Source: Smithellaceae bacterium (GTDB lineage Bacteria > Desulfobacterota > Syntrophia > Syntrophales > Smithellaceae). From it: DNA of 45,311 nucleotides. The position numbers and the translations under genes are program-made. Numbering within the stretch: position 1 is the stretch's first letter; each line of letters opens with the position of its first letter. The stretch spans positions 1 through 45,311 of the forward strand of contig JAQUVQ010000019.1 in NCBI GenBank assembly GCA_028693285.1. Reading direction: 5' to 3'. The notes under the pieces were generated by a model. The model was not told where the DNA came from. It did not search any database and saw only the letters and a program-made list of their open reading frames with translations. Shown here piece by piece: positions 1 through 45,311 of this stretch.

Positions 1-94
1 CGGCCAGCTTCTCGACCACCATGAAGCCGATATTGTGCCGGGTGGATTCATAGCGCTTTCCCGGATTGCCCAGTCCGATAACCAGATAAACCAT
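1..94 (-). CDS. pth: Peptidyl-tRNA hydrolase, N-terminal fragment (cut by window edge)
   Basis: Only the first 31 codons are inside the window. They read [16 protein letters not shown], then [15 protein letters not shown], the highly conserved N-terminus of bacterial Pth, including the GLGNPG motif and the Asn of RHNIGF. The family releases peptides from peptidyl-tRNAs dropped by ribosomes, in the cytoplasm. The ATG at 92-94 has a GAGGGG ribosome site just upstream. It follows rplY and prs on the same strand, the usual prs-rplY-pth order in many bacteria, so co-transcription is likely. The catalytic His in RHN is present; nothing can be said about the missing C-terminus. Confidence 0.93.
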
Positions 95-178
95 TTGTCC
101 CCTCTCTTTATGAAAACCCAACAGATATTTTCCAAAGCTGAAGAGACGCATGATCTCCCGTATAATGCACCTGTCGCC

Positions 179-847
179 TTACTTCTTTTCCTTCTTGTCC
201 TCTTTTGCCGGTTCAGCGGCTGCTGCGCCTTCCGCGGGTTCAGCGCCTTCCGCCGGCGCTTCCTGCGCTTCCTCAGCCTTGACCACCCGAATGGCGGCGA
301 CTGCCACGACGGCGGCTTCCGGAGGATCCAGATGGGCCAAACCCTCTGGAATGACGATGTCTTTCACTTTCAGCGAATGTCCGATGTCGATGGCCGAAAT
401 ATCAACATCGATGTGGTCGGGCAGATCCGTCGGCAGGCACAGCACCCTGATGTCTCTTTTGATGTGCTGGAGTTCCCCGCCGTTTTCCACGCCGATCGCC
501 CTGCCGGTAAAGTTCAGCTCCACGTCAAAGGCCAGTTTCTTTTTCATGTCCACTTCATAAAAATCCGCGTGGTAGAATTTTCCGCTCAGGGGCTGGGTCT
601 GCAGTTCCTTGATGAGGGAAAGCTTTTCGACTTTGCTGCCGCCGTCGTCGATGATCAGCTTGATGAAAGCGTGGTCTTTCTTTTCCTTATGCAGCCGAAA
701 CAGGTCGGCGCTTTTCACGGCCAACTGGATGTTTTCCGTGGCTTTGCCGTAAAAAATGGCGGGCACAAGTCCCTGCTGCCGCAGCCTTCGGGCAGGGCCC
801 TTCTTCTGTTCTTTACGGACCTGGGCCGCTAAATCGGTTATTTCCAT
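179..847 (-). CDS. rplY: 50S ribosomal protein L25/general stress protein Ctc
   Basis: The 222-residue product is the long (Ctc/TL5) form of L25, which binds 5S rRNA on the large ribosomal subunit. Residues about 1-95 are the L25 beta-barrel domain (RKEQKKGPARRLRQQG near the start), about 100-185 the TL5 C-terminal domain (VLCLPTDLPDHIDVDIS). It ends in a low-complexity tail rich in Ala, Glu and Pro with a lysine cluster, typical of deltaproteobacterial copies and probably disordered. The ATG at 847 has a strong GGAGGG site. It lies 14 bp after prs and 84 bp before pth, so the three are probably one operon. Confidence 0.95.
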   Translation of the reverse strand: MEITDLAAQVRKEQKKGPARRLRQQGLVPAIFYGKATENIQLAVKSADLFRLHKEKKDHAFIKLIIDDGGSKVEKLSLIKELQTQPLSGKFYHADFYEVDMKKKLAFDVELNFTGRAIGVENGGELQHIKRDIRVLCLPTDLPDHIDVDISAIDIGHSLKVKDIVIPEGLAHLDPPEAAVVAVAAIRVVKAEEAQEAPAEGAEPAEGAAAAEPAKEDKKEKK

Positions 848-861
848 TTACCCCTTCCCTC

Positions 862-1803
862 CTAAATAAATAATGAACTTACTGAATCGTTGTAATAAAT
901 ACGGCGCACCGCTTCGGACAACAGACCGGACACCGACAAAACCTTGATTCTTTCGCAGCCGGCGGCCCTTTCGCAAAGAGGGATCGTATCCGTCACAATA
1001 AACTCCCTGATCGCGGATTTCTCGATGCGATCGATGGCCGGACCGGACAAAACCGGGTGCGTGCAGCAGACAGACACTTCCAGAGCGCCCGCTTCCGCCA
1101 GCGCCTTGGCCGCCTGCACGACGGTCCCCGCCGTATCGACCATATCGTCCAGGATAATGACCCTTTTCCCCTCGACGTTGCCGATGATGTTCATCACCTG
1201 GGCTTCATTGGGGCCTTCCCTTCGTTTGTCGATGATCGCCAGAGAGGCGCCCAGCCTTTTGCCGAACGCCCGGGCCCGCTCGACGCCTCCGGTATCCGGA
1301 GAAACCACTACCGTATCATCCGTGTATTTTTTCTTCATGTAGTCTATCAGAACCGGCGTGGCAAAGAGGTTGTCGACGGGAATGTTGAAGAAGCCCTGAA
1401 TCTGGCCGGCATGCAGGTCCATGGACAAAAGACGGTTGGCGCCGGCCGTCGTAATCAAATCCGCGACCAGTTTGGCCGAAATGGGCGCGCGGGGAGCCAC
1501 TTTCCGGTCCTGCCTCGCATATCCGTAGTAGGGCACGACGGCGGTGATGCGGTCGGCGGACGCCCTTTTCATGGCGTCGATCATGATGAGCAGTTCCATC
1601 AGGGTGACATTCACCGGCGTACAGGTGGACTGAATGATGAAAACATCCATGCCCCGGACATTTTCATCGATTTCCACGCGGGTTTCGCCGTCGCTGAAGG
1701 TGGTCACGTTGGCGTTGCCCAGCGGAACCCCCAGTTTTTCACAGATTTTCCGGGCAAGCTCTCTGTTGGCGTTTCCGCTAAATACCCTTATTCTTTCAAG
1801 CAT
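862..1803 (-). CDS. prs: Ribose-phosphate pyrophosphokinase
   Basis: This 313-residue protein makes PRPP from ribose 5-phosphate and ATP, feeding purine, pyrimidine, His and Trp synthesis. Diagnostic features visible are the [11 protein letters not shown] segment (divalent metal/ATP region), the flexible-loop basic stretch [13 protein letters not shown], and the PRPP-binding loop [11 protein letters not shown] near residues 220-230. Length matches bacterial class I enzymes (about 310-320). It lies between tRNA-Gln and rplY; a GGAG site lies about 10 bp before the ATG at 1803. No frameshift or missing catalytic residue was noticed. Confidence 0.97.
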
Positions 1804-1828
1804 TTAAATATTTCTCCACAAGCTTTTC

Positions 1829-1903
1829 TGGCTGGGGCGGGAGGATTCGAACCTCCGAATGCAGGAACCAAAATCCTGTGTCTTACCGCTTGACGACGCC
1901 CCA
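1829..1903 (-). tRNA. tRNA-Gln (anticodon UUG)
   Basis: A 75-nt tRNA reads on the minus strand from TGGGGCG to a DNA-encoded CCA (complement of TGG at 1829-1831). The acceptor stem TGGGGCG/CGCCCCA, the T-arm with GGTTCGAATCC and the anticodon loop TTTTGGT with anticodon TTG are all visible. The first base pair is the weak U1-A72 typical of tRNA-Gln. It lies between ispE and prs, an arrangement common in proteobacteria. A TATAAG motif about 10 bp upstream could be a -10 box, but I saw no convincing -35. Confidence 0.96.
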
Positions 1904-1963
1904 CCGTCTTTCTTATAAGATTCTACCGGGCAGTCATTCGTCAGGGGAGAATTCGTATTTACC

Positions 1964-2824
1964 CTACAGTGATTGGGCAAAGAAAACGCGACAGTCTCCG
2001 GAAACTTTTTTCACAATGGCACTCCGCGCCGCCCGGGCCGACGATTCATCGGCAAAAAGGCCAAAAAGCGTGGGACCGCTGCCCGACATCAATGCACCCA
2101 GGGCGCCTTCGTTGATCAGCAATCGTTTAAAATCCGCCAATTCGGGATGCATCTTCATCGATACAGCTTCTAAATCATTATGCAATTCCCGAATTACATC
2201 ACCCAGTGCGTAAAATCGCGGAATGCTATAATTATTTTCTTTTTTTGTCAACGTGAAATTAAGCTTTTCGTAAACCGATTTTGTGGAAAGGGGAAAAGGG
2301 GGATTGATCAGCACCATGCTGAATTTGATTGTATTTTCAAGCGTCTGGAGCCTGTCGCCGATGCCGGAGGCAAACGCCGTCGGGCCGAACATGAAAAAAG
2401 GGACGTCCGCGCCCAGTTTTGCCCCCAGTTTCATCAGTTCGGATTTGGAGAGCCCCAGGGAACACAGGTCATTGAGCGCCAGCAGCGTGGCCGCGGCATC
2501 CGAACTGCCCCCGCCCAGACCGGCGGCCAGGGGAATCTGCTTGGCAAGTTCGATGGCGACGCCGCCCGAATAGCCGGCATGGTCGAAAAGCTTTCGGGCC
2601 GCGAGGTAAACCAGGTTTTTTTCATCCGTGGGAAGATCAGCGCCGGGGCAGGAAATAACAATTTCTTTTGAGCGGAGGGAAAAGGTCATTTCATCGTAAA
2701 GGGAGATCTGCTGCATCACGGAGGCCAGATCATGGTAACCGTCCGGCCGTTTGCGCAAAATACGCAGAAAAAGGTTGATTTTGGCGGGCGCCAACCTTCG
2801 CGTTTCAGCCTTTTTCTTTGACAT
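1964..2824 (-). CDS. ispE: 4-diphosphocytidyl-2-C-methyl-D-erythritol kinase
   Basis: The 286-residue GHMP kinase phosphorylates CDP-ME in the non-mevalonate (MEP) isoprenoid pathway in the cytoplasm. The N-terminal APAKINLFLRILRKRPDGYH is the signature IspE start, and GLGGGSSDAAATL near residue 98 is the GHMP ATP-binding loop. A second conserved glycine-rich motif, GALMSGSGPTLFGLF, is near the C-terminus. The gene overlaps the end of the DUF1844 gene by 20 bp, so the two are probably translationally coupled. tRNA-Gln follows 60 bp after the stop. Confidence 0.95.
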   Translation of the reverse strand: MSKKKAETRRLAPAKINLFLRILRKRPDGYHDLASVMQQISLYDEMTFSLRSKEIVISCPGADLPTDEKNLVYLAARKLFDHAGYSGGVAIELAKQIPLAAGLGGGSSDAAATLLALNDLCSLGLSKSELMKLGAKLGADVPFFMFGPTAFASGIGDRLQTLENTIKFSMVLINPPFPLSTKSVYEKLNFTLTKKENNYSIPRFYALGDVIRELHNDLEAVSMKMHPELADFKRLLINEGALGALMSGSGPTLFGLFADESSARAARSAIVKKVSGDCRVFFAQSL

Positions 2825-3200
2825 AGCGCATTTTCAGCTCGTAGAGCACGCCCTCGATCAGGCCGGCTTCGTTCGGGTCCAGATTTCCGGCGGTTTTCTT
2901 CTGGAGCATATCCAGAATATCGATGGTCTGCTTGGCGGCCGGAAGATTTTTTTCGGCCTTGCCTCCTTCGTACTCCGGAAAATCGCCGAAATGAAAAAGA
3001 GCGGACGTGGAAAGCGAAATGACAAAGTTCGTGAAATTCACGGCGGGATAATCCGCCGGTTCCGCGGAAGTTTTGCCGGCCGTTTCTTTCGGCTCCTCCG
3101 TCTTTGCGGATGCCGGCTCCTCTTTTGTCTGTGTGTCCGGCTCTTCCGAAAAACGCCTGTCCTTTATGACAAATCCTTCGCCTTTGGTCTCTTCCGCCAT
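2805..3200 (-). CDS. DUF1844 family protein
   Basis: A 131-residue protein of unknown function. The N-terminal half is charged and low-complexity (Glu, Lys, Thr, Pro), probably disordered. The C-terminal half resembles the DUF1844 domain, with VNFTNFVISLSTSALFHFGD and IDILDMLQKKTAGNL. I chose the ATG at 3198-3200 over an in-frame start six codons upstream because a very strong AGAGGGGGGA ribosome site lies directly before it. It overlaps ispE by 20 bp. A possible sigma-70 promoter lies just upstream at 3224-3252. No function should be read from the name. Confidence 0.8.
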   Translation of the reverse strand: MAEETKGEGFVIKDRRFSEEPDTQTKEEPASAKTEEPKETAGKTSAEPADYPAVNFTNFVISLSTSALFHFGDFPEYEGGKAEKNLPAAKQTIDILDMLQKKTAGNLDPNEAGLIEGVLYELKMRYVKEKG

Positions 3201-3223
3201 AAAATCCCCCCTCTGCACAGGCT

Positions 3224-3252
3224 AGTGTAGTGCGTCTAACGCTTCTTTACAA
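3224..3252 (-). promoter_or_regulatory. Candidate sigma-70 promoter for DUF1844-ispE(-tRNA-prs)
   Basis: On the minus strand TTGTAA and TACACT are separated by 17 bp, each matching 4 of 6 consensus positions. They lie about 25 bp before the ribosome site of the DUF1844 gene. Reasonable by position, only moderate by sequence. Confidence 0.4.
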
Positions 3253-3292
3253 AAGTTTTGTTCCGCATTTCAGCGATTTCCACAAATCCGTT

Positions 3293-3320
3293 CACTATCC
3301 ACCATACACCATCCACTATT
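3293..3320. repeat. Imperfect 14-bp tandem low-complexity repeat at the clpB stop
   Basis: Two imperfect 14-bp units (ACTATCCACCATAC and ACCATCCACTATTT) sit between DUF1844 and clpB. The CTA within the second unit (3316-3318) is read on the minus strand as the TAG stop of clpB. Function unknown. Confidence 0.55.
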
Positions 3321-5901
3321 TCTTGCTGAACGTAATCTCCCCTTTGGAAACGCCGATGACGATGTGGTCGCCTTCGGAGAATTTACCGGCCAGCAGGTCC
3401 ATGGCCAGCGGATCCAGAACAAGTTTCTGCAGCGCCCGCTTGAGCGGTCTCGCCCCGTAAACCGGGCTGTAGCCCTCTTCGGCTATATATTTTTTCGCCG
3501 CTTCTGTCAATTCGATGGAGAGCTTGCGCTCCGCGAGCCGCCTGCCGATCAGGCCGAGCTGGATGCCGACGATCCGGTGAATGTCCTCGAGCGTCAGGCC
3601 GTGGAACATGATGATGTCGTCGATGCGGTTTAGAAACTCCGGTTTAAAGGTCGCGCGCAGGGCTTCCATCGAACGGTTTTTCTTTTCTTCTTCCTCCAGC
3701 GACGGATCCTGAATCCACCCGCTTCCGACGTTGGAGGTCATGATCACGACCGTGTTTTTGAAATCCACCGTGCGGCCGTGCCCGTCGGTAAGCCTTCCGT
3801 CATCCAGAATCTGCAGGAGAATATTGAACACATCCGGATGCGCCTTTTCGATTTCGTCAAACAGCAGGACGCTGTAAGGCTTGCGCCGGACGGCTTCGGT
3901 GAGGTAGCCGCCTTCATCATAGCCCACGTAGCCGGGCGGAGCGCCGATGAGCCGCGCCACCGCGTGTTTTTCCATGTATTCCGACATGTCGATGCGGATC
4001 ATCGCCTGCTCGTTGTCGAACATGAACTCCGCCAGCGCCCGCGCAAGTTCCGTCTTGCCAACGCCGGTCGGCCCCAGGAAGATGAACGACCCGATCGGAC
4101 GGTTCGGATCCTGCAGGCCGGAGCGCGCGCGCCGAAGCGCCGCCGAGACAGCCCCGATGCCGTCGTCCTGACCGATCACGCGCATTTGAAGCCGCTCGTC
4201 CATGTGGATCAGCTTCTGCACGTCGCTCTCCATCATGCGGGAAAGCGGAATCCCCGTCCAGTTGGAAACGACTTCGGCCACGTCCTCGGCGTCCACTTCC
4301 TCTTTGAGCATCCGGTTGTTTTTCTGTACGTCCGAAAGCTTTGCCTGATCGGTTTCCAGCGCTTTGGAAAGCTCGACCATTTTGCCGTAGCGGATTTCGG
4401 CCGCACGCGCCAGGTTGCCTTCGCGCTGCGCGCCGGCTTCCTCCGTTTTCAGCGCTTCCATTTGGCTTTTGATCTGCTGAATCTTTTTAATGATGTCCTT
4501 TTCCGACGACCAGTGCATCTTCATCCGGTCCATCTCGCTTTGGAGTCCGGCCAGTTCCTTTTCAATCTTGTCGCGCCGCTCCAGCGCCGCCTTGTCCGTA
4601 TCCTTTTTGAGCGACTGCTTTTCGATTTCGAGCTGAATGATTCGGCGGTCGATCGCGTCGATTTCGGACGGCATCGAATCCAGTTCGATCCGCAGCCGGG
4701 ACGCGGCTTCGTCGATCAGGTCCACCGCCTTGTCCGGCAGGAACCGGTCGGCGATATAGCGGTGAGACAGGGTAGCGGCGGCCACAATCGCCGAATCCTT
4801 GATTCGCACGCCGTGATGCACTTCGTAGCGCTCCTTGAGGCCGCGCAGAATGGCGATGGTATCCTCCACCGTCGGCTCCTTGACTAAAACCGGCTGAAAG
4901 CGCCGCTCGAGCGCCGCGTCCTTTTCGATGTACTTGCGGTATTCATTGAGCGTCGTTGCGCCGACGCAGCGCAGCTCGCCGCGCGCCAGGGCGGGTTTGA
5001 GCATGTTGGAGGCGTCCATCGATCCTTCCGAGGCTCCCGCGCCGACCACCGTATGGATTTCATCGATAAAAAGGATGATCTCGCCTTCGGCGCTGATGAC
5101 TTCCTTCAAAACCGCCTTGAGCCTTTCTTCAAATTCACCGCGGTATTTCGCGCCCGCGATCAAAGCGCCGACATCCAGACCGATCACGCGCTTGCTTTTC
5201 AGATTTTCCGGCACGTCGCCGTTGACGATGCGCTGGGCGAGGCCTTCCACAATGGCCGTCTTGCCGACGCCCGGCTCTCCGATCAAGACCGGATTATTCT
5301 TGGTGCGCCTTGAGAGCACCTGCATGATGCGGCGGATTTCCTCATCCCGGCCGATGACCGGGTCAAACTTTCCCGTACGGGCCAGCTCATTGAAGTCTTT
5401 GGCGTAGCGCTCCAGGGCCTGATACTTGCCTTCCGGATTGGGGTCCGTCACGCGCTGATTGCCGCGGATGTCCACGAGCACCTTTAAGATATTGTCTTTC
5501 GTGACGCCGTTTTGCCGCAGAATTTTACCCGTCTTCCCTTCCTTTTCCTCGGACATGGCCACCAGCACATGCTCGGCGCTGACATATTCGTCCTTGAGCT
5601 GGAGCGCGCCGGTCATTGCCTTATCCAACAGCTTGTTGAGCCTGCCGCCCAGGTAAGCCTGACCGGCGCCCGCGCCTTCGACGCCGGGCTGCTTTTTCAG
5701 ATCAATATGGAGTTCCTGCTCCACCTTTCGGGGAGAAACGTTTAATTTATTCAGAATGGCGCCGGCAATCCCGTCTTGCTGCTGCAGCAGCGAAGCGAGC
5801 AGATGCTCCGGCTCGATGGCCTGGTGGCCGAGCGTTCCGGCCAGCGTCTGCGCATCCTGAAGCGCCTCCTGCACTTTCAAGGTAAATTTATCAAATCTCA
5901 T
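3316..5901 (-). CDS. clpB: ATP-dependent disaggregase ClpB
   Basis: The 861-residue Hsp100 chaperone works with DnaK to resolubilise aggregated proteins in the cytoplasm. Domains in order: Clp N domain (about 1-145, starting [14 protein letters not shown]), AAA+ module 1 with Walker A GEPGVGKT and Walker [10 protein letters not shown], the long coiled-coil M domain (about 410-530, rich in Glu, Lys and Leu), and AAA+ module 2 with Walker [12 protein letters not shown] and Walker [13 protein letters not shown]. The M domain marks ClpB rather than ClpA or ClpC. The ATG at 5901 is chosen because MRFDKFT is the conserved start and GAGGAAG precedes it; an ATG 11 codons upstream lacks support. It is 13 bp after the diadenylate cyclase gene, and no sigma-32 promoter was seen in that gap. 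Confidence 0.97.
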
Positions 5902-5914
5902 GGTCTTCCTCTTT

Positions 5915-6793
5915 CTACTCCACGGGTTTTTCAATCGTCACGAAAAGCTTTCCGTTTTTAAAGACGCTGACGTTTCCCGAAGACTGGGAGATCACCATCG
6001 CCACCGCGCGGGTCACATTGGTGATGCCGGCCGCTGCGATATGGCGGCTCCCCAGGCCCGAAGGGAAATCTTTGCTGTCCAGCGCCGCGTTCAAATGGCG
6101 TCCCGCCGTAACGATCACGCCGTCTGTCTTGATCACGAACGCGCCGTCGATGGCGGAAAGCTCCTTGATGGTTTCCTCCAGCTCCGGATTCAGAATGTTG
6201 CGCTGCTCCTCGGAATATCCCTTGAACGGATTGATGATCATCTGCCGGGAAAGCTGCATCACTTTCTCATCGTCCCCCAGAACGAAAATCGTTCCGACCT
6301 TCCGGTTTTCGCGCCCCTGGGCCGCCAGTTCGCAGGCGATGTTCAAAACGGCGTTGAAAACCTCGGGCCGCACGGCTTCCACGACATCGCTGATGTCGTC
6401 GGATGTCAGGATTTCGAACTCGCGGCCGACGTCAATGAAAAAGATGCTGTCCGCATACCCGAATTTCGGCACGCCGGACAGGCAGACGACCTTGTCGCCC
6501 TTTTTAAACAGGCCGGAGACGATGCCCTTGGCAATGGCGATCTTGATTTTTCCGACGCGGGTCAGATTGACGTCGGGAAGCTCCAGTTTCTTTGCCGCCG
6601 GCAGCAGCTTCTCCGGCAGCTCCTCGTCCTCCCGCAGAACGAGAACGAACCGGACTGATTTTCTCTCTTCCTCGGAAAGCTCGGCCAGTTCGCTTCGGAC
6701 ATCCACGCAGACCAGAACGCAGCCGGCCTTGACGCCTTTCGCGAGCTTGATGGCCGTTTCGATCATCGTCTTGTTCACGGATTTCATATTCAT
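5915..6793 (-). CDS. DisA_N-type diadenylate cyclase domain protein
   Basis: This 292-residue soluble protein has an N-terminal region of unknown function (about 1-140) and a C-terminal DAC (DisA_N) domain, which in this family condenses two ATP into c-di-AMP. In the domain the DGA motif is clear ([11 protein letters not shown]), followed by [14 protein letters not shown] and [17 protein letters not shown]. The usual Arg-His-Arg motif reads Arg-His-Ile here, so catalytic activity is not assured. There is no transmembrane segment as in CdaA and no HhH DNA-binding tail as in DisA, so it is neither. It sits immediately upstream of clpB on the same strand and is divergent from rpoH across about 144 bp; co-transcription with clpB is likely. 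Confidence 0.8.
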
Positions 6794-6872
6794 TCCCGGT
6801 TCTTTTTTGAGCCTAAAATAAGCATTTGAAGCCAGCCTGTCAAGCCGCGGACGGCCGCCGGGAAATATTTGC

Positions 6873-6901
6873 TTGACCGCTCATTCACTCTTCGGTATCT
6901 A
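6873..6901 (+). promoter_or_regulatory. Sigma-70-type promoter of rpoH
   Basis: TTGACC (6873-6878), a 17-bp spacer, then TATCTA (6896-6901). The predicted start near 6908 lies about 30 nt before the TTG start codon, with GAGGAGG at 6923-6929 between. The promoter position argues against the longer upstream reading frame. Confidence 0.65.
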
Positions 6902-6937
6902 CCAGATCAGGTTTTTTGGACTGAGGAGGCCCGCCCG

Positions 6938-7783
6938 TTGAAGTTACCCGTCGTCACCGGCACTCTGGACTTATATATCGCGGAGATCAACCGCTTTCCC
7001 CTTTTGACCGCCGAGGAAGAATTCAAACTGGCCATGCGGCTGAAAAAGGACAACGACATGGAAGCGGCGGAAAAACTGATCGTTTCCAATTTGCGGTTTG
7101 TCGTGAAAATCGCCCATGAATACCGGAGTTACGGCTTCAAGCTGTCCGATCTCGTTCAGGAAGGCAACATCGGACTGATTCACGCCGTCAAGAAATTCGA
7201 CCCGGAGAAAGGCTACCGCCTGATTTCCTACGCGGTCTGGTGGATCCGCGCCTATATTCAGAACTATTTGATCAAATCCTGGAGCCTCGTCAAGATCGGA
7301 ACCACGCAGGCGCAGCGCAAGCTTTTCTTCAAACTGAGCCAGGCCCGGAAACAGCTGGAAACGATCTCGAAGAAGAATCCCGAATTCAGCGAGATCGCCG
7401 ACTCGCTGGGCGTCAAGGGCTCCGAGGTCGCGGAAATGGATCTGCGGATGGGCGCGCGCGACCTGTCACTCAACGAACTCATCAACGACGACGGCGAAAC
7501 GTCCCACCTGGATTTTCTGACCCATGACGGGGACAACCAGGAAGTCTCCCTGATCAAGCATGAAGAGAGAAGCCTGGTCAAACGGCACATCGCCGGCGCC
7601 CTGGCCAGGCTAAACGAAAGGGAAAGCTACATCATTCAGCACCGCGTCATGGCCGATGATCCGCTGACCCTGCAGGAAATCGGCGACAAATACAACATCA
7701 CCCGCGAGCGCGCCCGCCAGATTGAAAAGCAGGCGCTCAAAAAGGTTCAGCTGGCCCTGCCCTATCTCAAAGAAGACCTGTAA
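6938..7783 (+). CDS. rpoH: RNA polymerase sigma-32 factor (heat-shock sigma)
   Basis: The 281-residue sigma-70 family protein directs RNA polymerase to heat-shock promoters. Region 1.2/2 (LYIAEINRFPLLTAEEE, then LVQEGNIGLIHAVKKFDPEKG and ISYAVWWIRAYIQNYL) and region 4 (LTLQEIGDKYNITRERARQIE) are clear. The RpoH box is QRKLFFKL, which separates it from RpoD and RpoS. I start it at TTG 6938, which has GAGGAGG 8 bp upstream. The open frame continues back to 6869, but that part overlaps the promoter and is not RpoH-like. It is divergent from the diadenylate cyclase-clpB pair and ends 4 bp before the convergent DUF218 gene. Confidence 0.93.
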   Translation: MKLPVVTGTLDLYIAEINRFPLLTAEEEFKLAMRLKKDNDMEAAEKLIVSNLRFVVKIAHEYRSYGFKLSDLVQEGNIGLIHAVKKFDPEKGYRLISYAVWWIRAYIQNYLIKSWSLVKIGTTQAQRKLFFKLSQARKQLETISKKNPEFSEIADSLGVKGSEVAEMDLRMGARDLSLNELINDDGETSHLDFLTHDGDNQEVSLIKHEERSLVKRHIAGALARLNERESYIIQHRVMADDPLTLQEIGDKYNITRERARQIEKQALKKVQLALPYLKEDL

Positions 7784-7787
7784 GCCG

Positions 7788-8423
7788 TCAGCGGACCCAC
7801 GGGGAATAAACGAGAAACCATACGATCTTCAGGTATTCCCTGCCCACTTTTCTCCAGTCCGAGGCCTTAAGCTCCCAGACATTCACCGGGGCTTTTTCGT
7901 AGGGCGTCGGCAAAAAGCAATGTCCGTCGGACGTTCCGAATTCCCTGCCGACCATAATGCGGATGCGCCGCATGTGGTAGGGAGAGCTCACGAAGATCGC
8001 CGTTTTCTGCCCGTATTGACGCATGATTCTTTTCGCCTCGATGAGCTCCAGGTGAGTGTCTTCGTAAAATGGCGGCCAGGCGGAGTCGGGGTTTTTCTTG
8101 AGGCGGTCCGGGTCTTTTGGAATGAAAACGGCCTTCAGTTTTCCCCGGTCAGCGCTGAAGAGCTTCTGATAGGCGGGAATCACGAGATAGTCCGCCATTC
8201 CCCGGTTCATCAAATCCCTGGCGTAGCGGTCCCGGTCGTTGAAAACGGGCCCCAGCAGAACCACGACGGCATCCGCCCTGGCGCCGCCGGTCGAATACGC
8301 CAGATACCGGGGCGCGTAAAGCACCCCTGCCGCGAGAACGGCCGCCGCCAGCATCAGTATGCCGGTTCGCTTATTAAAGGACCGCGTGGTCATGGGCCGA
8401 TTTCTTTTTGTTTTCCCGGTCAT
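7788..8423 (-). CDS. DUF218/YdcF-like membrane-anchored protein
   Basis: A 211-residue protein with a short basic start and one transmembrane segment (about 20-38), followed by an extracytoplasmic DUF218 domain. The recognised parts are ADAVVVLLGPVFNDRDRYARDL, the family's opening strand and loop, and IFVSSPYHMRRIRIM, the conserved late motif with Ser-Pro-Tyr-His. Relatives (SanA, ElyC, YdcF) are linked to envelope integrity, but the biochemical role is unsettled. Its ATG overlaps the mutS stop as ATGA, so translation is probably coupled to mutS. Confidence 0.75.
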   Translation of the reverse strand: MTGKTKRNRPMTTRSFNKRTGILMLAAAVLAAGVLYAPRYLAYSTGGARADAVVVLLGPVFNDRDRYARDLMNRGMADYLVIPAYQKLFSADRGKLKAVFIPKDPDRLKKNPDSAWPPFYEDTHLELIEAKRIMRQYGQKTAIFVSSPYHMRRIRIMVGREFGTSDGHCFLPTPYEKAPVNVWELKASDWRKVGREYLKIVWFLVYSPWVR

Positions 8424-11044
8424 AATTTGCTTTTCAGCTCGCTGAGGATGTTGAGCGCCTCCAGCGGCGTCATCGAAGAAACGTCCAGCCGGCGGATTTC
8501 TTCAAGGACGATGTCCTCGCCCTCCGCGAACAGACTCAACTGCGGGTTGGCCGGCTTTCGGACATTCCGGCCGCGGGCGATCCGCGGCATGCCGATTTCG
8601 TCGAATTCCCCCTTCTCCAGATTGTGCAGGATTTCCCTGGCCCGGGCAATGACATCCGCCGGGACGGAGGCGATTCTCGCCACTTCGATGCCGTAGCTGC
8701 GGCTCGTCCCCCCCTCCATGATCCGGCGCAGGAAAATGATTTTTTCCCCCCATTCCTTGACGGCAATGTTGTAGTTTTTCGCGCCCTGCCTGGACGCGGC
8801 CAGGTCGGTCAACTGGTGGTAGTGCGTGGCAAACAGCGTGCGCACGCCCCGCCCGGCGAGATCGTGAAGATGCTCGGCCACCGCCCAGGCGATGCTGAGG
8901 CCGTCAAACGTGGATGTGCCCCGGCCCACCTCGTCCAGAATGACCAGGCTGCGGGGCGTTGCCTGAGTGAGAATCTGAGCCGTTTCCATCATCTCCACCA
9001 TAAACGTGCTCTGGCCTTTGGCCAGGCTGTCCGAGGCGCCGATGCGCGTGAAGATTTTGTCGGCCACGCCGATGCGGGCGCTGGAGGCGGGAACGAAACT
9101 GCCCATTTGCGCCAGAATCACGATCAGGGCCACCTGGCGGATATACGTGGACTTTCCGGCCATGTTGGGCCCGGTAATGACCAGCAGACGGTTTTGGCCG
9201 AGATCGAGCAGCGTGTCATTGGGCACGAAGCCTTCCTTTTTGAGGGCTGCTTCGACCACCGGATGGCGGCCGTCCCGAATGTCGATCACGTCGTCTTCGC
9301 TGATTTCCGGGCAGACATAGGAATGCTTCTCTGCCGTTTCCGCAAGAGCCGAGATCGCATCCAGTTCGGCCACGCAAAAGGCGTTGTACTGAATGACGGG
9401 AATGTCCGGCAGCAGGCTTTCGCGAAGCGCGCCGAAGAGTTCACTTTCCCGCGCGCGGATTTTTTCCTCGGCGTGGAGCACCGTCTGTTCGAACTCTTTC
9501 AATTCCTGGTTGATGTAGCGCTCCGCGTTGACCAGCGTCTGCTTGCGCACGTAGGAGTCCGGCACCAGCGCGGCGTTGGCCTTGGTCACTTCAATATAGT
9601 AGCCGAAAACGCTGTTGTAGCCGACTTTGAGCGAGTGGATGCCCGTGGTCTGACGCTCCCGGGCTTCGAGCGCCGCGATCCACTGCTTGCCGTCGGCGCT
9701 GACAAAGCGCAGGCGATCCAGCTCCTCATCAAAGCCCGCGGCGATAAATCCCCCGTCCTGCGCGCGGGCGGGAGGATCGGCGACGATCGCGCGGGAAAGG
9801 AGTTGAACCGTCTTGGACATGTCCGTCATGTCTTTGCGCAAGGCACTGAGAGCGGGCGCGGTAAATTCTTCCAGCCCGGATCGCAGGCTGGGCAAAACGG
9901 CAAGAGACGTTTTCAGCGCGACGAGGTCGCGCGGCGTGGCCGCCATGAGCGCGATGCGTCCGGCCAGTCTTTCCAGGTCATAGACGCCGGAAAGAATTTT
10001 GCGAAGCTGTGCGCGCGCCGCGTGGCTTTCCCTGATTTCCGCCACGGCCGCCAGCCGCTCGCGGATTTTTTCCGGCGCCGTAAGCGGATAGCCCATCCAC
10101 CACCGCAGGCGCCGGGCGCCCATCGGCGTCAGGGTTTCGTTGATGAGGTGGAAAAGGGATCCCGCGCTTCTTCCGTCCTGAAGCGTGGCGAAGATTTCCA
10201 GGTTTCGGCGGGCGGCCTCATCGAGCATCATGTAATTCCGGGGCGCGTATTCCCGAATGGCGGAAATATGGCCGGCGCGAACCCTCTGCGTGGCGTTCAC
10301 GTAGCGCAGAATTCCGGCGGCGGCGTTTTTCGCCGCGCGAAAGCCCCGGATGCCTGATTTTTCCAGCACCGCCGCATCGAGCTCCTTCTCCAGAATCTCA
10401 TCCGCCTGTCCGGGCTCGAAACCGGCCGCATCGATCGTGTTGACGCAAACGGACGGCATTCGGGCCTCCAGCATTTTGACGAGCGCCGGATCGGGAAAAT
10501 TTCTGTCCACCAGCAGCTCCCGAAAGGCCAGCGGCCCCGAGGCGGCGAGAAGCGCGTCGCGTCCCGGAAATTCGGAGATGTAAAACTCGCCGGTGGACAA
10601 ATCCAGAAACGCCAGGCCCAGCGCGTCGGGGCCGGCGGCCAGGCAGGCCAGATAGTTGTTTTCGGAGGCTTTCAGGTTTTCCTCGTCCAGAACCAGCCCC
10701 GGCGTGATCACGCGGACGACTTCGCGCCGGACGATGCCTTTGGCGTTTTTCGGGTCCTCCACCTGCTCGCAGACGGCCACCTTGTATCCTTTTTCCACAA
10801 GCCTTGTGATGTAGGCCGAAGCGGCGTGATAGGGAACTCCGCAAAGCGGGACCGCGTCTTGGCTGGATTTATTGCGGGAGGTGAGCGTGATTTCCAGAAG
10901 CGGCGCGGCCCTCTGCGCGTCTTCGAAAAACATCTCGTAGAAATCGCCCATGCGGTAAAACAAAATGCAGTCCGGATATTTTTCCTTGATCTCGACGTAC
11001 TGCTTCATCGCCGGGGTCAGATTGAACGTCGCGTTCAGCGCCAT
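8420..11044 (-). CDS. mutS: DNA mismatch repair protein MutS
   Basis: The 874-residue MutS1 protein recognises mismatches and small loops and starts repair with MutL. The mismatch-reading Phe-X-Glu is in GDFYEMFFEDA near residue 35. Connector, lever and clamp regions follow, and the C-terminal ABC-type ATPase has Walker A GPNMAGKSTYIRQ, signature STFMVEM and Walker B LVILDEVGRGTSTFDGLS. The length matches bacterial MutS1 (about 850-900). It starts inside the last 10 bp of the holin-like gene and its TGA overlaps the DUF218 ATG. It is thus at the end of a packed gene run beginning with oxygen-defence genes. Confidence 0.97.
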   Translation of the reverse strand: MALNATFNLTPAMKQYVEIKEKYPDCILFYRMGDFYEMFFEDAQRAAPLLEITLTSRNKSSQDAVPLCGVPYHAASAYITRLVEKGYKVAVCEQVEDPKNAKGIVRREVVRVITPGLVLDEENLKASENNYLACLAAGPDALGLAFLDLSTGEFYISEFPGRDALLAASGPLAFRELLVDRNFPDPALVKMLEARMPSVCVNTIDAAGFEPGQADEILEKELDAAVLEKSGIRGFRAAKNAAAGILRYVNATQRVRAGHISAIREYAPRNYMMLDEAARRNLEIFATLQDGRSAGSLFHLINETLTPMGARRLRWWMGYPLTAPEKIRERLAAVAEIRESHAARAQLRKILSGVYDLERLAGRIALMAATPRDLVALKTSLAVLPSLRSGLEEFTAPALSALRKDMTDMSKTVQLLSRAIVADPPARAQDGGFIAAGFDEELDRLRFVSADGKQWIAALEARERQTTGIHSLKVGYNSVFGYYIEVTKANAALVPDSYVRKQTLVNAERYINQELKEFEQTVLHAEEKIRARESELFGALRESLLPDIPVIQYNAFCVAELDAISALAETAEKHSYVCPEISEDDVIDIRDGRHPVVEAALKKEGFVPNDTLLDLGQNRLLVITGPNMAGKSTYIRQVALIVILAQMGSFVPASSARIGVADKIFTRIGASDSLAKGQSTFMVEMMETAQILTQATPRSLVILDEVGRGTSTFDGLSIAWAVAEHLHDLAGRGVRTLFATHYHQLTDLAASRQGAKNYNIAVKEWGEKIIFLRRIMEGGTSRSYGIEVARIASVPADVIARAREILHNLEKGEFDEIGMPRIARGRNVRKPANPQLSLFAEGEDIVLEEIRRLDVSSMTPLEALNILSELKSKL

Positions 11045-11469
11045 TTCCCGTCATCCCCCCGCTCCAGATCAATCACGTCGGGCTTCCCGCGAGGAGCGGC
11101 CTGTTGCTGATAGATAAAACGGTTGGCGAGCCAACTGGCGATGCTGACGATCAGGGCGCCGAGAAACGCCCAGAAAAAACCGTCAATTTCCAGTCCCGGG
11201 ACGAAATAAGCCACCAGAATCAGCATGAGAGCGTTGAGCACAAAAGCAAAGATGCCCAGCGTCAGAATGGTCAGCGGCAGCGTCAGAAGGAGCAGGACGG
11301 GGCGAAGAAAAGTATTCAGAACGCCCAGGATCGCGGCGGCGAGAAAGGCCGTCGCCAGAGACGCCACGTGAATGCCGGGAAGGAGGCTCGACGCAAGCAC
11401 AATGGCCGCGGTAATGACCAGCCACCGTATGAGAAGAACCGTTATGAATGATCCCTGGCCCGCTGCCAT
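11035..11469 (-). CDS. Phage-holin-family (YvlD-like) membrane protein
   Basis: A 144-residue protein with four hydrophobic segments: LLIRWLVITAAIVLASSLL, the ILGVLNTFLRPVLLLLTLPL region, ILTLGIFAFVLNALMLILVA and FFWAFLGALIVSIASWLAN. The N-terminal Arg-Trp, the NTFLRPVL-LPLT core and the NALMLILVAYFVPGLEIDGF pattern match the chromosomal YvlD/holin_4_2 family, whose role is unknown despite the name. I chose the ATG at 11467-11469 because GAGGAGGAA lies directly upstream, although the frame is open for 20 more codons. It begins 8 bp after mipA and overlaps mutS by 10 bp. Confidence 0.8.
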   Translation of the reverse strand: MAAGQGSFITVLLIRWLVITAAIVLASSLLPGIHVASLATAFLAAAILGVLNTFLRPVLLLLTLPLTILTLGIFAFVLNALMLILVAYFVPGLEIDGFFWAFLGALIVSIASWLANRFIYQQQAAPRGKPDVIDLERGDDGKWR

Positions 11470-11477
11470 ATTCCTCC

Positions 11478-12329
11478 TCAGTAAGGCGTATCGTCCGCCA
11501 CGGTTTTTTTCGATTTCAGAAAGATCCACGTGACGCTGAACCCGCTCATCCAGGATGTTTTCGTCTTGACCAGCGGGCTGTCCTCAAAAACGGCGCCCTG
11601 CAGAAAATCGGCGCTGACGAAGGCGTGAAAATGAAAGGACCTGTAATTCTTCCCCAGCCCGACGGTCAGGGTGGAGCCGCTGTAGCCTCCGCCCGCATCG
11701 TAGGCCGGGCGGTCAGCCGCGGCGTAAGGGGGTTCCACGTTGTAAAAATATTGATGGCAGCCTCGGTCGCCGAACATCGGCCCGGCCGAAACTCCCAGGT
11801 AGATGCCCGTTTCGGGAATCACATTGCCTTTTTCAAAGTTCAACCGGGGGGAAAAGACCCATCCCTCGTAGCGCACGGAGCGAAAGTCCGTCGAAAAAAC
11901 CGCCCGGACGGGAAAGGCCAGGCTCAGGCGATGCCAGTTTTCCCGGGAGTCCAAAAGCTTTATGCGCAGCGCCGGGCCGAATTCAAACGTGGGATCCAGG
12001 TCCTCCATGCCGCGGCGCGCTTCATTGTCGTCGCTCTTCACGGGCACGGCCCCGTAGCCGCTCGCATCGAGGGTTACGCGGTCGGTTTTGAAAAGCCTGG
12101 CGGTCAGCCTTTTGTCCTCCAGGCGAAAAATGCCGCCCCGGTAAACCGCATAGGGAAACGGCAGCAGGTACGGCCGCGTCTTGTCCGATCCCCGGTAATC
12201 CGGCATCATCAGAAAACCGCCGCCGACTCCCACTTCCCACAGAGGCTTCTCCGCGCCGGCAGCCTTGATCGGCAGGATCAGCAAAACAAAAGCCAGCAGC
12301 ACTGGGAAAATTCGACCATACGCCATCAC
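11478..12329 (-). CDS. MipA/OmpV-family outer membrane protein
   Basis: The 283-residue product has a signal peptide (hydrophobic FPVLLAFVLLILPIKAAGA, cleavage probably after AGA near residue 26) and a beta-barrel-like remainder of alternating aromatic and polar strands. GGGFLMMPDYRGSDKTRPYL and VDFLQGAVFEDSPLVK-type strands fit the MipA/OmpV family; the second is seen as SADFLQGAVFEDSPLVK. Relatives are outer-membrane proteins, in E. coli linked to the murein hydrolase MltA; substrate or partner here is unknown. It ends 8 bp before the holin-like gene and starts 12 bp after rubrerythrin. Confidence 0.78.
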   Translation of the reverse strand: MMAYGRIFPVLLAFVLLILPIKAAGAEKPLWEVGVGGGFLMMPDYRGSDKTRPYLLPFPYAVYRGGIFRLEDKRLTARLFKTDRVTLDASGYGAVPVKSDDNEARRGMEDLDPTFEFGPALRIKLLDSRENWHRLSLAFPVRAVFSTDFRSVRYEGWVFSPRLNFEKGNVIPETGIYLGVSAGPMFGDRGCHQYFYNVEPPYAAADRPAYDAGGGYSGSTLTVGLGKNYRSFHFHAFVSADFLQGAVFEDSPLVKTKTSWMSGFSVTWIFLKSKKTVADDTPY

Positions 12330-12341
12330 GAACGCCCAATC

Positions 12342-12842
12342 CTAGCGGTCAAAAGTCGTAAACTGGTCTTTTTTCGCCGCGCAAACCGGACATTCCTCCG
12401 GCAATACGCCGTCCGCCACGTAGCCGCAGACCTTGCAGACATGATAAACGGTTTGGCGCTCTTCCATGAAGTGGTTCATGGCCTGCTTGTAGAGCTTGGC
12501 GTGCGTCTCCTCGACGTCGCGGCTCTGGCTGAAGTGCAGAAGGGCCTGCTTGTCGCCCGCCTGCTCCGCCATCTTCACGAAGCGGTCATAGGCGATTTCC
12601 GCCACCGTTTTTTCCGACTCGAAGCTTTCCGCGAGGTTTTCTTCCGTGGTTTTAATTTCCTTGAGCACGCGAAGCGCCCGCTTGCCGTGGATCTCTTCCG
12701 AAAAAGCAATCACGCGAAAAAGGCGCGCGATCTGCGGATAACCTTCCTGCTCGGCTTTGTCCGCGAACATGCTGAGCCGCAGGGCGGCCTTCGCTTCGCC
12801 GACGTAAGCCTCGCGAAGAGCTTCCCGAATTTTTTCATCCAT
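12342..12842 (-). CDS. rbr: Rubrerythrin
   Basis: A 166-residue cytoplasmic peroxidase for hydrogen peroxide removal in anaerobes. The N-terminal ferritin-like four-helix domain (about 1-130) carries the expected Glu and His iron ligands (EAYVGEAKAALRLSMFAD, AFSEEIHGK, EETHAKLYKQAM). The C-terminal rubredoxin-like domain has CKVC and CPVC knuckles for one iron. A strong AAGGGG site precedes the ATG. Rubredoxin and flavodiiron genes lie directly upstream on the same strand, which provide electrons and oxygen reduction respectively. Confidence 0.95.
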   Translation of the reverse strand: MDEKIREALREAYVGEAKAALRLSMFADKAEQEGYPQIARLFRVIAFSEEIHGKRALRVLKEIKTTEENLAESFESEKTVAEIAYDRFVKMAEQAGDKQALLHFSQSRDVEETHAKLYKQAMNHFMEERQTVYHVCKVCGYVADGVLPEECPVCAAKKDQFTTFDR

Positions 12843-12867
12843 CGCTTACCCCTTTCTGAAAAAACGC

Positions 12868-13026
12868 CTATTCCGGCTTGAACTCGCTTTTATCGGCGCC
12901 GCAAACCGGACAGGTCCAATCGGCGGGAAGCTTCTCAAACGCCGTTCCGGGGGGGATTCCGCCTTCTTCGTCTCCCTGGTCCGGGTCATAAACATAACCG
13001 CATACATCGCATACATACTTTTTCAT
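12868..13026 (-). CDS. Rubredoxin
   Basis: A 52-residue protein beginning [19 protein letters not shown] and ending in [11 protein letters not shown]. Both iron-binding knuckles (CDVCG and CPVCG) and the conserved aromatic core (Tyr near the first knuckle, DWTCP before the second) are intact. Length matches classical rubredoxins of 52-54 residues. It is a one-electron cytoplasmic carrier that in this family passes electrons to flavodiiron oxidase or rubrerythrin. AGGAGG lies upstream of the ATG. It lies 26 bp after fprA and 25 bp before rubrerythrin, so partner roles are strongly suggested. Confidence 0.96.
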
Positions 13027-13052
13027 GGTTCGCCTCCTTGAGTGGTCTTATT

Positions 13053-14264
13053 TCATATCGGGGACAATCTTTTGGCCAGTTCCGACGCAACGGCCCTCCC
13101 CAGTTCATGGCATTTCCCGAGCACATCCGGACCCGGCACATGTTTTGCCGAAACCGTTTCGGCCACCACGTCCACCTTCATTTCCCGAAGAACCGCTTCC
13201 AGATCTTTCACCGCCTCGCCGCTCCAGCCGAACGAGCCGAACACCGCGCCTGCCAGATTGGCAGGCTTGAGCCCTTTGATATAGGTCATCCCGTCGGCCA
13301 TCTGCGGCAGCATGTTATTGTTGAGCGTGGAAGAACCGACGATCAGCGCCCCCGCGTCCAGCAGCTCGAAGATCACTTCGCTGCGGTGCACTTCGTTGAG
13401 GGAAAGAATTTTGACCTTTACGCCCGCCTGCGCCAGAGCCTCCGCAATGGCCCTGGCCATCATTTCGGTGGAATGCCACATGGTTGCGTAAAGCACCACC
13501 GCCTTGTTGGACGGCTTCTGCTCGGCCCATTTCTGATACCGCTCCAGGATGAAGCCCAGGTCTTTGCGCCATACCGGCCCGTGGTCCGGCGCGATGATTT
13601 TGATCGCCCAGCCCGTTGCCGCCACCCTTTCCATGGCTTTGAGAACCACCGGCGAATAGGGCAGAACAATGTTGGCGTAGTATGTGGCGGCTTCGTATTC
13701 CAGCATGTCGGCCGGCAGTTCGTCGGCAAAGCGCTCGAACGTCGCCAGGTGCATGCCGAAGGCGTCCTGCGAAAACAGCAGGCCGTCCGCGGCCAGATAC
13801 GTAAACATGGAATCCGGCCAGTGGATCATTCTGGTTTCCATGAAGGTCAGCTCCATGTTGCCCAGGGAAAGCGTCTCCCCTTCCCGGACCGCCTGAATCG
13901 GATAATCATTGTGAAGAATGTCGTTGAGGTTTTTCACCCCGACGGCCGAGGCAAACACTTTGGAGGGCTTGACCAGCCCGACCACCTGCGAGAGGCATCC
14001 GCAATGGTCCTGTTCGGAGTGGTTGGAAACAATGTAGTCGATTTTGGCAGGATCGATTACGGATGCGATCCGCGCCAGCATTTCCTCCATGAAGGGTTTT
14101 TTGACCGTGTCGATGAGCGTGATTTTGTCCGCCAGGATCAGGTAGGCGTTGTACGTGCTTCCGCGGGGCGTGGTGTAGCCGTGAAAATCGCGGATCGACC
14201 AGTCGATGGCGCCCACCCAGTACACATGGTCGCTTACTTTTATCGCGGAATAAATATTGGTCAT
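13053..14264 (-). CDS. fprA: Flavodiiron protein (rubredoxin:oxygen oxidoreductase type)
   Basis: The 403-residue protein reduces O2 (or NO) without making radicals. The N-terminal beta-lactamase-like domain (about 1-250) carries the diiron ligands: SNHSEQDHCG (His-X-Glu-X-Asp-His), HWPDS, a following DAFG, and APDHGPVW. The C-terminal flavodoxin domain (about 255-400) opens with VLYATMWHSTEMMARAIA, the FMN phosphate loop, and has the later VGSSTLNNNMLP loop. There is no fused rubredoxin; the next gene encodes it. GAGGTG precedes the ATG. It is the first gene of a minus-strand run that continues to mutS and DUF218. Confidence 0.93.
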   Translation of the reverse strand: MTNIYSAIKVSDHVYWVGAIDWSIRDFHGYTTPRGSTYNAYLILADKITLIDTVKKPFMEEMLARIASVIDPAKIDYIVSNHSEQDHCGCLSQVVGLVKPSKVFASAVGVKNLNDILHNDYPIQAVREGETLSLGNMELTFMETRMIHWPDSMFTYLAADGLLFSQDAFGMHLATFERFADELPADMLEYEAATYYANIVLPYSPVVLKAMERVAATGWAIKIIAPDHGPVWRKDLGFILERYQKWAEQKPSNKAVVLYATMWHSTEMMARAIAEALAQAGVKVKILSLNEVHRSEVIFELLDAGALIVGSSTLNNNMLPQMADGMTYIKGLKPANLAGAVFGSFGWSGEAVKDLEAVLREMKVDVVAETVSAKHVPGPDVLGKCHELGRAVASELAKRLSPI

Positions 14265-14330
14265 GAAGTTTCACCTCGGGAAATGATTTGTGAATGAGTA
14301 ATATAAGGTTTACCGCCGGATCGTCAACTT

Positions 14331-14945
14331 TTATTTAATCATGGAGACGCCCGCGTCAAAAGCCTTCAGATTTAAAGCGCATTTTTCCGGCGACTGGGTT
14401 TTGCGAATCTCTTTTGCGAACATCCGCCGGTCGATGGGCAAAAGGCCCGTCCCGGCCAGCGCGCCGATCATGACGATATTGCTCAGCACCGGATTGCCCA
14501 GGGAAAGGCCCGCGGCCGTCGCGTCAAAGAGCCAGTACCGGGCCGTCAGCCGCTCAAAGGCGGAACGGATCGTTTCTTCAGAGGGGTAATCTCGCTCGCC
14601 CGTAATCACTCCGACGGGATCAATCGAACGGGAATTGGCAATAAGCGAGACCTCGGGATTGCCGTACATCGTCAAAACGCGAAGGGCCTCCAGCGGCTCC
14701 AGCGCCACAATGACATCGGCGGCGCCTCGGGGAATCTGCGGACTTCTCACCGCGTCGGGGGAAATGCGCAGATGACTCATCACCGACCCTCCGCGCTGCG
14801 ACATGCCGAACGTTTCGCCGATGGTTGCGACATAGCCCGCGTCCACGAGCATGCCCGCCAGTGTGCGCGACGCCATGACGTTGCCCTGCCCGCCCACGCC
14901 CGTGAGAATCAGGTTGAGGGTGACTTTTTGAGATTTTGATTTCAT
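14331..14945 (-). CDS. iorB: Indolepyruvate ferredoxin oxidoreductase, beta subunit
   Basis: The 204-residue product is the gamma-domain (POR_N/KOR gamma-type) subunit paired with IorA. The signature LILTGVGGQGNVMASRTLAG near the N-terminus and FGMSQRGGSVMSHLRIS in the middle are typical. The complex oxidises aryl pyruvates to aryl-acetyl-CoA with reduction of ferredoxin, or runs in reverse in some anaerobes. I chose the ATG at 14945, next to the conserved region, over one ten codons upstream; neither has a strong ribosome site. It follows iorA by 67 bp, a gap that contains a repeat element. Confidence 0.88.
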   Translation of the reverse strand: MKSKSQKVTLNLILTGVGGQGNVMASRTLAGMLVDAGYVATIGETFGMSQRGGSVMSHLRISPDAVRSPQIPRGAADVIVALEPLEALRVLTMYGNPEVSLIANSRSIDPVGVITGERDYPSEETIRSAFERLTARYWLFDATAAGLSLGNPVLSNIVMIGALAGTGLLPIDRRMFAKEIRKTQSPEKCALNLKAFDAGVSMIK

Positions 14946-14994
14946 GGGCTTTATCCCCGTAAAAAACGTTTTCAATAACCCGACTACATAACAA

Positions 14995-15019
14995 CCTGAA
15001 GGCGGCGCGAGGTCACAAG
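14995..15019. repeat. Modular repeat copy A at the end of iorA
   Basis: A 25-bp stretch matches 33908-33932 at 22 of 25 positions. Its TCA (15013-15015) is read on the minus strand as the TGA stop of iorA, so the repeat supplies the end of that gene. Confidence 0.7.
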
Positions 15020-16956
15020 ACCGTTTTCTGCATTTTTATGATCGCTTTGCGCGGACAAATCGAGGCGCACACGCCGCAGCCGGCGCAGACCACCTCGTCA
15101 ATGGCCGCCTTTTTCTTTTTCCGGTCCCAGACGAGGGCCGGACAGCGGAAAATCCTCGTGCACAGGCGATTGCAGCCGCAGGCATCCCCCAGGCACAGAT
15201 CTTCGTCCACCTTCATCTCGAACGTTTTTTTACCCTTTTTTTCGGGGCTGAGCGCGCAGGCCTGGCGCAGAATCAGCACCTTGAGCGAACCTTTTTCGGC
15301 CAGAAAATCCGTGAGCGCCGCCCCGGTTGCCGCAAGGTCAAAGGGGTCGCAGAGCGCCACTCTCGCGCCGATCGCCCGGCAGATGGAAGCGATATCGACG
15401 GCCGGAACACTTTCCTTGAGCGCGTTCACCTCAATGCCCGGATGCGGCTGAAACCCCGTCATGGCCGTCCCCTGATTATCCAGCACAATGAACGTGATGT
15501 CCGCGCGGTTGTGCTGCGCGTTGATGAGCGCCGGGATCACCGCGTGATAAAATGTGGAATCACCGCAGACCGTCAGAACGGGCTTTTGAAATCCGAACGG
15601 CGAGAGCTTTGCAAAACCGCTGGCAAGACCCGTTCCGGACCCCATGGAATGAAGCGTCGGCATGGTCCAGTAACCGTTGGCCGGCGTGAGGGCGGCCATG
15701 GAATAGCAGCCGATGTCGCCGCAGACAAACCCCTCGCGGCCGTCCAGTGCGATGGCGTTGTGAATGCTCCAGAAGGATGCGCGGTGCGGACAGCCGGCGC
15801 AAAACGTCTGCTCCCGGGGGGGCAGCAGCGCCGCCGTTTTGCGCGCCTCCTCCAGATAGGAAGAGGGCAGCGAACCGCGCTTCATCCTGAAAATCTTCGC
15901 CAGGGCGTCCGCCACGATATCGGGGTTGAGCTCCCCGGCAAACGGAAGCGTTCCGTCATATTTACCAAAAAACGTTTTGCCGCCCGAAAGCTTCGGGTCG
16001 CCGGCGGCGAGGACCTTGACGTTTTCTTCCAGAAACGCCATCACCTCTTCCACGATCAATATCTTTCCGGCTTTCCGCAAATGACCGGACACCAGGCGCG
16101 GCGGCAGGGGCCAGGTGGTTCCAAGCTTCAAAATGCCCACCCTCTTTTGCAGTCCCAGCATTTCGACCGCCTCCACGGCATAAAGCCAGCAGGCGCTGGC
16201 CGTGATGAGGAGCAGATCGGGCCGCGCCGGACCCGTATAGCGGTTGAACGGACTTTTTTCAAACAGGGCGCAAACGGCCTTGAGCTTTTGCCGGCGGAGC
16301 AGATGCTTGGCGACCACCGGAGTGCTGATCATCGGACCGGTTTGCGAATCCATAATCGGCCCGCCGTATTCAAACGCCGCCTTTCGGGTTTTTGCCGGGA
16401 ATTTTCCGCAAACCACGTTTCCGCTGGCGTGCGACATACGCGTGACGGAGCGCAGCATCACGACGTTGCCGATCGCTTCGGAAAGCTCAAAAGCCCATTT
16501 CGTCATGTCCTTGGCTTCCTGAAAATCCGCCGGTTCCAAAAGCGGCATCTCCAGCATGCCGGCAAAATAGCGCGACTCCCCTTCGTTGACGCTGGAGAGC
16601 GCCCCCGGATCTTCGCAGGAAACCAGCACGATGCCGCCGCGGGTTCCCGAGGCCGTCAGGTGCAGCAGAAAGTCCGACGCCACGTTCACGCCGTTCTGTT
16701 TCATGACCGCCATCGAACGCAGGCCCGCAAAGGAAGCGGCCGCCGCCACCTCTAGCGCGACCTTCTCGTTGACCGACCACTCCACGTAAAGATTCCGCTC
16801 TTGCGCCACACGCGCAAGCGACTCGATCACCTCGGAAGAAGGCGTGCCGGGGTAGCCGGTCGCCACCGAAACGCCCGCTTCCAGCGCTCCGCGGGCAATG
16901 GCTTCGTTTCCCAGAAACAAAACCTTTGATTTCGCCGGTGAGAGTAATTTTGTCAT
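15013..16956 (-). CDS. iorA: Indolepyruvate ferredoxin oxidoreductase, alpha subunit
   Basis: The 647-residue thiamine-diphosphate enzyme is the catalytic partner of IorB. It has the pyrimidine-binding domain at the start (GNEAIARGALEAGVSVATGYPGTPSSEV), a TPP-binding domain with GDIGCYSMAALTP and GDSTFYHAVIPALINA plus DNQGTAMTG, and a C-terminal ferredoxin-like tail. The tail has a Cys cluster CLGDACGCNRLC and a clean 4Fe-4S motif CAGCGVCASICPRKAI. I start at the ATG 16956; GACGAG lies 6 bp before it. Two further in-frame ATGs lie 2 and 7 codons upstream. It follows the FrhB-like gene by 68 bp, and that gap holds another repeat. Confidence 0.93.
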   Translation of the reverse strand: MTKLLSPAKSKVLFLGNEAIARGALEAGVSVATGYPGTPSSEVIESLARVAQERNLYVEWSVNEKVALEVAAAASFAGLRSMAVMKQNGVNVASDFLLHLTASGTRGGIVLVSCEDPGALSSVNEGESRYFAGMLEMPLLEPADFQEAKDMTKWAFELSEAIGNVVMLRSVTRMSHASGNVVCGKFPAKTRKAAFEYGGPIMDSQTGPMISTPVVAKHLLRRQKLKAVCALFEKSPFNRYTGPARPDLLLITASACWLYAVEAVEMLGLQKRVGILKLGTTWPLPPRLVSGHLRKAGKILIVEEVMAFLEENVKVLAAGDPKLSGGKTFFGKYDGTLPFAGELNPDIVADALAKIFRMKRGSLPSSYLEEARKTAALLPPREQTFCAGCPHRASFWSIHNAIALDGREGFVCGDIGCYSMAALTPANGYWTMPTLHSMGSGTGLASGFAKLSPFGFQKPVLTVCGDSTFYHAVIPALINAQHNRADITFIVLDNQGTAMTGFQPHPGIEVNALKESVPAVDIASICRAIGARVALCDPFDLAATGAALTDFLAEKGSLKVLILRQACALSPEKKGKKTFEMKVDEDLCLGDACGCNRLCTRIFRCPALVWDRKKKKAAIDEVVCAGCGVCASICPRKAIIKMQKTVL

Positions 16957-16993
16957 ATGCATCTCGTCTCTCGTCACTCGCAGAAAACGGTTT

Positions 16994-17028
16994 GAACCAC
17001 CCCTGCGGGCGGCGCGACTGTTCCCTAC
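16994..17028. repeat. Modular repeat copy B at the end of the FrhB-like gene
   Basis: This 35-bp stretch matches 33766-33800 at 26 of 35 positions without gaps and can fold around the ACCACCCCTGCGGGCGG core. Its CTA (17025-17027) is read as the TAG stop of the FrhB-like gene. Confidence 0.6.
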
Positions 17029-18155
17029 TTTAAATATTTTCTTACCACCGGATCGTCGGGGTTCAAATACAGCAGATTTTTGGGCGACCGGCTTTTGGCG
17101 ATAATGCGGACCAGCGCCTTTTTCTTTTTTTCCGCCGCCGCGTTTTTCAGTTCCACAAGCGCCGGCGGCGGCGCCTCTCGAAATTCCAGAACGCCCCGTT
17201 GGCGCGCCAGTGAAACCAGTTTTTGTCCCGCACCGCTGCGGACAATCACCTGATTCCAGCCGCGCATTTCCTCCGGATTCGCGCCGAAGCGGGCGGCGCC
17301 CACGGACAGGTCGGCAAACTCCGCCGTGGAATCGACGCAGCAGCGGCAGGCTTCACGCACACAGGAATCCACCTCGTCCATCGGCACATTTGCCGAGCCC
17401 CCGGCCGTGCGGAGTTCGAGAACATTTTTCCCCGCGGGAATATCCATGCCGGTCAGGGCTGACGCGGAAAGTTGATATTTTTCCAGAAGATTCTGAAAAC
17501 GATCGAGGGCGAGCGTCCAGCCGCAAAACAAACCGATCACCAGCGAAAGCGACCCGCCCTTTCGGTATCCGTCGATTTTCGCCGTCCTGATTTTGGCCAG
17601 CGCGATCGCCTGGCAGGGCGTGGCCACGATGCCAAGTCTGCCCGCGCCGCTTTCCGGCGCGCGGTGAAACGCGGCGACCGTCGGCGCCGCCCAAAACCGG
17701 CTTTGAGCATAATCCGCCAGCTCTTCCGCGCGGTCGATCAGAAGGCCTTCGGGTTCGCGTCCATCCAGACGGCCGGAAACGATCGCCGCGTCGATCCATC
17801 CTTCGGACATCGCCAGCCCGAGGAGCGCCGTCACGGTTCCGCCGTGCTGCGCGCGGGACCGCAGTCCCTCGTCCTTCGCTCGGGTGAGCCAATACTCCTT
17901 CACCGGGCCGATTTCGTCGGTCGCGTCTGAAGCGTCAAAAAGGCTTTCCCGAAGAAGCGGCAGATCGGAAGGTGTTCGGGGGCAAAAGGCGCGACATTTG
18001 CCGTCGGGCAGGTCACAGTCAAAAAGCTGAACGGTTCTGTCTTTGTAAACCGCCTGATAAGGGCACAGCCCCACGCACGCACCGCAGCCGGTGCAGAGGC
18101 TTTTTTCCAGAACGTCTTTTTTCAGCCTGGACTGACTGCTTCGTTTTTTTCTCAT
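17025..18155 (-). CDS. FrhB/FpoF-family flavoprotein with N-terminal iron-sulfur site
   Basis: The 376-residue protein has an N-terminal ferredoxin-like stretch (CTGCGACVGLCP and then CRAFCP) followed by the coenzyme F420 hydrogenase/dehydrogenase beta-subunit fold: HGGTVTALLGLAMSEGWID, GIVATPCQAIALAKIR and GLFCGWTLA are the recognisable parts. Family members move electrons between ferredoxin and a flavin or F420 acceptor; the acceptor here is unknown and F420 should not be assumed. The ATG at 18155 overlaps the SDR stop as TGATG. The frame is open further upstream inside the SDR gene, but that part is not protein-like. Next to iorAB, it may re-oxidise their ferredoxin. Confidence 0.82.
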   Translation of the reverse strand: MRKKRSSQSRLKKDVLEKSLCTGCGACVGLCPYQAVYKDRTVQLFDCDLPDGKCRAFCPRTPSDLPLLRESLFDASDATDEIGPVKEYWLTRAKDEGLRSRAQHGGTVTALLGLAMSEGWIDAAIVSGRLDGREPEGLLIDRAEELADYAQSRFWAAPTVAAFHRAPESGAGRLGIVATPCQAIALAKIRTAKIDGYRKGGSLSLVIGLFCGWTLALDRFQNLLEKYQLSASALTGMDIPAGKNVLELRTAGGSANVPMDEVDSCVREACRCCVDSTAEFADLSVGAARFGANPEEMRGWNQVIVRSGAGQKLVSLARQRGVLEFREAPPPALVELKNAAAEKKKKALVRIIAKSRSPKNLLYLNPDDPVVRKYLK

Positions 18156-18946
18156 CAATGAACGCCCTTGGCCGCGCTTCCGTCCACCAGCAGATTCACT
18201 CCGTTGATGTAGGCGGCCTGTTCCGACGCGAGAAACGCCACGACGCTTCCGATTTCTTCCGGCCGGCCCAGTCTTCCGGCGGGGATGGCGGCGGCCGTTT
18301 CGGCAAAATACCGCTCGATGGAGATCCGCCGTGCTTCGGCTCGGAAACGGGCCAGCTCCTCCTGCCGTTGGGTTCGAATGTGGCCGGGGCACACGGTATT
18401 GATCGTAATGTTGTATTTTGCATACTGGTTGGCCAGCACCTTGACAAGGCCGCCGATGCCGGGGCGTATCGCGGCGGAGAGCAGCAGTTCATTGACGGGC
18501 TGCTTGGCGACAATCGAGTTGATGGTAATAATCCTGCCCCACTCCTGCCGCACCATCATGGGCAGCACGGCGCGGGTCAGACGCACCATGCTCATCAGCG
18601 TCAGCTCATGCGCCTTTTGCCAGTCTTTGTCGGTCAGCGCAAGCATCTCGCCTGCCGGAGGCCCGCCGGCGTTTACGACCAGAACATGAACCGTGCCGAA
18701 GCGCCTGCGGGCTTGCGAAACCAGCTCCCGAACGTCCTTGGGTTTGGTGACATCGGCCCGAACGGAAACGACGACCGAACCGGTTTCTTCCTGAATCTCG
18801 CAGGCCGTCCGGTTGATTTCCTTTTTGCGCCGCGCGCAGATGACCACCGTCGCACCTTCCAGCGCAAGCTGACGCGCCGCCGCCCTGCCCAGTCCCCGGC
18901 TTGCCGCGGCGACGACGGCTATTTTATTTTTCAATCCAAAATCCAT
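18155..18946 (-). CDS. SDR-family oxidoreductase, atypical catalytic residues
   Basis: A 263-residue Rossmann-fold protein of the short-chain dehydrogenase family. The nucleotide-binding motif reads AAASRGLGRAAAR and NAGGPPAGE is the NAG motif. The usual catalytic Ser is present (INSIVAKQP), but where YxxxK is expected the sequence reads ELLLSAAIRPGIGGL, without the catalytic Tyr or Lys. A subgroup of SDRs resembling 3-oxoacyl-ACP reductase is known to lack the full tetrad, so this is probably a genuine subfamily trait and not damage. GGAGGG precedes the ATG. It is the first gene of the SDR-FrhB-iorA-iorB run. Confidence 0.85.
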   Translation of the reverse strand: MDFGLKNKIAVVAAASRGLGRAAARQLALEGATVVICARRKKEINRTACEIQEETGSVVVSVRADVTKPKDVRELVSQARRRFGTVHVLVVNAGGPPAGEMLALTDKDWQKAHELTLMSMVRLTRAVLPMMVRQEWGRIITINSIVAKQPVNELLLSAAIRPGIGGLVKVLANQYAKYNITINTVCPGHIRTQRQEELARFRAEARRISIERYFAETAAAIPAGRLGRPEEIGSVVAFLASEQAAYINGVNLLVDGSAAKGVH

Positions 18947-18992
18947 AAACCCTCCGGGTTTTCTTCATGCGAAGCACGAACGCAAAAGCGCA

Positions 18993-21011
18993 TTACACGA
19001 CGACGCGGGAGACGGTCTCGCTCAGTCCTCTGGCGGCGGTATTCAACTGCTCCGTGACGGCTTTAAACTGGGACAGAGAACCGGTCAACTGCGCCGCGCC
19101 TGCGTTCAGTTCGGCCATGGCTTCGCTGATCTGGCGGGAGCCCAGGGACTGGAAGCGCATGCCTTCATTGACCTTTTCTAATTCCGGGCCGAGATTGGCC
19201 ACACGGGCGATCACCTCAGTGAGCTGTATCGTCGCATCTTCGGCGGAGCGGACCCCGCAGGCGACCTCCTGGCGAAAATGGTCCATCTCGCTCACGCCGT
19301 CCGCGACCGATGCCTGCATTTCGCTGATAATGTCGGAAATATCCAGCGTTGAAATGGCGGTTTCATTGGCCAGCCGTCCGATTTCCCGCGCAACCACGGA
19401 AAAGCCCCTTCCGTATTCCCCCGCCTTTTCCGCTTCGATGGCGGCGTTGAGCGACAGGAGGTTCGTCTGGTCTGAAATCTTGGTAATCGTCGCAATAATG
19501 CTGTCGATGCTCGCCGCCTTCTGGCGCATCAACGCGAGTTTTTCCGAAATGCTGTCCGTTCCCGCGGAGAGGCTTTGCATGGCGCCCTGCAGACCGGAAA
19601 GGCTCTTCTGACCGGCGTTGGCCTGCCGGGAGGCTTCGCCGGCGGAATTTTTGACGTTCTCCATGGTGCCGGCCAGCTCCTGGGACGTCGCCGAGATCTG
19701 TCTGGAAGAAACCCCCACCTGCGCCACGTTTCCTTCCAGACTCTTCATCGCCTCTTCCTGGCGGCCCGAGGCCGAAACGATGGAGGCCGTGGTCGCGTTG
19801 AGGGTATCGACCGCCTCCCGGATTCGGATCGTCTGCTCCCGAATGCTTCGGGTCATGTTGTTGATGGAGCGGCTGAGCTGGCCCACCTCGTTGCGGCTGC
19901 TGCCGGGATCGATCTGGACGCGCAGATCGCCTTTGGCGACGCTGTCCGCCGCGCCGGTCAGCTTTTCCATCGGTTTGCCGACCAGGCTTCGGGTCAGGAA
20001 ATAGACGAGCAGCGCGACCGCGACGGCCACCAGGAGCATGCTGATCAGCAGCTTCAGCAGAAAGGCGAAAATGTCGGAGAGCACCTCATCGTAGTTCCGG
20101 CAGAAAATGATGTACCAGCTGTCCTCCATGTGAAACTGCGCCGTGGTCAGCTTTTCCACGTAGTAGGCCTTGGTGGTGCCCGCAAAGTCGGACAGAAAAT
20201 AGGATTCGCCGGCGGCAATCTTGTCCATCACGGGTTTCACCAGCGCCGGGCCTTTCTTGTTCAGGATCAGAGATTTTTGCGGATGGGAAATGATCATGCC
20301 GTCCTGATCGATCATCGAAAGGTAGCCGGTCGCGCCGATGACGGATTTCTCAACGAAAAACTCCGTGAAATAATCCATTCTCGGGGCGACAATGGTCGCG
20401 CCCACAATCTCGCCGTTGTGTTCGATCGGTGCGGCGACGACAAAAATGGGGTTTCCTCTGAGGATGCTGGGATATACCTCGCTGATGAAGTAAGGCTTCC
20501 CCGCAAAAACATTCTTGATGTAACTGAATTCGGGTCCGCATTTCCCGATGGTTTTGCCGCCCACCGTGTCGATGAAGAAATTCCCATTCCCGATGATTTT
20601 CTTTTCGCCCTGAACGTCCACGGCAACCGTCCGGTCCGGGGCAAGCTTTGCGGCAAGGGGAATATTTTCATAATAGGGATGGCGCGCGTGCATCTCGGAC
20701 AGGTATTTCTGCGCGTCCGCTCTCTTCTGCGGGTCCGCCGGGGAAAGAGCGACGGCAATAATTCTCGGGTCGCGGGCAATGGTCTGCGCCGTGCGGATCT
20801 GCTCCTCCAGCCAGCGCATGAGCGCCTGATTGGTCTTCTTCGCAACGACTTCGGCTAGCTCGTAATTGGTTTTCAGGGCTTCCGGTTTGCCCAGGGTGTA
20901 CGCGACAAATCCGAAGGCAAGAAAAAGCAGCAGGATGGCCGGAATCAGCAGCAAAAGATACTGCGTGGAAATTTTCCGCGAATTATATTTCCTGATTAAT
21001 GAGTCCAGCAT
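18993..21011 (-). CDS. Methyl-accepting chemotaxis protein with a dCache-like sensor
   Basis: The 672-residue receptor has an N-terminal transmembrane helix (about 18-40), a large periplasmic sensor (about 41-310) resembling a double Cache domain (YLSEMHARHPYYENIPLA and VKSVIGATGYLSMIDQDG-like motifs, the latter seen as EKSVIGATGYLSMIDQDG), a second helix (LISMLLVAVAVALLVYFL), HAMP, and the cytoplasmic signalling domain. The signalling tip KISDQTNLLSLNAAIEAEKA and GRGFSVVAREIGRLANE are standard. There is no C-terminal pentapeptide for CheR/CheB docking. No che genes are nearby. Ligand unknown; dCache sensors often bind amino or organic acids. Confidence 0.92.
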   Translation of the reverse strand: MLDSLIRKYNSRKISTQYLLLLIPAILLLFLAFGFVAYTLGKPEALKTNYELAEVVAKKTNQALMRWLEEQIRTAQTIARDPRIIAVALSPADPQKRADAQKYLSEMHARHPYYENIPLAAKLAPDRTVAVDVQGEKKIIGNGNFFIDTVGGKTIGKCGPEFSYIKNVFAGKPYFISEVYPSILRGNPIFVVAAPIEHNGEIVGATIVAPRMDYFTEFFVEKSVIGATGYLSMIDQDGMIISHPQKSLILNKKGPALVKPVMDKIAAGESYFLSDFAGTTKAYYVEKLTTAQFHMEDSWYIIFCRNYDEVLSDIFAFLLKLLISMLLVAVAVALLVYFLTRSLVGKPMEKLTGAADSVAKGDLRVQIDPGSSRNEVGQLSRSINNMTRSIREQTIRIREAVDTLNATTASIVSASGRQEEAMKSLEGNVAQVGVSSRQISATSQELAGTMENVKNSAGEASRQANAGQKSLSGLQGAMQSLSAGTDSISEKLALMRQKAASIDSIIATITKISDQTNLLSLNAAIEAEKAGEYGRGFSVVAREIGRLANETAISTLDISDIISEMQASVADGVSEMDHFRQEVACGVRSAEDATIQLTEVIARVANLGPELEKVNEGMRFQSLGSRQISEAMAELNAGAAQLTGSLSQFKAVTEQLNTAARGLSETVSRVVV

Positions 21012-21377
21012 CGGCGCCCTTAGTCATCCGTGATTCGTTCTTTGATCCTTTACGGATGATTTGGATACCCTATTGGCGATAATTTATCAACAACTTCCGC
21101 GCGCCGGACGGCCGTCTTGCCCTGTGTTTTTTTCACGCCCCGGCCGCTGATTTCACTTGAAAGGACGGGGCGGGCCATGTAAACATACGGACCGGCGGAC
21201 GGATTTTGGGGTATGGTTCGACGGGCTCACCGCTCGACGGACTCACCGCTCGACGGGACCTGCCCTGCGTTTATCGAAGGGCTCGCCGCCGCTTGTTCCT
21301 TGTCATGGTTCGACAGGCTCACCATGACACCCAGGATTGTCATCCCGAGCACGTCGAGGGATGGCGGGAATATTAAA
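21012..21377. other. Intergenic region between divergent MCP and CoA-transferase genes
   Basis: This 366-bp gap has no credible gene. It must hold the promoters of both genes, but I found no convincing sigma-70 or sigma-28 motif. The half nearer the CoA-transferase is occupied by the repeats listed at 21214-21329. Confidence 0.6.
21214..21329. repeat. Repeats of the GGTTCGACRGGCTCACC type
   Basis: Three head-to-tail related units start at 21214 (GGTTCGACGGGCTCACC, GCTCGACGGACTCACC, GCTCGACGGGACC). A further copy at 21307 lies inside a perfect 9-bp inverted repeat, TGTCATGGT (21301-21309) and ACCATGACA (21321-21329), separated by 11 bp. Similar GGTTCGACAAGCTCACC motifs are frequent intergenic repeats in bacterial genomes. 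Function unknown. Confidence 0.65.
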
Positions 21378-22685
21378 ATGGCCGGTTTTACGCATCAGTA
21401 CCGTGAAAAATTGACGACGTTCGAGGAAGCGGCGAAAGCCGTCAAGGACGGGGACACGCTGATCCACGGCGTCACCATTGCCGAGCCGCCGGGCCTGCTG
21501 GCGGCCATCGCCCATCGCGCCCGCCTGGGCTCGCTGAACCATCTCAAAGTTTACACGTTCAACGCCCAGAAGCACTTTGCCGAAACACTGGGAAGTCCGG
21601 ATATCGCCGACGTCATTGACTCCTACAGCTGGTTCGTAAGCGAAAACTCCCGCAACATGGTCCAGGTCGGGTTGACGCAATTCGTCCCCGCCTATCTCCA
21701 TCAGGTTCCGAAAATCGTCATGGAGACGATGGACGTCGATGTTGCCGTGGCCACGGTTGCCCCGATGAACGAAGACGGCTGCTTCAGCTTCGGCCCCTGC
21801 AACGGCTACATGTCCGTCATGGCAACGCTGTGCAAAACCCTGATCGTCGAGGTAAACGAAAACATGCCCTTCGTTTACGGCGACGCCCTGATTCACATCT
21901 CCGACATCGAAATGATTGTTGAAAATACCGTTCCCCTGCTGGAATTGCCGCCCCTGCAGCCGAATCCGCTGGACCCGGTCATCGGCAAGATTGTCGCCGA
22001 ATACATTCCGGACCGGGCGGTAATTCAACTGGGCATCGGCACCCTTCCCAATGCCATCGCGCCCTGCCTGGAAGGACACCGGGACCTGGGCATCCACACC
22101 GAGCTTCTGTGCCCCGGCATGGTGGATCTGATTCAAAAAGGCGTAATTACCGGAGCGCACAAGAACGTGCATGCGGGCAAACATATCTTTTCGCTGGCCT
22201 ACGGCGGAAAAGAGACGTTTGAATATATGAACGGGAACAAAAGCTTTGAAAATTATCCCAGCTCCTACGTCATGAATCCCGGCGTCATCGCCCAAAACCA
22301 CCGCATGACGGCCGTGAACGCCATCCTTCAGATTGATCTGCTGGGGCAGTGCAACGCGGAATTCCTGGAAGGGCGGCAGTACAGCGGCACGGGGGGACAG
22401 CTTGATTTTGTCCGGGGAGCCTACGATTCGCCCGAAGGCAAAGCCATACTGGTTTTGTATTCCACGGCAAAAAATGAAAAAGTGTCGCGCATCGTCAGCC
22501 GTTTCCCGGCGGGAACCATGGTCACCACGCCCCGAAACGACGCGCATTACGTCGCGACGGAGTACGGCATCGTCAACCTGAAAGGCAAATCCACGAGGGC
22601 AAGGGCGCTGGCGCTGATCAGCATCGCTCATCCCAAGTTCCGGGAAGGGCTCATGAGGGAAGCCGAAAATATGTCGCTCATGTGA
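21378..22685 (+). CDS. Acetyl-CoA hydrolase/4-hydroxybutyrate CoA-transferase family protein
   Basis: The 435-residue family I CoA-transferase moves CoA between acyl-CoA and a carboxylate such as acetate. Conserved parts include QLGIGTLPNAIAPCL, the catalytic Glu region LGIHTELLCPGMVDLI, GGQLDFVRGA and the C-terminal TEYGIVNLKGKSTRARAL with PKFREGL. The ATG at 21378 (MAGFTHQYREKL) is used because the family's homology begins there; the open frame continues upstream only through the repeat region and is not protein-like. In a syntroph it could handle butyrate-, benzoate- or crotonate-derived CoA esters, which is inference. No partner gene is adjacent. Confidence 0.87.
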   Translation: MAGFTHQYREKLTTFEEAAKAVKDGDTLIHGVTIAEPPGLLAAIAHRARLGSLNHLKVYTFNAQKHFAETLGSPDIADVIDSYSWFVSENSRNMVQVGLTQFVPAYLHQVPKIVMETMDVDVAVATVAPMNEDGCFSFGPCNGYMSVMATLCKTLIVEVNENMPFVYGDALIHISDIEMIVENTVPLLELPPLQPNPLDPVIGKIVAEYIPDRAVIQLGIGTLPNAIAPCLEGHRDLGIHTELLCPGMVDLIQKGVITGAHKNVHAGKHIFSLAYGGKETFEYMNGNKSFENYPSSYVMNPGVIAQNHRMTAVNAILQIDLLGQCNAEFLEGRQYSGTGGQLDFVRGAYDSPEGKAILVLYSTAKNEKVSRIVSRFPAGTMVTTPRNDAHYVATEYGIVNLKGKSTRARALALISIAHPKFREGLMREAENMSLM

Positions 22686-22755
22686 AAATCCCGTCCCGCC
22701 GGCTAAAAGAAGAATCCCGGCGGACGTCAATCCAACGAGCGTTGAGGACCGGATC

Positions 22756-24306
22756 ATGACTTCAGAAAAACTGCAAAAAGAAATGGACCAAATGCGCAAA
22801 ACCCTGAACCGCCTTCAGGAATCCGACGCGAAGCACAGAGAAGCGGCGGAGGCTTTCCGGAAATGCGAGCAGGAATACCGCGAAATGGTCGAGCTGGCCA
22901 ACAGCATCATTCTGCGCATGGACACTTCCGGCAAAATTCTCTTCGTCAACGACTACGCCCTTCAATTTTTCGGCTTTTCAAAAGAGGAGCTCATCGGAAA
23001 AAATTTGATCGGAACCATCGTTCCGCAGATGGAGTCCTCCGGACGCGATCTTGCGGCCTTCATGGCATCGGTCTGCCGAAAACCCGGCGAACACACCACC
23101 AACGAAAACGAAAACATGAAAAAAGACGGCAGCCGGGTCTGGATCCTGTGGACCAACCGGCCCGTCCTCGATGAAAAAGGACAAATCGCCGAAATCATTT
23201 CCGTCGGAAACGACATCACGGAAAAAAAGGAGGCGGAAAAAATTCTGCGAAACGCCCGCGACGAACTGGAACGGGAGGTGCGGGAAAGGACAAAGGAACT
23301 CAAGAAGCTCAATGAGGATCTGCTGTTCGAGGTGGCCGAGCGCAAAATTTCCGAAGAGGCCTTAAAGGAAAGCGAAGTCCGGTACCGCAGCATCGTCGAG
23401 AACGCCTTTGAAGGAATTTTTCAAACCACCCTGGAAGGCAAATGCACGATGGCGAATGCCGCCCTGGTGTCCCTGCTGGGCTACGCCTCCGCCAAAGAAT
23501 ACATGGCCGCAACGTCCCGTCCAGAAAATCTTTATGTGGAGGCGTCCGACCGGCAGGAACTGATCGGGCTTCTGAAAACGGACGGGTACGTGAAGGGTTT
23601 TGAAACGCAATTCTACCGCAGGGACGGCGGCAAAATATCCGTTTCCCTGAATGTCCGCGCCATGTTCGACGAGCGGGGCAATTTCATCTATTACCAGGGA
23701 ACCGTCATCGACATCAGCGCGGAAATCACCCTGCGGCGCATTCTGGACGAAACCACCGGCGCGCTCTCCACGGCTGTTGAAGTCCGCGACCCCTATACCG
23801 CGGGCCACCAGGAAAGGGTGACGCGCCTGGCCGAGGCCATCGCCGCCGAAATGAATTTCAGCGACGAACACATCAGCGCCGTTCACACGGCGGGCATGCT
23901 CCATGACATCGGGAAAATTTACGTGCCCGCGGAGTTTCTCAGCCGGCCGGGCAAGATCACGGCCGAGGAGTACAGCATCCTGAAGCGGCACGCGCAAGAA
24001 GGCTTCGAAATCCTGAAAAACATCGAGTACAAGTATCCGATTGCCGAAATCGTCTATCAGCACCACGAAAGGCTGGACGGCTCGGGATATCCCCGCGGCC
24101 TTCGCGCGGATCAGATCCTGATCGAGGCCAGAATCATCTCGGTGGCCGATGTCGTCGAGGCCATGGCCTCTCCCCGGCCCTACCGGCCGGCGCTCGGGAT
24201 CGAAAAAGCGCTGAATGAAATCCGGCAAAACCGGGGCGTCCTCTACGATGAAAACGTCGTCGACACGTGCCTGGCGCTGTTTCTGCACAAAGAATTTTAT
24301 TTTTGA
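22756..24306 (+). CDS. PAS-PAS-HD-GYP c-di-GMP phosphodiesterase
   Basis: A 516-residue cytoplasmic regulator. An N-terminal coiled coil (about 1-35) is followed by PAS 1 (about 36-155, NSIILRMDTSGKILFVNDYA), a second coiled coil, PAS 2 (about 210-325, ENAFEGIFQTTLEGKC) and an HD-GYP domain (about 335-510). The HD motif reads MLHDIGKIYVP and the GYP motif HHERLDGSGYPRGL, so the metal-binding residues of active c-di-GMP hydrolases are present. GAGGACC lies upstream of the ATG. It follows the CoA-transferase by 70 bp, a gap containing the inverted repeat CCGCCGG/CCGGCGG; co-transcription is possible but functional linkage is not evident. Confidence 0.9.
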   Translation: MTSEKLQKEMDQMRKTLNRLQESDAKHREAAEAFRKCEQEYREMVELANSIILRMDTSGKILFVNDYALQFFGFSKEELIGKNLIGTIVPQMESSGRDLAAFMASVCRKPGEHTTNENENMKKDGSRVWILWTNRPVLDEKGQIAEIISVGNDITEKKEAEKILRNARDELEREVRERTKELKKLNEDLLFEVAERKISEEALKESEVRYRSIVENAFEGIFQTTLEGKCTMANAALVSLLGYASAKEYMAATSRPENLYVEASDRQELIGLLKTDGYVKGFETQFYRRDGGKISVSLNVRAMFDERGNFIYYQGTVIDISAEITLRRILDETTGALSTAVEVRDPYTAGHQERVTRLAEAIAAEMNFSDEHISAVHTAGMLHDIGKIYVPAEFLSRPGKITAEEYSILKRHAQEGFEILKNIEYKYPIAEIVYQHHERLDGSGYPRGLRADQILIEARIISVADVVEAMASPRPYRPALGIEKALNEIRQNRGVLYDENVVDTCLALFLHKEFYF

Positions 24307-24363
24307 ACAGGAAGCCGGTGGAAAAAGGCCTTTCAAGGGGAAGGACCCGGCAATGCTTTCCGC

Positions 24364-24870
24364 CTACAGAGAATGCATTTTGAGAGACCGGCCATAGATG
24401 GTCTGGCCAAGCTTGACCGTCATCTCTTTAATCATGGCAACTTCCTTTGATGAAAATTTCAGCTTTGCCTCGGTTTTTTCGGCCGTCACGGAAAAGCCGC
24501 CGGCTGCGTTGCAGCCGTGCATCCGGCAGGAGGCGGGAAAACGGCGCTCAGGTTTGTCGGCGTAATCCGGCGAGGTGGTGTCCACCAACCCGTCGATCGA
24601 TGATACTTTAATCGTGTATCCCTTCTTCTTCAGGCCCGCGGACAGTTGATCCAGCAGGCGGGAAACCTTGTCGTAGGGCCGGATTTTTTCAAACATGAAC
24701 CAGAGAGTAACCCTTGGGTGCTTCGTCATGGCGGGGGCATCCGGATCGGAAAGGATTTCGCTGAAGGTTCCGCCGTGCCCCGTCCTGCTGTCGAAATCCC
24801 CGAAAAATCGCATCCCGAAAGCGTCCACCCGCTCGCCGCTCATTCCGAACTTGAATTTTAGTACCTGCAT
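24364..24870 (-). CDS. Unrecognised 168-residue protein
   Basis: I do not recognise this family. It is a soluble protein without signal peptide or membrane segment. It starts MQVLKFKFGMSGERVDAFGM and contains TKHPRVTLWFMFEKIRPYDK, a Cys pair in SCRMHGCNAAGG near residue 117, and a charged beta-like end. The pattern of alternating strands and one amphipathic helix (SRLLDQLSAGLKKKGYTIKV) suggests a small alpha/beta domain. The ATG at 24870 has GAGAGGA directly upstream; the frame is open for 21 codons more. It ends 57 bp from the convergent HD-GYP gene and follows the ABC ATPase by 92 bp on the same strand. Confidence 0.65.
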   Translation of the reverse strand: MQVLKFKFGMSGERVDAFGMRFFGDFDSRTGHGGTFSEILSDPDAPAMTKHPRVTLWFMFEKIRPYDKVSRLLDQLSAGLKKKGYTIKVSSIDGLVDTTSPDYADKPERRFPASCRMHGCNAAGGFSVTAEKTEAKLKFSSKEVAMIKEMTVKLGQTIYGRSLKMHSL

Positions 24871-24962
24871 ATCCTCTCTTTTCCCGTCTGAATCTCTCGG
24901 CGTCCTTCGTTTTTCATCCACCGCCGCACGCACATATCATATGTCGAAGCCAATCGCAGTAT

Positions 24963-26282
24963 TTATTTTGTTTTTTTGTCCCGGTCACGGTTTTTTTTCT
25001 CCCGTCCAAGTTCGGCCAACTGTCCGGCCAGCACATGAAGGAAATAAATCAGGCGCGCAAAAAGATTGGAAATATCGAAACAATAATCCTTTACCTGGCG
25101 CGAGGCCGCTTCGTCGCGTTCAAAATGACGCGCCCGCAGGGATTCCATCATCGGGCCGCGATCTTCCGTGAGCCGGTTCAACATGTCGATATCTTCCATC
25201 TTCCTGGACGAAACCGCTTCTCCGGCCGTCACCAGAAGAAATTCGAGGCTTTCAAATAAGGAGTTGACCAGATCAACCGAAGCGGCGGCAGGCCTCGCGC
25301 AAAAAAGGTCCCCGAACTGGCGTACGCCTTCCTCCAGCAGGCTTGCGGCATCGGACAGCTCCGCCAGCATTTTCGCCTCGAACACCAGGTTGACGCAGAG
25401 TCGGCGGGCCACCAGAACGTGAATGTCCGCGCGCGCACGGGACAGCATCTGTTGGGTCTCGTCCGCAAAAGCCTTGTCGTCTGAAGACGGCGTCCGCCCC
25501 GGCCCGCCGGCAAAAAAAGCCGGATAGCGCGCAATGCGGTTGATGCCCTCCTTCAACAAACCGGCAACCCTTTCCAGCCCGCGGTGATTTTCTTCGACGT
25601 TGCCGTCTTCCAGGGTCAAAATCCGGTCCGCCAGATCGAGAATCCGGTTGTCGTGCGTCACCATGAGGACGGCGCTGCGCATTTCCCGGGCCAGACGCTG
25701 CAGGAGTTCCACGATTTCACGGCCGGATGTTTTGTCCAGAGCGGCCGTCGGTTCATCGGCCATGATAATGGACGGTTCCCGAACCAGGGCCCGGGCGACG
25801 GCCACGCGCTGCCGCTGACCGCCGGAAAGCTGCGGCGGATGTTTATGCTCATGACCCGCCAGTCCTACCCGTTCGAGCATGGCCATCGACCGCGAACGGA
25901 TTTCAGCAATCGTCAGGTCGGTGCGGTGAACCAGCCCCATTTGAACATTTTCCCGGGCATTCAAGGATTCAAGCAGATTGTGGGCCTGAAAGATGAAGCC
26001 AATCTGATGACGAACGGCCAGCAGCCTGTCGGGCGTCGCGCCCCGCAATTCAATCCCGCCGATGACAATGCTGCCCTCCTGAATGGAGCGCAGAGCGCCG
26101 GCCAGTGTCAGCAGCGTCGTTTTTCCGGAGCCGGAGGGCCCCATGATGATGGCGATTTCACCGGGGTAGAAATCCACGTTGACATTGCGCAGAACCTGAA
26201 GACGCACCTCGCCGCTGCCAAACGTGTGGCTCAGGTCGTTCGCGGAAATCAACGCTTTTTCGTGGAGCGCGGCAGTCGCCAT
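24963..26282 (-). CDS. DevA/MacB-type ABC transporter ATPase with a C-terminal helical extension
   Basis: The 439-residue protein has an ATPase domain in residues 1-235: Walker A GPSGSGKTT, Q-loop FIFQAHNLLESLN, signature LSGGQRQRVAVARAL, Walker B IIMADEPTAALD and the switch His in VTHDNRI. This matches the ATPase of DevBCA exporters. Residues about 240-439 form an extra region, predicted largely helical and ending in a lysine/arginine-rich tail, which DevA proteins of about 230-250 residues do not have. The gene is 15 bp after the permease on the same strand. Confidence 0.88.
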   Translation of the reverse strand: MATAALHEKALISANDLSHTFGSGEVRLQVLRNVNVDFYPGEIAIIMGPSGSGKTTLLTLAGALRSIQEGSIVIGGIELRGATPDRLLAVRHQIGFIFQAHNLLESLNARENVQMGLVHRTDLTIAEIRSRSMAMLERVGLAGHEHKHPPQLSGGQRQRVAVARALVREPSIIMADEPTAALDKTSGREIVELLQRLAREMRSAVLMVTHDNRILDLADRILTLEDGNVEENHRGLERVAGLLKEGINRIARYPAFFAGGPGRTPSSDDKAFADETQQMLSRARADIHVLVARRLCVNLVFEAKMLAELSDAASLLEEGVRQFGDLFCARPAAASVDLVNSLFESLEFLLVTAGEAVSSRKMEDIDMLNRLTEDRGPMMESLRARHFERDEAASRQVKDYCFDISNLFARLIYFLHVLAGQLAELGREKKNRDRDKKTK

Positions 26283-26297
26283 AGGCGCATATTCCCT

Positions 26298-27482
26298 TTA
26301 AAAAATATCGGCCGGGTCAACGGAACGCAGCCTTCTTGTCGCTAAAAAACCCGCGATCAGGCACATGATCGCGGCCATGCAGAAAACCAGCGCCGTGTCG
26401 AACAGGGTAATCCGGGTCGGCAGTTCCGCCGACGACTCGGCCAGTAAAAACAAAAGAGCGGTGATCAGCAATCCGGGAATAAACCCGATCACCAGCAGAA
26501 TCAGGGACTCCGTAAGAATGAATTTAACGAAATAACCCGGTCCGAGACCAATGGCCGTCAGGGTGGCGTATTCCTTCAAATGGTCGTTGATGTCCGTGTA
26601 AAGAATCTGATAGACGATCACGGCGCCGACAAACATGGCCAGGATCATGCCGGCGATGGTAATGAAACCCACCGGTGTGTTGTTCTGCCAGTAAACCTGC
26701 TCCCGCTTGATGAGCTGTCCGCGCGTGAGCACCAGCACATCTTCCGGAACAATTTTCTGAAGACGCTGAGCCACCGCTTCCGGATCAGCCCCGGGCTTGA
26801 GGCGGATCATCCCGAGGTTGATGGTTCCGGACGGCAAGCCGCTCAAACGCTGATAGGCTTCCATTCCCACAATGACGTGTCCGTAGGACGCGAGCGTCTG
26901 TCCCATGCTGAAGATGCCGCTGACCCGAATGCGCTGGTCGTTGATTTCCGTCTCGACTTCCCCCTGCTTTGCAAACAGGCCGGCCACGTCGCCGAAATCC
27001 GGCGAAGATCCGTCATCGAACAAAATGTTTTCCGGACTGGTCAGGACATCTTCGCGGGAAGCCACTTCCGGAATGATAAAAGGATTCCTGCCGGCATAGA
27101 CGCCGATCATGGCCGCGTCGATCTTGCCGCCGGTCTCCGGGTTGCGCCACTTTTGATAGGAAAGGGACACCGGATAAACCGTTTCGACATCGCCGTCGGA
27201 AATCGTCTGGTAAAGGCGCCGCTCAGGAAAGTGCCCCGGCGTCATTAAATACTGGTAATCAGGACTGATCAGCGCCAGCTCTCCCTGCATCGCCACAAAC
27301 GGCCGAATGACCATGATCTGGAAGGCCTGATAGATGCCCTGCTGAAAGAGCATGATGATTACGCCGAAAGAAACACCGGCAATCGCCGTGGCAAAGCGTT
27401 TTTTGTCGTAGCTCAATTGACGCCAGGCCAGAGAAATGCCGCCCGGCGCCAGCCAGGCCTGAATGCGGGAAAAAACCTTCAT
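26298..27482 (-). CDS. DevC-type ABC transporter permease
   Basis: A 394-residue MacB-type (FtsX-like) membrane protein: a first transmembrane helix near residues 30-50 (FATAIAGVSFGVIIMLFQQG), a long periplasmic domain (about 55-265), and three C-terminal helices (ITIAGMILAMFVGAVIVYQI, the ILLVIGFIPGLLITALLFLL region, and LVFCMAAIMCLIAGFLATRR). The start SLAWRQLSYDKKRFATAIAG is characteristic of DevC, known from cyanobacterial glycolipid exporters. The start codon overlaps the membrane-fusion-protein stop as ATGA. Substrate unknown. Confidence 0.87.
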   Translation of the reverse strand: MKVFSRIQAWLAPGGISLAWRQLSYDKKRFATAIAGVSFGVIIMLFQQGIYQAFQIMVIRPFVAMQGELALISPDYQYLMTPGHFPERRLYQTISDGDVETVYPVSLSYQKWRNPETGGKIDAAMIGVYAGRNPFIIPEVASREDVLTSPENILFDDGSSPDFGDVAGLFAKQGEVETEINDQRIRVSGIFSMGQTLASYGHVIVGMEAYQRLSGLPSGTINLGMIRLKPGADPEAVAQRLQKIVPEDVLVLTRGQLIKREQVYWQNNTPVGFITIAGMILAMFVGAVIVYQILYTDINDHLKEYATLTAIGLGPGYFVKFILTESLILLVIGFIPGLLITALLFLLAESSAELPTRITLFDTALVFCMAAIMCLIAGFLATRRLRSVDPADIF

Positions 27483-28474
27483 CGGGTATGCAGGATGATA
27501 GTGACCTGGGCGTTGCTGAACGGGGCCAGACGCTCAGGCTTGTCCGGTTTGATGCGGACCATGACAATGCGCCGGTCGGCATGGCGGCGCGGATCCAGGG
27601 CATAAATGCGCCCCGCTTCAACTTTCCGTTCAATTTCCACCACCTGTCCGCCTATCTCCCCTTCGAAGACCGTGGAACGAATCTGCGCCCGGCTTCCAAT
27701 CCTCACACGGGAAATGTCGGTTTCATAGATTTCCGCCAGAATCATCATCTTTCCCGTATCGGCAAGATCCAGAATTCCCGACTCGCCAATCGCCTCGCCG
27801 GGGTAAGCTCGAATGGACAAAATTCTGCCGGCGATCGGAGCGCGGATGCGCTGCGCCTCCAGCAGGGCCATCTGACGCCGGTAGTTCGCTTCGACCACGG
27901 CGACTTTCGCGCTTGCCTGTCGGATTTCTTCCTTGTGTCCGGACTGCATCCCTTCCAGAACATTTTTCTCCCGCAGCAAATCCGCCTGGGCGGCCTCAAA
28001 GTCATACAGAACAGCCTCATAGGCATCATCCGGAACAATCGATTTCGCGTGGAGCTGCTGATAACGCTCTTTCTTGGACTTGTGCATGCGCAGCGCCGCT
28101 TCACGGGCGGCCACAACGGCCTGCTGCGCCTCGACCTGTTCGGGGCGTTCTCCTTTTTGCACAAGGGTCAGACCGGCCCTGGCAAGACCAATGTCCCGTC
28201 TGGCGCAATCCACCGCCGCCGCCTGTGCATCATAGTCCCGCAATCGGGCCAGTTCGGCCCCCCGGGCCACCTGGTCCCCGCGCTTCACCAGCAGCCGGTC
28301 CATGATCGCCCCCTCCGGCGCCGACAGAACAATTGTCCGCTCTCCCGCAATAATCTGCCCCAGACAGGATATGTTCGTTTTTTGTTCAGCCGCCCGGACG
28401 GGAAATACCATTCCGGCCAGAATCAGAACCACGACAAACAACCGAGACGCTTGAATCGTATATTGATTATGCAT
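27479..28474 (-). CDS. DevB-type membrane fusion protein (HlyD family)
   Basis: The 331-residue periplasmic adaptor has a signal peptide or anchor (RLFVVVLILAGMVFPVRA, then AEQ), a biotinyl-lipoyl-like segment with LSAPEGAIMDRLLVKRGDQVARG, a long coiled-coil hairpin (about 80-215) rich in Glu, Ala and Gln, and a beta-barrel end with KPERLAPFSNAQVTII. It links the DevC permease to an outer-membrane channel, whose gene is not in the window. A strong promoter lies 7 bp before the ATG and I see no ribosome site, so the transcript may be leaderless. It starts the devBCA-type unit. Confidence 0.87.
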   Translation of the reverse strand: MHNQYTIQASRLFVVVLILAGMVFPVRAAEQKTNISCLGQIIAGERTIVLSAPEGAIMDRLLVKRGDQVARGAELARLRDYDAQAAAVDCARRDIGLARAGLTLVQKGERPEQVEAQQAVVAAREAALRMHKSKKERYQQLHAKSIVPDDAYEAVLYDFEAAQADLLREKNVLEGMQSGHKEEIRQASAKVAVVEANYRRQMALLEAQRIRAPIAGRILSIRAYPGEAIGESGILDLADTGKMMILAEIYETDISRVRIGSRAQIRSTVFEGEIGGQVVEIERKVEAGRIYALDPRRHADRRIVMVRIKPDKPERLAPFSNAQVTIILHTR

Positions 28475-28480
28475 GCGCGA

Positions 28481-28509
28481 ACCATAAGAAACTCGGTTTA
28501 TTCTGTCAA
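28481..28509 (-). promoter_or_regulatory. Sigma-70-type promoter of the DevBCA-type operon
   Basis: On the minus strand, consensus TTGACA (28504-28509) and TATGGT (28481-28486) are spaced by 17 bp. The predicted start falls at or within 1-2 nt of the devB ATG at 28474. Confidence 0.65.
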
Positions 28510-28510
28510 G

Positions 28511-28548
28511 AAAATCCTGAACGCAAAACCTATTCCTTGCAGGATTTT
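28511..28548 (-). terminator. Inverted repeat at the end of the GGDEF-EAL gene
   Basis: Perfect 9-bp arms AAAATCCTG and CAGGATTTT, 20-nt loop, overlap the stop codon at 28530. The 3' arm ends in TTTTC, so weak termination before the devB promoter is possible, but there is no long T tract. Confidence 0.4.
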
Positions 28549-31490
28549 ATGGATGAGGGAAGATGATTCCTCAGAAGATCGGCAAATTGTTCGGGGGAGA
28601 CGGGCGCGCTGAAGTGAAACCCCTGCATTTCGTCGCAGGCATGCTTCTGAAGGAAGGCCATCTGTTCTTCCGTTTCCACGCCTTCGGCAACGACCGTCAG
28701 GCTGAGGGTCTTGCCCATGGAAAGGATGGCCCTGGCCACGGCGATGTCTTCGGGATTCTCCATGATGTTCCGCATGAAGGACCGGTCTATTTTCAATGCA
28801 TCGACGGGAAAATGCCGAATCTGCGCCAGAGAAGAATAACCCGTTCCGAAATCGTCTATCGCGATCCGCACGCCCAGTTTTCTGATGTTGTTCAGAACGG
28901 CGATGATGCGCGCGGGATTGTGCATGATCATGTGTTCCGTAATTTCCAGCTCCAGCAGATGGGGCGCCAGACCGGACTCCCTGAGCACCCTCTCAACATC
29001 CACGATCAGATGGACATCGTTGAGCTGACGCATGGACAGGTTGACGGACATGCACACGGGGGGAAGCCCCATTTTTTGCCAGGCCGCATTCTGGAAACAG
29101 GCGGTTCTCAAAACCCAGCGGCCGATGGGCACGATCATTCCCGTATCTTCGGCCACCGGAATGAATCGCGCCGGCATCAGGAGGCCGAGATCAGGATTAT
29201 CCCACCGCAGCAGGGCCTCCACTCCGGTAATTTTGCCGGTGCGGATATCCAGCCGGGCCTGGTATTGCAGAAAAAATTCATTTTTTTCCAGGGCAAAGCG
29301 CAAGCGGGTCTCGATCGACAATCGTCTGGCGGATTGCGACTGGATGTCATGGGAGTAAAACTTGAAGTTGTTTTTGCCGTCCTCCTTGGCGAAATACATG
29401 GCGACGTCGGCGTTTTTCATCAGCGTTTGTTCGTCTTCGCCGTCTTTGGGGAACAGGCTGACGCCGATGCTGGCCGTAACGCGGCATTCCTCGCCCATAA
29501 TGGTCATCGGCTGAAGGGCGGCGGAAAGAATCCTTCGGGCGACGGTGGTGACATAGCTCAAATCTTCGAGCTCTTCGATCAAAATGACGAACTCATCCCC
29601 GCCCAGGCGGGCGACGGTGTCCACCGCGCGCAGCTTCTGTTTGAAGCGAACGGCGATTTCCCGGAGCAGTTGGTCGCCTGCGTCGTGGCCCAGCGTGTCA
29701 TTGATCATCTTGAAGCGATCCAGATCGATGAAGAACATGGCGAACATTCTCTGATAGCGCTTCGCCGACTGGAGGGCGCGCTGAAGAAGCTGGTTGAAAA
29801 GGATGCGGTTGGGCAGCCCCGTCAACCCGTCGTGCGTCGCCAGATACTGGATGCGCTCCTCGGATTTCTTTCGTTCGGTGATGTCTCGCCCAATGCCGCG
29901 GAAACCGACGATCTCCCCTTTCGAGTTGTGCAGGGGAAACCCGGAAATTTCCGCATAGCGCGCCGATCCGTCCTTTCGCGCATACTTGTAAAAAATGCCT
30001 CTCTGCGGCTTGCCGGTCGTGTAAATTTTGCCGAAGGCATTATACAGAATTTTGGTGTCTTTCTTATCCACCTGATCACGGAAAGTTCTGCCGAGCAATT
30101 TTTCCTTCGGGTAGCCCAGAAGACGGCTGATCGCATCGTTCACAAAGGTGTAATTTCCGGCCAGATCCACTTCAAAATAGGCGTCATCCATTTCTTCCAG
30201 AATGGTCCGGTATCTCTCTTCCGACTGTCGCAGCGCTTCCTCCAGAAGCCTCTGCAACGTGATGTCCCTTCCAATTCCGCGAAAACCGACGATCTCCCCC
30301 TTCGCGTTGTGCAGGGGAAACCCGGAAACTTCAGAATAGCGCGTCTCGCCGCCTTTGCGTGTGGACTTATAGACCATCCCCCGCTCCGGCTCCCCGGTCG
30401 TGTAAATTTTGCCGAAGGCGCGATACAAGAGATGCGTATCTTCCTTATTAACCTGGTCGCGGAAGGTTCGGCCGATCAGTTCTTCCTTTGAGTATCCCAG
30501 CAGGCGGCTCAAGGCGTCGTTCACAAAGGTGTAGTTCCCGGCCAGATCGACCTCAAAATAGGCGTTGTCCGACTCTTCCAGGATCGTCCGGTACCGTTCC
30601 TCCGACCGGCGCAGGGCTTCTTCGGCCTGTTTGAGCCCGGTCCGGTCGCGCAAGATGCCCCGAAAAGCGACAATCCGGCCGGCATCGTTTTTGACGGGGG
30701 TGATTGAACTTTCTATGGATTTGCGGGCGCCGTCTTTCGCGATGACTTCATACTGGACATCTTTTTCCGATTGCCCCGTCGTGAACACCCGATGATAAGA
30801 GGCAAACATCTTCGCGGCGTTTTCTTCATCCATCAGCCGGCGGTAATTCTCCCTTGCCAGTTCTTCCCGGGGGTACCCCTGAATGCGGCACAGCGCCTCG
30901 TTGAAAAAGACCAGGTTGCCTTTCAGATCCAGCTCCGCGTAACCGTCTTCGATGCCTTCCAGGATGGACCGGTATTTCTCTTCGCTCTGACGAATGATCA
31001 TCTCCATCCGCCTGCGTTCTGTAATATCCATGAAGCTGCCCAGCGCGGCGCGCGTTCCCTCGTAGGGAATGGAAGCGACCCTCTCGAGAATCCACATGAC
31101 ATCGCCGTTTTTCTTGATGAACCGGTACTCATAAGGATCGGTTCGCTCCCGCTTCAACGCCGCAATTGCGTTTTCCCTCGTCTTTTCTCTGTCTTCAGGA
31201 TGAATGAATTCAAGGCAATGGTGGTGAAGCAGCTCTTTCTCCGAATAGCCCGTCATCGTCTGGTACAGCGAGCTGACATACACGAACCAGCCTCTCTGAA
31301 CAATGTAGATCGCGACGCCGACGTTGGAAAGAATGTCTTTGGAAAGATGGTAGATGTCGTTGGAAGGAGAAACCCGTGCGCCGCCGGGAGAAAGGACCGG
31401 TTTGGAGCGGGCTTTTGACGTTTTGCTGTTTGCCGTCTTCTTTTCGGGTACGGTTTTGGATGAACGGTTCCGATTGGAGCTATCCGCCAT
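28530..31490 (-). CDS. PAS4-GGDEF-EAL c-di-GMP turnover protein
   Basis: The 986-residue protein starts with a basic, serine-rich disordered segment (about 1-45), then four PAS domains (about 50-540), a GGDEF domain (about 545-705) and an EAL domain (about 720-975). The cyclase motif GGDEF is intact with an inhibitory-site RAVD five residues before it. The phosphodiesterase motif is EALLRW and the DDFGTGYSS loop is present, so both activities are formally possible. PAS 3 and PAS 4 are near copies of each other from a 381-bp tandem duplication. No transmembrane helix is seen. The ATG at 31490 is preferred to the 35-codon longer frame, whose extra part is not conserved-looking. Confidence 0.92.
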   Translation of the reverse strand: MADSSNRNRSSKTVPEKKTANSKTSKARSKPVLSPGGARVSPSNDIYHLSKDILSNVGVAIYIVQRGWFVYVSSLYQTMTGYSEKELLHHHCLEFIHPEDREKTRENAIAALKRERTDPYEYRFIKKNGDVMWILERVASIPYEGTRAALGSFMDITERRRMEMIIRQSEEKYRSILEGIEDGYAELDLKGNLVFFNEALCRIQGYPREELARENYRRLMDEENAAKMFASYHRVFTTGQSEKDVQYEVIAKDGARKSIESSITPVKNDAGRIVAFRGILRDRTGLKQAEEALRRSEERYRTILEESDNAYFEVDLAGNYTFVNDALSRLLGYSKEELIGRTFRDQVNKEDTHLLYRAFGKIYTTGEPERGMVYKSTRKGGETRYSEVSGFPLHNAKGEIVGFRGIGRDITLQRLLEEALRQSEERYRTILEEMDDAYFEVDLAGNYTFVNDAISRLLGYPKEKLLGRTFRDQVDKKDTKILYNAFGKIYTTGKPQRGIFYKYARKDGSARYAEISGFPLHNSKGEIVGFRGIGRDITERKKSEERIQYLATHDGLTGLPNRILFNQLLQRALQSAKRYQRMFAMFFIDLDRFKMINDTLGHDAGDQLLREIAVRFKQKLRAVDTVARLGGDEFVILIEELEDLSYVTTVARRILSAALQPMTIMGEECRVTASIGVSLFPKDGEDEQTLMKNADVAMYFAKEDGKNNFKFYSHDIQSQSARRLSIETRLRFALEKNEFFLQYQARLDIRTGKITGVEALLRWDNPDLGLLMPARFIPVAEDTGMIVPIGRWVLRTACFQNAAWQKMGLPPVCMSVNLSMRQLNDVHLIVDVERVLRESGLAPHLLELEITEHMIMHNPARIIAVLNNIRKLGVRIAIDDFGTGYSSLAQIRHFPVDALKIDRSFMRNIMENPEDIAVARAILSMGKTLSLTVVAEGVETEEQMAFLQKHACDEMQGFHFSAPVSPEQFADLLRNHLPSSIKSCKE

Positions 31491-31728
31491 AAACACCCGA
31501 CCTCCGCTTCCCACGCATGAACAAAATCCTGAATTCCGAGCGTCACCGTGAGTTGTCGCATCAACACAGAAACGAAGAACACCAAGAGCATGCATCCGAT
31601 GCAGGTTTTCCAGTTCGCCGATGGGCGGACTTTCCGGCGCGGATGAAAAACGCCGCCTGGATGGAAAAGGACAAAAAGCGCGGAACTGCAGACACCTCTT
31701 CTCCGACGCGGTGTCCGGATGGCGGCGT
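31491..31728. other. Unassigned region upstream of the PAS4-GGDEF-EAL gene
   Basis: No convincing gene. Short frames on both strands lack ribosome sites or recognisable protein. The region probably holds the promoter of the c-di-GMP gene, but no clear -35/-10 pair was found. Confidence 0.5.
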
Positions 31729-31759
31729 AAAAAAAGGTTTAACGAAGAATCGCCAAACC
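31729..31759 (-). terminator. Intrinsic terminator after the initiator tRNA
   Basis: On the minus strand GGTTTGGCGA and TCGTTAAACC form a 10-bp stem (two G-T pairs) with a TTCT loop, directly followed by seven T. It lies 13 bp beyond the CCA end of the tRNA. Confidence 0.85.
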
Positions 31760-31772
31760 CTTAATTTAGTTT

Positions 31773-31849
<77 letters not shown>

Positions 31850-31945
31850 ACAGGAACTTATAAATTTTGTGACCTTAAAACATCATCTCCCTGGTTTGTC
31901 AAGGAGTTATTTGGCCGCAGGCGCGCGGAATGGAGCCCGCGGCGG

Positions 31946-32791
31946 CTAAGTCGTCAGATACCCCATGAAACGATAGATTAGTTTGGCCGCCATGAAATCC
32001 GGCGCGACGACACCGGGCAGAGGGGCCAGTTCAACCACGTCAAACCCGCGAACGGCGCATTTGCGCGACACCAGCCGAAGCAAACCCAGAACATCGCGCC
32101 AGAAAAGACCGCCCGGCTCAGGCGTTCCGGTCGCGGGCATGACCGAAGGATCAAAAACATCCAGGTCGATCGTCACATAAACATCGCCCTTTATGGATTT
32201 GGCAACCGTTTCGGCCCAGTTTGGATGTTTGAAAACATCATCGGCGCTGTAGGATTTGACGCTGCTTTCGGGAAGGAATTCTCCTTCTTCCCTGCTCATG
32301 CTGCGAATGCCCACTTGAACCAGATCGCAGAACTCCGCCACCCGTCTGGCCACGCAGGCGTGATTATAGGGCGTCTTCTGATAGCGGTCGCGCAAATCCG
32401 CATGCGCGTCAAATTGCAGAACTGTCAGATTCGGGTATTTCTCCGCGACCGCCCGCACCGCGCCCAGCGTGATGCTGTGTTCTCCGCCCAGCATGACCGG
32501 GATCTTTTCCTGCGCGACGATCCGGCGGATTCGTTTGCGCACGGCGTCGATCATGGTTTTCGGTCCGCGGGCGTCCACCTCGACCGGCAAGGCGGTATGG
32601 ATTCCGGCCAAAAAGGTTTCTGTCTTCAGCTCCTCATCGTAGAGCTCCATATTGGCCGACGCTTCGAGAATGGCCGCCGGGCCGCGGCGGCTGCCGGGCT
32701 GGTAGGTGGATGTCGAATCGTAGGGAACGGGAACGACGACAAACTTCGCGTTGCGAAGAGAACATTCGGGGTATATTCCGCCGTAATTCAT
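31946..32791 (-). CDS. speB: Agmatinase/arginase-family ureohydrolase
   Basis: The 281-residue enzyme belongs to the manganese ureohydrolases, most likely agmatinase, making putrescine and urea. Metal ligands are visible in GGEHSITLGAVRA, DAHADLRD and TIDLDVFDPSVMPATGTPEPGG. Substrate assignment to agmatine is by overall similarity; formiminoglutamase or guanidinobutyrase cannot be excluded. GAGGGA lies before the ATG. It follows lpxH by 37 bp and precedes the initiator tRNA. No speA or other polyamine gene is next to it. Confidence 0.85.
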   Translation of the reverse strand: MNYGGIYPECSLRNAKFVVVPVPYDSTSTYQPGSRRGPAAILEASANMELYDEELKTETFLAGIHTALPVEVDARGPKTMIDAVRKRIRRIVAQEKIPVMLGGEHSITLGAVRAVAEKYPNLTVLQFDAHADLRDRYQKTPYNHACVARRVAEFCDLVQVGIRSMSREEGEFLPESSVKSYSADDVFKHPNWAETVAKSIKGDVYVTIDLDVFDPSVMPATGTPEPGGLFWRDVLGLLRLVSRKCAVRGFDVVELAPLPGVVAPDFMAAKLIYRFMGYLTT

Positions 32792-32828
32792 GGTTTTTCC
32801 CTCTTTTCCTCAAAAAAAGTGTGGTTTC

Positions 32829-33662
32829 CTAGCATGAAGAAACGGAGATGTCCAGTTTCTCAACAAAGCCTTCACGCGCGCTTTCCTGACCGGCCGGATA
32901 ACGCATCATAAAGAATTTCCCTTCCTCATAGAATAAATACGAGCGGTGGATGATCCAGTCGCCGAGGGCCGCGAATATTTTTTTTCCGCCTTCCCCGTTT
33001 GAGCAGCGCAGCAGCGGCCTGTGGCAATGCCCTAGAATCACCGCATCATGATTCGTAAAGAGCCTTTCGACGGCGCAGGCATACATTTTTTCCGCCAAAA
33101 CCGCTCCGTCTTCGATCGTGACCGTTTTGCTGGTCGCGGAACTGAGGCCGGCCGCCGCCCACAGAATCGGCGAAGGAATCAGGCGCTGCAGATGATAAAA
33201 AGTCCGGCTGCGCAAAACTTTCCGCAGCGTGAGATAAAAAACATTGGTCCGGTCCAGCGTGTCTCCATGGGCGGCAAAGACACGTCTGCCGCCCAGATCA
33301 ATCGATGCCGATTCCTCAACGACGTCCATTCCCAGCACATCGTAAAAATATTCCCGCATGAAAAAGTCATGGTTTCCCTCAAACAAATGGATGCGCACAC
33401 CGCTTTGCCGCAATTGAACCAGTTGGCGGATGACCGGCTGAAATTCCGGGTAAATCCGGTCGGGCCGGCAAAACCAGAAATCAAAAAAATCGCCCAGAAT
33501 ATACAAATCATCCACCGTCGTTCCCGCGCCGGCCGCTTCTTTGCCGGCGGCGGCCGGCCCTACCCTGCCTTCCCCAAGATCCGTCAGGAAACGAACCAGC
33601 AGGCCGTAGGGCTCGTCGGTTGAGCGCTTCAAATGAGCATCGGACAGGAAAACGGCTTTCAT
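32829..33662 (-). CDS. lpxH: UDP-2,3-diacylglucosamine diphosphatase LpxH-like
   Basis: A 277-residue calcineurin-like phosphoesterase that removes UMP from UDP-diacylglucosamine in lipid A synthesis. Motifs in order: AVFLSDAHLKR, YILGDFFDFWFCRPDRIYP, FEGNHDFFMREYF, AAHGDTLD and VILGHCHRPLLR, all as in the LpxH family. It is about 35 residues longer than E. coli LpxH. An adjacent ATG at 33665 is equally possible; a GAAGG site serves both. The region upstream is a repeat element, so its promoter probably lies inside that repeat. Confidence 0.88.
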   Translation of the reverse strand: MKAVFLSDAHLKRSTDEPYGLLVRFLTDLGEGRVGPAAAGKEAAGAGTTVDDLYILGDFFDFWFCRPDRIYPEFQPVIRQLVQLRQSGVRIHLFEGNHDFFMREYFYDVLGMDVVEESASIDLGGRRVFAAHGDTLDRTNVFYLTLRKVLRSRTFYHLQRLIPSPILWAAAGLSSATSKTVTIEDGAVLAEKMYACAVERLFTNHDAVILGHCHRPLLRCSNGEGGKKIFAALGDWIIHRSYLFYEEGKFFMMRYPAGQESAREGFVEKLDISVSSC

Positions 33663-33682
33663 CATTCGGACCTTCAAAAAAC

Positions 33683-33862
33683 AGGGACAGCGCCTCTTTA
33701 TTACAAGTTTTAAAATTTAAGTTTTAAGTGTTACGTTATTGACGTCTTTCTGCAGGGAACGCTCGCGACCACCCATGCGGGTGGCAAGACCGTACCCTGC
33801 CCAAAGGGAGCAGCGTCCTGCTGTTTTACCATTTGAATGCAGGGCGTACCTTCAGGTGCGCC
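33683..33862. repeat. Modular repeat, left copy (inverted relative to 35743-35838)
   Basis: The ordered modules are AGGGACAGCGCCTC (33683-33696), a TTTAAGTTTTAAG stretch, TTGACGTCT, TGCAGGG and a stem-loop GGCGTACC-TTCA-GGTGCGCC (33843-33862). The same modules in the same order read on the minus strand of 35743-35838, and the last 20 bp are identical in both. The left copy carries an extra segment described at 33758-33844. Confidence 0.8.
33758..33844. mobile_element. Nested insertion in the left repeat, bounded by TGCAGGG
   Basis: Relative to the copy at 35743-35838, 87 bp are inserted. The insert follows TGCAGGG at 33751-33757 and ends with a second TGCAGGG at 33838-33844, like a target duplication. 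It contains the hairpin ACCACCC-ATGC-GGGTGG (33768-33784) shared with copy B at 16994. Too short to code for anything. Confidence 0.5.
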
Positions 33863-34110
33863 ATATGATCGTTTCAAGTAAGTTCGGCAGGCCTGATAAC
33901 CCCGCCACCTAAAGGAGGCGCAAGGTCACAAGCGACCCGCCCTGCATTATTTCTCCAATCGGCATTCTTGTGCGCAACCATGATGGATTTTCCGGCGCCT
34001 GTCAAATAAAATCCGCGGCCAATTGATTCTTGTTTTGTCCGGTGTTTTTTGCTAACTATCCATCAGCCCGGATGAACGGGCAAGAAAGAAATCAAAAGCA
34101 GGAAAAAAAC
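33863..34110. other. Remainder of the lpxH-kdsD intergenic region
   Basis: Positions 33908-33932 are the module shared with copy A at 14995 (22 of 25 identical). The rest, to about 34030, has no recognised gene or signal. The region just before kdsD is AT-rich and may hold its promoter, with only weak -35/-10 candidates. Confidence 0.5.
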
Positions 34111-35103
34111 ATGAGCAGCAGCCGAACCGCCATATCACGCGCCAGAGAAGTTCTGAAAATAGAAGCGCAGAGCCTTTTGAGCCTGATTTCCAAGGTCAAC
34201 GGGAACTTTTCCCGCGCGGTCGATCTGATCTATCAGTGCAAGGGGCGCGTCATCATCACGGGCATCGGCAAATCCGGCCTGATCGGGCGGAAAATCGTCG
34301 CCACGCTGACCAGTACGGGAACGCAGGCGCTTTTCCTCCACCCGGTGGAAGGCATTCACGGCGATCTGGGCATCGTCACCAAAAAAGACGTTCTGCTGGC
34401 CATCTCCAACAGCGGCGAAACGCGGGAGCTGATGCCGATCATCAGCTCGGTCAAAAAAATCGGCACTCCGATCATTTCCTTTACCGGCGTTCTCCAATCC
34501 ACCCTGGCCCGAAACAGCGACATCGTCATTGACGTATCCGTGGAAAAAGAAGCCTGCCCTTTCGGCCTGGCGCCGACCTCCAGCTCCACCGCCGCGCTGG
34601 CCATGGGAGACGCGCTGGCCATCGCGCTCATCGACAAACGCAAATTTCAGGAAAAGGATTTTTACAAGTTCCATCCCGGAGGGTCCCTGGGAGCAAGGCT
34701 CCGGGCGACCGTCCGGGACGCAATGATTACGGGGGATCGAATCCCGCGCGTTCTCTCCGGAGCAGCCGCGCGAAAGGCGATCGAAGTGATCGACCGGATG
34801 AATGTCGGATTCGTGCTGGTGACGGATGCCAGGGACCAACTGCTTGGAATTCTGACCGACGGCGACGTGCGCCGGATCGTCAGCCGGGGATCCACCTTTG
34901 AAGGGATGACGATTGACCAGGTCATGACCTCCAATCCGAAAACCATCGATGAAAAAGCTTCGCTGGCGGAAACCGTCGAGTTCATGCAGAAAAAGGAAAT
35001 CACTTCCCTGGCCGTCGTCAACGGAAAGAAAAAATTAAAAGGGTATGTCCACCTGCACGACATCTTCGGCCGGGGCGGCTCGGTCAACATTTCTTTACCC
35101 TGA
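34111..35103 (+). CDS. kdsD: Arabinose-5-phosphate isomerase (KdsD/GutQ)
   Basis: The 330-residue enzyme converts ribulose 5-phosphate to arabinose 5-phosphate, the first step to Kdo for lipopolysaccharide. The SIS domain (about 15-185) has GIGKSGLIGRKIVATLTSTG and ISNSGETRELMPII, plus APTSSSTAALAMGDALA. Two CBS domains follow (about 205-325) with LGILTDGDVRRIV. FHPGGSLG, between the domains, is conserved. The ATG at 34111 (MSSSRTAISRAREV) fits the family start; the frame is open 27 codons upstream. LpxH on the opposite side of the gap also serves lipid A, but the genes are divergent. The next gene follows by 14 bp. Confidence 0.93.
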   Translation: MSSSRTAISRAREVLKIEAQSLLSLISKVNGNFSRAVDLIYQCKGRVIITGIGKSGLIGRKIVATLTSTGTQALFLHPVEGIHGDLGIVTKKDVLLAISNSGETRELMPIISSVKKIGTPIISFTGVLQSTLARNSDIVIDVSVEKEACPFGLAPTSSSTAALAMGDALAIALIDKRKFQEKDFYKFHPGGSLGARLRATVRDAMITGDRIPRVLSGAAARKAIEVIDRMNVGFVLVTDARDQLLGILTDGDVRRIVSRGSTFEGMTIDQVMTSNPKTIDEKASLAETVEFMQKKEITSLAVVNGKKKLKGYVHLHDIFGRGGSVNISLP

Positions 35104-35117
35104 CAAAACGAAAGGGG

Positions 35118-35657
35118 ATGGCGATGGCGCTGTTCGAATTTGAAGGCAAAAAGCCGCAGGTTCCGTCCGATTCTTTTGTTCACCCCGCGGCCGTTTTAAT
35201 CGGCGACGTCCGCCTCGGGCACGAATGCCTGATCGCACCGGGCGTTTCCATCCGCGCGGACTTCGGCCCGGTCATCATCGGCGACCGCTCCAGCGTGCAG
35301 GACAATTCCGTCATTCACGTCTATCCCGGCTCCGAGTCCGTCATCGGCAACGACGTCACCGTGGCGCACGGCGCCATTCTGCACGACGTGCATATCCATT
35401 CCCGATGCATGATCGGCATCGGCGCCATCATCCTTTTCAACGCCGTCTGCGAGGAAGATGTTTTTGTTTCCGTGGGATCGCTGGTTCCAAGAGGCATGCG
35501 CGTGCCCGCCGGCAAAATCGTCGCCGGCAATCCCGCCCAGATCAAGCGGGACGCAACGGAGAAGGACAAAGCAGCAGCCAGAGACGGCATCGAAGCCTAC
35601 CGCTACCTCTGCAGGCAATACCTGGCCACCATGAAACCGGTCACGGGCCCCGCCTAA
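35118..35657 (+). CDS. Gamma-carbonic-anhydrase-like hexapeptide-repeat protein
   Basis: The 179-residue protein folds as a left-handed beta-helix trimer of hexapeptide repeats, seen as repeating hydrophobic positions through IGDRSSVQDNSVIHVYPG and GNDVTVAHGAILHDVHI. The His in DNSVIH, AHGAILH and HDVH are at the positions of the three zinc ligands of gamma carbonic anhydrases. Many such proteins (PaaY, CaiE, YrdA) have no proven activity, so function is uncertain. It follows kdsD by 14 bp, probably in the same transcript. Its stop codon touches the inverted-repeat element at 35658. Confidence 0.82.
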   Translation: MAMALFEFEGKKPQVPSDSFVHPAAVLIGDVRLGHECLIAPGVSIRADFGPVIIGDRSSVQDNSVIHVYPGSESVIGNDVTVAHGAILHDVHIHSRCMIGIGAIILFNAVCEEDVFVSVGSLVPRGMRVPAGKIVAGNPAQIKRDATEKDKAAARDGIEAYRYLCRQYLATMKPVTGPA

Positions 35658-35839
35658 ATTAGGGACACCGCCCTATTTCCATTTTTTTATGCAGGGCGAG
35701 TCTTCAGACTCGCCAAACCCTCGTGCAAAATCAACTTGGCTTGGCGCACCTGAAGGTACGCCCTACAAACAGACGTCAATTACTTAACCCTTAAAACTTA
35801 AATCTTAAAGCTCAGAAATACCGAGGCGCTGTCCCTAAT
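35658..35839. mobile_element. 182-bp element with terminal inverted repeats (MITE-like)
   Basis: The ends ATTAGGGACACCGCC (35658-35672) and GGCGCTGTCCCTAAT (35825-35839) are inverted repeats with one mismatch. Between them lie two stem-loops, GGCGAGTC-TTCA-GACTCGCC (35695-35714, perfect) and GGCGCACC-TGAA-GGTACGCC (35743-35762), and AT-rich stretches. It exactly fills the space between two convergent genes: the gamma-CA TAA ends at 35657, and the methyltransferase stop begins at 35839. No coding capacity. Its arms resemble repeats associated with REP-type transposases, which is only a suggestion. Confidence 0.7.
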
Positions 35840-36606
35840 TATAATTTTTTGGCCCGGATCAGCAGGACAGTCGATAACGAGCGGGGCATGATCCAGGCGT
35901 CGAAGCGGGCCAAAACCGCGTAAAACCGATTCATCACCTGAAAGAGACGGATCAGGAATTTCGGGGGCGGAACGTTATCTTTGGAAGCACGCTCTTTCCG
36001 TTGGAATTTCTGCGCCACGGAGGCGAAGCCGGTAACCGCCAGCATTGTCAGTTTTTCCAGAGGCCCAAGCACCTTTTGAACTTCCACGGCGTAAAATCCG
36101 GCTTCCTCCAACCGAGAAATCATCTCGGACAGCTCGTAGCGGCGGCAATGACGAACAAAACTGTCGTCATGCGCAAAGTAAAAATGACGATGGGGAAACG
36201 TCACAATCAAAATCCCGCCAGGCCTGATAACTCTAGCGATTTCCGCTAGCGCCCTACGATCGTCTTCCAGATGCTCCAGAACCTCCGAGGCGATCACATG
36301 GGAAAACAATCCGTCCTCAAAAGGCAGATTCATCGCGTCCGCGACAACGTATTGCCCCCGGCCATGTATTTTTTGCAGCATTTTCAGGGCGGATGCGGAC
36401 ACATCAGAATAGACCACCCGATCCCAGGAAGTAAAGACCGGCGAGATGCCGCTGCCGATCTCCAGGACCAGACCTTTTTCTTCCGAGCTCATCGCCTCTT
36501 CAACGGCGCGTTTTCGCAAGAGGTAATTGTACAAGTGATTTTTCAGGGAAACATATTTCTCGTTTTCAAAAAAATCATCGAAGCGGTTTTCGTTTTTGGA
36601 TGCCAT
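35839..36606 (-). CDS. Class I SAM-dependent methyltransferase
   Basis: A 255-residue methyltransferase of the UbiE/COQ5-like type. SAM-binding motifs: GLVLEIGSGISPVFTS (motif I), VVYSDVSASALKM and VIASEVLEHLEDDRRALAEI. The C-terminal 80 residues, with a hydrophobic AVTGFASVAQ segment and basic residues, may associate with membrane. The acceptor is unknown. It is 9 bp after a GT2 glycosyltransferase on the same strand, which suggests a role in a glycan or polyprenyl-linked intermediate. The stop lies at the edge of the 35658-35839 element. Confidence 0.85.
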   Translation of the reverse strand: MASKNENRFDDFFENEKYVSLKNHLYNYLLRKRAVEEAMSSEEKGLVLEIGSGISPVFTSWDRVVYSDVSASALKMLQKIHGRGQYVVADAMNLPFEDGLFSHVIASEVLEHLEDDRRALAEIARVIRPGGILIVTFPHRHFYFAHDDSFVRHCRRYELSEMISRLEEAGFYAVEVQKVLGPLEKLTMLAVTGFASVAQKFQRKERASKDNVPPPKFLIRLFQVMNRFYAVLARFDAWIMPRSLSTVLLIRAKKL

Positions 36607-36615
36607 GACCGGTTC

Positions 36616-37359
36616 TCAAGAAAAAAGCGGTGAACTGGCCAGACCCGCTTTGGACAGGCGGAAACTCACGGCCGTCGCCAGACAGCCGATGCCGTATTGG
36701 ACGCTGCGCCTGAAGTTGATGGACGAGGCTTCGGTAAAGTATTTGGTCGGACAACTGACCTCGGCAATGGTATAGCCCTGCCAGATAATCTGGGCCAGCA
36801 TCTGATTGTCAAAAACAAAATCGTCGGAATTCCGCTCCAGCGGCAATTTCTCCAGGAGTTCCCGTGAAAAGGCGCGGTAGCCCGTGTGATACTCGGAGAG
36901 CTTCGCGCCCAGCATCATATTTTCCGCAAGCGTGAGAAATCGATTGGCGATGTACTTCCAGATCGGCATCCCGTCCTTCACCGCATGGCCTCCCAGAATT
37001 CTGGAGCCGAGGACACAGTGATAAAGTCCGTTGCCGATCATGGATGCCATGGCCGGGATCAGCTTCGGCGTGTATTGATAATCGGGGTGAACCATGATGA
37101 CGATGTCCGCGCCCTCCTCCAGAGCCATCCGATAGCAGGTTTTCTGATTGGCGCCGTATCCGCTGTTCTTTTCGTGGACATGAACCCTCGTTTTGGGCAG
37201 TCCGCGGGCAATAATGGATGTTTGATCGGAACTGGCATCGTCCACCAGAATCACCAGGTCCACCATCTCCTGTGCCATCACCTCATTGTAGGTCATTTTC
37301 AGCGTCTGCGCCGCGTTGTACGCGGGCATGACCACAACAACTCTTTTTCCTTTAAACAT
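36616..37359 (-). CDS. GT2-family glycosyltransferase (dolichol-phosphate-mannose-synthase-like)
   Basis: The 247-residue protein starts [18 protein letters not shown] and has [13 protein letters not shown], the family's nucleotide-sugar-binding Asp region, and [19 protein letters not shown] where the DXD-like Asp sits. The middle [19 protein letters not shown] is typical of DPM1-like enzymes that load sugars onto polyprenyl phosphate. A C-terminal hydrophobic segment may be a membrane contact. Position between pilA and the methyltransferase raises the possibility of pilus or surface glycan modification, but that is speculation. Confidence 0.85.
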
Positions 37360-37486
37360 TCCCCGAATCTCCGCAATCGCGTTGATATTGATCAGTCAGC
37401 TCACCCTCCAGAAAGGATAACGCTGGAACTTTATACATGATGTCGGCGACAAATGAAATATGAATGATGGAACGTTTTTCAGTTGG

Positions 37487-37513
37487 AAAGAAAAGGGCTT
37501 CATGGAAAAGCCC
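37487..37513 (-). terminator. Intrinsic terminator of pilA
   Basis: On the minus strand GGGCTT and AAGCCC form a 6-bp stem with a 7-nt loop, followed by TTTTCTTT. It lies 25 bp past the pilA stop. Confidence 0.75.
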
Positions 37514-37537
37514 GAAGGATCGTGAAATAATCTTGTT

Positions 37538-37900
37538 TTAAGGAGTAGCAGTAACAGTAACCGTGCCGTTCGGGTCAATGGTATAGGTAACATTGCTTGC
37601 GTTATGCTTTGCCGTTGCCGTCCAGGTATCGAGCTTATCATCCGTAATGTTGAGCGTGACGTCGCTGGAATTGAAAAATTTCTGACTATGCATGCCGTCA
37701 ATCCCGCAGGTCGTCGAACCTTCCATTGTGGAAAAGTAAACCTGGCAGGCCGTATAAGCGCTTCTTAGTTCAGCGGTTGCTTTGGTGTTGTACGACTTGA
37801 CTCTGTAAGCGGAAAATTGCGGGATGGCGATTGCCGCCAGAATGCCGATGATCGCCACAACAATCATCAACTCGATGAGGGTGAAACCTTTTTTATTCAT
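37538..37900 (-). CDS. pilA: Type IV major pilin (PilA-like)
   Basis: The 120-residue prepilin starts MNKKG-FTLIE, a class III signal cleaved by PilD after Gly5. The mature 115-residue protein has the conserved N-terminal helix with Glu5 (FTLIELMIVVAIIGILA). The following QFSAYRVKSYN is nearly identical to Geobacter PilA, with aromatics at mature positions 24, 27, 32, 44, 50 and 51. The C-terminal domain, longer than that of Geobacter (61 residues mature), has Cys47 and Cys60, possibly a disulfide loop. It has a sigma-54 promoter, AAGGGG ribosome site and a terminator, so it looks monocistronic. No pil assembly genes are in the window. Confidence 0.95.
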   Translation of the reverse strand: MNKKGFTLIELMIVVAIIGILAAIAIPQFSAYRVKSYNTKATAELRSAYTACQVYFSTMEGSTTCGIDGMHSQKFFNSSDVTLNITDDKLDTWTATAKHNASNVTYTIDPNGTVTVTATP

Positions 37901-37935
37901 TTTTCATCCCCTTGTCTGAATTTTCATATTGTTTC

Positions 37936-37951
37936 AGCAACTAATATACCA
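37936..37951 (-). promoter_or_regulatory. Sigma-54 promoter of pilA
   Basis: TGGTATATTAGTTGCT on the minus strand fits TGGYAYRNNNNTTGCW at every defined position, with the required 10 bp between the GG and GC elements. The start would fall near 37926, about 25 nt before the ATG. RpoN control of pilA through PilR is known in relatives. Confidence 0.8.
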
Positions 37952-38120
37952 AAGGCAAATGCGACTTACGCTTTTTTTGTATGGGGATTAAATCAAAAAT
38001 TGCAAATAAATTCAAGAACAAAGAAAGATCGAAAAAAGCCGCTCCACAAAAGGCGCAAAAACCTTTTTACACAAAAAGGTGATTTTCACCCGAACAAGCT
38101 ATTTTGACCGTAAATCATTG
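37952..38120. other. AT-rich region upstream of pilA
   Basis: About 170 bp of AT-rich sequence between VanZ and the sigma-54 promoter. It would be the natural place for an activator (PilR-type) binding site; I cannot define one by eye. No gene seen. Confidence 0.4.
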
Positions 38121-38495
38121 TCATTCCAGCCGTTTTCCGATGAAGCGCCCCGGAAGAATGCCCAGCATCACTCCCAGCGTGTTGGCAAGGATATCAAGAA
38201 CTGAAAACATTCTTCCGGGAATAAAATACTGCCCGGCTTCCAGGAGCAACCCAAGAATGATCATGGAAAAAGCGGCGGACAAAGCCGCGCGGCGATCGGC
38301 AAAACCGATGGCAGGCAGAAGCGCCAGCCATCCGTACGCGGCGCAATGATAGAGTTTGTCCGCGTTCCAGAAATCAACCGGCAGATCCACCCGGGGCAAA
38401 AGCGATAGAAAAATGACCGTGCCAATCGAGGCTCCCCAGAGAAAAAGGATTGGCCGAGACCATTTGCCTGATTTTGCCGGCTGTTTTGTTTTCAT
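38121..38495 (-). CDS. VanZ-family membrane protein
   Basis: The 124-residue protein has four hydrophobic segments and the VanZ pattern: DKLYHCAAYGWLALLPAIGF after helix 1, and LEAGQYFIPGRMFSVLDILAN before the last helix. Family members are integral membrane proteins of unclear function (one contributes to teicoplanin resistance). The ATG at 38495 is preferred to a TTG three codons upstream. The terminator of tRNA-Val lies immediately upstream, so its own promoter is probably very close or absent. Confidence 0.75.
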   Translation of the reverse strand: MKTKQPAKSGKWSRPILFLWGASIGTVIFLSLLPRVDLPVDFWNADKLYHCAAYGWLALLPAIGFADRRAALSAAFSMIILGLLLEAGQYFIPGRMFSVLDILANTLGVMLGILPGRFIGKRLE

Positions 38496-38501
38496 CAGTT
38501 T

Positions 38502-38539
38502 CAAAAAGAAAAGGGATTAACCGTGAAAGGATAATCCCT
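38502..38539 (-). terminator. Intrinsic terminator after tRNA-Val
   Basis: AGGGATTA and TAATCCCT (38512-38519, 38532-38539) form a perfect 8-bp stem with a 12-nt loop, followed on the minus strand by TTCTTTTT. It sits 10 bp beyond the CCA end. Confidence 0.85.
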
Positions 38540-38549
38540 GATTTTTGAA

Positions 38550-38624
38550 TGGTAGGCGGTGCTGGGATTGAACCAGCGACTTCTACCGTGTGAAGGTAGC
38601 ACTCTCCCGCTGAGTTAACCGCCC
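38550..38624 (-). tRNA. tRNA-Val (anticodon CAC)
   Basis: A 75-nt tRNA with acceptor GGGCGGT/ACCGCCT and encoded CCA. The anticodon stem-loop CTACC-TTCACAC-GGTAG gives anticodon CAC, reading GUG. The T-arm carries GGTTCAATCC. A terminator follows directly. Confidence 0.95.
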
Positions 38625-38722
38625 AAGTGCCGTCTGCTATAGCCTAATCTTCCCCCCGTTTCAAGCAAAAATACTTTTTTTCATGAAAGAGTTTTTCCGG
38701 CTCAAAAAAGAAATGCCGCCCG

Positions 38723-38756
38723 CCCTTCCGCCATCATTGCTTCAATGGCGGAAGGG
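38723..38756. terminator. Perfect 12-bp inverted repeat after the thiolase gene
   Basis: CCCTTCCGCCAT (38723-38734) and ATGGCGGAAGGG (38745-38756) enclose a 10-nt loop. It lies 42 bp past the thiolase stop. A TTTCTTTTTT tract on the minus strand is about 10 nt beyond the stem, so termination is likely but the form is not classical. Confidence 0.55.
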
Positions 38757-38797
38757 TTGGAGCGACTTTTTCAGCTTGGCGCTGGAGGGGTTTCTAA

Positions 38798-39991
38798 TTA
38801 CAACATTTCATAAATACCGGCTGCGCCCATGCCGCCGCCGATACACATGGATACGATACCGCGTTTTCCGCCGCGCCGCTTCAGTTCATGCAGCAACTGA
38901 GCGGTCAATTTTGCGCCGGTGCATCCCAGCGGATGGCCGAGGGCAATCGCGCCGCCGTTGGGATTGATGTCACCCGCCCAATAGCGGTCTTCGATACCGA
39001 CCACGCGGCAGGAATAAATAGCCTGTGACGCAAAGGCTTCATTGATTTCATACACATCAATGTCTTTCGGCGTCAAGCCGGCCATTTTCAGGACCTTCGG
39101 AATCGCGTAAGCAGGGCCGACACCCATTTCTTCCGCCGCAACGCCAGCAACTGCAAAATATGCCAGTCTGGCAATGGGTTTCAGTTTCAATTCCTTCGCT
39201 TTTTCCGCCGACATCAGCATGGAGAAGGCTGCGCCGTCTGTCATCTGTGAAGAGTTGGCAGCGGTGCAGTTTCCGCCTAACCGGAAGGGCGACTTCAGTT
39301 TTGCCATGTCTTCCATCTTTGCAGGCCAACGCACACCGTCATCCGTGTCAAACGTGACGGTTTCGCGAATGCGTTTGCCATTTTTAATCTTGTATTTGAA
39401 GGCCTGAATGGGAATGATTTCATCCTTGAACTTTCCGGCCTTGATGGCTTCATGAGCGCGGCGATTGCTTTCCACACCCATCTTGTCCATATCTTCACGC
39501 GAAATATTGTAATGTTCGGCTACATTTTCGGCCGTGTTGCCCATATTAACCCAGAGATTGGGCATGCTGCCGTCAAATTTCCAATCCGGGTTCGGACGCA
39601 TGGCGGTACCGCCCATGGGAATATGGCTCATGGTCTCGCAGCCACCGGCAATAATAATATCCGACCAGCCGGCGCGGATTTTTGCCGTAGCGTCGGCAAT
39701 GGCCTGAATACCAGCCGAACAAAAACGGTTGACGGTCATGCCGGAGCATGAAATGGGCAAGCCCGCTCCCATCGCCAGAGTCCGCCCCAGAATCATGCCC
39801 TGCTCGGCTTCCGGAAACGCACAACCAACGATCAAATCATCTATTTCTTCGGGTTTTACTTCCGGAACTCTCGCCAGAAGGCCCTTGACTACCTGAATGC
39901 CATAGGCATCCGACCTGGTTTGTGCAAGACCACCTCTTTTATAACGGCCGCCTGGACTTCTTACGGCTTCAACAATTACAGCATCACTCAT
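38798..39991 (-). CDS. Acetyl-CoA acyltransferase (thiolase)
   Basis: The 397-residue thiolase performs the last, CoA-dependent cleavage step of beta-oxidation, or condensation in reverse. The nucleophilic Cys is in NRFCSAGIQAIADA near residue 90, the NEAFASQ motif near 345, and GGAIALGHPLGCTGAK carries the catalytic His and second Cys. GGCETMSHIPMGG is typical of FadA-type enzymes. AAGGAGG precedes the ATG. It follows the fadB-like fusion by 82 bp on the same strand, forming a beta-oxidation pair; chain-length preference cannot be read. Confidence 0.93.
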   Translation of the reverse strand: MSDAVIVEAVRSPGGRYKRGGLAQTRSDAYGIQVVKGLLARVPEVKPEEIDDLIVGCAFPEAEQGMILGRTLAMGAGLPISCSGMTVNRFCSAGIQAIADATAKIRAGWSDIIIAGGCETMSHIPMGGTAMRPNPDWKFDGSMPNLWVNMGNTAENVAEHYNISREDMDKMGVESNRRAHEAIKAGKFKDEIIPIQAFKYKIKNGKRIRETVTFDTDDGVRWPAKMEDMAKLKSPFRLGGNCTAANSSQMTDGAAFSMLMSAEKAKELKLKPIARLAYFAVAGVAAEEMGVGPAYAIPKVLKMAGLTPKDIDVYEINEAFASQAIYSCRVVGIEDRYWAGDINPNGGAIALGHPLGCTGAKLTAQLLHELKRRGGKRGIVSMCIGGGMGAAGIYEML

Positions 39992-40073
39992 GGTTTTCCT
40001 CCTTCATTTCTAGAAGGCGCGGAGGCTTTTCTGAACTTTTTTTCAAACCGCCGCGCTCATTATTTCATAATAG

Positions 40074-42494
40074 TTAGTTGCGCAACGGTTTGCCTTTTGT
40101 CAGCATGTGCATGATGCGTTCGTGCGTTTTCGTCTGTCCCATCAGGCTCAGGAAAGCTTCTCTTTCCAGATCCAGAATTTCCTGCTCCGAAACATAGGTG
40201 CCTTCCGCACAGTCGCCGCCGGAGAGAACATAAGCCACTTTTCTGGATACGAACAGATCATAATCAGAAATGTATTTGCCGTATCTCATGTTCATCAGTA
40301 CGCCTTCAGCGAAGCCGCGGAGATTTTCTCCCATCACGGGAATCAAAGCGGGTCTGGGCGGTTTGTAACCGGCCATCACCAGGGACAAAGCAATCTGTTT
40401 GGCTTCGTAGATCTGCTGATCACGGCTCATGTTGATTTTTTCCGACTTGCGGATGTAGCCCAGTTCCATGGCTTCCATCGCGCTGGTGGCTACTTTCGCC
40501 GTGGCTATGTTTTCAAAAGCTTTAGCCATATACCACTGCAGATTGGACCCGTTTGCCACAACGCCATCCGGAAGGCCTTCGGTCAAGCGAACCAGAAGTT
40601 CCTTGCAGCCGCCGCCCGCGGGAATCACGCCGACACCGACTTCGACCAGACCCATATAGGTCTCGCCGTTGGGCAGACAGCGGGCGCCGTGCATGGCGAT
40701 TTCGCAGCCGCCGCCCAGAGCCAGGCCGGCAGGAGCGGTTACAACGGGCTTTTCAAGATACTTCATTCTCATATTGCCGTTCTGCAGGGCTTCAATGCTC
40801 TTTTCCAGCAGATCCCACTCGCCCTTCTGAGCAGCGATCAGAACCGCGAAAACGTTGGCGCCCGCGGAGAATGCCCGCTCGTCGTGATTGGCGACCACCA
40901 TGCCTTCGAAATCTTTCTCGACGATATCGCAGGAATCGTTGAGCATCTGATTCAAGCCTTCGTCAATCGAATTCATCTTGGTATGGAATTCCAGGCAGAC
41001 CACGCCGTCGCCGATGTCAATGAGGGTGGCGCTTTCATTTTCTTTGACAATCTTGTTGCGGCTCTTGAAATCCGGCAACAGGATGATTTTGGGATTTTCG
41101 TCAATCTTGGCATAGCCCTTCTTTTCGAAATCGTAGTAATATTTGCCGTCCGCCTTGGTTGCGTAGAAGGATTCACAACCTTTTTTCAGCATTTCATCGA
41201 TCTTTTTGGGGACTTTCAGCTTCAGTTTCTTCATCACTTCGACGGCTTCCTTGACGCCGACGGCATCCCACGCCTCGAAGGGACCCAGCTTGTTGTTGTA
41301 GCCCCATTTCATGGCATTATCGATGGCCATAATGTCGTCGCAGATTTCGCCGATCCGGTTGGCCGAATAGATGAAGGTTTTGCACAAATAAGCGCGGGCG
41401 AAATCGCCGGCCTTGTCTTCCGCGTTGAAGACGAGCTTAATGGAGTCCGCAACGTTTTCCAGCTTTTTCGCGGCGGAAATGGAATCGAACTTCGGCTTTC
41501 CGGCCGGCACATATTCCATGGTGTCGATGTCCAGCATCAATTTGACTCTCTTGCCGGCGGCATCCTTGGTTTTCTTGTAATATCCCTGCTTGGTCTTGTT
41601 GCCCAGCCACTTGTTCGCGATCATTTTATCCAGGAAAGGCTCGGCCTTGAACGTATCGCGGGCTTCATCATCGGGAACGGCGTCATACAGGTTTTTGGCA
41701 ACGTGGTATCCCACATCGAGGCCGACGAGATCCATGGTGCCGAAAACGGCCGTGCCCGGATGGCCGAGGGCCTTGCCGACAATGGCGTCCACTTCATCAA
41801 TCTTCATCTTCTTTTCCTGCATGATCTTGATGCAGTCGGACAGATCAAAGACACCGATGCGGTTGCCGACGAAGTTGGGTCTGTCTTTGCAGATGACCAC
41901 GCCCTTGCCCAGGGTTTCCTCGCTGAACTTCGACATGAAATCCACAACTTCTTTATCGGTTTCCTCGCCGGGAATGATTTCCATGAGTTTCATGTAGCGG
42001 GGAGGATTGAAGAAGTGGGTTCCCAGAAAGCGCTTTTTCAGCGCGGGGCCGAACTTTGCGCTGATGTCTTTAATGGGAATACCGGAGGTGTTGGTGGAAA
42101 CGATGCAGGTCGGTTTGACCACTTTTTCCACTTTGGCAAAAAGTTCCTGCTTGATCTTGAGGTTCTCGACGACCACCTCGCAGATCCAGTCCACATCGGC
42201 CAGCCATTTCAAATTGTCCTCAAAGTTGCCGATTTTAACCATGGACGCGTTCTTCTTGCTGTAGAAGCTGGCGGGCTTTGACTTGGTGACGGCAGCCAGA
42301 CCGTTTGCCGCAAAGCGATTCCGCCATGCGGGGCTTTTTTCCGTCAAACCTTTTTTCTTGTCATCTTCCGTCAGTTCGAATGGGATGATATCGAGCAGGT
42401 AGCACTCGATACCGGCATTGGTCAGATGTGCCGCGATGCCCGCGCCCATGACCCCCGCACCTAAAACAGCCGCTTTTTTGATCTTAAATGACAT
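40074..42494 (-). CDS. 3-hydroxyacyl-CoA dehydrogenase/enoyl-CoA hydratase fusion
   Basis: The 806-residue bifunctional enzyme carries the dehydrogenase first, as in FadN-type proteins and unlike E. coli FadB. Residues about 5-200 are the NAD-binding domain (VLGAGVMGAGIAAHLTNAG), followed by the 3HCDH C-terminal domains (GNRIGVFDLSDCIKIMQE, KALGHPGTAVFGTMDLVG). A crotonase-like domain occupies about 480-700, with DERAFSAGANVFAVL and GLALGGGCEIAMHGARCLP forming the oxyanion hole. GAAGGAGGAG precedes the ATG. In syntrophic fatty-acid oxidisers this pair acts on crotonyl- and hydroxybutyryl-CoA; that role is inferred. Confidence 0.92.
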   Translation of the reverse strand: MSFKIKKAAVLGAGVMGAGIAAHLTNAGIECYLLDIIPFELTEDDKKKGLTEKSPAWRNRFAANGLAAVTKSKPASFYSKKNASMVKIGNFEDNLKWLADVDWICEVVVENLKIKQELFAKVEKVVKPTCIVSTNTSGIPIKDISAKFGPALKKRFLGTHFFNPPRYMKLMEIIPGEETDKEVVDFMSKFSEETLGKGVVICKDRPNFVGNRIGVFDLSDCIKIMQEKKMKIDEVDAIVGKALGHPGTAVFGTMDLVGLDVGYHVAKNLYDAVPDDEARDTFKAEPFLDKMIANKWLGNKTKQGYYKKTKDAAGKRVKLMLDIDTMEYVPAGKPKFDSISAAKKLENVADSIKLVFNAEDKAGDFARAYLCKTFIYSANRIGEICDDIMAIDNAMKWGYNNKLGPFEAWDAVGVKEAVEVMKKLKLKVPKKIDEMLKKGCESFYATKADGKYYYDFEKKGYAKIDENPKIILLPDFKSRNKIVKENESATLIDIGDGVVCLEFHTKMNSIDEGLNQMLNDSCDIVEKDFEGMVVANHDERAFSAGANVFAVLIAAQKGEWDLLEKSIEALQNGNMRMKYLEKPVVTAPAGLALGGGCEIAMHGARCLPNGETYMGLVEVGVGVIPAGGGCKELLVRLTEGLPDGVVANGSNLQWYMAKAFENIATAKVATSAMEAMELGYIRKSEKINMSRDQQIYEAKQIALSLVMAGYKPPRPALIPVMGENLRGFAEGVLMNMRYGKYISDYDLFVSRKVAYVLSGGDCAEGTYVSEQEILDLEREAFLSLMGQTKTHERIMHMLTKGKPLRN

Positions 42495-42764
42495 TATTCT
42501 CCTCCTTCTCTTTCCTTATGAACCGCCATTTTGGTTTACGGCTCATAAATGTGTTTGGGGCCAAGCTGCGCACCCATATTCACCTGCTTACTGCGTACAA
42601 TATTTTACGAACCGCTTTCCTGCCGGCTCATATGTCCCCTTTCGGATTTGTTTTGGTAGTGATTTCAGGCATTCTGTGGATCCTTTTCCACTTTCAAGAA
42701 AATATCCAATTGTAGTTGAAATTGATTTTGCCCTGTGAATACACCCGGGTATCAATTCCGGACA

Positions 42765-42792
42765 CTCAGGGGGGAAAACGCTGAACCCCGAG
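42765..42792 (-). promoter_or_regulatory. Leader hairpin upstream of the fadB-like gene
   Basis: On the minus strand CTCGGGG and CCCCTGAG pair with one bulged base, loop about 13 nt. It lies just inside the predicted transcript and is not followed by T residues. Confidence 0.35.
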
Positions 42793-42834
42793 GGATGACT
42801 TTCATCGGACTGCTGACTAAAAGTCACGAAGGTT

Positions 42835-42861
42835 ATTAAACCAAACATAGGTTAATGTCAA
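42835..42861 (-). promoter_or_regulatory. Candidate promoter of the beta-oxidation pair
   Basis: On the minus strand consensus TTGACA (42856-42861) is followed after 15 bp by TTTAAT, or after 17 bp by TAATAA. The palindrome GGTT-ATTA-AACC (42831-42842) overlaps the -10 region and could bind a repressor. Confidence 0.5.
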
Positions 42862-43019
42862 GGCAAATTAAAAACGATCGGGCAACAAAGCGAGATAGCT
42901 TGCAATGAATTGTATTTACTTGCCTTTTACCATCAGATGAAGACGGGAATTCAGGCTTTTCATCCTGCTGTTTGCTCCAGCATGGCTGACCGCCCACACT
43001 TTGGCTGAATTCGGGTTCT

Positions 43020-44678
43020 TCATGCTCCGGTTTTCAACTGAAGCACGGCGTAGTGGCCGTCATAAAATACAACCGAAACCGTTTTCCCAAGCTGCCCGGA
43101 TAATTGCCTGATTTCTTCCGGCGAATAATGATCCGTCAGAAATTGCTGAAACAATTCATACCGCACCAGCAGGTGCGTGCAGTTCAGTGACCGCAGATAT
43201 TTTTGAAATGCCGCCTCGTCGCTTGATAATGTCACAAAATTACGGATAACCTCCATTCCGAAGGAAGCGTCATCGTCATAGCGTCTGTCCAGATGATATC
43301 CGCGTCCCGCCAGCAGAATAAGCCGGATTCTTGAATGCTCCGGCGTGTGCTCATTAATATACCGGACCGCCGGATAACTGCCGTCATATCTGGCAATAAA
43401 CTGATCGCGGGATTCTTTTTTCAGAATGTAGTCCATCGGCGCGATTTTGGCAAAGTAGTTTTTGGCATAGACCGCATTGAAACCGATCATGCCGGCCAGG
43501 ACCAAAACAAAGCCGATCAGAAAGACTGTCCGAAGCGGTTTTTGTTTTTCCATGATCCAGTTGAAGAGATTGACAAAACCGAGCACCGCCAGAATAATGA
43601 CAAACGGCACCGCCGGCAGGATGTAGCGTATTCGGTGCTGATCCATGAAAAACGCGAGGAGAATCACAAATACCGCCAAGGAAAGAAAAAGGAGTTTTTC
43701 CGTTTGCATTTTTTTGTTGATAAACGCAAACGGGGCGGCAAAAAGCAGCACGGGATTCAAAACCCCGTCAAAATACCGGGGATTGTGGTCCTGCCCCTGA
43801 AGAAAGAAGCGAAAGGGGATCAATAAGGTTTCCCACATGCTCTCTGACCACAACAATTGCCGCGTTCTAAACATGCTGCCGCCGGTTTCTCCCGACATGG
43901 CGGAATACACTCCCTCCACGTTTATGCCGTTATTCCCGAAGAAGCTCTTCAATAAAGGATAAAGGGGATTGCCCGTCAAAACGAAGTTTTTGATCAACCA
44001 CGGGGAGAAGACAACCAGCGATATCACAAAGAACAACAGGCCGTATTTCAGCGCGGGCCACTGCCGGCCCGTCTCTTTTGCGTAAAGAAACACAAGGGCC
44101 AGCGTAAGAAAAAACCAGGCCGGCAGCGCGCTGTATTTTGTGCCGAGCGCCAGCCCCATGGCTGTCGCGGAAACCACAAGCCACCCGCTCACCTTATATT
44201 TCGTGTCGCGCCAGTAAACATACGCCAGAACGCTGAGCGTGATGAAGAACACCAGACCGACGTCAACGTAGGCGGTTGTGGCCGTCCGCAGAATCGTCGG
44301 CAGGCTGATAAACATCAGCGCTCCCAAAAGGCCCGCCGATCGGCCCGCTTTTTTGTTCAAATATCCGTAAAGCAGCAGGGCCGTGCCGACGCCAAAGCCC
44401 AGATGGATGAAATTGGGAATGATGTCGTTTCCGAAATACAAAGGGACAAGGTAAAGAAGCGACAGATTCATCGGGTAGTAGGAAAACCCGGCCCAGGGCG
44501 TTTCATAAAATCCGCCATGAACCAGCCACAGTTTGGGAATGGCCAGGTGATGAATCAGAGCATCACGGGCAACCGGCGGTGTGAACGCCAGAAGAAACTC
44601 AACCAGGATAAAAAGGAAAATAATGGAAAGGAAAATAACGTTAATAAAGCGTTCATGTTTCACCGACAAGGTCTTCAT
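43020..44678 (-). CDS. GT39/ArnT-like membrane glycosyltransferase
   Basis: The 552-residue polytopic protein has 11-12 hydrophobic helices (FLSIIFLFILVEFLLAFTPP first) and a C-terminal soluble domain of about 130 residues. The early extracytoplasmic loop VARDALIHHLAIPKLW has the acidic residue and pattern expected of PMT/ArnT-type transferases that use polyprenyl-phosphate sugars. The substrate is unknown. The C-terminal domain (SRIRLILLAGRGYHLDRRY and following) resembles that of other bacterial GT39-like proteins. It is AT-richer than its neighbours. The TA module lies 27 bp upstream on the same strand. Confidence 0.8.
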   Translation of the reverse strand: MKTLSVKHERFINVIFLSIIFLFILVEFLLAFTPPVARDALIHHLAIPKLWLVHGGFYETPWAGFSYYPMNLSLLYLVPLYFGNDIIPNFIHLGFGVGTALLLYGYLNKKAGRSAGLLGALMFISLPTILRTATTAYVDVGLVFFITLSVLAYVYWRDTKYKVSGWLVVSATAMGLALGTKYSALPAWFFLTLALVFLYAKETGRQWPALKYGLLFFVISLVVFSPWLIKNFVLTGNPLYPLLKSFFGNNGINVEGVYSAMSGETGGSMFRTRQLLWSESMWETLLIPFRFFLQGQDHNPRYFDGVLNPVLLFAAPFAFINKKMQTEKLLFLSLAVFVILLAFFMDQHRIRYILPAVPFVIILAVLGFVNLFNWIMEKQKPLRTVFLIGFVLVLAGMIGFNAVYAKNYFAKIAPMDYILKKESRDQFIARYDGSYPAVRYINEHTPEHSRIRLILLAGRGYHLDRRYDDDASFGMEVIRNFVTLSSDEAAFQKYLRSLNCTHLLVRYELFQQFLTDHYSPEEIRQLSGQLGKTVSVVFYDGHYAVLQLKTGA

Positions 44679-44705
44679 TCAGGGCAGGCTATCCTTTTTG
44701 CGGAA

Positions 44706-44978
44706 TCAGTAAGCATCATTGCGGCGCTTAATATCCAGAATGAGAACCAATAATTTACCGGCATCTATCGTATAAAATAATCTGTAATCTCCGATTCGAT
44801 AGCGGTATGTATCTTTCCATTCACCTTTTAATCTTTTGATGTTGTTGCCAAAATACGGGCTCAACTTTAATTGAGGATAAACATAATTCTTAATTTTTTC
44901 GTAAATTTTTTTATACTCAGGTCGGGTAATTGATCGGGAAAATGTCTCTGTTTCAGCAATTTGAAAATTAAGCGACAA
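44706..44978 (-). CDS. RelE/ParE-superfamily toxin
   Basis: The 90-residue protein fits the RelE fold: an N-terminal strand and helix (SITRPEYKKIYEKIKNYVY), then FGNNIKRLKGEWKDTYRYRIGDYRLFYTID and a C-terminal strand ending DIKRRNDAY, the usual RelE end. Toxins of this kind cleave mRNA at the ribosome or act on gyrase; which is not clear. It starts with TTG at 44976-44978, inside the antitoxin gene (11-bp overlap), with AAAGGG about 10 bp upstream; no later Met exists. Translation is thus coupled to the antitoxin. Confidence 0.87.
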   Translation of the reverse strand: MSLNFQIAETETFSRSITRPEYKKIYEKIKNYVYPQLKLSPYFGNNIKRLKGEWKDTYRYRIGDYRLFYTIDAGKLLVLILDIKRRNDAY

Positions 44979-45210
44979 TTTTATATTTCCCTTTTTTGAT
45001 CTCTTTTTTTGCGCTTTTCAGTGATTGTAATAATTTATGATCAGCAAGAATATCTTTCATTTCCGCGTCCGATACATAGCTTTCCTCAGTCAAATAATTC
45101 AATGTTGCATATTCGATAAAATTAGAGATAGTTCGTTTTTCAGCACTGGCCGCTATTTTAAACAAGCGATAAACATCTTCATCAATTCTTAATGTTATTG
45201 TTTTCGGCAT
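44968..45210 (-). CDS. Ribbon-helix-helix antitoxin
   Basis: The 80-residue protein begins PKTITLRIDEDVYRLFKIAA, a ribbon-helix-helix DNA-binding domain (about 1-45), and ends with a Lys-rich segment (LLQSLKSAKKEIKKGKYKIV) that should bind the toxin. AGGAG is 6 bp upstream of the ATG. It precedes the toxin and overlaps it by 11 bp. The three 13-bp repeats overlapping the promoter are the expected operator. The region is AT-rich, pointing to transfer. Confidence 0.87.
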   Translation of the reverse strand: MPKTITLRIDEDVYRLFKIAASAEKRTISNFIEYATLNYLTEESYVSDAEMKDILADHKLLQSLKSAKKEIKKGKYKIVA

Positions 45211-45227
45211 AAATTACTCCTGGACGA

Positions 45228-45255
45228 ATTATATATGATCACCTTCAAATGTCAA
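45228..45255 (-). promoter_or_regulatory. Consensus sigma-70 promoter of the toxin-antitoxin operon
   Basis: Consensus TTGACA (45250-45255) and consensus TATAAT (45228-45233) on the minus strand, spacer 16 bp. The start falls near 45221, at or just upstream of the AGGAG ribosome site, so the leader is very short. Confidence 0.85.
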
Positions 45256-45289
45256 CCATTGTAGTTCAACATTCTGGTTCAACATTCCA
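45251..45289. repeat. Three tandem 13-bp repeats, probable antitoxin operator
   Basis: Units GTCAACCATTGTA (45251-45263), GTTCAACATTCTG (45264-45276) and GTTCAACATTCCA (45277-45289). The first overlaps the -35 box. Units 2 and 3 differ at the last two positions only; unit 1 is more diverged. Ribbon-helix-helix repressors bind such arrays. Confidence 0.75.
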
Positions 45290-45311
45290 GAAACAAAAGA
45301 TTCCCGACAAA

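Follow-up and report, generated by a model that had tools for sequence, protein, structure and literature searches.

The window, a stretch of 45,311 nucleotides from a Smithellaceae bacterium, carries a gene for a protein with a diadenylate cyclase (DAC) domain, called dacZ here, which is followed directly by clpB and faces a divergent rpoH (Table 1). The ATG of clpB (MRFDKFT) lies at 5901, and 13 bp separate the gene from the dacZ stop codon. Both neighbours score above their family cut-offs (ClpB, 1361 bits against 1232 for TIGR03346; RpoH, 336.5 bits against 323 for TIGR02392), and the arrangement given in the initial annotation, directly upstream of clpB and divergent from rpoH, stands. 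dacZ and clpB are probably co-transcribed. The true start of dacZ may be a second ATG, at 6787, since 25 of 55 database matches begin at residue 3. Many RpoH homologues align only from residue 15–24, so that rpoH probably starts somewhere from 6869 to about 6938. The closest named relatives come from Smithella and from further members of Syntrophaceae or Smithellaceae (55 loci altogether), from which the order is taken to be Syntrophales.

Table 1. Features of the dacZ locus, with positions in the window
Feature	Position	Strand	Basis
dacZ-type diadenylate cyclase gene, 292 aa	5915..6793	(-)	ORF, ATG start
DacZ_P domain (PF21755), residues 7-130	6404..6775	(-)	Pfam 50.2 bits; fold match 5ws9_A
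DAC catalytic domain (PF02457), residues 157-283	5945..6325	(-)	Pfam 83.2 bits; fold match 8c4n_B
DGA motif, residues 216-218	6140..6148	(-)	alignment A1
Arg-His-Ile, residues 250-252, at RHR site	6038..6046	(-)	alignment A1
SQSS, residues 269-272, at CdaA SEET metal-site position	5978..5989	(-)	sequence comparison
sigma70-like promoter element upstream of dacZ	6815..6843	(-)	TTGACA (6843-6838), 17 bp, TATTTT (6820-6815)
clpB, directly downstream of dacZ	3316..5901	(-)	TIGR03346
rpoH (sigma-32 family), divergent from dacZ	6869..7783	(+)	TIGR02392

The DAC domain (Pfam cut-off 27 bits) contains the DGA motif and the Arg-His-Ile that had been read in it initially. The N-terminus had been described as matching neither DisA, CdaA nor CdaS architecture; this is correct, but the region is not unassigned, as it matches DacZ_P (a 'probable sensor domain', cut-off 27.4 bits). 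A structural model was predicted with AlphaFold from 22 aligned sequences, the window's own and 21 from other loci (pLDDT 84.8, pTM 0.86). Residues 1–128 of the model resemble the pyruvate kinase C-terminal domain (5ws9_A, Z 15.1, rmsd 2.3 over 120 residues), and residues 141–288 a DAC domain (8c4n_B, CdaA-AMP, Z 14.5, rmsd 2.6 over 129 residues). The pyruvate kinase fold of the N-domain rests on this comparison and not on a profile match to PDB sequences, where pyruvate kinase appeared at E about 0.01–0.02 only. The DacZ_P match and this fold rule out an orphan N-terminal domain.

For the same reason we assign the product, from sequence and model, to the DacZ/CdaZ class of cyclases, as a bacterial relative of archaeal DacZ: it has both structural marks of the class, a DAC domain and an N-domain of the DacZ_P/pyruvate kinase C-terminal type. 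According to the accessible part of PMC6741144, the archaeal DacZ (Haloferax volcanii) and DacY/CdaZ (CdaZ of Methanocaldococcus jannaschii) classes have this same combination, and close bacterial homologues with the same predicted fold are already stated there to exist; the operon partner of H. volcanii DacZ is mscS2, in contrast to clpB downstream here. The top NCBIfam match was likewise DacZ (NF041371, residues 65–288), at 132.8 bits, which is below the cut-off of 430 for the haloarchaeal equivalog. The control set of 14 genomes, which included three DAC-bearing archaea, gave no PF21755 match. FBP was set aside as a ligand of the N-domain because the FBP phosphate loop of pyruvate kinase is not evident in the DacZ alignment.

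The other cyclase classes share the DAC domain and differ around it. In DisA the DAC domain is N-terminal and DNA-binding domains follow at the C-terminus; here the match to the DisA model is weak (27.9 bits, cut-off 201) and covers the DAC part only, and this part is C-terminal, with nine of the 292 residues after it. As for CdaA, DGA and Arg-His are kept, whereas its N-terminal transmembrane domain CdaA_N gave no Pfam match at an E of 1 or below. CdaA motifs are given as GxRHRxA and SEET in the accessible text of PMC12974146, in place of which we read GSRHIAA and SQSS; the SEET-to-SQSS change had escaped the initial description of the active site.

That description had taken Arg-His-Ile for an altered catalytic motif, a view that the comparison of relatives does not uphold. 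DGA and the Arg and His of Arg-His-Ile are invariant in alignment A1, and the third residue varies outside Syntrophales. Our survey of 149 Syntrophales genomes gave 97 DacZ_P matches in 96 of them, with the motif readable in 95 and RHI in 94, the single exception, RHR, being a paralogue (L030). For DacZ of the same phylum outside the order, the 34 best-scoring sequences were used and 28 weaker DacZ-like matches (E 1.8e-71 to 9.8e-27) left out; among the 33 readable ones the third residue was R in 16, M in 8, V in 4, L in 2, and A, N and H in one each. More distant DacZ have Y (Auribacterota) or A (Phycisphaerales, Myxococcales), so that the position ranges over I, V, M, L, R, H, N, A and Y in related proteins. 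On a tree of 41 rows RHI forms a single clade (support 100/99) and RHR needs three changes. The CdaA of the same genome reads GLRHT, i.e. Arg-His-Thr, and RHT was found in 27 of the 29 CdaA motifs recovered from 30 Syntrophales loci. Given this variability in DacZ and the usual RHT in CdaA of the order, Ile was rejected as a sign of lost activity; judged by sequence, it is the normal residue of the order's DacZ family, and the variation argues that the third Arg of RHR may be dispensable in the DacZ class.

The SEET position counts against activity. S-E/Q-S-S/T replaces SEET in all 94 motifs read among the 97 Syntrophales loci, paralogue L030 included, whereas DacZ of family f28 has SEET in 11 of 12 cases (the twelfth, L138, is unreadable) and keeps RHR too. 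With two departures from the CdaA active-site motifs, RHI and SQSS, DacZ could have lost catalysis and serve as a sensor of ATP or c-di-AMP, or as a partner protein. SEET is said to coordinate the metal in CdaA (PMC12974146). Whole-motif RHR-to-AAA mutants of DisA-, CdaS- and CdaM-type enzymes are inactive (PMC3328451, PMC13022847, PMC4568413), which lends weight to this view. As described there, the AAA mutants replace all three residues together and do not isolate the third. In Leptospira CdaA, D172A and R203A (the first Arg) abolish activity (PMC12974146); DacZ keeps both of these residues, the Asp in DGA and the Arg that opens RHR. The invariance of DGA, Arg and His speaks against a loss of catalysis, as does the frequency of a residue other than Arg at the third position in the order's CdaA.

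A separate cyclase in the same genome could be taken as a further argument for lost catalysis, as it could supply all the c-di-AMP. It is a CdaA-YbbR fusion in one frame of 504 aa (CdaA_N, DAC, YbbR; L001:1075-2586, plus strand, contig C95), and open frames of similar length occur in many CdaA of the order. Three genomes lacking DacZ_P (G024, G038, G059) gave additional weak DAC-like matches besides CdaA. Among 60 Syntrophales genomes sampled, 23 have DacZ and CdaA, 14 DacZ only, 19 CdaA without DacZ and 4 neither, PF02457 finding no DAC domain in these four. Each of the 14 DacZ-only genomes gave exactly one DAC match, with RHI in all of them, and some relatives thus seem to rely on the DacZ-type enzyme alone. 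Moreover, dN/dS was 0.07–0.09 in five dacZ pairs, which places the gene, by this measure, under purifying selection.

Riboswitches of the c-di-AMP class (RF00379) were found in 11 of the 60 genomes: 3 of the 23 with both cyclases, 2 of the 14 with DacZ only, 5 of the 19 with CdaA without DacZ and 1 of the 4 with neither. In the two DacZ-only cases (G003 and G023, both 100% complete), where the RHI DacZ is the sole DAC found, the riboswitches (95.1 and 92.6 bits) lie ahead of Kup potassium transporters, and the PgpH phosphodiesterase is also present. The riboswitch argument for activity rests on these two genomes, which belong to the same genus; the remaining 12 genomes with DacZ only gave no RF00379 match. 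Together with the 14 genomes in which DacZ is the sole DAC found, it makes a loss of catalysis improbable. The same two genomes weigh against a product other than c-di-AMP: active-site drift might have led to a different cyclic or linear dinucleotide, a reading to which we give very little credence. One more genome (G027, 98% complete) has a riboswitch (locus L202) and PgpH, yet PF02457 finds no DAC in it; either a DAC gene was missed or there is another source of c-di-AMP, so that an overlooked DAC is possible in the surveyed genomes.

PgpH was found in 28 of the 37 DacZ-bearing genomes and in 8 of the 23 others (Fisher p 0.003, kinship ignored); with CdaA there is no association (23 of 42 against 13 of 18, p 0.26, kinship again ignored). 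For 8 of the 11 riboswitches the downstream gene was scanned, and all eight precede a transporter: five Kup, one KdpA and two of amino-acid-permease type, which resemble KimA. The genome of the window itself has a c-di-AMP riboswitch (C64:5494-5631, locus L182, 83.8 bits) followed by a gene for a KimA-like transporter of amino-acid-permease type, as well as PgpH and six TrkA_C matches.

The adjacency to clpB, for which a survey in Syntrophales had been suggested, proved to be conserved: clpB directly follows dacZ in 89 of the 97 DacZ loci from the 149 genomes. The eight misses are five contig ends, one paralogue and two real cases (G018 and G056, of one family). In 67 of the 89 loci no more than 21 bp separate the two genes, among DacZ sequences as little as 55% identical, and rpoH is divergent upstream of dacZ in 86 of the 97, at 129 to 2767 bp. 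The paralogue (L030, in G123), the second DacZ of its genome, is 43% identical and groups on the tree with DacZ of family f112; horizontal transfer is possible. Its contig ends 374 bases past the gene, and clpB adjacency can be judged there only in part. A literature search, outside which most subscription papers lay, returned nothing on dacZ-clpB adjacency, nor on c-di-AMP with Syntrophus.

In the named loci with room for the genes in question, dacZ-clpB was found in 48 of 48, a DUF1844 gene after clpB in 37 of 37 and ispE in 36 of 37; rpoH was divergent in 36 of 39, and gene order breaks down only beyond it (mutS side, 9 of 29). The clpB-DUF1844-ispE block is as conserved as dacZ-clpB, and the tie to proteotoxic stress is for this reason unproven. 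For comparison, 18 of the 30 clpB-like loci in 21 Syntrophales genomes without DacZ_P were inspected; in 11 of them rpoH is divergent beside clpB with no cyclase between.

A promoter-like element (TTGACA, 16–17 bp, a -10-like box) was found in 92 of 96 dacZ upstream regions against 1.6% of shuffles; some genomes are present twice in this set, which has 70 distinct rows. A like element is present in 14 of 15 clpB upstream regions of dacZ-less genomes, and the exact string TTAATTTAC in 6 of the 96 and 3 of the 15, respectively. As the element precedes clpB in relatives without dacZ, these sequences are most simply explained if dacZ lies downstream of the promoter of clpB and ahead of clpB itself. 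A search with E. coli-type sigma-32 hexamers gave no prominent site upstream of dacZ or of dacZ-less clpB. The shuffle test, which covered the 15 dacZ-less clpB upstream regions, gave best scores reached by 1 of 100 shuffles (L221), by 2 (L230) and by at least 33 in the other 13.

We propose that the gene, which lies in a conserved rpoH/dacZ-clpB locus, encodes a probably active bacterial DacZ of an ordinary kind that has seldom been described: a diadenylate cyclase of the DacZ/CdaZ class with a small-metabolite-sensing N-domain, coupled to potassium and forming one unit with clpB (probability about 0.7). From what the sequences show, namely the domains and their predicted fold, the purifying selection, the gene order, the promoter-like element and the presence of riboswitch and PgpH, we infer enzymatic activity, co-transcription, sensing, potassium coupling and any coupling to protein-folding stress. 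Two DAC domains would pair head to head and convert two ATP to c-di-AMP, a likely activity, and the pyruvate-kinase-C-like N-domain would most likely sense a small metabolite and set this activity. c-di-AMP would then adjust potassium import via the riboswitches ahead of potassium-transporter genes, with RCK_C proteins as a possible further route, and would be removed by PgpH. If dacZ and clpB form one transcription unit, under a promoter of the kind preceding clpB alone in dacZ-less relatives, the cyclase level would follow that of the disaggregase.

Knowledge of c-di-AMP comes mainly from Gram-positive bacteria and a number of archaea (see also PMC13022847). Here the genome of an anaerobic lineage has DacZ, CdaA-YbbR, PgpH and a riboswitch before a transporter, which make up most of a c-di-AMP circuit, and the conserved dacZ-clpB pair could link ion balance to protein disaggregation. 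A bolder version, which we regard as tentative and rather doubtful, has dacZ captured between the clpB promoter and clpB in Syntrophales, with c-di-AMP rising along with the disaggregase. Protein-folding stress would in that case directly set potassium import, and through it the ionic strength of the cytoplasm, and this control would be an integral branch of a heat-shock locus.

The loci outside the order bear on this coupling. None of the 34 best-scoring DacZ loci (4.5 to 15 kb each) contains a clpB-like match; in the inspection of neighbours the gene was placed in 26 of the 34. In family f28, DacZ adjoins housekeeping genes, lying beside ychF and hppA and near pth-, rplY- and prs-like genes (these three named by eye), some of which also lie in the window. 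Such neighbours, together with the equal conservation of DUF1844 and ispE after clpB, suit another account, in which DacZ works as a normal active cyclase in potassium and osmotic control and clpB is a neighbour it merely inherited, sharing a transcript without a role in folding stress. The short gaps retained at low DacZ identity, the like promoter element ahead of clpB in dacZ-less relatives and the proximity of DacZ to a divergent rpoH in family f34 tell against it, and we put its chances at even. The link to proteotoxic stress raised in the initial annotation thus keeps its adjacency and gains an apparently shared promoter-like element, but it is a positional inference, weakened by the equally conserved clpB-DUF1844-ispE block and by the missing clpB outside the order.

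The f34 arrangement is a second one of rpoH with DacZ, and rpoH proximity thus recurs outside the order: rpoH is divergent from a patatin-like phospholipase gene and DacZ in L119, L122 and L124, and in the last two of these loci a gene for a dihydrouridine synthase (dus) comes next. We also observed an open frame of 866 aa (L142:5017-7614, plus strand) with DacZ at its C-terminus and a long N-terminal stretch that has no Pfam match at E 0.0001; this long frame may be a chance read-through.
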